Shown piece by piece: positions 1 to 40,804 of a stretch of DNA of 40,804 nucleotides. The translations under genes and the position numbers were made by a program. Within the stretch, counting starts at the first letter, position 1. Every line of letters begins with the position of its first letter. The notes under the pieces are model-generated. The model did no database searches, had not been told where the DNA came from, and worked only from the letters and a program-made list of their open reading frames with translations. The DNA is from a virus, in IMG/VR virus record IMGVR_UViG_3300034375_000507, positions 1 to 40,804 of that record; one strand, written 5' to 3'.

Positions 1-2191
1 TAGCAAATCCACCACTAAATTTCTTTCCTGGTGTATAACTTTTAACTTTACTAGCTGTAAAATCATTAGCAGATTTTTTTGCTTCTTGTCGTTGTTTTAA
101 AGCACTCTTATAACCTGTTTGACCTGCTGACTTTTCGTTACTATCTTTACGTCCTGTAGTAGCTACACCTTTTGTTGCAACTGCTGATTGAGCTGCTGTA
201 ACTTTATTACTATCGCTTTCACGTTTTTGTTCAGCTGCTATTTTTTTCTTTTGCGTATCTGATAATTTTATACTACCACCGCCAGAAGTTGTAGAAGTAG
301 GAGTTATCTCTATTTCACTTCTAAGTTTTTTATTATTTGCATCTATAGCTGCTTTAAGTTCATCTTTTTTAGATTGAGGCATGTTCTGTAAGTCAGCCAC
401 ACTATGAAAACCATTACCTCTAGTTCCTTCCACATCATCAAGAAAACCTTTACCCATGATCTGATTTACTAATGTTATAGTATAACCTTCGCCATTTTGA
501 GTGTCAGCAAAAGCTTTTTGATCTTCAGTCATATTAGCTTTATAAGACTCTCCAGCTTTAACTGCAGATGCAGCTGACACTGTATCACCAATTAAGTTTG
601 CTATATTTTCCATAGCTTTAATTTTATTAACTGTTGCTTTTCTTTCCATCTTTTGACCAATAATCATAGCTGGACCCCACCCTGGAATAGCAACACCTAA
701 ACCTTTAGCTAAACCACTTATTTTTTCTTGGGGTTTAGATAACTCTTTCATGTAAGCATCAAAGTCTTTTGGGTTAGACCAATCTAATTGTTCAGTTGCT
801 TGGACTCTCCAACCTTTTTCAACGTAAGGTGTAGACATTTCAGTACCACCTATACCATCCATATTATCTTTATCTCTAGTAGGTTCTAATTCAGGCACAC
901 AGCTATTTGATTCTTCATCATATACTGTACCTGGAGCACATACTGGAGTTGTAGAAGCTACAGGAGCTACAGGAGCTTTTTCTACTTCTTCAGGCGATTT
1001 AGGTACACCTGGACCTTGATAGAAGTAAGATCCACCTGGAATACCATACATAGAAGATATAGATGTAGGTGAAGTAATATAAGATTGATTTTGAGTATTA
1101 GTTGTATTTAAACTATTAGGTTGAATTGTTGTACCTAAACCTGTCATAGATAGTGGATCTAAGTAAGTACCCTCAGCAGCCTTAATTGGTGCTTGATTGG
1201 TTACTGGATTAGTTGTTTGAGCAGGAGCATTCTGTGCTTGCATTTGTGTTGGTTGATTAGTAGCTGGAGTACGATTAATAGTAATGCCACGTTTAGCTAA
1301 CTCATCCATAATTCCAGGATTGTTCTTAGTCATCTGCATAAACTGACCAATAACTTGATCTACACGAGTTGGATCATTGTAAGGAGATTGAGCCATACCA
1401 CCAGTAGCAAAACCTACAGTCATGCCACTTTCGTTTAACTTTTTATTTACTAAAGGATCATTCATGGCAGTGTAAGCCATCTTATCCATAAGACCGCCAT
1501 TAGCTACACCAGTCCTCATCATCTGTTCAAGACCAGCTAGATCAGCTTCAGTCATACCTTTATTAGGTTCAACTGGCTCACCACCTATCCTACCATCTTG
1601 TTCCATTTCACGTAAGCCCATCTTGGCTTCCATTCGCATATCTTCAAATACTTTTACACCAAAGTATCTTACGACATCAGCAGGTACTACATACTCACCT
1701 TCAGACAACTGAGCTGGTATATCGTCACGGACTTCACTTGCAAGAGAACCTGAAGGTATTTCGTTACCTGATACAGGATCACGATTCATTCCGTCATCTG
1801 CAATGCCACCTTCTTCAAACATACTCATTTGTCTGTTCATCGTACTTCCACCTTTTGCCATTCCTAATTTTTCTTTTGTAGCACCACCATCTTTACTACG
1901 ATTAATAGCTGCATTTACAGCAGACTCTATATTCTTATACCTTGGAAACTTAATTCCAGTTTCTTTTTCATACCTATATGCGGCATTCCAGGCTCTATCA
2001 CTGTTGTCTTTACCACCAAGAAATACAGGCTCTTTAGTTTCTTTATCATACCAAATAGTAGGTATGTTCCAAGCACTACCTTCAGGTGAAGGTTCAGAGG
2101 CTAAATATTCTGTAGCTTTCATACCACCTACAGTATCTATAGGTTCATGTTTTTCTGGATCAAACGGTTCAATGTTTAACTTTTTATCCAT
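1..2191 (-). CDS. Virion-associated protein downstream of portal (partial, C-terminus off window)
   Basis: An open frame runs from an ATG at 2191 to the left edge without a stop, giving 730 visible codons. The start overlaps the stop of the upstream 63-residue gene by 8 bases. Residues 40-100 carry a pattern (WNIPTIWYD, then FPRYKNIESA) and residues 160-178 read AQLSEGEYVVPADVVRYFG; I recall both from marine podovirus proteins encoded just after the portal. The middle is rich in Gln, Asn, Pro and Thr; the visible end is Lys/Gln-rich and looks coiled. Position after terminase and portal supports a head-assembly or internal virion role, but I see no catalytic motif. The function is inferred from context only. 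The last visible codons (FSGGFA) may be close to the true C-terminus. Confidence 0.75.
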   Translation of the reverse strand, partial: MDKKLNIEPFDPEKHEPIDTVGGMKATEYLASEPSPEGSAWNIPTIWYDKETKEPVFLGGKDNSDRAWNAAYRYEKETGIKFPRYKNIESAVNAAINRSKDGGATKEKLGMAKGGSTMNRQMSMFEEGGIADDGMNRDPVSGNEIPSGSLASEVRDDIPAQLSEGEYVVPADVVRYFGVKVFEDMRMEAKMGLREMEQDGRIGGEPVEPNKGMTEADLAGLEQMMRTGVANGGLMDKMAYTAMNDPLVNKKLNESGMTVGFATGGMAQSPYNDPTRVDQVIGQFMQMTKNNPGIMDELAKRGITINRTPATNQPTQMQAQNAPAQTTNPVTNQAPIKAAEGTYLDPLSMTGLGTTIQPNSLNTTNTQNQSYITSPTSISSMYGIPGGSYFYQGPGVPKSPEEVEKAPVAPVASTTPVCAPGTVYDEESNSCVPELEPTRDKDNMDGIGGTEMSTPYVEKGWRVQATEQLDWSNPKDFDAYMKELSKPQEKISGLAKGLGVAIPGWGPAMIIGQKMERKATVNKIKAMENIANLIGDTVSAASAVKAGESYKANMTEDQKAFADTQNGEGYTITLVNQIMGKGFLDDVEGTRGNGFHSVADLQNMPQSKKDELKAAIDANNKKLRSEIEITPTSTTSGGGSIKLSDTQKKKIAAEQKRESDSNKVTAAQSAVATKGVATTGRKDSNEKSAGQTGYKSALKQRQEAKKSANDFTASKVKSYTPGKKFSGGFA

Positions 2192-2375
2192 TTACCTGAT
2201 CTCTCAACTGTTTCATTTTACGTAGAGCAAATGCTTGACCTTGTAGTCTATACAGATCCTCTGCCCTAGTAGATTGTTCCATTACTCTGTGTACCTCTGA
2301 GATTCTTTTATCTACTTCTTCTAGAAAAGAATCCCATAGGACTTTATCGTTTACTAAAGGCTTTAGGTTATTCAT
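2184..2375 (-). CDS. Small helical protein between portal and virion gene
   Basis: A 63-residue, charged, mostly helical protein (LEEVDKRISEVHRVMEQS), without membrane segment or cysteine. It starts 4 bases inside the end of the portal gene and overlaps the next gene by 8 bases, so it is translationally coupled on both sides, which makes it a real gene despite its size. Small helical proteins in this slot of podovirus genomes are often assembly accessories, but I recognise no family here and assign no function. Confidence 0.7.
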   Translation of the reverse strand: MNNLKPLVNDKVLWDSFLEEVDKRISEVHRVMEQSTRAEDLYRLQGQAFALRKMKQLRDQVNG

Positions 2376-4477
2376 GCAGCACCTTGTCCAGTATTAGCTG
2401 AGAACCCAGGTTCACCTGGAGTAGGCACTGAGCCTGTCCCTATAGTACCGCCACCAGCTCCTGTAGGATCTCCTGCTTGTGCCCCTGCTGGACCACCTTG
2501 AGGCTGTCCTGGAGCTTGTGGTTGAGGCTCAGGAGGATTAGCTTCCTGCCACTTCTTAAGCATCTCTGCTTGTACTGTAGCATCAGACATTGAATTAACT
2601 AATTTATCAGGATCAAGTTCCATAGACTTAGCTATCTCACGAATAATATAATCCATCTTAGCAAACGGGGCTAGTACTGGGTTTTGTACAACTTGTAAGA
2701 ACTGCATTAGTCGTTGACTACGTACTTCATTAGCCATTAAGCTTTCTGTACCACGAGCCTTAACATCAAGATCACCTTTGATATCTTCATCATAATCAAA
2801 CTGCATATTGAAGTTAAAGAATGCTTTAGCTAGAGGGCCAAGTAGGTAGTCATCTACATTCTTAACTACATTACGAATACTTCCGTTAGCCGCAGACATA
2901 AGCATTGAGATACCAGAAGCTGTACGACCTACACCTGATACACCTGTTTGACCATGTGCAAAAGAAGGAAAACCTGTTGATTCATCTGACAGTACACGAG
3001 CTTTGTCAAACATCTGCATGTTTTCATTAGAAACATTCGGAAACTTAGTTCCAAAGATAGCCTGTCCAGGTGCACCTCCCTGTCTCCTAAACACTTTGCC
3101 AGGGTAAACAGATAGGTCTTGGCCAGGAGTAAGGTTAGTTTCATCAACCTCTATGATCATATTACCAGATAATGCAGCATTGTCAACAGCCATTCTCATG
3201 AAACCATTCATAAGAGTTTGAGTATCATCCATATTTTCTGCAATACCTACACCAAATAAACTATAAGGACTTACTTCGTAAGGTACAGCATAGTATGGTA
3301 TAAGTGTAGGTGTAAACGGATTCATTACTAGACGTAACACTTGACCGTTACAAATCCATATGTTTACTGAGACTTGATCTAAATCTTTAAGGTCACTTGG
3401 TATATCTACATCATGTCCTTCTAGGACTTCTGTATCTACATTACCCCAAAATTCTAAGACTTCATAACGTTCTGCTTTAGCTTCGTTAGAGTCATCTTCC
3501 ATAGCCTGTTCCCACCACTCTTTAGTGTAGGACTCACCCATGTTTACTGCTGTATCTATAGCATTTTTACGGAAGAAAGGTCTACGTTTAAGTGCACGTA
3601 TTTGAGTACGTGACATCTTATGACGTTCTATTATATATTCTGCTTCATCCATATTAGCTGCATCTGGGTCAGGATAAAAATTCCATATAGATACAGATGA
3701 GGTTTGAGGTACTGTTTTAATTAGAGGTGTATATTCACCTTCTTCGTATTTAGGGTATTCTTTATCTACAGCAAATGGGCCTTTCATAACTCCTGTACCA
3801 AATAAAGCACATTCAAAGGCGGCAACTCTTAGTTGTTTGTTTGCATTAGATTCTTCTAACTGATCATGGATTTTCTTTTCCATTTTCTTTGCAGAAATCA
3901 TAGCAGGGTGTATAGTAATCTCAGTAGCAGTTCTACCGTTACCTTCTTCAAGTATATCAGCTACAGGTGCTAATTTACTTTTAGAACCTGCTAAACGTTC
4001 TTGTAAATCTATTACAGTTTCACCTGGACGTAACTGCATATCTTCTGCACCAAACTCTTCTTTGGCTTTACGCATATCATCATTAGATTCAAAGAATACT
4101 GAATCAGCCACACCTTCAGGTAGAGTAGTAGGATCAACTGTTACTGGAAACTTACTGTTACCAAATAGTACATCTACTATCTGACCATAAGCAGCTAATA
4201 CTTTAGTCTTAGTAACTTTGACAAATACCCTAGACTTTTCTGTAGAAGTAAACTGTACATCTGGTCCATATAAACCACGATAATTACGATAGGCTTGTAC
4301 CCAACGTTTTTCTTCAGTCTCACGAGCCGTGGAAGCTTTAGTATAATGATCTTGCACTAAACCAACTACAGTTCCTGAAAGTGGATCAGAATAATTATCT
4401 TCATCCATGTCTTCTATAGCATTAGCCTCTACGGAGTCCATTGCCATTTCATTTTCAAAGAATTCATCTTCTTCCAT
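2372..4477 (-). CDS. Portal protein
   Basis: A 701-residue protein directly downstream of the large terminase, the usual portal position. It has the length and composition of podovirus portals: an acidic N-terminus, a central region with NGFMRMAVDNAALSGNMII and GVGRTASGISMLMSAANGS (the helical wing/stem part of T7- and P22-type portals), and a C-terminal tail from about residue 645 rich in Pro, Gly, Gln and Ala. The portal is the dodecameric ring at one capsid vertex through which DNA is packaged and ejected. A 9-base gap separates it from the terminase gene upstream. I am confident of the family but not of a subfamily. Confidence 0.88.
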   Translation of the reverse strand: MEEDEFFENEMAMDSVEANAIEDMDEDNYSDPLSGTVVGLVQDHYTKASTARETEEKRWVQAYRNYRGLYGPDVQFTSTEKSRVFVKVTKTKVLAAYGQIVDVLFGNSKFPVTVDPTTLPEGVADSVFFESNDDMRKAKEEFGAEDMQLRPGETVIDLQERLAGSKSKLAPVADILEEGNGRTATEITIHPAMISAKKMEKKIHDQLEESNANKQLRVAAFECALFGTGVMKGPFAVDKEYPKYEEGEYTPLIKTVPQTSSVSIWNFYPDPDAANMDEAEYIIERHKMSRTQIRALKRRPFFRKNAIDTAVNMGESYTKEWWEQAMEDDSNEAKAERYEVLEFWGNVDTEVLEGHDVDIPSDLKDLDQVSVNIWICNGQVLRLVMNPFTPTLIPYYAVPYEVSPYSLFGVGIAENMDDTQTLMNGFMRMAVDNAALSGNMIIEVDETNLTPGQDLSVYPGKVFRRQGGAPGQAIFGTKFPNVSNENMQMFDKARVLSDESTGFPSFAHGQTGVSGVGRTASGISMLMSAANGSIRNVVKNVDDYLLGPLAKAFFNFNMQFDYDEDIKGDLDVKARGTESLMANEVRSQRLMQFLQVVQNPVLAPFAKMDYIIREIAKSMELDPDKLVNSMSDATVQAEMLKKWQEANPPEPQPQAPGQPQGGPAGAQAGDPTGAGGGTIGTGSVPTPGEPGFSANTGQGAA

Positions 4478-4486
4478 TGCTTTTCC

Positions 4487-6007
4487 TTAATAACCGAAAG
4501 TTGGGTCGCTTGCTTGAAAACCTGAGTTAGATGTAGGATCGTAATCAAATAAACTACTTCTAGGTCTTGTCATTATTCCGTATCTTAATGCATCGTATAG
4601 GTGATCTTCAGCGTGAGTATCTACATCTTCTGGATTTTTTTTATCTAAAGGTATAGAAGGTAACTGGGATATAGTGTTGGAACATGTGTTAAAGAATACT
4701 AGTCTTGGTTCTTCTGTAAACTCATCAACCTGTAGTCTTCTGTGTAATTCGTTTTTACCTGAGACACGAGATCCTTTTGATCTATCAGCTGGTCTCCATC
4801 TACATCCACGCATTATCATTTGTTCTGCTAGAGATGGGCCAGTATCTCCACGTTTATGCCACAAGGAACTATCAAGTACACCATAACGTATTTTTTCAAA
4901 CTGTTCAACATCTAATATCATATCTGCTAAATCAGTAGCAATAACTTTAGATACATACATTTCTCGATAAACAATTAGTTGTTCATCAGGTGCTACTGCT
5001 ATCCAAACAACTCCAGTATACGAACCATAACCATAGTCACATGCACGGAACTTAGGCCAATTATCTGGAATCTCAAAAGGTTCAACTACATGTATATGCC
5101 TATTGAACTCTGGGAACGCAGCACCTTCATTAATGTCCCAATCACCTTCAAGAAGTTGTCTACGCTGATGCTCAGGTAACGACAATAGATTGGCTTCATA
5201 CATACCATCATCAGCTAAGTAGGGATTATCAAACAAAGTTGCAGGTATAAACCTACGTTTGAATAATGGTTCACCTTCTTTACTGTGACCTTTAGGCCAT
5301 TCAATAACATTACCTGTTTCTGGGTCTGTAGCCCAAAATGCCTTATTAGGTACTTCAGGATCAATAAAAGTCTTCTTTACCCACTGATGACCTGGGCCAC
5401 CTGGGTTGGATGTAGCTCTCATATGAAGAGGTAAACCCGATTGTCTTGTTGTACGTAGCCTTGAACGCATATAGTTCCACGGATAAGGTGTAGGCCACTG
5501 TGTCATCTCGTCAAAGCCAATCCAATTAAAGGCCTGACCTTGGTATCTCATTACATCATCATCTCTATCTAGGTATGACATCCATAATGTCGCACCTGAT
5601 GGTGCAATCCAAGTCTTATCTCGTTCCATAAACTTAATCCCAGGTATTGCCTTGGGATATAGCTGTTTTGAAACAGATATAAGCTCCCTTAACTCCTCTG
5701 TACTTCTACGTACTAGCAACATAGTTGCATGAGGGTTGTTTAAGAAGCGCACAGGGTCAGCAATCATAGCATATGACTTGCCACCCCCAGCAGAACCACC
5801 ATAAAGTACCTCTTGTTCTGTAGATGCTAGGAAATCTGTCTGCGGACCTTCGTTAGGTTCAAAGATTATGTTCCTTGTAGCTTTCTCTACGTCAATCGGT
5901 GGTGACTTCACCTGTGCTGGTGCTAGTTCCTTTGGGGACTCTTGCACCGATACGTTGTCTTTCGAGTTTTTCCGCTTTTTCTGCGGCTTTTTTGTACTTT
6001 TCTGCAT
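4487..6007 (-). CDS. terL: Terminase large subunit (packaging ATPase/nuclease)
   Basis: The motor that cuts and pumps phage DNA into the prohead. From an ATG at 6007 (506 residues) the Walker A motif GGSAGGGKS is at about residues 70-78, followed by an adenine-binding-type segment (LLVRRSTEELREL), a Walker B/catalytic segment (IGFDEMTQW), coupling motif (RATSNPGGPGHQW), and a RNase H-like nuclease half starting at FRACDYGYG and ending with DHLYDALRYG. The start is uncertain: the frame stays open to 6076, and a GTG at 5911 would avoid most of the overlap with the upstream gene. All three candidates lie in a lysine-rich stretch shared in another frame with that gene's C-terminus. Function is secure, N-terminus is not. 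Confidence 0.92.
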   Translation of the reverse strand: MQKSTKKPQKKRKNSKDNVSVQESPKELAPAQVKSPPIDVEKATRNIIFEPNEGPQTDFLASTEQEVLYGGSAGGGKSYAMIADPVRFLNNPHATMLLVRRSTEELRELISVSKQLYPKAIPGIKFMERDKTWIAPSGATLWMSYLDRDDDVMRYQGQAFNWIGFDEMTQWPTPYPWNYMRSRLRTTRQSGLPLHMRATSNPGGPGHQWVKKTFIDPEVPNKAFWATDPETGNVIEWPKGHSKEGEPLFKRRFIPATLFDNPYLADDGMYEANLLSLPEHQRRQLLEGDWDINEGAAFPEFNRHIHVVEPFEIPDNWPKFRACDYGYGSYTGVVWIAVAPDEQLIVYREMYVSKVIATDLADMILDVEQFEKIRYGVLDSSLWHKRGDTGPSLAEQMIMRGCRWRPADRSKGSRVSGKNELHRRLQVDEFTEEPRLVFFNTCSNTISQLPSIPLDKKNPEDVDTHAEDHLYDALRYGIMTRPRSSLFDYDPTSNSGFQASDPTFGY

Positions 6008-6326
6008 AGAAGCGTTGGATTGAAGCTTCTTTCTTACGTTTTTGTTCAAGTTTAACCCTCTGCATAAGACCCACATGAGAGATATAACGTTCTGAAGTAG
6101 AACTTAACCAATTAGAAACTTCACGTAGGCTATATTGCTTAAGATACTTCTTAGCTTGTTCGAATAATTCTAACTCTTCTGGGATTGGTAGTAGTATATC
6201 AGAGTCAGTGGGGTCTTGTCTATAGCCAAATGGTATAACTCTACCTACTCTTACTACTGGTAGCCAATCAAACTCACCTTCAGCTTTTTCTGGCTTAGGT
6301 AACTGCCAAGTTTTACTAGTCTTCAT
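5892..6326 (-). CDS. Small-terminase-like or HTH protein upstream of terL
   Basis: A 144-residue protein from the ATG at 6326, whose start overlaps the preceding stop by 11 bases (ATGAAGACTAG). A longer start at 6374 is possible but less well placed. The N-terminal half has short hydrophobic strands (DWLPVVRVGRVIPFGY). Residues around 75-95 (YSLREVSNWLSSTSERYISH) look like a resolvase-type helix-turn-helix. The C-terminus is a Lys/Glu/Ala coiled helix that overlaps the terL frame. Its place immediately before terL suggests DNA recognition during packaging. The upstream 121-residue protein is the other small-terminase candidate; I cannot tell from sequence alone which one does the job. Confidence 0.7.
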   Translation of the reverse strand: MKTSKTWQLPKPEKAEGEFDWLPVVRVGRVIPFGYRQDPTDSDILLPIPEELELFEQAKKYLKQYSLREVSNWLSSTSERYISHVGLMQRVKLEQKRKKEASIQRFYAEKYKKAAEKAEKLERQRIGARVPKGTSTSTGEVTTD

Positions 6327-6681
6327 CTGATTTAGGAGGTAATATAAACAAAGGACTCTCTGCCTTAACCTCAACCTTATCTGTTTTTACAAAGCCAGCT
6401 CGATCTAATAGATCTTTAGCAGCTGCCATCTTCTCTTTATTGCCTAAGTCTGTTGGGTTTTCCATTACGTCTAGCATGGAGTATGCAGCTTGAGGACCAC
6501 GAGTAGCTATAAGACTCTTAGTCCTTCCTGCAATCTCTGCTTCTAGAGTTTTCATTATACTAGCTGAAGATGTACCTTCGGCATACCCTGCAAGTTTAAT
6601 TGCTTGCATGGTATTACCTCTGGCATCCCCAAATAATGCTTCAAGAAACATTTCTTGTTTTTCTGTAAGGTTACGAGCCAT
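6316..6681 (-). CDS. Terminase small subunit-like protein
   Basis: A 121-residue protein beginning ARNLTEKQEMFLEALFGD, then TMQAIKLAGYAEGTSS. This is the usual opening of terminase small subunits: a 'tekQ..F...' helix followed by an 'A...AGY' helix-turn-helix that binds the packaging site. The second half is helical (KEKMAAAKDLLDRAGF), as in other TerS proteins that oligomerise. It starts just inside the end of the DUF1127 gene and overlaps the next gene by 11 bases. Together with terL it would select and deliver phage DNA to the portal. Family assignment rests on the N-terminal pattern and location. Confidence 0.72.
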   Translation of the reverse strand: MARNLTEKQEMFLEALFGDARGNTMQAIKLAGYAEGTSSASIMKTLEAEIAGRTKSLIATRGPQAAYSMLDVMENPTDLGNKEKMAAAKDLLDRAGFVKTDKVEVKAESPLFILPPKSDED

Positions 6682-6835
6682 TCATTCTCCGTTTGATATC
6701 ATATCTTGCGATACCTATATCTTTTAATTCTCTATCTGTTAGATGTGTAAGTAACCACAAATCAGCCCTAGCTTGTTGTGATCTTTGTATTGAGTCGTGT
6801 AAGGCTTTAAGCCATATTGAAAATGTTTTAAACAT
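6671..6835 (-). CDS. DUF1127 (YjiS-like) small basic protein
   Basis: A 54-residue protein from the ATG at 6835, chosen because GGAG lies 7 bases upstream; a start at 6865 is possible. The C-terminal half RADLWLLTHLTDRELKDIGI is a clear DUF1127 signature (a helix ending in 'L.d.eL.DIGl.R.di'). DUF1127 proteins are small, Arg-rich and common in alphaproteobacteria, where some members are linked to RNA-level regulation and nutrient or stress physiology. In a phage it sits first after a promoter and ahead of the packaging genes. It could be a host-derived regulator; its role is inferred, not shown. Confidence 0.75.
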   Translation of the reverse strand: MFKTFSIWLKALHDSIQRSQQARADLWLLTHLTDRELKDIGIARYDIKRRMNGS

Positions 6836-6899
6836 ATTAGTTCTCCAGTTAATACTACAAGACATTTGTAGTTTACTAGAGACTAGTTTTACATAAGTA

Positions 6900-6928
6900 G
6901 TTATAACATACTACAGATAATAATGCAA
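6900..6928 (-). promoter_or_regulatory. Sigma70-like promoter for DUF1127-terminase-portal genes
   Basis: On the minus strand, TTGCAT (6928-6923), a 17-base spacer, then TATAAC (6905-6900). It lies in a gap between two minus-strand genes and points toward the DUF1127 gene; the predicted start of transcription is near 6893, leaving a leader of about 58 bases with a GGAG site. The -10 hexamer is identical to the one upstream of 11075. Confidence 0.55.
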
Positions 6929-6940
6929 CCCCGTTATGCT

Positions 6941-7303
6941 TTAACGTGTAGGATTGTAATATTCTCTGCAGGATACTAAGACTTCCATAGTATTAGCTGT
7001 TTCACCATAGGCAACAATTTTATCTCCTGCATGAAGATGTAATACACCAGCACCAAATACATTTTCTGCTGAGTTACCTGCTATAGTATGATTTTTTAAT
7101 ATATAATGATAAGTGGTATCGTCTTGATGATAAAACTGTAAGTATATTTTTTTAGATGAATTATTGTTATTAGCTATATGAAGTAAGTCCACTGTTGCAT
7201 CATGTAGTGCTGGACAAGTATACACAAGAGTAGCGTTAGCACCTGTAGTAGTAGATGCTATCGTTACTGCTTCTGTAGCTGTAGAGTAGTGTGTTTCAAC
7301 CAT
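6941..7303 (-). CDS. Beta-rich virion-type protein
   Basis: A 120-residue protein without signal peptide, membrane segment or charged repeats. It alternates short Thr/Ala/Val-rich strands (TEAVTIASTTTGANATLVYT) with turns, and ends in AGDKIVAYGETANTMEVLVS, the look of a beta-sandwich. Such small proteins in marine phages often sit on the virion surface or tail. Its start is directly next to the stop of the upstream basic repeat protein, so both come from one transcript. The promoter at 6900-6928 begins just after it, so it is the last gene of the first minus-strand unit. The structural role is an inference. Confidence 0.6.
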   Translation of the reverse strand: MVETHYSTATEAVTIASTTTGANATLVYTCPALHDATVDLLHIANNNNSSKKIYLQFYHQDDTTYHYILKNHTIAGNSAENVFGAGVLHLHAGDKIVAYGETANTMEVLVSCREYYNPTR

Positions 7304-8413
7304 TTACTTGTATTTGCCTTTTACACCAAACTTTTTCTTATGTTCAGCAATAGACTCTTCTTTTAGTCGAGTGGTATATAGTTTGTCTTTAAATGTAAAC
7401 GTTGCTTTCTTTGCTTTACGATTACGTTTAAATGCTGCACCAAAAGACTCATCACTAACTGGACCAGCAGCGGGTTTCTTTAAGTTAATACCTTTACCTT
7501 TTTCAATTTCAGTTTTAGAAACTCTAGCTCTAGGGCTTGGTTTAACTTCAACATCACCTTTTTTGACTTTCTTTTTACCGCCAAGAGCCATTATTGTTCC
7601 AGCAACACCAGAACCTAACCCTATTATCAACGGGAGATTAGACTGCCTACCTTTTGAAGTAGAAGTTTTGGAAGTCTTAGAACCTGGTTTAGTAGGTTTA
7701 GCACCTTTACCCTTAGAGTTAGAAGTCTTCGAAGTAGAGGAAGGCTTAGGAGCTGGATTAGCTTTAGAAGTTTTATTATTAGAAGTTTTAGAGTTCTTAG
7801 CAAGAGGTTTAACAAGTTTAGCATTAGCTCCTTTATTCGTAGAAGTCTTTGAACTAGTAGATGGCTTAGGTGCTGCATTTGCCTTAGATCCTTTACTGGT
7901 AGAAGTCTTTGAAGTTTTTGAAGGTGGCTTAGTAGGTTTAGCTTGAGAACCTTTACTATCAGAAGTCTTAGAGTTTTTACTTAAAGGCTTAGTAGGTTTA
8001 GCTTGAGAACCTTTACTATCAGAAGTCTTAGAGTTTTTACTTAAAGGCTTAGTAGGTTTAGCACCTGCACCTTTACTATCAGAAGTCTTAGAGTTTTTAC
8101 TTAAAGGCTTAGTAGGTTTAGCACCTGCACCTTTACTATCAGAAGTCTTAGAATTAGTAGAAGGTCTTGCAGCTGGATTAGCTCTTTTACCTTTAATATT
8201 AGATGTATTAGAACTTGAAGAAGGCATTCTACCTTTTCCACCCCTAGTTCTAACTGTTCTTAAATTAGATAATTGTTTAGGAGTACCTGCAACTACTTTA
8301 CCTTTAAATCCTTTAGGTGCTTTTTTAGCTCCCATTGCTATTGCTCGTTGTAATAATCTTTTACTTACAAACCTAAGTCCTATGCCCCCAAGGACGTATA
8401 TTACTGGTAACAT
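7304..8413 (-). CDS. Histone H1-like repeat protein with two hydrophobic segments
   Basis: A 369-residue, very basic protein. Residues 2-16 are hydrophobic (LPVIYVLGGIGLRFV). Residues 67-258 are about ten units of 20 residues with consensus NSKTSDSKGAGAKPTKPLSK, the Lys/Ala/Pro/Ser composition of histone H1 tails. Residues 259-276 form a second hydrophobic segment (LPLIIGLGSGVAGTIMAL). The C-terminus has SFGAAFKRNRKAKKATFTFKDKL, a 'SF..AF..ar..gk.tF.f.gk.Y.T' motif that I recall from other marine phage proteins. It sits between lysis genes and a virion-type protein. Likely binds DNA or negatively charged envelope surfaces; whether it is a virion component cannot be seen. Repeat number may vary between relatives. 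Confidence 0.7.
   Translation of the reverse strand: MLPVIYVLGGIGLRFVSKRLLQRAIAMGAKKAPKGFKGKVVAGTPKQLSNLRTVRTRGGKGRMPSSSSNTSNIKGKRANPAARPSTNSKTSDSKGAGAKPTKPLSKNSKTSDSKGAGAKPTKPLSKNSKTSDSKGSQAKPTKPLSKNSKTSDSKGSQAKPTKPPSKTSKTSTSKGSKANAAPKPSTSSKTSTNKGANAKLVKPLAKNSKTSNNKTSKANPAPKPSSTSKTSNSKGKGAKPTKPGSKTSKTSTSKGRQSNLPLIIGLGSGVAGTIMALGGKKKVKKGDVEVKPSPRARVSKTEIEKGKGINLKKPAAGPVSDESFGAAFKRNRKAKKATFTFKDKLYTTRLKEESIAEHKKKFGVKGKYK
7640..8215 (-). repeat. In-frame 60-bp tandem repeats, about ten units
   Basis: The DNA coding residues 67-258 of the basic protein repeats every 60 bases. The units between about 7925 and 8160 are almost identical at the DNA level (same run covering TTTAGCTTGAGAACC or TTTAGCACCTGCACC, then CTTTACTATCAGAAGTC). 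Outer units have diverged. Near identity of inner copies means recent slippage or recombination. Confidence 0.9.
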
Positions 8414-8686
8414 TTATTTATTTCCTTGTTTAATTGTTTTTGTTGTCCAAGCTTCATTCTCAGGAGTTGTTGGATCATCCTTTACGAAATGCCCAGACTT
8501 AGTTCGAGCACGTACTTTTTTAGTTACGACAGAAGATAGTATCTCTTGTACCCTGGAATCAGTACACCAATAAGAACCATAAGGATCTAGAGCAGCTAGT
8601 ACATCACCCATTTTAGTAGTAACGTTTTCAGAAGTTACCAAGTAACCACACTCTTCTAACGGCTCTTTATAATCTTCAAAGTTCAT
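8414..8686 (-). CDS. Small unknown protein
   Basis: A 90-residue soluble protein with two cysteines (ECGY near residue 13 and WCTD near residue 41) and a basic C-terminal half (VVTKKVRARTKSGHFVK). The pattern DVLAALDPYGSYWCTDSRVQEILSS looks like a compact helical fold. It sits directly ahead of the repeat protein gene in the minus-strand unit, with one base between stop and start regions. I recognise no family and give no function. Confidence 0.6.
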   Translation of the reverse strand: MNFEDYKEPLEECGYLVTSENVTTKMGDVLAALDPYGSYWCTDSRVQEILSSVVTKKVRARTKSGHFVKDDPTTPENEAWTTKTIKQGNK

Positions 8687-8693
8687 TGTTTAT

Positions 8694-9146
8694 TTATCCT
8701 TTATAAGATGCACCGCATTTAGCCATGCCACCTTTGTTATAACCCATTTTCTTAGCTACCTTAGGTGCAGCTTTCTTTAAAGCTTTCATACCTTTATTTG
8801 GTTTAGCCATACCGCCATGCATATACCCAGACTTTTTCATATCTGAATCTTTCATCATAGTGCCGTCAGGCATTTTGTGATAACCTTTTTTCATAGTAAG
8901 TCCGCCTTTCGAAGCTCTAAACTTTTTAGTTTTTTCTGCAATTTTCTTTGGTTGTTTAACGAATTGTTTACCTGCTGCTGTACCTTTGCGTTTAGCTGCA
9001 CTAGTAGCTGCATATTCTGCTGGGGTTAAAGCTTCTCTTGCTTTTTTAGGGAGATAACGTTCTCCTGTTTTAGCACTAGGCTTACCACTTTTAGTTCCCC
9101 ACTTTTCTTTAGTCCACTTCTTAAGTGACTTCTGAGAAGCTTTCAT
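8694..9146 (-). CDS. Lysine-rich DUF5872-like protein
   Basis: A 150-residue, strongly basic protein. The N-terminal 65 residues (SLKKWTKEKWGTKSGKPS, then GERYLPKKAREALTPAEY) match the pattern of the DUF5872 family, found mainly in viruses and phages. The second half is Gly/Met/Lys-rich with repeated 'KGGMAK'-like ends (YMHGGMAKPNKG, YNKGGMAKCGAS) typical of marine phage virion-associated proteins. Basic tails of this kind could contact packaged DNA. Its start overlaps the end of the next upstream gene by 4 bases. Family call is from memory of the pattern; function unknown. Confidence 0.65.
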   Translation of the reverse strand: MKASQKSLKKWTKEKWGTKSGKPSAKTGERYLPKKAREALTPAEYAATSAAKRKGTAAGKQFVKQPKKIAEKTKKFRASKGGLTMKKGYHKMPDGTMMKDSDMKKSGYMHGGMAKPNKGMKALKKAAPKVAKKMGYNKGGMAKCGASYKG

Positions 9147-9334
9147 GACTTCCTATAACCTCCACCAGCTTTTTTATACTGTAAGGCTAGCATCTGTGCT
9201 TTACGTGCAGACCACTGACCTGCTTTACCACCTTTAGTACCTGCTTTAATTTTACTAAATAATCTCTTACGTAATGCAGGTTTAGTGTAATTACCTGCTT
9301 CGTTTACTTTAGATTTTGATTTAGGTTTAGCCAT
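9143..9334 (-). CDS. Small lysine-rich protein
   Basis: A 63-residue basic protein from the ATG at 9334, which overlaps the preceding stop (TAATG); a GTG two codons earlier is the other option. The core reads PALRKRLFSKIKAGTKGGK followed by GQWSARKAQMLALQYKKAGG, a conserved 'G.pGqWSARKAQmla' pattern that I recall as recurring in marine phages. It may be a shortened relative of the neighbouring DUF5872-like protein, because both are Lys/Gly-rich and adjacent. No catalytic residues are visible and the function is unknown. Confidence 0.65.
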   Translation of the reverse strand: MAKPKSKSKVNEAGNYTKPALRKRLFSKIKAGTKGGKAGQWSARKAQMLALQYKKAGGGYRKS

Positions 9335-9630
9335 TACCACTTAACCTTATCTGCCCAATAGGCTGCTGACATCTTACCCTTCTTAATATTCTTGGCGTGT
9401 CTAGACTTAAATGATTTTCTTTTCTTCTTCATTTTATCAGATTCACCAGACTTAGGTTTACCTGCTGTAGATGCGCCTTGCTCACCAAAACGAATAAGTT
9501 TATACTTGCCACCCTCTGATGCCATAACGACATGAGACTTAGTGGCATGATCAGGAGTACGCTTAGGTTTGTTTACGCCCCTTAGTCCAAGACGTTTCAT
9601 AGTTGCTTTGACTCGATCAGGTACTGCCAT
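9334..9630 (-). CDS. Conserved basic phage protein
   Basis: A 98-residue basic protein with KYKLIRFGEQGASTAGKPKS in the middle and KSFKSRHAKNIKKGKMSAAY near the C-terminus, ending WADKVKW. The pairing of a 'YklirFGeQG' strand with an 'RhakNi.kgKmSaaYWa.KVkW' helix is a pattern I know from many marine phages, without an assigned function. Downstream of the endolysin with a one-base overlap, and overlapping the next gene. Probably virion-associated or DNA-binding given its charge; not demonstrated. Confidence 0.65.
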   Translation of the reverse strand: MAVPDRVKATMKRLGLRGVNKPKRTPDHATKSHVVMASEGGKYKLIRFGEQGASTAGKPKSGESDKMKKKRKSFKSRHAKNIKKGKMSAAYWADKVKW

Positions 9631-10142
9631 TAGATCATACTCAATGCTTGTTCTAGTGTTTCTTTGTTTCGTCTAGTCCAACCACGACCAAACGTCTTAA
9701 AGGTATCTAAGCCTTCATAGAAACCTTGACGAACAGTATATACATAGTCGATAATAAACTTTGGATCTTTTTCCATGATAAGACCTAGTGTCTGTGGACC
9801 GATTGCTCCATCAGCTGTAGCTCCTACTGCACGTTGGATAGCTTTAGCTGGACGACCAGAACCTGAATTCACAGCCCAGTCAAATGCACACCAGTCTACA
9901 CCAGATGGTAGATGATCACCTTTAACTCTATCCCAGTAATTCTTTTTGTATATTGGCCCGACATCTTCTGGGGTTAGATCTCTCATCTCCTGCTCAGTAG
10001 ATTCCCTGCCGATCCATTCATCATAGACTCTTTTAGTAACACCGAGGTTAGTCATACCACCAGGGTCACTAGGATGATTTACATATCCACCTTCATGGTG
10101 TAGTAACATCTCTAAACATTTATCAAAGTTGTTTTTCATCAT
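9630..10142 (-). CDS. Endolysin, GH108 N-acetylmuramidase with peptidoglycan-binding domain
   Basis: A 170-residue lysozyme-like enzyme that cuts the glycan strands of peptidoglycan at lysis. The glycosyl hydrolase 108 signature is near the N-terminus: LLHHEGGYVNHPSDPGGMTN, whose Glu (about residue 17) is the catalytic acid, followed by LGVTKRVYDEW. The second half (WCAFDWAVNSGSGRPAKAIQ, then GAIGPQTL) is the usual PG_binding_3 module. No signal peptide is present, so release depends on a holin; the holin-like gene lies directly upstream with a 4-base overlap. Length is normal for the family. Assignment is firm. Confidence 0.93.
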   Translation of the reverse strand: MMKNNFDKCLEMLLHHEGGYVNHPSDPGGMTNLGVTKRVYDEWIGRESTEQEMRDLTPEDVGPIYKKNYWDRVKGDHLPSGVDWCAFDWAVNSGSGRPAKAIQRAVGATADGAIGPQTLGLIMEKDPKFIIDYVYTVRQGFYEGLDTFKTFGRGWTRRNKETLEQALSMI

Positions 10143-10495
10143 TTCTTCCCGAAGTATTTACTTACACCACGCATACCAATACTAGCACTAACGATTCCAC
10201 CTAGTGAATACTGATACCAACTTGGCATATTAGATAATGCAAGAAAACCATCTTGTACTATTTGATTACCCCAATCACCACAGAATGCTAAGATCAGTGG
10301 TATTGAGAATAGTAAAGTAATCCATTCATCTTTCCACGAGTTCTCTGTAGCCTTCATAGCTGCTAGATCCCAATCAAGTTCTCCAGTAGCTATCTTCATC
10401 TTTGTTTCAGCTTCAGCCTTTTTCACGGCTGTCTTGCCTTCGATCATTGTACCAGCTAGATTAGCTACTTGACCGATTAAGTTTAATCCAAGCAT
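10139..10495 (-). CDS. Holin-like protein, GTA-type 3TM family
   Basis: A 118-residue membrane protein. After a short amphipathic N-terminus it has the pattern TENSWKDEWITLLFSIPLIL, which marks the holin family of gene transfer agents and related phages (three membrane segments), then hydrophobic stretches at about residues 59-70 and 93-108. Holins form lesions in the inner membrane that let the endolysin reach peptidoglycan. The gene overlaps the endolysin start by 4 bases and directly follows an EF-hand membrane protein, forming a lysis cassette. Family call is good. Confidence 0.8.
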   Translation of the reverse strand: MLGLNLIGQVANLAGTMIEGKTAVKKAEAETKMKIATGELDWDLAAMKATENSWKDEWITLLFSIPLILAFCGDWGNQIVQDGFLALSNMPSWYQYSLGGIVSASIGMRGVSKYFGKK

Positions 10496-10824
10496 TATCC
10501 GTTGTTACCTTTCACTTCTTTCTTGCTCATGTTGGTTACTCCGAAGAATACTCCAACTATACCAGCAACTGATAAAAAATAAATAGATGCCATTGATCCT
10601 ATGATATCAGCAGCTTTATCTGCACCGATCATAGAACACAATAGGACAAGGAATGGGTATGCTAACATTCCTGCTAGACAAAACCATGCCATTCTTCTTT
10701 GAGCATCACGTTGGGCATCTTCATCATCTAATCGTCTACGTCGATCTTCTAGTGCTAATGAATCCCACTCAGACTTATCTATAAGTCCATTACCATCTGT
10801 ATCTGCATCTTGAAAGTTAGTCAT
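10495..10824 (-). CDS. EF-hand membrane protein of the lysis cassette
   Basis: A 109-residue protein with one canonical EF-hand calcium loop at residues 8-19, DTDGNGLIDKSE (Asp1, Asp3, Asn5, Gly6, Ile8, Glu12 in loop numbering). A charged linker (LEDRRRRLDDEDAQRDAQRR) follows, then two membrane segments at about residues 45-66 and 79-98. It overlaps the holin gene by one base. A calcium-sensing segment on a membrane anchor next to a holin suggests a second holin, antiholin or timing factor; that is inference. A single EF-hand can also be structural only. The coding evidence is strong. Confidence 0.75.
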   Translation of the reverse strand: MTNFQDADTDGNGLIDKSEWDSLALEDRRRRLDDEDAQRDAQRRMAWFCLAGMLAYPFLVLLCSMIGADKAADIIGSMASIYFLSVAGIVGVFFGVTNMSKKEVKGNNG

Positions 10825-11075
10825 TGTTCCCAGTCTCTTTTACGCTTAGGGTCTAGTACGTCTCTAGCTAATAGCTTACCTTCGAGATACATACACCTTT
10901 CTATTTTATCTAGGGTTTCCCAATTACCTGTATGTTGATAATATGCTTCTCTAATATAGAAAACATCTGATCTTGGTATATGAACCCTACGGAGTTTACC
11001 TTCGTTCTGATCAGCAAGTGCCTTATAGAACTCTTCAAGTACCCTCTCACTGGAATACATTTTAGGTTTAGACAT
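10821..11075 (-). CDS. First gene of the left late operon, unknown
   Basis: An 84-residue soluble, charged protein (SERVLEEFYKALADQNEG, then RVHIPRSDVFYIREAYYQHT). No membrane segment or catalytic motif seen. Its ATG lies only 5 bases below the -10 box of a strong promoter, so the message would start at or next to the ATG. No Shine-Dalgarno site lies at normal spacing (AAAAGG is about 12 bases away). A second ATG at residue 6 (11060) is possible. It overlaps the EF-hand gene by 4 bases. Function unknown. Confidence 0.65.
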   Translation of the reverse strand: MSKPKMYSSERVLEEFYKALADQNEGKLRRVHIPRSDVFYIREAYYQHTGNWETLDKIERCMYLEGKLLARDVLDPKRKRDWEQ

Positions 11076-11080
11076 GACTA

Positions 11081-11108
11081 GTTATACCTTTTAGAAACCC
11101 CGTGTCAA
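11081..11108 (-). promoter_or_regulatory. Strong sigma70-like promoter of the left late block
   Basis: Minus strand TTGACA (11108-11103), a 16-base spacer, then TATAAC (11086-11081) followed by TAG. The -35 is a perfect consensus. The expected transcription start, about 7 bases below the -10, falls at 11073-11076, on the ATG of the first gene. A dyad CAACT-AA-AGTTG at 11109-11120 touches the -35 box and could be an operator. Confidence 0.75.
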
Positions 11109-11153
11109 CAACTAAAGTTGGGACGACAGAAATATCTCCATCTACTAAGAATC

Positions 11154-11199
11154 CTTATCGTTACTAGTATAGAGTAAGTATTGCTTATCGTTACTAGTA
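11154..11199. repeat. 16-bp direct repeat pair, 30-bp period
   Basis: CTTATCGTTACTAGTA occurs at 11154-11169 and again at 11184-11199. Each copy ends in the palindrome TACTAGTA. The 30-base period is close to three DNA turns, so proteins bound to both would sit on the same face. Probably an operator pair. Confidence 0.7.
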
Positions 11200-11206
11200 A
11201 GAGGGG

Positions 11207-11392
11207 TACTTTAAGTATACTTTAAGTATTTACTTATATTATTATTATTAGTAGATGATAATACTTATAGTTACTTTAAGTAACCTAAAGTATACTTTAA
11301 GTATATTATATCACATTATTAAACTATGTCAATGGACAAATTGTAGCAGCTTAGTTATTTCTTGTCGAGGGTACTTAAAGTTACTCAAAGAA
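11207..11392. repeat. Array of 11-bp near-palindromic repeats TACTTTAAGTA
   Basis: Perfect tandem copies at 11207-11217 and 11218-11228; copies at 11272-11282 and 11293-11303 with a degenerate inverted copy (AACCTAAAGTA) between them; and inverted, imperfect copies at 11372-11382 and 11382-11392. The unit is a dyad around its centre base (TACTT-T-AAGTA). The 11-base phasing is about one helical turn, as expected for cooperative repressor or integrase arm-type binding. The same unit recurs at 12294-12304 and upstream of the integrase. Confidence 0.8.
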
Positions 11393-11393
11393 T

Positions 11394-11480
11394 TCTTAAC
11401 GGCGGCGGACTAACTACTATTAGGCTCTGAGAAGCTTAATAAGCCTTACTGACAGCTTGTCTTATGTCGTCAGGTTAAGA
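11394..11480. other. Candidate structured RNA, three-way junction
   Basis: TCTTAAC (11394-11400) pairs perfectly with GTTAAGA (11474-11480). Inside are two hairpins: AGGCT (11422-11426) with AGCCT (11442-11446), and CTGAC (11449-11453) with GTCAG (11469-11473), the last stacking directly on the closing stem. GC content rises here relative to the flanks, and a further GCTC/GAGC hairpin lies at about 11502-11516. Strand and function are unknown. It could equally be a DNA-level structure at an origin. Confidence 0.35.
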
Positions 11481-11619
11481 TATACCCGGCGACTACCTAA
11501 AGGCTCTCTATGGAGCTGTATAATGTATTAACATAATATTCAACATAATGGTCTATCATTATCTCCAATATCAATATAATGATAAAAAAGATAAGGTATA
11601 CCCCTAGTTCCAGGATAAT

Positions 11620-11632
11620 GTTATAATATAAC
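11620..11632. repeat. 13-bp palindrome GTTATA-N-TATAAC, copy 1
   Basis: A perfect 6+1+6 dyad (centre A). The second copy is at 11858-11870. Each arm is also the TATAAC -10 box in both directions, so it may act as overlapping divergent -10 elements or as an operator. Confidence 0.5.
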
Positions 11633-11667
11633 GTATTTACATAATGTAGTTAACAGCTTTAAAAATA

Positions 11668-11740
11668 CCCCCCGCTGTCATTGGCTGTATACGCTACCTA
11701 GTACCCCCCGTCTGCCCCATGTCCCCCCTCTTTGTTCCCC
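11668..11740 (-). other. C-run tract; G-quadruplex potential on the minus strand
   Basis: C runs at 11668-11673, 11704-11709, 11715-11718, 11723-11728 and 11737-11740. Read on the minus strand the last four give GGGG, GGGGGG, GGGG, GGGGGG with short loops of 8, 4 and 5 bases, a standard quadruplex pattern. TACCCCCCG appears twice. In such an AT-rich genome the tract is out of place. Confidence 0.6.
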
Positions 11741-11857
11741 TTACGTTCTTATCAAGTAAATTATTATGCTTATCTTTATGCTAACTTATTGAAATCATTA
11801 GATTATTTATATAATTATGAATTATCTATAAGGTAAATACACTATGAAATACGTTAT

Positions 11858-11870
11858 GTTATACTATAAC
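11858..11870. repeat. 13-bp palindrome GTTATA-N-TATAAC, copy 2
   Basis: The same 6+1+6 dyad as at 11620-11632, with C at the centre. The spacing of 238 bases between copies is compatible with looping between bound proteins. Confidence 0.5.
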
Positions 11871-11915
11871 ACCTCTCAACAGCAATTTAGAAGTACAACT
11901 TCTATACCATCTATT

Positions 11916-11996
11916 TAGTTTAATATTAAACCATACCCCTAGTAAATCATAATAATAGTTCAATGCTAAACCATAAAGTAGTTCAACATTAAACTA
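11916..11996. repeat. Three 18-bp dyad repeats
   Basis: Copies at 11916-11933, 11956-11973 and 11979-11996 share the form TAGTTYAAYRYTAAACYA, itself an imperfect palindrome (TAGTT...AACTA). Spacings are 40 and 23 bases. They read as binding sites for a dimeric protein: repressor operators or origin iterons. Confidence 0.6.
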
Positions 11997-12293
11997 AATT
12001 TTATTTCCAGTTCATAATGATATTATAATAAAATAATATTAAATTTGTTTTCCTTTGTTTTCAATGACTTACAAGAGATTTTATAAAAATATTACAAAAT
12101 ATGTAAATTTCTTGTTGATTTATTAAATTATATCATTAGTTTGATATTCAGAAATTGATTATAAATATTTTCGGAGTGAGATTATATTTTAGATTTTAGT
12201 AGTTTTTTAAACTATGTGCTATTTGAAATTTACCTAATCCAATAGGTTTTTATATTAAGGTTTTAGGGTCTTAATAATTGGAAAGGTTGCAGA

Positions 12294-12304
12294 TACTTAA
12301 AGTA
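12294..12304. repeat. Isolated copy of the 11-bp repeat
   Basis: TACTTAAAGTA, the exact reverse complement of the array unit at 11207-11228, stands alone about 450 bases before the first early gene. Confidence 0.5.
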
Positions 12305-12663
12305 AAAATATTCAGTAATGAATATAGAAACTTAACTAGGAAAGTATCCTATAAAATATTAATTGCCTAGGCTACTCAGTTTTTTAATCTGACGAATTAA
12401 AATGCTTGGTATGATCCGAATAGAGAGAAAGCATTAAACGTACCTATATATAATAGGGGTCTTTAATGTTAGTAAAAGTAAAAGGGATATTCCTAAGGGA
12501 AAAGAATTAAACATCTATAATTGGTGAAGGTATTAGACGACAGTCTTTCTTGAGTGAACAAAATTGAAGATATTGACAGCAATTATTAATAAAATTTCAA
12601 TCGGTTATGCTAATTGGTTTTATTAGATGGTGTTTATTATTATTTTAAAATTATTAAAAATTT

Positions 12664-12692
12664 ATTAAGCGGTTTTAATCACGCCGCTTAAT
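12664..12692 (+). terminator. Hairpin ahead of the first early gene
   Basis: ATTAAGCGG (12664-12672) pairs perfectly with CCGCTTAAT (12684-12692) over an 11-base loop. It is not followed by a clean T run on the plus strand, so it may be an attenuator, an RNA-stability hairpin or an operator rather than a full terminator. Confidence 0.45.
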
Positions 12693-12749
12693 TGGTGTTT
12701 AATAATAATATTAAGCAAAATGAAATAATATAAAAAGGAAAGAAATATT

Positions 12750-13289
12750 ATGACAAATACAGTAACAAAAATTGAAGCAAATTTTGGTCGTTCACTTGGT
12801 AATGGTGCTAATATGGGTAAGTATACTCTTGAAGCATTTAAAACAGTATTAGACCAAAGAGATACAACCATATTAATAGGTCTAATTAACCAAGCTAAAA
12901 AGCGGGGTGATACACTTGCAGAACGTGCAATAAAATCCATGATCAATATAGTTTATGAAGGTGCAAAGTTTAAAACCGAAAAGAATAAAAAGAATGGAAA
13001 ATCTCACACTAAAATTATTATCAAGGGATTGAAAGCTAATGAAAAATCTATTGCTATCATGGAAGATTTGGTTGAAGCAAAAATTTCAATGCGTGGTAGT
13101 AAATGGAAAGATGCTTTTACAACTAAAACAGTAAAAAAATCTGCACCTCTAAACGTAAAATCTTTTATTGAAACTTGTTCTAAGCGTTCAACAGATGAAT
13201 TGAAAGAGATGCAAAAAATAATCAAGGCCGCAATTAAGCATCAACAAAATAATGTAGTTGTTGAATTACCTAATAAAAAGGCCGCATAA
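12750..13289 (+). CDS. First early protein, unknown
   Basis: A 179-residue basic, helical, cysteine-poor protein. A strong ribosome site (AAAAAGGAAAG) precedes the ATG. Notable segments are TILIGLINQAKKRGDTLAER and a lysine-rich linker (KFKTEKNKKNGKSHTK), ending in VVELPNKKAA. Being the first gene of the early block, isolated by hairpins on both sides, it is expected to be made first and abundantly, as host-takeover or DNA-binding proteins often are. I recognise no domain and do not assign a function. Confidence 0.75.
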   Translation: MTNTVTKIEANFGRSLGNGANMGKYTLEAFKTVLDQRDTTILIGLINQAKKRGDTLAERAIKSMINIVYEGAKFKTEKNKKNGKSHTKIIIKGLKANEKSIAIMEDLVEAKISMRGSKWKDAFTTKTVKKSAPLNVKSFIETCSKRSTDELKEMQKIIKAAIKHQQNNVVVELPNKKAA

Positions 13290-13310
13290 TCATAAATGAA
13301 TATTACATGA

Positions 13311-13335
13311 TACCCCATGCTAATTGCGTGGGGTA
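13311..13335 (+). terminator. Strong hairpin after the first early gene
   Basis: TACCCCATGC pairs with GCGTGGGGTA through 10 base pairs (one G-T wobble) over a TAATT loop. It lies between the first and second early genes without a long T run. It probably weakens read-through or protects the first transcript's 3' end. Confidence 0.6.
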
Positions 13336-13368
13336 AATTGTTATGTCCATTTATTGAAAGGAATTATT

Positions 13369-13716
13369 ATGGATACTTTTAAGGTCTACAGTGATATCGC
13401 AAGCATATGCCTAGAGATAGGGGGGAATTTTTTTCCAGTCCCTAACGAGATCGGCAGTGATGGTAAGTTCGATGTGGTGGTAGTCGATGCCAAAACAGAT
13501 GGGGTTAAAGGTAAGTTAGGTATAGAATGGCAATTCTATAATACCCTGCAAATCAATCAGGATAATTGTTACCTACACTCTAGCGATTGTGCTAGGCTAG
13601 ATGAGAGTGGGGGTTTACCTTCACATCATGCTAGGTTACATCAATTTAAGCAGGGTAATTACGAAGTATATCGTGATGGGGGTAATTTTTTATTCGTTAG
13701 ATTTGAAAGGAGTTAA
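13369..13716 (+). CDS. Small early protein, unknown
   Basis: A 115-residue acidic protein from the ATG at 13369, selected because GAAAGGA sits at normal spacing; an upstream TTG at 13324 lies inside the hairpin and is unlikely. The sequence (FKVYSDIASICLEIGGNFFP, then KFDVVVVDAK) suggests an alpha/beta fold. It ends in NFLFVRFERS. It is followed at one base by the next gene, so both are co-transcribed. No family recognised. Confidence 0.65.
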   Translation: MDTFKVYSDIASICLEIGGNFFPVPNEIGSDGKFDVVVVDAKTDGVKGKLGIEWQFYNTLQINQDNCYLHSSDCARLDESGGLPSHHARLHQFKQGNYEVYRDGGNFLFVRFERS

Positions 13717-13717
13717 T

Positions 13718-13981
13718 ATGAGTAAACAAAAATATGATTTTGAATTTGATTTTTTATCTGATGGTGGTTTCTTTGGGCGTATGCTTTATAAAAATAGGAT
13801 GTGTGACGTTCATTTTTTTAAAGGTTGGATAGATGGTAGAATAGAATATGATTACGTCTGTCGTTATGGTAAGGGCAATAACTATGAGTGGGGACTTCTC
13901 TCTGATCATAAAGGCTATCAAGAAAAAGATAGTGTTAATTTATATAGTGCATTTTTAAAATGGAAAGGGAATATAATATGA
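13718..13981 (+). CDS. Small early protein rich in aromatics, unknown
   Basis: An 87-residue protein from the ATG at 13718 with GAAAGGAG just upstream; the longer frame from 13601 overlaps the preceding gene and is rejected. It is rich in Phe, Tyr, Gly and Asp (YDFEFDFLSDGGFFGRMLYK). Its stop overlaps the start of a 41-residue membrane peptide. Small aromatic-rich early proteins are often host-targeting, but nothing specific can be said. Confidence 0.6.
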   Translation: MSKQKYDFEFDFLSDGGFFGRMLYKNRMCDVHFFKGWIDGRIEYDYVCRYGKGNNYEWGLLSDHKGYQEKDSVNLYSAFLKWKGNII

Positions 13982-14103
13982 GTAGTAGACAAAGGCGTAT
14001 TAACGCAGAAAATAGAGCAAATAGAAACGCAATATTTGCGATTGTTTTTCTTTTAGTAATCACGTTTATTATAGGCGTGATGGTTGGAGGTGAATTGTTA
14101 TGA
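13978..14103 (+). CDS. 41-residue single-span membrane peptide
   Basis: A short gene coupled on both sides: its ATG overlaps the previous stop (ATGA) and its stop overlaps the next ATG (ATGA). The N-terminus is Arg/Asn-rich (SSRQRRINAENRANRN), followed by one membrane helix (IFAIVFLLVITFIIGVMVGG) and a two-leucine end. The positive-inside rule places the N-terminus in the cytoplasm. Such tiny early phage membrane proteins can be superinfection-exclusion or host-modifying factors; this is inference only. Confidence 0.6.
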   Translation: MSSRQRRINAENRANRNAIFAIVFLLVITFIIGVMVGGELL

Positions 14104-14390
14104 GTACAGACGTTTTGCTAGGTGAATGGCAAGGTAATGTTACCTATAACCTTTCGCCTATGATGCGTGAGGTTTTTGTAATACCATTGCGTGATATGTA
14201 TGGTATGACAGGTTATCAAATTTCACATTGTCTTAAAGTAAGTATTCAAAGCATGGTGTTTAAGCATGAGAAACTAGAGAAACTCAATCCCTCAAATGGT
14301 TGGGGTAGCTATGATGTTTTGTTTAATTTTATATTGGATTTAAAACGTGCTTGTGATGAGTACCCAAATGAAAGGTTAAAGGTATATTGA
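14100..14390 (+). CDS. Small early protein, unknown
   Basis: A 96-residue protein whose start overlaps the membrane peptide stop. It reads MTGYQISHCLKVSIQSMVFK in the middle, which may be a helix-turn-helix-like pair of helices ('gYqIshcLkvsiqsm'), and ends in ILDLKRACDEYPNERLKV. A weak DNA-binding resemblance is the only hint to function. One base separates it from the next gene. Confidence 0.6.
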   Translation: MSTDVLLGEWQGNVTYNLSPMMREVFVIPLRDMYGMTGYQISHCLKVSIQSMVFKHEKLEKLNPSNGWGSYDVLFNFILDLKRACDEYPNERLKVY

Positions 14391-14391
14391 T

Positions 14392-14757
14392 ATGATGAAT
14401 TATATTTTAAGTGGTTGGATTGAAACTGAATTTGAACTGGAAAAGTTTCATATAGAAGGTCTTGATCTAGAAGCATGTGTGGCACAACTAGCTCATGATT
14501 ATGATGAGTTAGGTGATGTAGATATGCGAGTAGATGGTGGCTATGGTACGCCTGATTATGATGTTACATCTAAGGTTATTGAAATGGTGTGTGAACCTAC
14601 CAAAAAACCAACCTATACTAAAGAGGAGTTGATACTAATAGGTAGGTGGAATGTTATTTGTAATTCACCTAGACCTGAGCTTCCTATCGGTGAAACAGAA
14701 ACCATACCTATAAATATAAATGAATTTGTATGGCTTAAAAAAGAAGGGTTCGTATGA
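14392..14757 (+). CDS. Small acidic early protein, unknown
   Basis: A 121-residue acidic protein. The first half (LEACVAQLAHDYDELGDVDM) is helical; the second half contains YTKEELILIGRWNVICNSPR and ends in a motif of alternating Ile/Asn (IPININEFVWLKK). It overlaps the next start by 4 bases. The acidity and early timing recall phage inhibitors that mimic DNA or bind host enzymes, but no family is recognised. Confidence 0.6.
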   Translation: MMNYILSGWIETEFELEKFHIEGLDLEACVAQLAHDYDELGDVDMRVDGGYGTPDYDVTSKVIEMVCEPTKKPTYTKEELILIGRWNVICNSPRPELPIGETETIPININEFVWLKKEGFV

Positions 14758-14996
14758 TGAATAGGGATAGCTTCAATCAATGGTTAGATACATGCCCCAC
14801 TGATGGTTGGCGTGTGGTGTCGGATACCTACGGCTTCATTCATGTGGCCTATGGTATAGAAGAAGATCATGAATGGGTGGAGGAATCCTCATGGTCTCAA
14901 TTTAAGTTAGCAACACTATGGTTTTTGTTTGGTGGTGTTGTGTCTTTGGGCGTGTTCAGTATGTTTATATCGTTCATGTCTTGGTGGTTAATGTAA
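14754..14996 (+). CDS. Small early membrane protein, unknown
   Basis: An 80-residue protein with a soluble, Trp-rich N-terminal part (FNQWLDTCPTDGWRVVSDTY) and a C-terminal membrane helix at about residues 54-78 (LATLWFLFGGVVSLGVFSMF). Coupled to the previous gene by an ATGA overlap. Likely tail-anchored in the inner membrane with the bulk in the cytoplasm. Role unknown. Confidence 0.6.
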   Translation: MMNRDSFNQWLDTCPTDGWRVVSDTYGFIHVAYGIEEDHEWVEESSWSQFKLATLWFLFGGVVSLGVFSMFISFMSWWLM

Positions 14997-15013
14997 CAAT
15001 GAAAGGAATAAAT

Positions 15014-16696
15014 ATGAGTTACGAAATTAGAATTGTGAATAGGGAGTTAGCTAATAACTCTCAATACATTCCTGAGAATGTAGAACACTTGGCGTTGATA
15101 CCTGACTACAAGCCATTCAGTGTTGATGATGATGACATGATCATCGAGTTCAATACACCTACAGGTGCTTTCCTTGAGGTGAATGATGTGAAGTTCAGGG
15201 TTAGCTTTGGACATGACCCACAGTCTAATGGCTTTGTGGTCAAGCGTATCTTAGATACAGTACACAGTGACCCTGTATTACAAGCATGGGGGGACTGGAC
15301 ATTACCTACACGTAGACCTGATGACAGTTTACGTCAATGGTTTCTGGATGAGATAGGTTATCTAAGTAACCCTGAGCTGAGAACTAATGCTTTACCTCAT
15401 AGGTTGTCTTTGTTTGCACCTATGCGTTCTAAGAGAATACATGGGTACATCAGTATCTATCAGAACAGTGACAAGTATATAGCTGATCTGCATACACCTA
15501 TGAAGCCTGGAAAAGCTATCTCTACTATAGCCCCAGAGTTAGACAACAAGACTGTTGATAGGTTAGTCACTAAGTTTCTTGATGCCTTTGCACACAGAGA
15601 GTACACAGTCAAAACATCTAGTAAACCTGATGACTTTCGTAAGGTGTATACAGGTAAGATGGTGGGTACACAGAATGTAAATACTACAGGTACTTACAAG
15701 TCACTAGCGTCTAGTTGTATGCGGTATACCTTTGATGATGGTGATGGCCCGATGAACCTAGCTATACATCCTACTGAGGTTTATGGCTCTGGTGATTTCG
15801 ATATCATATGGGTTGAAGATGCTAAGGGTTTCATCGGTGGTCGTGTGGTTGTCTACATGAAACATGACTCAGGTATACCACAACCATCTTATATCTATGG
15901 GGCTTGTCAACAAGCATTAGATATGCTAAAAGATTATCTGGACAGTATAGATGCCTGTGATATCTATGACTCTGATTGGTCAGGTGCTAGGCTATTAGCT
16001 ATCAAAGACTATGATACTCAGGCTTACATCGGCCCATATCTAGACTTAGAGCCTAGAACTTTAGACCCCCATATATTACCTGATGGTACTAAAGACAGTG
16101 AAGGTAATGCCAACACCAAAGAATACTTAGTCATAGGTTGTGGTGAACTTGATGGCAATGGTTACCAAGGTATCTACAGTGATGATGTCAATCGTTGTTA
16201 CAACTGTGAAGAGTATGTGCATGAAGATGATACACGTCACTCTGAGTACACAGGTAATGTATACTGTGACTGTTGCTTCAATGATGAACACTTCTATTGT
16301 GATTGGTCTGATGAATACTACCATAATGATCAACGCATAAGTGTCTGGTACATCAATAGTGAGGGTAATAAAAGATGCTATGATGTTGCAGAAGGTTGTG
16401 ATGGTTATGTATGGTGTGAACGTGACTGTGAGTATTGGGATGCTGACGAAGCATACTACATAGAGTATGAAGATAACTGGGTATCACCTACTACATTCGA
16501 AGAAGACTACTTTGTATCTGATTGGGATGGACGTATCTACCCTAACGATCAGATGGTCAGTACTATTGAAGATGAGATTGTATCTAAATATGAGATAGAT
16601 GATCACAATAGTTCTTCAGATGAATATAAATATAAAAGAAATGACTTCGGTATATACATGAAGTCTTATGAAAAGGAAAACAACAATGAAAAATAA
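15014..16696 (+). CDS. Large acidic protein with cysteine-pair zinc-knuckle region
   Basis: A 560-residue protein from the ATG at 15014, which has GAAAGGA 7 bases upstream; a longer frame from 14918 crosses the previous gene and is rejected. The first 370 residues are an acidic alpha/beta region (YEIRIVNRELANNSQYIPEN). From about residue 395 it carries repeated cysteine pairs: CYNCEEYVHEDD, YCDCCFNDEHFYCDW, then later WCERDCEYWD, resembling LIM- or treble-clef-type zinc knuckles. Between them are Tyr/Asp/Glu-rich loops. No catalytic motif was found. It overlaps the start of the metallopeptidase gene by 11 bases, so the two may act together. Function unknown. Confidence 0.75.
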   Translation: MSYEIRIVNRELANNSQYIPENVEHLALIPDYKPFSVDDDDMIIEFNTPTGAFLEVNDVKFRVSFGHDPQSNGFVVKRILDTVHSDPVLQAWGDWTLPTRRPDDSLRQWFLDEIGYLSNPELRTNALPHRLSLFAPMRSKRIHGYISIYQNSDKYIADLHTPMKPGKAISTIAPELDNKTVDRLVTKFLDAFAHREYTVKTSSKPDDFRKVYTGKMVGTQNVNTTGTYKSLASSCMRYTFDDGDGPMNLAIHPTEVYGSGDFDIIWVEDAKGFIGGRVVVYMKHDSGIPQPSYIYGACQQALDMLKDYLDSIDACDIYDSDWSGARLLAIKDYDTQAYIGPYLDLEPRTLDPHILPDGTKDSEGNANTKEYLVIGCGELDGNGYQGIYSDDVNRCYNCEEYVHEDDTRHSEYTGNVYCDCCFNDEHFYCDWSDEYYHNDQRISVWYINSEGNKRCYDVAEGCDGYVWCERDCEYWDADEAYYIEYEDNWVSPTTFEEDYFVSDWDGRIYPNDQMVSTIEDEIVSKYEIDDHNSSSDEYKYKRNDFGIYMKSYEKENNNEK

Positions 16697-17636
16697 TCTA
16701 GTGGACATGTTACAATACATGCGTCCTGAGGGTGCTAAGGCACAGAAAGAATTCTGTCTTGAGTATCTCGAACCTGTGTTCGGTAAGCCTGATGAGTATG
16801 GTAATTACATACATCAAGTAGGTGTTAAGCCACGTCTTTGCTTTACTGCACATCACGACACAGTACACAAAGCTGATGGTATGCAGAAAGTTGTTGTGTC
16901 TAACAACATCATATCTGTAGCTGACCCCAAGGTATCAAGCTGTCTAGGTGCTGACTGTACCACAGGCATATGGCTCATACTAAAGATGATTGATGCAGGT
17001 GTAGAGGGTACATACGTAGTACATGCAGCTGAGGAGATTGGTTGTCAGGGTAGTAAAGCATTGGTCTATAGTAATCCAGTATGGTTAGATTACACTGATG
17101 CTGTTATATCTTTCGACAGGTATGGCACTAAGTCTGTGATCACACACCAGATGGGTATGCGTACTGCATCTGACAAGTTTGCAAAGTCTTTTGCTACAGC
17201 CTTGGCCTTGCCACAGTTAGTATCTGATGATGGTGGTTCTTATACAGATAGTAATGAGTATGCTGACATAGTACCTGAGTGTACTAACATTAGTGTGGGT
17301 TACTACAATCAACACACAGTCAAAGAGACACAAGACATGTCCTATGCAGAGCTATTGCTTAGTAGTTTATTACAAGCTGACTGGACAAAGATTGTTATTG
17401 ATCGTGACCCTGCTGTACAAGAGTGTATCTATACCAAGTATTCTCTTAATGATGACTACTACTACTCTCACAACCCTGATGCTACAGAGGAGCTTGTCAA
17501 TCTAGTATTAGATTATCCTGATAGGATTGCTGATATGCTTGCTACCTATGGTTATACACCAGAAGAAGTTATGAAAGAGTGTAATATATCCCCTGACTAC
17601 TTCGTCAATGACTATGTAGCTAATCGTTATATGTGA
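16686..17636 (+). CDS. M20/M28/M42-type zinc metallopeptidase
   Basis: A 316-residue protein from the ATG at 16686 (AAAAGGA upstream; a start at 16668 is less likely). It shows the full metal ligand set of di-zinc aminopeptidases: His56-x-Asp58 in TAHHDTVHKADG, Asp90 in CLGADCTTGIWL, Glu116-Glu117 in VVHAAEEIGCQGS, Asp144 in ISFDRYGT, and His210 in VGYYNQHTVKE. These families remove N-terminal residues or cleave small peptides or amides in the cytoplasm. No signal peptide is present. The C-terminal 80 residues are acidic and Tyr-rich. In a phage early block a processing, anti-defence or nutrient role is possible; substrate unknown. Site assignment is strong, subfamily is not. Confidence 0.82.
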   Translation: MKNNLVDMLQYMRPEGAKAQKEFCLEYLEPVFGKPDEYGNYIHQVGVKPRLCFTAHHDTVHKADGMQKVVVSNNIISVADPKVSSCLGADCTTGIWLILKMIDAGVEGTYVVHAAEEIGCQGSKALVYSNPVWLDYTDAVISFDRYGTKSVITHQMGMRTASDKFAKSFATALALPQLVSDDGGSYTDSNEYADIVPECTNISVGYYNQHTVKETQDMSYAELLLSSLLQADWTKIVIDRDPAVQECIYTKYSLNDDYYYSHNPDATEELVNLVLDYPDRIADMLATYGYTPEEVMKECNISPDYFVNDYVANRYM

Positions 17637-17648
17637 CACGTTGTCACA
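17632..17648. promoter_or_regulatory. 17-bp palindrome at the end of the peptidase gene
   Basis: TGTGACA-CGT-TGTCACA, a perfect 7+3+7 dyad that contains the stop codon of the peptidase gene. Without a T run it does not look like a terminator; a dimeric regulator site upstream of the integrase is more likely. Confidence 0.55.
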
Positions 17649-17685
17649 GTGGGTTGATTAATCTCAGATAATATGTATTTTATAG

Positions 17686-17760
17686 TACTTAAAGTATACT
17701 TAAGGTTACTTTAAGTTTACTATTAATATCTATTATTAATTAATAATAATACTTAAAGTA
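17686..17760. repeat. 11-bp repeat array upstream of the integrase
   Basis: Three phased copies of the 11-bp unit at 17686-17696 (TACTTAAAGTA), 17697-17707 (TACTTAAGGTT) and 17707-17717 (TACTTTAAGTT), and a perfect copy at 17750-17760 that ends just before the ribosome site (AAGGA) of the integrase. These match the array at 11207-11392. The last copy would block translation initiation or transcription if bound, so it may be an integrase or repressor operator. Confidence 0.8.
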
Positions 17761-17769
17761 AGGAATAAC

Positions 17770-18858
17770 ATGAAGTATACAACTAAGACTAGTCGTAAGA
17801 ACGGCAGTACGTCTTGGGTATTTAGACCACCTCAAGATGTAGTGTCAGCAGGTATAGTTAAGAGCCAGACATTTAGAGATGGTCGTACTGCAAGGGTAGA
17901 GATACCAAAACTATTAGATAAGATAGATGCCTTTCGTAAAGGTGATTTAGTAGCAGGTGATATAGGTAGGTTGTCCAACCTTAATCAGATTGTTGGACAT
18001 TACTTCAAGACTAAACACTTTAATTCTCTGTCGTTAAACACTCAAAATAATTATACCCATAACCTTAAATGTATTTGTCGTACAGAAATATATGGCAAAG
18101 AGTTTGGTAGTTTTAGAATTGATAGGATAACTACACCAGTATGTACTGAAGCCTACGATACATGGGAAGAAGATGTTAGTACTAATACAGCTAATGAATA
18201 CAGTAGGTCTCTATCTATGATCATGAATTACTGTCGTTCATTAAACGTTGTTAATAACAACCCTGTAACTCATGTTAACAAGAGAACTCATGAGACACGT
18301 TCAACTACATGGACTAACGAAAATGTTGAGAAGTTCTGTGATGTAGCCTTCTCTGACTTTAAGTTTAGAAACATAGGTCTATGTGTACTCATGGCTTACG
18401 AGTGGGCGCAACGTCCTATTGATATCTACACTCTCAAGTGGGACAACATACATTTTGATATCGACATGGTAAAGATACGTCAGAGTAAACGTGGTGCTAC
18501 TGTTGAGCTACCATTAGAAGAACCTCTGACATCCATGTTACTTGATCAGAAGAATGACTGGGACTTCCAAGAATATGTAGTACCCTTTCAGAGGCCTTCA
18601 GATGGGGCATACAGGCCGTTCAACCATTCCTCTGCAGGTATACTAGTCAGACAGATAAAGGAGCTGTCAGGGCTACCCCCTGAGCTACGTGTGGGTGATC
18701 TTAGGAAGACAGCCATCAACCAAATGATTGACAGTGAGATAGACCACCTTGCAATCATGTCTGTTACAGGGCATAAGAATGTGGCAAGTCTTAACCCATA
18801 TGTTAAACACAATTTAAAAGCGGCTAAGTCCGCATTAAGTAGGAGAAGTAAGGAATGA
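17770..18858 (+). CDS. int: Tyrosine recombinase (phage integrase)
   Basis: A 362-residue site-specific recombinase that would join phage and host DNA at attachment sites. The N-terminal arm-binding and core-binding parts fill residues 1-190. The catalytic half shows Arg215 (EWAQRPIDIYTLKW), a beta-hairpin lysine (KIRQSKRGATVEL), Arg312 in VGDLRKTAINQM, His335 in VTGHKNV and the nucleophile Tyr344 in LNPYVKHN, 9 residues after His335 as in lambda Int. The His usually three residues before the second Arg is Gly309 here. The stop overlaps the next gene by 4 bases. Integrase surrounded by virulent-type replication genes is seen in several marine podoviruses. No attachment site was identified. 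Confidence 0.9.
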   Translation: MKYTTKTSRKNGSTSWVFRPPQDVVSAGIVKSQTFRDGRTARVEIPKLLDKIDAFRKGDLVAGDIGRLSNLNQIVGHYFKTKHFNSLSLNTQNNYTHNLKCICRTEIYGKEFGSFRIDRITTPVCTEAYDTWEEDVSTNTANEYSRSLSMIMNYCRSLNVVNNNPVTHVNKRTHETRSTTWTNENVEKFCDVAFSDFKFRNIGLCVLMAYEWAQRPIDIYTLKWDNIHFDIDMVKIRQSKRGATVELPLEEPLTSMLLDQKNDWDFQEYVVPFQRPSDGAYRPFNHSSAGILVRQIKELSGLPPELRVGDLRKTAINQMIDSEIDHLAIMSVTGHKNVASLNPYVKHNLKAAKSALSRRSKE

Positions 18859-19637
18859 TAATAGCATGGTGGAGTGCTGGTGTGACTAGTGCAGTGGCAA
18901 CTAAGTTAGCCATTAATGAATTTGGTATTGATAATGTTTTACCTATATACTTTAAAATAGATAGTGCGCATGAAGATAACGTCAGGTTCAAGTCTGAATG
19001 TGAGGAGTGGTATGGTAAAGAAATAGAAACCTATCAATCTGAGAAACATAAGGATCAGTTTGAAGTCATAGTCAAAGATAAATATGTCAATGGACCAGGT
19101 GGTGCAAGGTGTACGCTTATATTAAAGAAAAGAGTTAGACAAAAGATTGAACGTGAACTCGACTACGATGGTCAAGTCTTTGGCTTTGAGTACAGTAAGA
19201 AAGAAGTTAATAGAGCTATAAGGTTCAGTGAACAATACCCTTCAGCTAAACCCCTATTCCCTTTAATAGAACACAAGATGAATAAGCCTGAGTGTTTATA
19301 TTATCTTGAGGATGCAGGTATTGAAAGACCTGAGATGTATAAGTTAGGTTACAAGAATAATAACTGTATTGGTTGTGTCAAAGGTGGTGCAGGGTACTGG
19401 AATAAAATACGTGTTGATTTCCCTGAGTCTTTTAAGAAGATGTCCGAAGCAGAAAGAATTGTAGGACACTCATGCTTACGTGGTACATTCCTTGATGAGC
19501 TTGACCCTAACAAAGGACACAAACAAAAAATTATTATGCCTGACTGTGGTAACTTTTGTGACCTTGAGTTTGAAGATATACTTCACCCAAAGGTAGATGA
19601 AATACTTGAAGAACCAACTAAACTAAGGAAAATATAA
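18855..19637 (+). CDS. PAPS-reductase-like (N-type ATP pyrophosphatase) protein
   Basis: A 260-residue protein with the PP-loop at the very N-terminus, WWSAGVTSA (Ser7 to Ser12), the form seen in phage PAPS-reductase-like proteins instead of SGGxDS. Conserved cysteines at 86 (GARCTLILKKR), 171 and 174 (NNCIGCVKGGAGYW), plus a DCGNFC pair near residue 230, could hold an iron-sulphur cluster or zinc. These proteins adenylate a substrate and transfer or reduce sulphur; phage copies are proposed to act in sulphur assimilation, DNA phosphorothioation or nucleic-acid thiolation. No dnd partner genes are visible. It follows the integrase with a 4-base overlap. Family good, reaction unproven. Confidence 0.75.
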   Translation: MIIAWWSAGVTSAVATKLAINEFGIDNVLPIYFKIDSAHEDNVRFKSECEEWYGKEIETYQSEKHKDQFEVIVKDKYVNGPGGARCTLILKKRVRQKIERELDYDGQVFGFEYSKKEVNRAIRFSEQYPSAKPLFPLIEHKMNKPECLYYLEDAGIERPEMYKLGYKNNNCIGCVKGGAGYWNKIRVDFPESFKKMSEAERIVGHSCLRGTFLDELDPNKGHKQKIIMPDCGNFCDLEFEDILHPKVDEILEEPTKLRKI

Positions 19638-19643
19638 AGGAGA

Positions 19644-19862
19644 ATGATGATGGATATACAAGATAGGTTAAAGCTAGCCCACATGTCAGTGTGTAAGGCT
19701 GAGAATGAAAGGATGCGTGAGGTGTTCGGTATTAGAAACTATAAAGAAGGTGATCAATGGACTGCTCAAAGAAACAGGCAGTCAACTGGTGCTAAAGGTG
19801 GTAGACACAAGAGTCTTAAGAGACTTTGGGTTAAGGAAAGGACATCAATATGCAATCGATAA
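19644..19862 (+). CDS. Small basic protein, unknown
   Basis: A 72-residue basic protein with an AAAGGAG site and three closely spaced ATG codons (19644, 19647, 19650); the longest is used. N-terminal helix (DIQDRLKLAHMSVCKAENER), then a Lys/Arg/Gly-rich tail (TGAKGGRHKSLKRLWVKE) that could bind nucleic acid. Its end overlaps thyX by 13 bases. No family recognised. Confidence 0.55.
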   Translation: MMMDIQDRLKLAHMSVCKAENERMREVFGIRNYKEGDQWTAQRNRQSTGAKGGRHKSLKRLWVKERTSICNR

Positions 19863-20647
19863 AATCAACCTACGTTGACCACATGGGTTCAGACCTGACT
19901 GTTGTTAATGCAGCCCGTGTATCTTTTGGTAAGAATAGAAAGGCTTTAGGTTATACTAGTATTGATGGAGGTCCTGACATTCCTCTACTTGCTGATATGG
20001 ATAAGAAGCTTATTAAATACTTAGCAAAGCATAGGCATATGTCACCCTTCGGTCATGCATTTGCTACCTTCCATGTAGTAGCACCAGTGTTTGTAGCAAG
20101 ACAGTTAGTTAAACATAAGTTCCTACGTTGGAATGAGATCAGCAGAAGGTATGTAGACAGTGAGCCTAGTTTTTATTTACCTGATGTATGGCGTGGTCGT
20201 AGTAAAGATAAAAAACAAGGGAGCGAAGGTGTCATTGATGAGATTACTTTTGTAGAAGATGAGCTTGTGGCTGTTTGGGACAAAGATAAAGAAGAGATGA
20301 TGGTTGACCCAAACCAAGAAGGTGTTCTTTGGCAACTAAAAGATAGTAGTATAACAAGCTGTTCACCCGAAGAGTTTGTAGTAGATCTTAATACAATAGC
20401 TTTTAGGGAATATAAAAGGTTAATAGATAATGGAATTGCCCCAGAGCAAGCACGTATGATATTACCTCAAAACACAATGACTGAGTGGTATTGGAGTGGT
20501 AGTCTCGATGCCTTTGCTGATATGTGTAACCTCAGGTGTAGTAAAGACACACAGTTTGAGACACGTATTGTTGCAAAACAAATAGACACTAAGATGTCTG
20601 AACTATTCCCAGTATCATGGGAGGCATTGAGAGATGTTCACAGTTGA
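19850..20647 (+). CDS. thyX: Flavin-dependent thymidylate synthase ThyX
   Basis: A 265-residue enzyme that makes dTMP from dUMP using FAD, NADPH and methylene-tetrahydrofolate. The ThyX signature is at residues 88-101, KHKFLRWNEISRRY; the usual RHR start is KHK here, while the NExSxRY part is kept. The C-terminal pattern ARMILPQNTMTEWYWSGSL, then CNLRCSKDTQFETR matches the 'aR..LP...te....l..l..f..lR....aQ.EtR' end of the family. It supplies thymidine nucleotides for phage DNA, together with the RNR and MazG downstream. Slightly longer than many ThyX proteins (an insertion around residues 115-165). Assignment is confident. Confidence 0.9.
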   Translation: MQSIKSTYVDHMGSDLTVVNAARVSFGKNRKALGYTSIDGGPDIPLLADMDKKLIKYLAKHRHMSPFGHAFATFHVVAPVFVARQLVKHKFLRWNEISRRYVDSEPSFYLPDVWRGRSKDKKQGSEGVIDEITFVEDELVAVWDKDKEEMMVDPNQEGVLWQLKDSSITSCSPEEFVVDLNTIAFREYKRLIDNGIAPEQARMILPQNTMTEWYWSGSLDAFADMCNLRCSKDTQFETRIVAKQIDTKMSELFPVSWEALRDVHS

Positions 20648-20879
20648 ATTTGAGAAGGATTATTCTGTCGTCACTAGTATGGATGAACAGAATAACTTTG
20701 ATGATATCGAAATGTATCTTGAGAACAACGGCGTTGTTTTCTTGAGACAGTACGTAGAAGAAATAGACACACATCAGGTGATTGAAATATCCTATAAACA
20801 ATTACTTGACTTGTGGTCTTCTATGAGGCAGACTGAAGGCCTATTTAAATTAGAACTAATCGAAAAGGAAAAGCGATGA
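20634..20879 (+). CDS. Small acidic protein, unknown
   Basis: An 81-residue acidic protein that starts 14 bases inside the end of thyX and overlaps the next gene by 4 bases. It reads as an alpha/beta fold (FTVEFEKDYSVVTSMDEQNN, then LRQYVEEIDTHQVIEISYKQ). No motif recognised; the coupling on both sides is the main evidence that it is real. Confidence 0.6.
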   Translation: MFTVEFEKDYSVVTSMDEQNNFDDIEMYLENNGVVFLRQYVEEIDTHQVIEISYKQLLDLWSSMRQTEGLFKLELIEKEKR

Positions 20880-21091
20880 AGAAATCACAACATCAATTAA
20901 TAATCAATCACTTGAAAAATACAAAGGGTATCACAGTACGTGAGGCTATGATTGAGTACCATGTCAGTAGTCTTAGTAAACGTATACAAGAACTACGTGA
21001 GAGAGGTTTTGATATACTCAGTATAAAAAAGAAACATCCTGTTACAGGTCAACGATATGTACGTTATGTATTACAAGGTGATGAGACATGA
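20876..21091 (+). CDS. Helix-turn-helix DNA-binding protein
   Basis: A 71-residue winged-helix-type protein. KSQHQLIINHLKNTKGITVR, then EAMIEYHVSSLSKRIQELRE and a beta wing (KKKHPVTGQRYVRYVL) form the pattern of the small phage helix-turn-helix family that I know as HTH_39 (PF14090): a first helix, a 'T..eAm..y.v.sLs.RI.eLr' recognition pair and a strand hairpin. It is a candidate regulator for the repeated operators in this window, but its targets cannot be read from sequence. Overlaps neighbours by 4 bases on both sides. Confidence 0.75.
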   Translation: MKKSQHQLIINHLKNTKGITVREAMIEYHVSSLSKRIQELRERGFDILSIKKKHPVTGQRYVRYVLQGDET

Positions 21092-21273
21092 TGCTGTACC
21101 TTTGGCCACCTGTCATCATGTACCTACTAGGCATGATGCTAGTCATAGGCATGTTTGAGTCAATGAATGATGACAATAAAGGTACACTCAAGCTAGCTAT
21201 TGTCTGGCCTTTTGTTTCAATCATGTTTATATATGAGATGATAAGGGATATAATTTATGGCGACAGGAGATAA
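21088..21273 (+). CDS. Small two-span membrane protein
   Basis: A 61-residue protein with membrane helices at about residues 3-23 (LYLWPPVIMYLLGMMLVIGM) and 35-53 (LKLAIVWPFVSIMFIYEMIR), separated by an acidic loop (ESMNDDNKG). It is coupled to the HTH gene (ATGA) and overlaps the primase-helicase start by 17 bases. Role unknown. Confidence 0.6.
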   Translation: MMLYLWPPVIMYLLGMMLVIGMFESMNDDNKGTLKLAIVWPFVSIMFIYEMIRDIIYGDRR

Positions 21274-22864
21274 CCCACACTTAGCTTGTCCGTATACTGA
21301 TTGCGGTTCAAGCGATGCGTTTAATTGGAATGATGATGGCTATGGTCAATGTCATTCTTGTAACAGGTCATATCCATCTAAGGATATGTCACAAACATAT
21401 GATTGGGTCAAGCAGGAGTACCCTCTCAAGGAAAGGAGAAAGCCTATGGAGATACCCGTGACGGGTGGGACTTACAATGGTATCAGGTCTATTGACCCTG
21501 ATGTCTGTGAGCTTTTTGGAATACAATTACAGACTGGTGATAATGGTGAAGCAGTTAGGTATGCATACAAGTACCCACAAACAGTCAAATACAGGTTAGT
21601 GTCAGACAAGTCTAAGACATGGACTAAAGATAGAGGTATGGGTATGAATCATTTGTTTGGCCCAGAGTTTAACTCAGGTTCAAGCAAACGTATCTATCTT
21701 ACTGAAGGTGAGTTTGATGCGGCAAGTCTATATCAAATACTAGGTAAAACATTTCCAGTAAAGTCATTGCCTAGTGCATCTATCAGTGAGAAGTTTATCA
21801 AACACAATCACACTTATCTATCTTCATTCAAAGAGATCATCTATGCAGGTGAGCTTGATGATGCAGGACGTAGAGCCGCAGATAAACTATATGCTGCATT
21901 CCCTGATAAGTTTTGGTATGTACCAATGTCTAAGCACAAAGATGCTAATGACTTCTTACAGTCAGGTGATGGTGATGATCTAATGTGGGCGGCACGTAAG
22001 CCTCAACGTTATTCACCAGAGAACTTCTTCTGTTCTGATCAGGATGTAGAAGATGCTATCCTTAATGAGAACCCATACGAGTATGTACCTACAGGTCATA
22101 CAGGTCTTGACGATAAGATCAGAGGTATGGTTAAAGGTGGTATCACATTCATCAAAGCACCAAGAGGTACTGGTAAGACAGAGGTGATACGTTACTTCGA
22201 GACAGGTCTACTACGTGATGAAGAGAGCCGTGTTGCTCTACTACACATGGAAGAGATGAAGTCTACTACCTACAGGTCAATGGCTACGTATCAACTAGGT
22301 GTCAACGTGAGAACTAAAGACGATGCTAAAGAAAACAATGTGTCTGAACAAGAAGTTATCACCGCCGCTAAAGAGATGACGAAAGGTGAACGTACTATTA
22401 TCTTTGAGATGATGTCGCATGATGATCCACTCAAGCTATTAGATTACATACGTCTTGCCGCTACTGTCTATGGTGCAGGGTTTATATTCATTGACCATGT
22501 ACAGCGTCTTGCTTATCTATCTAGCTCAGGTGTTGATGGTGCTACAAGTGTACTTACTACGTTAGGTTCACGAGCCGCACAGTTAGCTAAAGAGTTAAAC
22601 ATTGGTGTGATCTTTATATCACAGGTGAATGATGATGGACGTACAAAGTATGCCGCTTCCTTAGAAGAAGAAGCAATCATTTGTATTAAGATCGAACGTG
22701 ATGTTGAGACTGAGGATGAGGTGCTACAAAATACCACAACCTTTATTGTTGACAAGAACAGACCATTCGCTAAGTTAGGTAATGCAGGTTCAGTGTACTA
22801 TGATCCAGACACTACGATCTTATCTGAAGATGCACCATATAATAGGAGTGACATTGCGGCATGA
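21257..22864 (+). CDS. Primase-helicase (T7 gp4-like)
   Basis: A 535-residue bifunctional replication enzyme that makes RNA primers and unwinds the fork. The N-terminal zinc domain has Cys11, Cys16, Cys32 and Cys35. The TOPRIM primase core shows Glu150 in LTEGEFDAA and the DxD-like segment AGELDDAGRRAADKLY. The RecA-type helicase has Walker A APRGTGKT at about residues 301-308, Walker B FIFIDHVQRL and the H4 motif VIFISQVNDDGR at about 450-461. It ends 4 bases inside the polymerase gene. It is a little shorter than T7 gp4 (566 residues) but all motifs are present. Works with the polymerase and single-strand binding protein downstream. Confidence 0.93.
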   Translation: MATGDNPHLACPYTDCGSSDAFNWNDDGYGQCHSCNRSYPSKDMSQTYDWVKQEYPLKERRKPMEIPVTGGTYNGIRSIDPDVCELFGIQLQTGDNGEAVRYAYKYPQTVKYRLVSDKSKTWTKDRGMGMNHLFGPEFNSGSSKRIYLTEGEFDAASLYQILGKTFPVKSLPSASISEKFIKHNHTYLSSFKEIIYAGELDDAGRRAADKLYAAFPDKFWYVPMSKHKDANDFLQSGDGDDLMWAARKPQRYSPENFFCSDQDVEDAILNENPYEYVPTGHTGLDDKIRGMVKGGITFIKAPRGTGKTEVIRYFETGLLRDEESRVALLHMEEMKSTTYRSMATYQLGVNVRTKDDAKENNVSEQEVITAAKEMTKGERTIIFEMMSHDDPLKLLDYIRLAATVYGAGFIFIDHVQRLAYLSSSGVDGATSVLTTLGSRAAQLAKELNIGVIFISQVNDDGRTKYAASLEEEAIICIKIERDVETEDEVLQNTTTFIVDKNRPFAKLGNAGSVYYDPDTTILSEDAPYNRSDIAA

Positions 22865-24702
22865 TAGTATTTGATGTAGAAGCTGATAACCTTTTGGAAG
22901 ATGCTACTAGAATACATTGTCTATCTTACACCGCTGATGGTTCAAGCCCTACAACTCTATTCAAGTATGATGATATGCGTAAGCTATTATTATCTCAACA
23001 AGGATTGATTGGCCACAATATTATTGGCTATGATATACCCTTACTTGAGAAGTTACTTGGTATAAAGATAAAGGCTAGACTGTTTGATACATTACCTATG
23101 TCTTGGGTACTAAACTACAACAGACCTAAGCATGGTCTTGATAGCTTTGGTGAAGACTTTGGTATACCTAAACCTGTGATAGATGATTGGCACAATCTTA
23201 CTCAAGAAGAGTATGCTCATCGTTGTTCAGAGGATGTACGTATTAACTGGGCACTGTGGACTAACTTAGTTAAACGATTTAAGTTTATCTACAACGACAA
23301 TCTGTTACTAGATAAGTTCTTTAGGTACTTAGAGTTCAAGATGCGTTGTGCATCAGTAGCTGAACGTACAGGTTGGAAGCTTGATAAGTCTTTAGCTGAG
23401 TCTAGTATTGCAACTCTACTAGAGCAACAAGAGTCTAGGGTAGCAGAGTTAAAGACTGTGATGCCTAAGCGTAAGCTAATGACAGTGAAACGTAAGCCAA
23501 AGGTATGCTTCAAGAAAGATGGTACACCTTCTTCTCATGGTCAAAGATGGTTTGACTTACTGTCAGAGCATGGGCTACCTAATCATCATGACGAGCCTAT
23601 CTCTGTCGTCAAAGGTTGGGAAGAACCCAATCCTAATTCGTCCGACCAAGTTAAAGATTGGTTGTACTCTTTAGGTTGGAATCCATGTACTCATAAGTAT
23701 GTCAAAGAAGATGATGGTAGTGAGAGAACTATTCCTCAAGTTCGTAGTGATGGTGAGCTTACTAACTCAGTCAAGTTACTAGCAGAGACTAACAACTCTG
23801 TGTCTGTGCTTGATGGTCTTACTGTTATACAGCACAGGCTATCTATCTTCCAAGCATTTATTGAGTGTGAACGTGATGGGTATGTTAAGGCAGGTGTTGC
23901 AGGTCTTACTAATACTTTACGCTTCAAGCACAGAAAGCCATTAGTAAATCTACCAGGTGTTGATAAGCCTTGGGGTAAGGAGATACGTGGTTGTTTGATA
24001 GCTGATGATGGTTACGTTCTGTGTGGTGCAGATATGACATCCCTTGAGGATACGACTAAACGTCACTACATGAAACCTTATGACCCAGACTATGTAGAAG
24101 AGATGTCTAAGGAAGGATTTGATCCTCACCTTGACCTTGCTAAACATGCAGGAGCTGTGACTCAAAAACAAATTGATGATCACAACTCAGGTAAGACTTC
24201 ACTCAAGTCCTTACGCAAGAACTACAAGGTGGTGAACTACTCTGCTACCTATGGTGTTGGTGCGCCTAAGTTATCACGCACTACAGGTATGCCAGTGTAT
24301 GAAGCAGCTGCTTTGTTATCTGCATATTGGGATCGTAACTGGTCAGTCAAGGCTTTCTCTGAGTCTCAACTGGTTCGTACAATCAATGGTGAGATGTGGG
24401 TACAGAACCCAGTCAGTAAGTTCTGGCATAGTCTTAGGTATGAGAAGGATGTATTCTCTACTCTTAACCAATCAACAGGTGCTTACTGCTTTGACAAGTG
24501 GGTGGCATACTACATGACGAAACGTCCCAATATACTTGGGCAGTTTCATGACGAGTCAATTAACCAAGTTAAGGTAGGTGATGAGAGTGATCATACTGCA
24601 ACACTTAACTGGGCTATTGAAAAAGTTAACCAAGAACTCAAATTAAATGTTGACCTTGGTATTGACGTACAGTACGGTAACACGTATAGTGAAATACATT
24701 AA
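22861..24702 (+). CDS. DNA polymerase, family A with 3'-5' exonuclease
   Basis: A 613-residue T7-type replicative polymerase. The exonuclease is intact: Exo I Asp5/Glu7 (FDVEADNL), Exo II (LIGHNIIGYDIPLLEKL), Exo III (YAHRCSEDVRINW). The polymerase half has motif A Asp391 (GADMTSLED), motif B with Arg452, Lys456, Tyr460 and Tyr464 (RKNYKVVNYSATYGVG) and motif C His563-Asp564-Glu565 (GQFHDESIN). Tyr460 aligns with T7 Tyr526 and E. coli Phe762. T7 polymerase is 704 residues; here the thioredoxin-binding region and spacer appear reduced or replaced by a Lys-rich insert near residue 200. Assignment is certain. Confidence 0.96.
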   Translation: MIVFDVEADNLLEDATRIHCLSYTADGSSPTTLFKYDDMRKLLLSQQGLIGHNIIGYDIPLLEKLLGIKIKARLFDTLPMSWVLNYNRPKHGLDSFGEDFGIPKPVIDDWHNLTQEEYAHRCSEDVRINWALWTNLVKRFKFIYNDNLLLDKFFRYLEFKMRCASVAERTGWKLDKSLAESSIATLLEQQESRVAELKTVMPKRKLMTVKRKPKVCFKKDGTPSSHGQRWFDLLSEHGLPNHHDEPISVVKGWEEPNPNSSDQVKDWLYSLGWNPCTHKYVKEDDGSERTIPQVRSDGELTNSVKLLAETNNSVSVLDGLTVIQHRLSIFQAFIECERDGYVKAGVAGLTNTLRFKHRKPLVNLPGVDKPWGKEIRGCLIADDGYVLCGADMTSLEDTTKRHYMKPYDPDYVEEMSKEGFDPHLDLAKHAGAVTQKQIDDHNSGKTSLKSLRKNYKVVNYSATYGVGAPKLSRTTGMPVYEAAALLSAYWDRNWSVKAFSESQLVRTINGEMWVQNPVSKFWHSLRYEKDVFSTLNQSTGAYCFDKWVAYYMTKRPNILGQFHDESINQVKVGDESDHTATLNWAIEKVNQELKLNVDLGIDVQYGNTYSEIH

Positions 24703-24720
24703 CAGAAATGGAGTCCAATT

Positions 24721-25224
24721 ATGGCAACAAGAAGATTAAAATTAACAGGTATAGGTGAGTGGGCAAAAGTATTTGCTGCTAACAGAGATATGCTAGGGTA
24801 TGATGGTGTTTATAGAGAGTGCGATGGTGCATGTACTATTGATGTTATCTTAGATGAAGAAAATTTAACTGCACTTAAAGCATCTCGTTCTATTAAGAAG
24901 GGTAAGCCTGACCCAGAAGGAAGAGGACATACAATTAGATTTGTCCGTAAGTTTAATACAGGACGTGATTGGGATAGTGGAGCACCTGAAGTTGTTAAGG
25001 CAGATGATACGCCTTGGGACTATGATATAGATGGCACTATAGGTAATGGTTCTACTGTAGAAGTATTACTGTCAGTCTATGATACCAAGATGTCAGGTGT
25101 AGTTGGAACACGTTTAGATAAGGTTAAAGTCTTAGAGCATGTTAAATATGTTCGTGACGAGGGTGATTCTCCTCCACCTTCAACCGATTCTAAACCTGTG
25201 GCTGGGAACGAGGTACTGTTCTAA
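24721..25224 (+). CDS. Single-stranded DNA-binding protein (T7 gp2.5-like)
   Basis: A 167-residue OB-fold-type protein placed directly after the polymerase. It starts RRLKLTGIGEWAKVFAANRD and has the strand pattern of gp2.5 relatives (GHTIRFVRKFNTGRDWDSG, then GSTVEVLLSVYDTKMSGVVG). The tail is flexible and Pro/Ser-rich (EGDSPPPSTDSKP) and ends in Phe, as in gp2.5 where the terminal Phe and acidic tail contact polymerase and helicase; here the tail is only weakly acidic. A strong terminator follows 9 bases after its stop. Family is likely by context and shape. Confidence 0.78.
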   Translation: MATRRLKLTGIGEWAKVFAANRDMLGYDGVYRECDGACTIDVILDEENLTALKASRSIKKGKPDPEGRGHTIRFVRKFNTGRDWDSGAPEVVKADDTPWDYDIDGTIGNGSTVEVLLSVYDTKMSGVVGTRLDKVKVLEHVKYVRDEGDSPPPSTDSKPVAGNEVLF

Positions 25225-25233
25225 GCACAACTT

Positions 25234-25276
25234 GTGGGGTAGGTGTTTCCTTTCCTTTCTTCCTACCCCACTTTTT
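25234..25276 (+). terminator. Rho-independent terminator after the replication genes
   Basis: GTGGGGTAGG (25234-25243) pairs perfectly with CCTACCCCAC (25262-25271), followed at once by TTTTT (25272-25276). The 18-base loop is pyrimidine-rich. It would end or thin the transcript from the integrase-replisome operon. Confidence 0.9.
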
Positions 25277-25291
25277 AACTGAGGAGTTAAT

Positions 25292-26155
25292 ATGAAAACA
25301 ATAGATACATTAATAAAAGATCTTGAGGGTGTTCTCTTAGGACTTGGTGGTTGGAATGAAGCCATTAGTACTGAGATGGGTAAGGCTGTGTCTGATACAG
25401 CACTTGCAAGATTTAGTAAACCACAAGCACCAAGAGGATATCTATCCTTATCTGGTGTAGGTACAGACTGCGACAGAAAGTTGTGGTATAAAGTAAACAA
25501 AGCACAAGAAGGTATCAAACTCAAGGCTGAGAAGTACTTGATGTTCTTCTATGGTGATATGATAGAAGAGCTAATACTAGCTATGGTGAAAGCCTCTGGT
25601 CATTCTTGTGTAGGTATGCAAGATAGACTGTCTGTGCATGGCATTAAGGGACATCGTGACGCTGTTATAGATGGAATGACTGTAGATGTTAAGACAGCTA
25701 GCCCCTTCTCATTCAAGAAGTTTAAAGAAGGTAAGTTGAGAGAAGAAGATCCGTTTGGATATGTGTCTCAGTTGTCGTCCTATGTTTATGCAGGTAAGGA
25801 TGATCCTCTTGTAACAAATAAAAAAGAAGGTGCATTCCTTGTCATCAATAAAGTAACAGGTGAGATGTGCCTTGATAAGTATGACTTCAGTAAAGAGCTG
25901 AAGACTAAGAAGAAAGATATGCTACATGCTAAATCTTTGGTTGCAGGTAAAATACCTGATGAACGTATATCACCAGTACCTGCCAGCAAAACTAGTCCTA
26001 ATACTAAGTTAGCTAGGTCATGTACATTCTGTGATTTTAAGAATCTTTGTTGGCCTAATGCACGTAAGTTTCAATACTCTTATGGTGTTGAGTACCTAGT
26101 ACATGTTGAGAAAGAACCTAATGTAGAGGAGATCTTTGATGTCGAGGGCAGGTAA
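25292..26155 (+). CDS. PD-(D/E)XK exonuclease with iron-sulphur-type cysteines (Cas4/RecB-like)
   Basis: A 287-residue nuclease. The catalytic core is at residues 120-136: GHRDAVIDGMTVDVKTASP with Asp123, Asp132 and Lys134, plus Glu92/Glu93 upstream (DMIEEL). Four cysteines, Cys60 (GTDCDRKLWYK) and Cys244, Cys247 and Cys253 (CTFCDFKNLC), match the split Fe-S cluster of Cas4 and AddB-type nucleases. In phages such enzymes act as the 5'-3' exonuclease that degrades host DNA or processes ends for recombination, the slot of T7 gp6. A GAGGAG site precedes the start. Confident on fold, moderate on exact role. Confidence 0.85.
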   Translation: MKTIDTLIKDLEGVLLGLGGWNEAISTEMGKAVSDTALARFSKPQAPRGYLSLSGVGTDCDRKLWYKVNKAQEGIKLKAEKYLMFFYGDMIEELILAMVKASGHSCVGMQDRLSVHGIKGHRDAVIDGMTVDVKTASPFSFKKFKEGKLREEDPFGYVSQLSSYVYAGKDDPLVTNKKEGAFLVINKVTGEMCLDKYDFSKELKTKKKDMLHAKSLVAGKIPDERISPVPASKTSPNTKLARSCTFCDFKNLCWPNARKFQYSYGVEYLVHVEKEPNVEEIFDVEGR

Positions 26156-26483
26156 AGCCAAAGGTAGAACAGGTCAACAAGAAGTCAGGGATAAGTTACT
26201 TGAAACATTCCCTGAGTTTGAACCTGATGACATCAAGTCAACAACTATGGGTGACTCAGGTGAGGATATACAGTTATCACCTGCCGCACGTAAAGCTATG
26301 CCAATTACAATAGAAGTTAAGAGGCGTAAGTCAGGGTTCAAGACTGCGTATAGTTACATAGATCAAGCAAGTAATCATGCTAAAGGTGAGCCAGTAGTTT
26401 TTTACAGATCTGATAGACAACCGTGGATAGTTATGATAAGTATAGATCATTACATGGAGCTATTAAGGAACTGGAAGAAATGA
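26139..26483 (+). CDS. PD-(D/E)XK endonuclease, likely Holliday junction resolvase
   Basis: A 114-residue protein starting at the ATG 26139 with GAGGAGA upstream (a TTG one codon earlier is possible). N-terminal basic helix (SRAGKAKGRTGQQEVRDKLL), then the catalytic strands: GDSGEDIQLSPAARKAMP with an Asp, and ITIEVKRRKSG carrying the ExK. Size and order match archaeal-type Holliday junction resolvases and the phage enzymes used to debranch DNA before packaging, the slot of T7 gp3. It overlaps the exonuclease end by 17 bases. Fold likely, resolvase activity inferred. Confidence 0.75.
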   Translation: MSRAGKAKGRTGQQEVRDKLLETFPEFEPDDIKSTTMGDSGEDIQLSPAARKAMPITIEVKRRKSGFKTAYSYIDQASNHAKGEPVVFYRSDRQPWIVMISIDHYMELLRNWKK

Positions 26484-26716
26484 GTTTAAAAATTTGGGGT
26501 ATAATATCTGGACCAACATCTAGAGATGATACACCTGATAGTGAAGATTGGCCTGATGATGCCAACTTTGCTTTAGTATGTAGAGCAGAAATAAATGGTG
26601 ATGTTTTTGATGGTAACTTTTATTTTGAAGAACTTAATGATGCCTATGAATGGTCATCATATTTCTATGATAGCATTGAGCCATTAATAATATCAGGGTA
26701 TGAAAATGATTCTTGA
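26480..26716 (+). CDS. Small acidic protein, unknown
   Basis: A 78-residue acidic protein from the ATG at 26480, which overlaps the previous stop (ATGA); a longer frame from 26423 crosses the resolvase gene and is rejected. It contains GPTSRDDTPDSEDWPDDANF, then a beta-type stretch (NGDVFDGNFYFEELNDAYEW). No family recognised. Confidence 0.6.
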   Translation: MSLKIWGIISGPTSRDDTPDSEDWPDDANFALVCRAEINGDVFDGNFYFEELNDAYEWSSYFYDSIEPLIISGYENDS

Positions 26717-26740
26717 CTTGTATACCAAGTTAAATATAAC
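26713..26740 (+). promoter_or_regulatory. Sigma70-like promoter for the nucleotide-metabolism genes
   Basis: TTGACT (26713-26718), 16-base spacer, TATAAC (26735-26740) followed by TAG. The TATAACTAG block and the spacer length are the same as in the promoter at 11081-11108 on the other strand. Predicted start near 26747, just upstream of a short TTG gene and of MazG-RNR. Confidence 0.65.
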
Positions 26741-26754
26741 TAGGAGCTTTCACT

Positions 26755-26919
26755 TTGCTCTATGAAATTAATTTAATAATTAAGGTTGACCCATCTGCAA
26801 ACTTTCTAGAGGTTGACCCTAAGTATAATCTTGCCGTACTAGGTGAGGTAATCCAAGATCATCTGTATGATATAGATGATATAAATGTAACTGACTGTGA
26901 GGTAAAACAGCATGACTAA
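26755..26919 (+). CDS. 54-residue acidic protein with TTG start
   Basis: A small gene filling an otherwise empty gap. TTG at 26755 has AGGAG (26742-26746) 8 bases upstream, and its stop overlaps the next ATG by 8 bases (ATGACTAA). The product starts LYEINLIIKVDPSANFLEVD and is acidic, with a beta-alpha pattern. If transcription starts near 26747 the ribosome site would be lost, so it is best translated from read-through transcripts. No family recognised. Confidence 0.55.
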   Translation: MLYEINLIIKVDPSANFLEVDPKYNLAVLGEVIQDHLYDIDDINVTDCEVKQHD

Positions 26920-27121
26920 AATAACTATTGATGAACAAGAATTTGACACTAAAGATTTTACAGATACACAAAATCAAATTGTATCTATTCTAAACTTAGG
27001 TCAAAACTCTATCACACTTATTGACCATATGGCACAGTGTGTGAGGGCTATTCAGAATATGAAAACTAATGAACTAAAAGATTCATTAGGCATTGAAGAT
27101 AAACCAGAAGATAAAGAATAA
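26912..27121 (+). CDS. Small DUF6447-like protein
   Basis: A 69-residue acidic protein starting KITIDEQEFDTKDFTDTQNQ, a 'iTIdgkeyd..dlsd.ak.qi' opening followed by a helix (NSITLIDHMAQCVRAIQNMK). This resembles the DUF6447 family of small marine phage proteins with unknown role; I rely on memory of the pattern. It lies downstream of a promoter and ahead of mazG with a good AAAGGAAAG site in between. Confidence 0.6.
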   Translation: MTKITIDEQEFDTKDFTDTQNQIVSILNLGQNSITLIDHMAQCVRAIQNMKTNELKDSLGIEDKPEDKE

Positions 27122-27146
27122 ATATTAACTTAGTAAAGGAAAGAAT

Positions 27147-27464
27147 ATGGCTATTGGTTTTAGAGAATACCAAACAAAAGCTGCAAGCTTTGCTATTTAC
27201 CCTGCAACCCACAAAGTCCTGTACCCTACGTTAGGGCTTTGTGGAGAAGCTGGTGAGGTAGCTGAGAAGGTTAAGAAGCAAGTACGTGATGGTACTTTTA
27301 ATAGGCATGAAGTAGCTAAGGAACTAGGAGATGTACTGTGGTACTTAGCTAATCTTGCTAATGATATTGGTTATAATCTAGACGAGATAGCGGATATAAA
27401 TATTGAAAAGTTATCCAGTCGTAAGGATAGAAACAAAATTAAAGGGTCAGGAGATAATAGATGA
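27147..27464 (+). CDS. mazG: MazG-like nucleoside triphosphate pyrophosphohydrolase
   Basis: A 105-residue all-helical enzyme with the MazG metal motif: Glu34-x-x-Glu37 (LCGEAGEVAEK) and Glu59-x-x-Asp62 (KELGDVLWYLANLA). It hydrolyses NTPs or dNTPs to the monophosphate, and in phages is thought to clean or redirect the nucleotide pool (or ppGpp) during infection. Size fits the short phage single-domain type. It overlaps the RNR start by 4 bases, which supports a dNTP-related job. Confidence 0.9.
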   Translation: MAIGFREYQTKAASFAIYPATHKVLYPTLGLCGEAGEVAEKVKKQVRDGTFNRHEVAKELGDVLWYLANLANDIGYNLDEIADINIEKLSSRKDRNKIKGSGDNR

Positions 27465-29368
27465 ACAACACACTACCAACGGATTATCAATCCTTTATAC
27501 ATAAGTCACGTTATGCACGTTGGCTAGATGATGAAGGCCGTAGGGAAACATGGAGTGAAACAGTAGATCGCTACATGAAGAACTTAGTACGTCCAGCTTT
27601 AGGCGATAAGCCTAAGCAGATAGCTGAGATTGAACAAGCTATACTAGGACTAGAAGTAATGCCTTCTATGAGGGCATTGATGACAGCTGGTCCAGCTTTA
27701 GCTCGTGACAATACAGCAGGTTATAACTGTTCTTATCTAGCAGTAGATGATATCAAAGCATTTGATGAAGCTATGTTTATACTTCTTTGTGGTACAGGTG
27801 TTGGGTTCTCAGTTGAACGTCAGTCAGTACGTAAGCTACCTGAAGTACCTGAACTTATGTACGACAGTGAAACTACTATTGTAGTTAAGGATAGTAAAGA
27901 AGGTTGGGCTAAGTCACTACGTCAGATGATTGCTCTACTATATAGTGGTGAGATACCTAAGTGGGATGTGTCTAAGGTACGACCTGCAGGTGCAAAGCTA
28001 AAGACATTTGGTGGTAGAGCATCAGGTCCGATGCCTTTGATTGATCTGTTTAACTTTGTAATCAAGACATTCAAAGATGCTAAAGGACGTAAGCTATCGT
28101 CACTAGAGTGTCACGACATCATGTGTAAGATTGGTGAAGTAGTAGTGGTAGGTGGTGTTCGTAGATCAGCTATGATCTCACTATCTAATCTATCTGATGA
28201 TCGTATGAGACATGCTAAGTCAGGTTCATGGTGGGACAATGATCCACAACGAGCATTGGCTAACAACTCTGTGTCATACACTGAGAAGCCTGACAGTCTA
28301 TCATTTATGCGTGAGTGGATGGCATTAGTTGAGTCAGGTTCAGGTGAACGTGGTATCTTCAACAGGCAAGCATCTAAGAAACAAGCTGCTAAGAATGGTA
28401 GACGTGACCCTAACTTTGAGTTCGGAACTAATCCATGTAGCGAAATAATTTTACGGCCTAATCAATTCTGTAATTTAACTGAGGTAGTTGTAAGAGCTAC
28501 TGATAGTACAGAAGACTTAGAACGTAAGGTACGTATTGCTACTATCTTAGGTACAATACAATCATCATTTACTAAGTTCCCATACTTACGTAAGGCTTGG
28601 CAGAACAACACTGAAGAAGAAAGACTACTCGGTGTTTCTATGACAGGTATTATGGATAATCCATTAACAACAAAAGCTAACAAAGGACTGGAGAAAACTC
28701 TTGAGCATCTCAAACAAATCGCCGTTACTACTAATGCTAAGTGGGCTGAACGCCTTGATATCCCTGTCAGTACTGCTATCAGCTGTGTTAAACCAAGCGG
28801 TACTGTCAGCCAACTGGTTGACTCTAGCAGTGGCATACACGCTCGTCACTCAGCCTATTATATTCGCACTGTACGTGGAGACAACAAAGACCCGTTGACA
28901 CAGTTCATGATGGATCAGGGTATACCCAATGAGCCAGACGTAATGAAGCCTGACCAGACTACAGTGTTTAGCTTCCCTATGAAAGCACCAGAAGGTGCAA
29001 CAGTTACTGCAGACATGTCAGCTATAGAACAGCTAGAGATGTGGTTAGCCTATCAGAGATCATGGTGTGAACATAAACCATCTGTTACTATCAATGTAAA
29101 GAACAACGAATGGTTTGAGGTAGGTGCATTTGTGTACAAACACTTCGATGAAATGTCAGGTGTATCATTCCTACCATTCAATGAACACACATATCAGCAA
29201 GCACCTTATCAGGATTGTTTAGCTACAGACTATCATATACTTTTAGATAAGATGCCTGATAGTATTGATTGGGATAAGTTATCTGAGTATGAACAGGAAG
29301 ACAACACAGCAGGTAGTCAGACACTAGCATGTAGTGGTGATAGCTGTGAGATAGTTGACTTAGTTTGA
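27461..29368 (+). CDS. Class II (adenosylcobalamin-dependent) ribonucleotide reductase
   Basis: A 635-residue monomer-type reductase that converts ribonucleotides to deoxyribonucleotides using coenzyme B12, so no oxygen or small subunit is needed. The active-site loop is Asn324-Pro-Cys326-Ser-Glu328 (TNPCSEIILRPNQ). A radical-family pattern, NCSYLAVDDIKAFDEAM, and CGTGVGFSVER lie upstream; KPSGTVSQLVDSSSGIHARH follows. The C-terminal redox pair is Cys624/Cys629 (LACSGDSCEIVDL), as in Lactobacillus-type RTPR. A glutaredoxin gene overlaps its stop and can reduce that pair. No nrdB-like gene is present. Strong assignment. Confidence 0.94.
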   Translation: MNNTLPTDYQSFIHKSRYARWLDDEGRRETWSETVDRYMKNLVRPALGDKPKQIAEIEQAILGLEVMPSMRALMTAGPALARDNTAGYNCSYLAVDDIKAFDEAMFILLCGTGVGFSVERQSVRKLPEVPELMYDSETTIVVKDSKEGWAKSLRQMIALLYSGEIPKWDVSKVRPAGAKLKTFGGRASGPMPLIDLFNFVIKTFKDAKGRKLSSLECHDIMCKIGEVVVVGGVRRSAMISLSNLSDDRMRHAKSGSWWDNDPQRALANNSVSYTEKPDSLSFMREWMALVESGSGERGIFNRQASKKQAAKNGRRDPNFEFGTNPCSEIILRPNQFCNLTEVVVRATDSTEDLERKVRIATILGTIQSSFTKFPYLRKAWQNNTEEERLLGVSMTGIMDNPLTTKANKGLEKTLEHLKQIAVTTNAKWAERLDIPVSTAISCVKPSGTVSQLVDSSSGIHARHSAYYIRTVRGDNKDPLTQFMMDQGIPNEPDVMKPDQTTVFSFPMKAPEGATVTADMSAIEQLEMWLAYQRSWCEHKPSVTINVKNNEWFEVGAFVYKHFDEMSGVSFLPFNEHTYQQAPYQDCLATDYHILLDKMPDSIDWDKLSEYEQEDNTAGSQTLACSGDSCEIVDLV

Positions 29369-29387
29369 TGTGGATAGTAATAACTAG
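29355..29387 (+). promoter_or_regulatory. Weak candidate promoter at RNR/glutaredoxin junction
   Basis: TTGACT (29355-29360), 17 bases, TAATAA (29378-29383), continuing into ACTAG so that the block reads AATAACTAG, close to the TATAACTAG of two other promoters. It lies in coding sequence, so chance is quite possible. Confidence 0.3.
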
Positions 29388-29616
29388 AAACGAATGTAAC
29401 TTCTGTGATGCCTCTTTACAATTACTAAGAGGTGTTGCAGGAAGTCAAGTTACAACATATAATGTACAGTCATCAAGTAGTAAATGGTTGTTGACTTTAA
29501 TGCGTAAATCAGGGTACACTACAGTACCGCAAATATTTAAACCAGATGGCACTCACCTTGGGGGCTACACAGAACTAAAGGAATACCTAGATGAAACCAG
29601 TAAGAAAAAACTTTAG
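29368..29616 (+). CDS. Glutaredoxin
   Basis: An 82-residue thioredoxin-fold protein with the redox motif Cys10-Asn-Phe-Cys13, the cis-proline Pro54 in TTVPQIF and the glutathione-site GGYTELKEYL. The ATG at 29368 overlaps the RNR stop (TGATG). It reduces the ribonucleotide reductase's cysteine pair with electrons from glutathione or thioredoxin reductase. Normal length for phage glutaredoxins. Confidence 0.9.
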   Translation: MWIVITRNECNFCDASLQLLRGVAGSQVTTYNVQSSSSKWLLTLMRKSGYTTVPQIFKPDGTHLGGYTELKEYLDETSKKKL

Positions 29617-30037
29617 CAGAGCATTGTATCAAGCTTACGATAAGAAAGCTAAAGACACTTTGGTTAAACTCTTAAAATCAAAAGGACATACTATAGTTAA
29701 TACCGAAGAAAACTATTTTGTAGATGTCGTCTCTCAGAAAGATGGATATACATACTTCAACGAGGCTGAAGTCAAAGTAGCTTGGAAGGAAGATTGGCCT
29801 ACACATTGGTCTGAGATCCGTATACCAGAACGTAAGCAACGTTTACTGGATAAGTATGATGGTACTAATGGGGTGTTAAATTTCTATGTATTCCGTGAGG
29901 ATATGAAACAAGTATGGCGTATCAAAGACACATTGCTAACTCAAGAAAGTTTAGCTGAAGCTAAGGGTAGGTACATACAGAAAGGTGAACTGTTCTTTCA
30001 CATCCCCTATACATCAGCAGAGTTGGTGAATACATAA
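29591..30037 (+). CDS. Putative PD-(D/E)XK-fold protein
   Basis: A 148-residue protein that starts inside the glutaredoxin end (26-base overlap). N-terminal basic helix (NFSRALYQAYDKKAKDTLVK), then a strand with Asp (NYFVDVVSQKDGY) and a strand with ExK (FNEAEVKVAWK), followed by ERKQRLLDKY. The Asp/ExK spacing and topology fit a restriction-endonuclease-like fold; similar proteins occur next to DUF3310 genes in marine phages as far as I recall. It could be a structural relative without activity. Start could also be slightly downstream. Confidence 0.55.
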   Translation: MKPVRKNFSRALYQAYDKKAKDTLVKLLKSKGHTIVNTEENYFVDVVSQKDGYTYFNEAEVKVAWKEDWPTHWSEIRIPERKQRLLDKYDGTNGVLNFYVFREDMKQVWRIKDTLLTQESLAEAKGRYIQKGELFFHIPYTSAELVNT

Positions 30038-30063
30038 TGGCTAAATGGAAGGAGTTTCACATA

Positions 30064-30306
30064 ATGAAAGATCAAGAAACATTTGATCCAGTAGAACGTC
30101 CTGCTCACTATAACCAAGAAGGAGTAGAGTGTATTGATTATATACGACAAGTTCTTGGTTTAGATGGGTTCATCGCTTACTGTCATGGAAATATGATTAA
30201 GTATTCACATAGATATAGGTACAAAGGTAATGGTGTAGAGGATATGAAGAAAGCAGAATGGTATCTTAAAAGAATGAATGAAGCACTGGCAGAAAAATAT
30301 AAATAG
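30064..30306 (+). CDS. DUF3310 protein
   Basis: An 80-residue protein from the ATG at 30064, supported by AAGGAG 9 bases upstream; an earlier ATG at 30037 overlaps the previous stop and is also possible. The DUF3310 pattern is complete: ERPAHYNQEGVECIDYIRQV, then GFIAYCHGNMIKYSHRYRYK, then DMKKAEWYLKRM. DUF3310 is widespread in phages (T7 gp1.1-type neighbours, cyanophages) and is called a nucleotide kinase-like protein in some annotations, without firm proof. Confidence 0.85.
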   Translation: MKDQETFDPVERPAHYNQEGVECIDYIRQVLGLDGFIAYCHGNMIKYSHRYRYKGNGVEDMKKAEWYLKRMNEALAEKYK

Positions 30307-30314
30307 GGTGATAC

Positions 30315-30548
30315 ATGGGCAGACCAACTAAAGCAGAGCAGAATAATTTACCACCTCTAGAAGAGGAAGCTAAAGCCTATACTAAAAAGAAGAGGCCAAA
30401 AGAAAAACCCCTAACCTCTCGCCTATACCTGACAGGTCAAGCCTTGTCGGGTATACTTGCAAGTGGTAGGGGTTCTGGTCGTACTGATGAAGTTAAACGT
30501 GAAGCTTATGGTTGGGCTGATCACATATTAGAAGATGATGATGATTAA
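30315..30548 (+). CDS. Last plus-strand gene, unknown basic/acidic protein
   Basis: A 77-residue protein with a basic first half (GRPTKAEQNNLPPLEEEAKA, then KKKRPKEKPLTSR) and an acidic end (ILEDDDD). The opening GRPTKAE resembles the start of some small terminase or HTH proteins, but too little follows to call it. Its coding DNA contains a long nested hairpin (30406-30474). The stop overlaps the stop of the convergent minus-strand gene by 4 bases. Confidence 0.6.
   Translation: MGRPTKAEQNNLPPLEEEAKAYTKKKRPKEKPLTSRLYLTGQALSGILASGRGSGRTDEVKREAYGWADHILEDDDD
30406..30474. terminator. Nested hairpin inside the last plus-strand gene
   Basis: Outer stem AACCCCTA (30406-30413) with TAGGGGTT (30467-30474); inner stem TATACCTGACA (30424-30434) with TGTCGGGTATA (30445-30455), 11 pairs with one wobble. 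It lies about 70 bases before the convergent stop codons, so it could be a bidirectional terminator or mRNA 3'-end protector, although there is no T run. Confidence 0.45.
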
Positions 30549-33500
30549 TCTAGGTTAAGTGTACCATAAAATATATCATCGTAGTTATCTACAAGATTTT
30601 TAATACGGGTGAGTTTGCTTAATGCATCCTCATCCTTTAGTATATCTGACAGGTCTCCTTTGATATCTAAGAAGTCCATTACTTCTTTTACTTTCTTATC
30701 ATTCTTTGAAGAAAGAACACGAACCATTTCTAATGTGCGTGGTAATTCACCAGTCTTCATAATCTGACTAGTCTTTTGTTTTGCTTCAGCTATTATCTTC
30801 TTTACAAGTGCTTGTCTTTGTTTAGTATCTAAACCTTTAGAACCTGACTCAAAAAAGTTTGGGTTCTTATCTAAATACTTTCTAGCTGTAGTCTCTAGTA
30901 TAGGAGCAACAAGTCCCTCCATATAATTTTTTACTTCAGCTGGACCATCAAAACTTATAGCTCTCCAACTAGACATACCTGCAGTGTTTAACATAGCTTC
31001 CATCATGTTAGGTTCTCTTGAACCTCTAACACCAAGTAGTTGTTTACCTACATCAACCTCTTGATCAAAACCTCTAGTAGCTGTAGCTCTTTTATCTAAA
31101 TCTTGAACCCCACCTAATTTACCAAAGAGATTATTTATATATTTAGTACCTTGATTAAATGATTCTGATCCTTGTTTAAGATCTGGCATCATGTTGCTAT
31201 CAGTAACTAATCCAACTAAATTATTTACAGGGTCTAAAGGCCTTGTAACACCTTGAGATAATCTACTTGCTATTGGACCTAATAGTTTAGACCCTATGTC
31301 TAAGGTTTTATCGAGACCTTCCTTGTCACCACTAAGACTAGCTTCCAAGAGATTATTAAAGTATGTCCACACAGACTTATCAAAGTCTTTAAGATCACGT
31401 ACAGATTGTCCACCTAATTGTCTACCTAACTCAAGCCAAAGATCTTTAGGCACTTTATCAGGATTAAATTCTGTAACCAATTTTATTACATTACTGCCAT
31501 CTAAACCATGAGCCATTATTTGACTACCAAGTCTTATAGTAGAACCTGGCCAATCAAATGTACGATCTTCTATAGACCCATCATTATTTCTCTCTTGATT
31601 CCAAGAAAGTCCTTGTTTAATTCTTTCATCAGCACCTAAAAAACCTGCCTGTTTCATACCATGAACACCTAGCGCAACACCAGACCAGCCAACAATCATT
31701 TTAGCTAGTGCTTCAGATCCTTCTTGAGTAACAAAATCTGCAGATTGTCCAGGAACTATCTTTCTAACTGCAAACCTAAAAGCATTTGCACCTGTCAAAT
31801 CAGCAGCTGTAGCAACGACAGTGTTGAAGAAGCTACCAAAAGGTACAACATAACCAACAATACTTTTGTTTGTAAGCTGCTCAACACCCCTAGCCATAGT
31901 CCTAAAGAAATTACCTCTCTGTCGTTCTAACGTTGACCAATTTACAGAAGCAGTTTCACGCATAGTTCTAAATGCAGCTTTATCTAAAACATTATCTTTA
32001 AATCTATCGGTAGCCATCTCAAGAGCTACATCTTTTCTTTGAAAGAATACTTCAGGTAACTCACCATACTCACGCATAATAGCTTGATTAACATTACCAC
32101 CAAATGCCCATGTCTTTGTCATCTGATCTTGAAGCCTAACTAAGGTTACAGTTTGTGCACCTTTTGTTACAGCATCTATAGTAGATGTTACTTTATTCTT
32201 AGGATCTAGGTCAAAATGTTTTAGTGAATCGTTTACACCACCATCACCAGACACATCACGGAATAGTTTCTCTACAGTTTTAGGTGATGCATTTAATACC
32301 ATCTCTGCATATTTATATTCTAAGTCAGGACTCAGTACAGATATACCACGACGAGTAGCACCTACTACAGAACCCCATGCTCTATTCTTATACTTAATAA
32401 CTTTATCAACATCACCATTAGTAACTTTATAAAATGCACTTTGACTTAAGTTGACTGCACCAGTTACAAAATCAGCTGCTGTATTTATAGATACTAATTG
32501 ACCAAAACCTTTTAGGTTAGCACCTGTTGTAGATAAATGTGATGTCAAAAGTCTTTTGTAAATGCTTAGTGCAAACTCCTGACGTTTTGGTTCTTTTATT
32601 TTTTTCTTATCATCTGACTTAGCAAAAGCTTCTAGAGCTTCTTTAGGACTCATCTTCATACCTTCAAGACGACTTAGCTGTGAGGGTGTCCAAAGTATAC
32701 CACCAGCAGTACTTACACGACTTATAAAGTTTTGGCCTAAAGCCTCTGCCGTATATGCAATGTTTAATTTTTCGCCTGTTGATTTCTCAAACTTTTTTAT
32801 TGTTCTTTCTGCGGCTTCATCAGTCATAAAATCTTTTACAGCCTGACCCCATATACCTGTGATAGTATTATCTTCTAACATACTTTCGTGTATAACAAAC
32901 CCAGCATCTTTTAAAGCTTTCCAGTATCCAGACTTACCATTAGCATCATCACCAAGAAAAAATCTTCTGTAGAAAGAATCAATTAAATCAATATCAACTT
33001 CTTTTTCACCTCTTAGCTTGATACCTTTCTTAGCTTGAGCCTTTGCTTTAGACCAATTTAAAAATTGTTTTGAGTCTCCATTAAGAGGTCCGAAGTTAGC
33101 ATCAACAGAATCTATAATAGTTTTTTTATTTACTCTATCTTTTAATAACTTAAGGGCTTTACCTTTACCCAGTGTTAAAAGATTTTTGTCAAACTCTTTA
33201 TGTGCTAACCAAGTGTTCTCCATATACTTACTCTTACGTAAGCCAGATACACCAGCTGAACTTACATAAACTGCAGGTACAACCATAGCACCAAGAGCAG
33301 CAAAGGCTGTCTGTGCACCACTGTATTCTTCTTGAGCACCTGTATCTATTAACTGCATCTGATAAGCTACATCAGTACCCATATTAACCATAGCATCAAC
33401 TGCAGTGACTGGAGCTGCTTTAGCTAATGCAGTACCTACAGCTTTACGTGCAGCTGTTTTAGTCATACCTTTTTTAAGGTAGTGTTGATAACCTTTGATC

Positions 33501-34237
33501 ATTAGAGTTCTAGCAGCTGCACCTGCAGTCTTAGTAGCTGCAAAACCAAAGATTTTACCTAACCCAAAAGTTAATACTGTTGCTGGATCATGTAAGCCCG
33601 CTTTAGTGTAATCCCATATGGCATCACCCATCTCTGAATAAGAACCTGCACCAGTAATTGCATTATCCATACTGTCAAACAGCATGTATCCTGCACCTAG
33701 TTTATTCTTTGTTATATCGTCAGCAAACCCAGAGTATGTAAGTTCATTAGCAGTAGTTACTGTTTGCCCACCAGCAAATGAACGATGATAGTTCTGCCAT
33801 ATTTCAAAGGCTTCTTCTCTGTCCATGTTACGATAGTCTCTTGGCCCTGCTATAGTTCCACCAGTAGTACCACCAGATAAACCTGTAACACCACGATAAG
33901 CAGTACCTACTGTACTAGCAGGTTTAAATCTAGCTTCTAAGTTAGAGTATACAACATCCATAAGGTCATCATCTTCTAAGAAGTCTTCTTTAATTAGTTT
34001 TTTACCATCATACTTTTCAAGTATCTTATTAAGGTTTGCTATAGAACCTTTTGTTGTTATATTAGAAGATTCAGATAAACCATTTCTAGATAGTATATCA
34101 TTAATATTAATAGCTTTTTGTTCTACAATAGGTGATTCAACCTCAACCTGTGAGGGTACTTCTTCTATTGAAGGTGGTACATCTAACGAACCTAAACCAT
34201 TATTGTCTAACAGTTCTTGTATATTTATAGTTCCCAC
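30545..34237 (-). CDS. Large internal virion (ejection-type) protein
   Basis: A 1230-residue protein, the largest in the window and the last gene of its operon. Size and position match T7 gp16-type internal core proteins, which leave the capsid with the DNA and form a channel across the envelope. I see no transglycosylase motif at the N-terminus; instead the start holds two similar motifs (INIQELLDNNGLGSLD and ININDILSRNGLSESS, residues 4-57). Residues of about 215-320 are Ala/Gly-rich and weakly hydrophobic (TVLTFGLGKIFGFAATKTAG), a possible membrane-entering region. The rest is helical and charged. Function is inferred from size, place and neighbours. Confidence 0.7.
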   Translation of the reverse strand: MGTINIQELLDNNGLGSLDVPPSIEEVPSQVEVESPIVEQKAININDILSRNGLSESSNITTKGSIANLNKILEKYDGKKLIKEDFLEDDDLMDVVYSNLEARFKPASTVGTAYRGVTGLSGGTTGGTIAGPRDYRNMDREEAFEIWQNYHRSFAGGQTVTTANELTYSGFADDITKNKLGAGYMLFDSMDNAITGAGSYSEMGDAIWDYTKAGLHDPATVLTFGLGKIFGFAATKTAGAAARTLMIKGYQHYLKKGMTKTAARKAVGTALAKAAPVTAVDAMVNMGTDVAYQMQLIDTGAQEEYSGAQTAFAALGAMVVPAVYVSSAGVSGLRKSKYMENTWLAHKEFDKNLLTLGKGKALKLLKDRVNKKTIIDSVDANFGPLNGDSKQFLNWSKAKAQAKKGIKLRGEKEVDIDLIDSFYRRFFLGDDANGKSGYWKALKDAGFVIHESMLEDNTITGIWGQAVKDFMTDEAAERTIKKFEKSTGEKLNIAYTAEALGQNFISRVSTAGGILWTPSQLSRLEGMKMSPKEALEAFAKSDDKKKIKEPKRQEFALSIYKRLLTSHLSTTGANLKGFGQLVSINTAADFVTGAVNLSQSAFYKVTNGDVDKVIKYKNRAWGSVVGATRRGISVLSPDLEYKYAEMVLNASPKTVEKLFRDVSGDGGVNDSLKHFDLDPKNKVTSTIDAVTKGAQTVTLVRLQDQMTKTWAFGGNVNQAIMREYGELPEVFFQRKDVALEMATDRFKDNVLDKAAFRTMRETASVNWSTLERQRGNFFRTMARGVEQLTNKSIVGYVVPFGSFFNTVVATAADLTGANAFRFAVRKIVPGQSADFVTQEGSEALAKMIVGWSGVALGVHGMKQAGFLGADERIKQGLSWNQERNNDGSIEDRTFDWPGSTIRLGSQIMAHGLDGSNVIKLVTEFNPDKVPKDLWLELGRQLGGQSVRDLKDFDKSVWTYFNNLLEASLSGDKEGLDKTLDIGSKLLGPIASRLSQGVTRPLDPVNNLVGLVTDSNMMPDLKQGSESFNQGTKYINNLFGKLGGVQDLDKRATATRGFDQEVDVGKQLLGVRGSREPNMMEAMLNTAGMSSWRAISFDGPAEVKNYMEGLVAPILETTARKYLDKNPNFFESGSKGLDTKQRQALVKKIIAEAKQKTSQIMKTGELPRTLEMVRVLSSKNDKKVKEVMDFLDIKGDLSDILKDEDALSKLTRIKNLVDNYDDIFYGTLNLD

Positions 34238-35325
34238 TACAGAGTATCCTCAACTATTACATTATCTTTCATGTAAGAAACTTTATCACCTTCTTTAACA
34301 ACACCTAATGAATACATAATTGCAAGCTCTTGTTCATCTTTAAACATCATAGGTAATTTTACAGCGTTTTCAAAAGCTGCATTAACAGGTGCACCATCTG
34401 CATTATAGTAATCAGATAACTCTTTCATAGAAGATCCATATAAAGAAATCATAGGACTAAATATTTTATCTTTATATTGTTTTTTAGCTTCTTTAATAGA
34501 ATTAAACCTAGTTTCATAATAATTTCTAGCAACAACTAATTGATTTTCATTAAGAGTTTGTCCAGTTAAAGTAGTAATTGCCTCTCCATCTCTTTCCTGT
34601 GCAGTATTAATTTTATTTATCATACCAAGTATTTTAATTTCTTCTGCTTCAGATAAGGCATAAGCTTCTTTTAAAGCTCTTTCTTCTATTGTGTCTAAAT
34701 CATCAAGACTCATCTTTTTAACTAACTCTGGACTGTTAAAATATGTTTGACCAGGTATAACATAACTTTCTCCCATGACTTCTCTGTCTTCTGGGGTTAT
34801 ATCAATATTAGTTTCCTTTGCTATTTTATCCCAATCATAAGTTAATGTTTTAGGATCTACCGATAATCTACTAGCAACTACATTACCTATTACTTCATTC
34901 ATATCCCCAGCATATTCACCACTGCCAAATTTATTCTGCGTATCAATAGCAATGTCGTACAAAGATTTTATATTATTATAAGAACCTTGTGCAGTAACCC
35001 CATTAGCCGCAACTTCTGATAGTGTTTCTGGATCAATGTTAAAGTTTTTAGCTAAAACTTTTACCATAAGTTCTTGATTTAAGCCCCCCTTAGAGGACTT
35101 TCCAGTACCACCTGAAGGTAATACATTAGCTCCTACAAAACCAGCACTAGTCCCAGCAAGATCCCTCAAAGCTTTTCTCAACTCAATCTTACTCATCTTC
35201 ATATTCATCTTAAATGTTTCATCAGCATTACGACTAGCTAATTGATTCATTTCTAATGTTGCATCATCAAGTTTATCTTGTTGATACATTTCCATTCCAG
35301 CTTTAACACCACTCCAATTAACCAT
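34237..35325 (-). CDS. Internal virion protein, helical, unknown
   Basis: A 362-residue mostly helical protein. The N-terminus is amphipathic and coiled (GVKAGMEMYQQDKLDDATLE), then a Gly/Ser-rich linker (SGGTGKSSKGG) and a long acidic helical body. It overlaps the start of the 1230-residue gene by one base, so the two are made together, probably as parts of the ejection apparatus. No domain recognised. It lacks the features of a major capsid protein. Confidence 0.6.
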   Translation of the reverse strand: MVNWSGVKAGMEMYQQDKLDDATLEMNQLASRNADETFKMNMKMSKIELRKALRDLAGTSAGFVGANVLPSGGTGKSSKGGLNQELMVKVLAKNFNIDPETLSEVAANGVTAQGSYNNIKSLYDIAIDTQNKFGSGEYAGDMNEVIGNVVASRLSVDPKTLTYDWDKIAKETNIDITPEDREVMGESYVIPGQTYFNSPELVKKMSLDDLDTIEERALKEAYALSEAEEIKILGMINKINTAQERDGEAITTLTGQTLNENQLVVARNYYETRFNSIKEAKKQYKDKIFSPMISLYGSSMKELSDYYNADGAPVNAAFENAVKLPMMFKDEQELAIMYSLGVVKEGDKVSYMKDNVIVEDTL

Positions 35326-35855
35326 TACACATTCCTCCGTGACATAAGACCCATTGGTTTAGGCTCTTCTTCGGGTTCTTCCATCATAGGTTTTTCTTCT
35401 GAAGGAACATCTTTTTCTAGTGGAGATAAATCTATCTCTTCTCCATCTTCAATATCTTTTAGTATATCTTCTACTTCTTTCTCACGTAATGCCATGTTTA
35501 CTTCACGTAAATCTATATCTTCTTCACCATCATTTAGACCTTCATTATAGTCTATGTTAGCCGCATCTCCGATACCTTTTATATATTCATGTATAATAGG
35601 CGCAATGATTAAGCTTACATCTACACTGTGTCTACCTTCTGCAACAGCACCACGAAGAATACCTTCAGTCATTGTTACAACATCTAAGTCTAACGATAAT
35701 AATCCTACAACAGACTTTACTTTCTTAGGTTTACCTAATCTTTCTATGTGCCACATTACAGCTTCTTCTGGTGTAGTCATCTGCGGTGGGTTTTCCCAAG
35801 GAGAGTTCTTTGGTTCTGAGGTCAATGACTGACCAGGAATAGGTGCACTAAACAT
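35325..35855 (-). CDS. Acidic virion-operon protein, unknown
   Basis: A 176-residue protein. The first part is soluble with a Pro-rich start (PGQSLTSEPKNSPWENPPQM); the C-terminal 75 residues are extremely acidic (EGLNDGEEDIDLREVNMALR, then EEKPMMEEPEEEPKP). Overlaps both neighbours by one base. Acidic assembly proteins can act as chaperones for basic partners or as scaffolds; this is only a possibility. Confidence 0.6.
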   Translation of the reverse strand: MFSAPIPGQSLTSEPKNSPWENPPQMTTPEEAVMWHIERLGKPKKVKSVVGLLSLDLDVVTMTEGILRGAVAEGRHSVDVSLIIAPIIHEYIKGIGDAANIDYNEGLNDGEEDIDLREVNMALREKEVEDILKDIEDGEEIDLSPLEKDVPSEEKPMMEEPEEEPKPMGLMSRRNV

Positions 35856-36589
35856 TATTGTGATCCTTTATTATATTTTTCAGCTTTATCAAACCTTGAT
35901 TTTAAATTAGGTTTTCCTGGACGTAGATACTTTTCAGATACAACCCTTGCCGCTTCTTTAGCAGTTGTTGTTTTCTCTAAGTCCTTCATGAATCTACCTT
36001 CAGATGTATTACGTATCTCATGTATTAAAAAACCAAAGTTAGCTTCGTAAGAATTTATAGGTGTATTATTCTTCTGCGCCCAAGCTTCAAACTCTTTACG
36101 TCTTGATCCTGTCCACTGAGCAAAACCATAACCACCTTTAGAACCTTTAATAGTAGGTTCTATCTCTTGCATAAATTTAAACCCAAGAGTCTCATGATCT
36201 AGGTTAGCTACAAAACCTGCTGCTTGCTCTTTAGTTAGACCTAAAGTTTCCTCTAAGTCTCCCATTAAATTCATACCTACTTCACTAACTTTGAAGTCAA
36301 CTTTAGGTCTGTCATCAGCTAGAACCATACCAGCAGCTTCACCTGTTGGTAAAGTATCTTCATAACTAGCTACTTCATTCTTTAATTCTTTATTGTAGTT
36401 GATAACTTTCTTATAGATGTTAGACATATTATCTACTGAAGGTTGTTCTTCTTCACCTTTAGGTTTTTTAGACATCAAGCCATCTCTTAACATCAAGTTT
36501 TTATCCATAGGCTCACTAGAGTTAGCATCCTCACTAGGAGTTAGTTTTTGTCTAGCTAGTTGTAGTAGCTCTTTATATTGTAGACTCAT
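35855..36589 (-). CDS. Phage tail lysozyme-like virion protein
   Basis: A 244-residue protein with a disordered N-terminal half and a lysozyme-type domain from about residue 105. Key pattern: EQAAGFVANLDHETLGFKFM, with the Glu of HET as likely acid, then KGGYGFAQWTGSRRKEFEAW and the closing helix RVVSEKYLRPGKPN. This is the tail-lysozyme form (PF18013-like) that opens peptidoglycan during DNA entry, distinct from the GH108 endolysin used for lysis. It sits in the ejection-protein operon, which supports a virion location. Confidence 0.82.
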   Translation of the reverse strand: MSLQYKELLQLARQKLTPSEDANSSEPMDKNLMLRDGLMSKKPKGEEEQPSVDNMSNIYKKVINYNKELKNEVASYEDTLPTGEAAGMVLADDRPKVDFKVSEVGMNLMGDLEETLGLTKEQAAGFVANLDHETLGFKFMQEIEPTIKGSKGGYGFAQWTGSRRKEFEAWAQKNNTPINSYEANFGFLIHEIRNTSEGRFMKDLEKTTTAKEAARVVSEKYLRPGKPNLKSRFDKAEKYNKGSQ

Positions 36590-36590
36590 C

Positions 36591-38669
36591 TTAAATACCT
36601 CCCAGAAGATCTAATCCAAATTTTGTGAACACAGCCCACTTATCTGATTCCTCTTGTGTGTCCCTAACCTTCTGATACTCTTCGTATTTCTTATCAGCTA
36701 GTAATATATCTAATGCACGAGTCTTAGAAGCCTCTGCACCTTTATATGCATAGTCCATAAGATCACGTTCACGTTGCCATATCTGATCTATAGTACCTTG
36801 AGTAAATGCATTAGCTGCTTGAGCTTGTTGCATATTAGCTTGGTTCTGTGCCTGTGAATTATATGTAGCTACGTTCTGTCTCCACTGTGCATTAGCTTGA
36901 GCAATTACTAAAGCATTTTTAGCATTAAACTCTCTACGTTGATTTTCAATCTGAGCATTAAATTGTCTAGCCGCATTAGTTACACCAGAATTAAACTGTT
37001 CTGTGGTATTAAGTTGTGTAGCATTAAACTGTTGAGTCTGTAACTGGAGATTAGCCATGAACTGTTTAGTCTGTGTCTCGGATGAAGCATTAAATTGTTT
37101 AGCTGCATTATCTGCTGCTTGATCTGTAAATAATGATTGTATTATTTGTTGAGACTTAAACATTTCCATCTGTTGATTGTTGTTTAAGTTAGCCATATCC
37201 ATATCTAAGAAAGACTTAGCATTTTGTACTGCAGCTTGCTGTTGATTAGATAGATTTTGTTGTTCTAGATTAGCAACAGATGCTGCTTGAGCCATCACCA
37301 TAGCTTGATTATTACTTAGGTTGTTTAAATTAATCGTATTAGCATTACGTGAGTTCTCAAGCGCAATAGATTGTTCAGCTGTAAAGTTCATATTTGCTAT
37401 ATCAGAAATCTTAGCTGAGTTAGCAACACGAGCTTGAAAAGCTTGATCAAATTCTTGTCCTATAAATGTAGCACGTTGTTGTGCGGCAAGCATAGCACGT
37501 TGTTGTCTGTTTGACAAGTTTTGCATTTCAAAACCTGCGACAGTTTGGGCATCTTGCATAGCTATAGGTAATGCAGATTCCATTGCTGCTTGTACAATAG
37601 CTTGACCTGCCATTGATGATGCACCTAAACCTCTAGCCGCCATCTGTGCATTAGCATTACGCATTGCTCCAGCTGCCCATGTAGGAGTAGCACCACCTTC
37701 AAAGTCTTGCATAAGATCATCAAGCTGACCTTTTACAGTAGCTTTTTCTGATGGTGTTGCAGTAGCCGCTTGTATCTGTTCAGAAAATGCCGATGCCTTA
37801 GTAGCATCAGCTACTCCAGTAACTATCTCCCCCTGCTGTATCTCTCTTTGTACTGGGTTATCCATTACTGTAGCTGTACCTTGAGCCGCAGTTACAGTTG
37901 ATACATCAGTGGTTGTAGGATCTTGTGTAGAAGCTTGTACTACACCTTCAGCAGAGACAGTGCCTGTAGCAGCTTTAGAAGCGTCTGTGGCCGCCTTAAC
38001 AGCATCTGCGGCTGTAGTAGCAGTCATAGTAGAAGCAGTAACTGGAGTAGCTCCTGCAGCTATATTAGTAGTGTCAACAGTAGCTGGAGCATACATTGCA
38101 CCTGGACCTGTAACAGCACCTGTACCTGTAGCTATAGTACTACCTGCTAAGTTAGTATCTACAGTAGCTACATCAGGTGATTTAGCTAATGACCCAGGGT
38201 CAGTAATAGCTTGTGAGACTAATTCACGAGTTTCTGAAGCTAAGTCAGCAGCTCCACCACTCTGTGCATCTTGCATGGTTTTATTTAATGTGGCTAACTT
38301 AGCATTTAAAGCTGCAGATATTTTTTCTGCACCGTAAGTTACACCAGGTTTTGGAGTAGCATTAGCTGCTTGTATTTGTAGTCCAGTTTTTGCTATAGTA
38401 TCTAAGCCATCACCAGTAACATTTGATACTGCTGCATTAAGAGCTTTTGTATATTCAACAATAGAAGCTGCATCTTTATCCACTACAGCTTCAGCAGCTC
38501 TCATGGCTGCTTCTGATTCATAAACCTGACCTTTTAGTTCTGGTTTAGAAGATGTAAATCTAGGTAACTCTGGGGTAACTTGACCTCCATCATCACTACC
38601 ACCACCAAACACAGCTCGGTCTCTGAAGTGAACACTAGGCATAAAAGGATTATAAAGACTTCTGCTCAT
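36591..38669 (-). CDS. Gln/Asn/Ala-rich coiled virion protein
   Basis: A 692-residue low-complexity protein. Residues 60-270 are Ala/Thr/Val-rich with no clear fold (ATDASKAATGTVSAEGVVQA). Residues 330-600 are long Gln/Asn-rich helices with repeated NLSNxQQ and QFNxxxE motifs (MQNLSNRQQRAMLAAQQRAT, TKQFMANLQLQTQQFNATQL), typical of coiled internal virion proteins. The end is more globular (KWAVFTKFGLDLLGGI). Position matches the first of the ejection proteins (T7 gp14/gp15 slot). No enzymatic motif. Confidence 0.68.
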   Translation of the reverse strand: MSRSLYNPFMPSVHFRDRAVFGGGSDDGGQVTPELPRFTSSKPELKGQVYESEAAMRAAEAVVDKDAASIVEYTKALNAAVSNVTGDGLDTIAKTGLQIQAANATPKPGVTYGAEKISAALNAKLATLNKTMQDAQSGGAADLASETRELVSQAITDPGSLAKSPDVATVDTNLAGSTIATGTGAVTGPGAMYAPATVDTTNIAAGATPVTASTMTATTAADAVKAATDASKAATGTVSAEGVVQASTQDPTTTDVSTVTAAQGTATVMDNPVQREIQQGEIVTGVADATKASAFSEQIQAATATPSEKATVKGQLDDLMQDFEGGATPTWAAGAMRNANAQMAARGLGASSMAGQAIVQAAMESALPIAMQDAQTVAGFEMQNLSNRQQRAMLAAQQRATFIGQEFDQAFQARVANSAKISDIANMNFTAEQSIALENSRNANTINLNNLSNNQAMVMAQAASVANLEQQNLSNQQQAAVQNAKSFLDMDMANLNNNQQMEMFKSQQIIQSLFTDQAADNAAKQFNASSETQTKQFMANLQLQTQQFNATQLNTTEQFNSGVTNAARQFNAQIENQRREFNAKNALVIAQANAQWRQNVATYNSQAQNQANMQQAQAANAFTQGTIDQIWQRERDLMDYAYKGAEASKTRALDILLADKKYEEYQKVRDTQEESDKWAVFTKFGLDLLGGI

Positions 38670-39088
38670 AATTTAAACTCTTTCGTATGTCTCTTATCTG
38701 GATCGTGTAGCCTACGCCAGTTTACTTTTTCTTTTCGTTTATATGTTTTGTGATGCTGTTTACGAATCATAGACATTACTTGTCTTGCATGTCCGTAGGG
38801 TGTTACAAACTCAATACCCCATAATTCCTCTTTGTTATCGGATACATAATCATTTTCAGTTATGTAGTAGTTGTTAGATAGTAGATCTTTACTAGATTGT
38901 TTATCTAACCAACACCAAGTTACTAAACCTATTGGCTTATCACCTTGATAATATAGACTGATACGGTTATGTTTTATTGGAGCTATTAGATATCTGTAGA
39001 TGTCTTCTACATTATAAACCTTATGCCACTTACTTTGCCTAAATAATTCTAAACCATCTGCTAGAGCTTTATTATTATCTATTTGCAT
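38666..39088 (-). CDS. HlyC/RTX toxin-activating lysine acyltransferase-like protein
   Basis: A 140-residue protein matching the HlyC family, which moves fatty acyl groups from acyl carrier protein to lysines of RTX toxins. The order of motifs fits: His22 (SKWHKVYNVEDIY, the HlyC His23 position), RISLYYQGDKPIGLVTWCWL (the 'P.ayvsWa.Ls' strand), NYYITENDYVSDNKEELWGI and the core EFVTPYGHARQVMSMIRK. HlyC has Asp92 in 'WFIDWIAPFG'; here the residue is Glu93. The C-terminus is shorter and very basic. It is the first gene after a promoter whose predicted start falls on its ATG, and it has no Shine-Dalgarno site. The substrate could be a virion protein; that is inference. Confidence 0.78.
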   Translation of the reverse strand: MQIDNNKALADGLELFRQSKWHKVYNVEDIYRYLIAPIKHNRISLYYQGDKPIGLVTWCWLDKQSSKDLLSNNYYITENDYVSDNKEELWGIEFVTPYGHARQVMSMIRKQHHKTYKRKEKVNWRRLHDPDKRHTKEFKL

Positions 39089-39094
39089 TATACT

Positions 39095-39123
39095 AGTTTA
39101 ACTCAAAAACACTAAAAAGTCAA
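39095..39123 (-). promoter_or_regulatory. Promoter of the HlyC-ejection protein operon
   Basis: Minus strand TTGACT (39123-39118), 17-base spacer, TAAACT (39100-39095) continuing AG. The block TAAACTAG parallels TATAACTAG of the promoters at 11081 and 26735. The expected first base is 39088, the A of the ATG of the first gene, giving a leaderless mRNA. A TATAAT (39092-39087) overlaps the ATG itself. Confidence 0.6.
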
Positions 39124-39129
39124 GCTAAT

Positions 39130-39630
39130 TCAGTCTGCTAAAGGGTTATCTAATGCTCTTTGTAGTTTAGCATTGAGTCTATCTTCTAGTTCTTTCATTG
39201 CTGAAGACTGTGATACTCTTACACGTTCTCGTTGATTCTCGAACCTTACTTCAGCATCGTCTATCATGGAACGTACCTTGTCTTCATTATCACGTACCAT
39301 ATCTTCTACTCGATCTGTCTGTTGTTCTATTCTTAACAGATCATCCTTTAGACCATTCTTAATATCTCTAGTGTACTCTACACTCTCTTCAACCTTCTCA
39401 GATATACCTGATACCTTAGCATCCATGACATCCATCTGTTGTTGGTATGCAGTTAAGTCTAACCCTGCAACTTCTTCTATCTTTTGATATAAAGTGAAGC
39501 CACCATACAAACCACCAACTACTGTAGATAAGAAAGCTAGTATAGCTAGTACTGAACCTGCTGTTAGTTTTACACCACCAGCTTTCACTTCTCTGTCAGC
39601 TAGGCTTTCAACGTTAGTTAAATCTACCAT
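39130..39630 (-). CDS. Membrane-anchored coiled-coil protein
   Basis: A 166-residue protein: short N-terminal domain (VDLTNVESLADREVKAGGVK), one membrane helix at about residues 23-48 (LTAGSVLAILAFLSTVVGGL), then more than 100 residues of charged coiled coil (VSGISEKVEESVEYTRDIKN; RIEQQTDRVEDMVRDNEDKV). The topology suits a spanin-like or virion-associated rod. It follows the exported proteins with a one-base overlap. I recall similar proteins in marine podoviruses but no proven role. Confidence 0.65.
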   Translation of the reverse strand: MVDLTNVESLADREVKAGGVKLTAGSVLAILAFLSTVVGGLYGGFTLYQKIEEVAGLDLTAYQQQMDVMDAKVSGISEKVEESVEYTRDIKNGLKDDLLRIEQQTDRVEDMVRDNEDKVRSMIDDAEVRFENQRERVRVSQSSAMKELEDRLNAKLQRALDNPLAD

Positions 39631-40046
39631 TAGTTCTCAAAGTCCATACCACCTGACTGTTGCAGGTTCTTCAATGCTTCTAGCTCATTACGTAGTTGTT
39701 GTATCTCTAGTCTACGTTGGGCTAACTCTACCTGATATAAGTCGTCACAATTAATACGAGACTTAGGTTTATCAAGAGGTATAACAACACGGGCATACAA
39801 TCCTACATCTTTACTCTGGTGTGAAAAACTTGATGGATTAAATGTACCACCTACATTATTGACTACACCTGTAACACCAAACTCTAAGTTTACACCACCA
39901 CCTACAGCATTACTACAGTCTAAGTTACCTGCCCTAAATCTATCTGATTGATAGTTCATTGGTGGGTTAGGTAGTGTTAGAGCTAGGTTGTTACTCTCAG
40001 CTAATGCTGAACTAGCTACGACACATAGAGCTAATGCTAATCTCAT
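39630..40046 (-). CDS. Exported protein with C-terminal coiled coil
   Basis: A 138-residue protein with a clean signal peptide (RLALALCVVASSALA, cleavage likely before Glu17). The mature part has two cysteines (GNLDCSNAVGGGVNLEFGVT and SRINCDDLYQVEL) that could form a disulphide in the periplasm, a beta-rich middle (DVGLYARVVIPLDK) and a C-terminal coiled helix (QRRLEIQQLRNELEALKN). Start overlaps the previous stop. This type recurs at the late end of marine phage genomes; its job is not known. It probably acts in the periplasm or outer membrane. Confidence 0.7.
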   Translation of the reverse strand: MRLALALCVVASSALAESNNLALTLPNPPMNYQSDRFRAGNLDCSNAVGGGVNLEFGVTGVVNNVGGTFNPSSFSHQSKDVGLYARVVIPLDKPKSRINCDDLYQVELAQRRLEIQQLRNELEALKNLQQSGGMDFEN

Positions 40047-40429
40047 GCTGGTACACCATCAATACGTGAGCATATCCTAGAGACAACCAATGTTCTTGAC
40101 TGTGTTTTCTTTTTTACCTTTGATGTAGTACAAATATATGTAGCTTCATCTAAATCTAACTCACGTATATACACAATAAAATCTTTACGTTCTTTATAAC
40201 CTACTTTAATGATCCTATACTTAGACGAGAATGGTATGTTTGTAAAGTTTAAATCAAACAAATCTATCTGATAATACTCTACATCTTCTCTTGAGTTAAA
40301 CAAAGACATCTCTGCTTTAACTACACCTGCTACGTAAGTAGGTTTTAGTACTGGGTAGGCTGGTGTCATTTCATGTGCAGAAACAACAGTAGCCCAACCC
40401 ATAAACGCTATGATTAGTTTACTTAGCAA
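40043..40429 (-). CDS. Exported PapD-like chaperone (putative)
   Basis: A 128-residue protein. I choose the TTG at 40429, which overlaps the previous stop and gives a perfect signal peptide (LSKLIIAFMGWATVVSA, then HEM); an ATG at 40489 would add 20 residues that overlap the upstream gene and spoil the signal. The mature part is a beta-sandwich-like chain (AEMSLFNSREDVEYYQIDLF, then SSKYRIIKVGYKERKDFIVY) resembling the first Ig domain of periplasmic pilus chaperones, with two cysteines. Next to an adhesin-like product it fits a chaperone/subunit pair. The resemblance is from pattern only. Confidence 0.5.
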   Translation of the reverse strand: MLSKLIIAFMGWATVVSAHEMTPAYPVLKPTYVAGVVKAEMSLFNSREDVEYYQIDLFDLNFTNIPFSSKYRIIKVGYKERKDFIVYIRELDLDEATYICTTSKVKKKTQSRTLVVSRICSRIDGVPA

Positions 40430-40804
40430 TACAGGTAGCCTGTACAACTGCAGTGTATGTACCTCCCGGAAACGGTTTAGCTGAACCATATACAGCAGAT
40501 GATGCGGTAGAGAACCATGCTGATCCTGCTAGTGTAAGATTAAATTTAGATGTATTGCCTACCATTACTTTAGCACCATTGTAAGCTGACATTCCTGACA
40601 CAGACATCTTTGTTACAGTGGTACTACCTGTCCACGCAAGTGTATCTGTAAGGTTCGGTGAAGAACTAAAGGATGTAGGGTGAGTTATGTTTGCAGTGTA
40701 TGAGTCTGCAATAGATACATCAATCCTAATTACAGGTAATACACCACCATCTGAAGGTGTTGTGCTTAACTTACTGGCAATAGGGTTGCCGTATACACCA
40801 GCTT
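40419..40804 (-). CDS. Adhesin/fimbrial-like exported protein (partial, N-terminus off window)
   Basis: An open frame enters from the right edge and ends at 40419; 127 residues are visible (an internal ATG at 40607 is probably not the start, because the frame is open and protein-like upstream). Sequence is Thr/Ser/Ala/Gly-rich and beta-type (VLPVIRIDVSIADSYTANIT; KFNLTLAGSAWFSTASSAVY), ending GGTYTAVVQATCIAK. This strand pattern resembles fimbrial or spore-coat-U-like subunits. It overlaps the chaperone-like gene by 11 bases. It could also be a phage tail or receptor-binding piece. Family uncertain. Confidence 0.5.
   Translation of the reverse strand, partial: AGVYGNPIASKLSTTPSDGGVLPVIRIDVSIADSYTANITHPTSFSSSPNLTDTLAWTGSTTVTKMSVSGMSAYNGAKVMVGNTSKFNLTLAGSAWFSTASSAVYGSAKPFPGGTYTAVVQATCIAK

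Follow-up and report, generated by a model that had tools for sequence, protein, structure and literature searches.

Three overlapping genes at the right end of an HMO-2011-type podovirus contig, here named E3, E4 and E5, are real genes that evolve under purifying selection, keep their neighbourhood and recur in phages of several lineages, with a natural loss of the module in one phage. All three products carry predicted signal peptides, as judged by sequence inspection, and modelling gives E4 the fold of one domain of a pilus chaperone and suggests that of a chaperone-usher pilin for E3. Our preferred reading, held tentatively and at slightly less than even confidence, is that the trio forms a dispensable, usher-less envelope module that remodels or shields the surface of the infected cell, resulting in superinfection or adsorption exclusion.

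Source contig and gene arrangement

The window, that is, the whole stretch of DNA analysed here, is an IMG/VR virus record of 40,804 bases. Its phage is placed among the HMO-2011-type podoviruses because its terminase shares 82% identity with the enzyme of Roseobacter phage CRP-13 and 66% with the one of HMO-2011. Relatives of E4 on bacterial-genome contigs were found only in one Rhodobacteraceae bin, which suggests Rhodobacteraceae as the host family. By inspection, an open reading frame at 17770-18858 (plus strand) resembles a tyrosine integrase, from which the phage may be temperate; some HMO-2011-type subgroups have integrases (PMC9038755). A 369-aa protein at 7304-8413 (minus strand) consists mostly of repeats resembling SKTSDSKGAGAKPTKPLSKN. 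The trio lies within the late structural gene cluster, together with a 244-aa protein (35855-36589, minus strand) that contains a phage tail lysozyme domain (PF18013, E = 6.9e-26). Between E6, the gene that follows E5, and a large virion-like protein, a homologue of HlyC-type RTX toxin acyltransferases is encoded at 38666-39088 (minus strand; PF02794, E = 2.5e-20). This gene is present in some related loci only, and its product may modify a protein of the phage by acylation; no RTX toxin was seen in the vicinity.

The original prediction placed two overlapping genes at the end of the window, the first of them lacking its N-terminus, and both open reading frames are present (40419-40802 and 40043-40489, both minus strand). 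The missing part was recovered from the locus L001 (IMGVR 3300021375_000044), which is 100% identical to the window's part of E3. The complete protein starts with MRITMKYLTALLSLCALPAFA, and the signal peptide on which the prediction depended is clear by inspection. A third exported protein with cysteines and a coiled coil had also been described and corresponds to E5, just outside the interval first named. The features are as follows:

L001:122-676, upstream of E3: E1, 184 aa, signal-like N-terminus and hydrophobic C-terminal stretch
L001:603-1475, upstream of E3: E2, 290 aa, signal-like N-terminus
L001:1472-1972: complete copy of E3, 166 aa, with signal peptide
40419..40804, minus strand: 3' part of E3 (ORF 40419-40802), pilin-like exported subunit, 127 codons plus stop, open at the contig end
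40043..40429, minus strand: E4 (128 aa from the likely TTG start), an exported PapD-like protein of one domain with signal peptide MLSKLIIAFMGWATVVSA
40043-40489, minus strand: E4 as the listed open reading frame from ATG 40489, 148 aa
39630..40046, minus strand: E5, exported, two conserved cysteines, likely C-terminal coiled coil, the best-conserved marker of the trio
39130..39630, minus strand: E6, membrane-anchored coiled-coil protein, adjacent to and co-linear with the trio

E4 probably starts at TTG 40429, since a TTG or GTG is found 17-20 codons ahead of the mature HEM in 86 of 86 distinct relatives, 40 of which have no ATG or GTG further upstream. ATG 40489 was rejected as the start because this codon is not conserved. 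Given the TTG start, E3 and E4 overlap by 11 nt and E4 and E5 by the sequence ATGA. A circular window, in which the frame of E3 would stay open across the joined ends and fuse it to a 730-aa ORF at 2-2191, was also rejected: this fusion is regarded as an artefact because the contig has no terminal repeat and E3 of L001 has its own start and signal peptide. A hydrophobic, signal-like N-terminal stretch was detected in all five genes from E1 to E5 by inspection and hydrophobicity.

Median dN/dS values of 0.13 for E3 and 0.10 for both E4 and E5, together with the conserved gene order, identify the three reading frames as real genes. All 117 distinct HMO-type loci that extend far enough downstream keep the order E3-E4-E5-E6, and E2 and E1 precede it in most. 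Across 48 non-redundant loci, correlations of 0.48-0.73 were obtained between the pairwise distances of the genes E2 to E5, a range to which shared descent and linkage contribute. For E6, which is equally closely linked to E5, the correlations with E2-E5 in the same set amount to 0.15-0.25, within or near the shuffle range. Because its evolutionary distances correlate poorly with those of E1-E5, E6 probably stands outside the module. Defence-system profiles returned a weak coiled-coil match of E6 to ZorA and nothing else. Relatives of E1 occur in pelagiphages and CRP phages, and E2 had no match in named phages.

Predicted folds of E3 and E4

AlphaFold2 models were generated from alignments of 61 relatives for E4 and 49 for E3 and reached pLDDT values of 90.3 and 90.8, respectively. 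In a Foldseek search of the PDB, the model of E4 is matched first by the pilus chaperones FaeE, FimC, PapD, SfaE, Caf1M and DraB, all with probability 1.00. Pilus chaperones make up most of the list, which also includes the MSP domain of VAP-A, a member of the same superfamily. The assignment of the predicted E4 fold to the N-terminal domain of PapD-type chaperones is well supported. Mature E4 is about 110 aa long and forms one domain, so the L-shaped architecture of two immunoglobulin-like domains is not found. Its two conserved cysteines fall in the final pair of strands, an arrangement also known from FGL-type chaperones, for example Caf1M. E4 thus shares with the PapD, FimC, FaeE and Caf1M chaperones a predicted fold, export, an adjoining pilin-like gene and two cysteines in these strands, but differs from them in having one domain instead of two, in the absence of a sequence match and in that no usher was detected in the phages searched.

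For E3, the first PDB matches are to the CFA/I pilin CfaB, followed by FimF, FimG, Caf1, the pilin domain of PapG and PapA; the best of these pilin matches have E-values of about 1e-3, and other beta-sandwich proteins, namely AP2 mu subunits and SdrE, are interspersed among them. The model shows little order in the ten residues with which mature E3 begins, and these follow the pattern V-x-I-x-G-x-V...C. This flexible N-terminus and the subsequent cysteine may correspond to the N-terminal extension of chaperone-usher pilins, a donor strand with alternating hydrophobic residues, and in hhalign comparisons with 20 E. coli K-12 pilins the N-terminal stretch alone was aligned, with a probability of 5%. 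The second cysteine of E3 is located at the very C-terminus. This end-to-end placement differs from the usual pilin disulphide and might lock the subunit. With CfaB, Caf1, FimF and PapA, E3 appears to have the predicted fold and export in common, whereas the lack of a sequence match, the C-terminal position of the second cysteine and the missing usher set it apart. A search of a viral structure library gave no match for E3 at E <= 0.001 and no clear relative, so that a tail fibre is not favoured.

Searches of Pfam, NCBIfam and PDB sequences identified no match of E3 to pilin families (PF00419, PF05229 and relatives) and none of E4 to PapD_N (PF00345), and hhalign comparisons of E4 with nine K-12 chaperones remained at background. 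The profile search that had been proposed against PapD, spore coat U and fimbrial families thus returned no sequence match for either protein. The PapD-like and fimbrial look that had been noted is borne out by the predicted folds, but not as membership of these families by sequence. No usher (PF00577) was detected in 11 records comprising the window, related contigs and five Vibrio phages, some of the virus records being fragments, in a search for which E. coli served as positive control. Among genomes of the likely host family, an usher is present in 7 of 198. Since a sequence match and an usher are missing and E4 has a single domain, E3 and E4 are not classed as members of the chaperone-usher families, which they appear to resemble in predicted fold only.

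One use of a pilin-like subunit would be a surface fibre or amorphous coat on the infected cell, comparable to Caf1, built without an usher or via an unrecognised one and serving, for example, to aggregate infected cells or to keep progeny near new hosts. The closest folds to E3 are indeed those of polymerising pilins, and its disordered N-terminus carries the donor-strand-like pattern. Against these points stand the absence of an usher from the phages searched, the small number of ushers in the likely host family and the placement of the E3 cysteines at the two ends, which is unlike the usual pilin disulphide. We regard a surface polymer as unlikely, and below the preferred reading of an envelope module that shields the cell.

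Taken alone, each Foldseek result is suggestive, with modest E-values of 1e-3 to 1e-2 and TM-scores of about 0.5-0.6. Considered jointly the matches are stronger, because two overlapping genes independently resemble the two interacting partners of one system. E3 and E4 might instead be generic immunoglobulin-like periplasmic domains whose likeness to pilins and chaperones is convergent and uninformative about mechanism. Such convergence would agree with the lack of sequence homology and with the moderate TM-scores and E-values, but the matches of E4 are strikingly specific to pilus chaperones rather than to immunoglobulin folds in general, and the pilin likeness of its overlapping neighbour arises independently, which makes this explanation improbable.

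Distribution and genomic neighbours in other phages

Relatives of E3 were found in 179 Vibrio phage records, as were relatives of E4, and these records represent several lineages. The Vibrio phages inspected were the T5-like pVp-1 and Pylo, the 83-kb PS14A.1, the 58-kb 1.205.O, vB_VhaS-tm and D81. E3 is followed by E4 in all of them, and a recognised E5 comes next in all but D81, in which E5 was matched by similarity search only, between annotated genes. In Vibrio phage 1.205.O, E4 is an unannotated open frame with a signal peptide (L322:7396-7674). The E3, E4 and E5 proteins of pVp-1 belong to PHROGs 25895, 25455 and 37374, respectively, all listed as unknown function and linked in that library neither to each other nor to a fold. 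Window-lineage E3 matches PHROG 25895 (5.8e-5) and window-lineage E5 matches PHROG 37374 (E = 2.9e-6), and hhalign comparisons of the window lineage with the Vibrio proteins gave 90% for E3 and 97% for E5. As these two approaches agree independently, E3 and E5 of the window are considered homologous to the Vibrio proteins. The profile match of window E4 to Vibrio E4 is weak (6%), yet the genes are co-linear and syntenic.

Between lineages, hhalign values for E5 range from 90 to 98%. Further homologues of E5 occur in phages of Klebsiella, Raoultella, Stenotrophomonas and Erwinia and in phages named Serratia, many of which are jumbo phages. In four of these records and in Vibrio phage 2.275.O, E5 is flanked by exported proteins of 111-127 aa and 157-167 aa in the order E4-E5-E3, that is, an E4-like protein, E5 and an E3-like protein. 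The flanking proteins are similar to E4 and E3 in where they lie, in length and in the arrangement of their cysteines: for E4, two in the mature protein, 14-20 residues apart and near the end, and for E3, an early one and another at the very end. By contrast, hhalign detected no sequence homology of the enterobacterial E3-like and E4-like proteins to E3 and E4 of the window. Treating them as counterparts would extend the module to these phages. Scans of IMG/VR with profiles of Vibrio E3 and E4 and of enterobacterial E5 added only known isolates.

Five Vibrio lineages carry, immediately upstream of the trio, two large fibre-like genes that are homologous between the lineages; the term is a reading from size, repeats and position, and PHROGs lists both genes as unknown. 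E1 and E2 take this upstream position in the window lineage. Additional small genes were observed near the trio. A lipoprotein-like gene with an SGC motif follows E5 in several Vibrio phages (pVp-1 gp80; L187:6942-7100 and relatives) and is also present in douglas 12A4; its product could be Llp-like or o-spanin-like. Near the trio of D81, a gene annotated as the lipid A acylation protein PagP (L323:11607-12044) is possibly another envelope-modifying gene.

A natural deletion was found in the T5-like phage VF16. Its gene 67 is a fusion of pVp-1 gp74, the gene upstream of the fibre-like pair, to an E5 without signal peptide (L345:5737-6297), which leaves out the two fibre genes as well as E3 and E4. 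Neither E3 nor the second fibre turned up in the rest of the VF16 genome; for E3 this result is weaker, its search having been run without a positive control. At least one isolated phage can therefore probably do without the module.

The joint loss of fibres, E3 and E4 in VF16, the two fibre-like genes that travel directly ahead of the trio in five Vibrio lineages and the location of the window trio inside the late structural gene cluster would all fit proteins that fold in the periplasm and end up on the outside of the virion, joining the fibres when virions meet them at lysis. Export, however, separates the trio proteins from virions that assemble in the cytoplasm, the fibre partners are absent from the HMO-type lineage, and periplasm and signal peptides go unmentioned in the main text of a structure paper on a Klebsiella jumbo phage. 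The literature yielded no virion proteomics for any carrier phage. We consider a virion part improbable and retain, tentatively, the envelope module as the better explanation.

Possible role in the infected cell envelope

In the proposed mechanism, E3, E4 and E5 would constitute a three-protein envelope module that is exported via the host Sec pathway. E3 would provide the subunit with a chaperone-usher pilin fold, E4 a single immunoglobulin-like domain with the fold of the N-domain of PapD-type chaperones, and E5 a small exported partner with a coiled coil. E4 may fold or cap E3 in the periplasm, and E3, with E5, may end at or in the outer envelope without an usher. There, E3 and E5 would shield or alter the surface, so that the infected cell and the debris left after lysis stop adsorbing phage. 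We infer the binding of E3 to E4, the final location of the proteins and an effect on exclusion rather than on another property of the envelope. Several features favour adsorption exclusion: the module is exported, it shows conservation and not variability, a phage can probably do without it and, in the Vibrio phages, it adjoins fibre-like genes in the manner of llp and oad.

In T5, llp, which encodes the receptor blocker, is located next to oad, the gene for receptor binding (PMC4728585, PMC9586334). As with Llp of T5 and BF23, the trio comprises phage-encoded envelope proteins, and in Vibrio phages it sits beside large fibre-like genes. In contrast, Llp is a single small lipoprotein, whereas the trio consists of separate proteins whose signal peptides are of the ordinary kind and lack a lipobox. 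The comparison is offered as an analogy only, the window lineage being without the Vibrio fibre genes.

Among the alternative roles, the surface polymer ranks first, the virion part second and a role in lysis last. A spanin-like action in lysis or outer-membrane disruption is very improbable: holin and endolysin are five genes away from the trio in pVp-1, and coiled coils occur in E5 and, along with a membrane anchor, in E6, but a lysozyme-like gene of the window (9630-10142) is far from the trio, and VF16, without E3 and E4, retains holin, endolysin and an annotated Rz-like spanin. A wider proposal can be added to the shielding module, namely that an exported module of ancient origin is common to tailed phages that infect three or more host groups (probably Rhodobacteraceae, Vibrio and enterobacteria), and that its PapD-like chaperone of one domain and its pilin-like subunit form an usher-less, adsorption-controlling envelope structure, a minimal virus-encoded relative of chaperone-usher pili. 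This proposal is doubtful, if less so than a surface polymer.

No published description of a phage chaperone-pilin pair or trio was found among open-licence papers. The genes of the trio are labelled 'hypothetical protein' in about 200 sequenced phages and also occur in hundreds of marine viral contigs. The trio is carried by many unrelated bacterial viruses, without a pilus-building channel in the records searched, and probably changes the cell envelope during infection. As tailed phages assemble in the cytoplasm, the conservation of three exported proteins with folds like those of pilus systems suggests that a stage of infection in the periplasm or at the outer membrane has been overlooked. 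Carrier isolates are available on Vibrio, Klebsiella and Erwinia, so the function of the trio is directly testable. Should the trio block adsorption, superinfection exclusion would gain a new family; should it polymerise, the product would be an usher-less pilus-like structure, which could bear on the origin of chaperone-usher pili.
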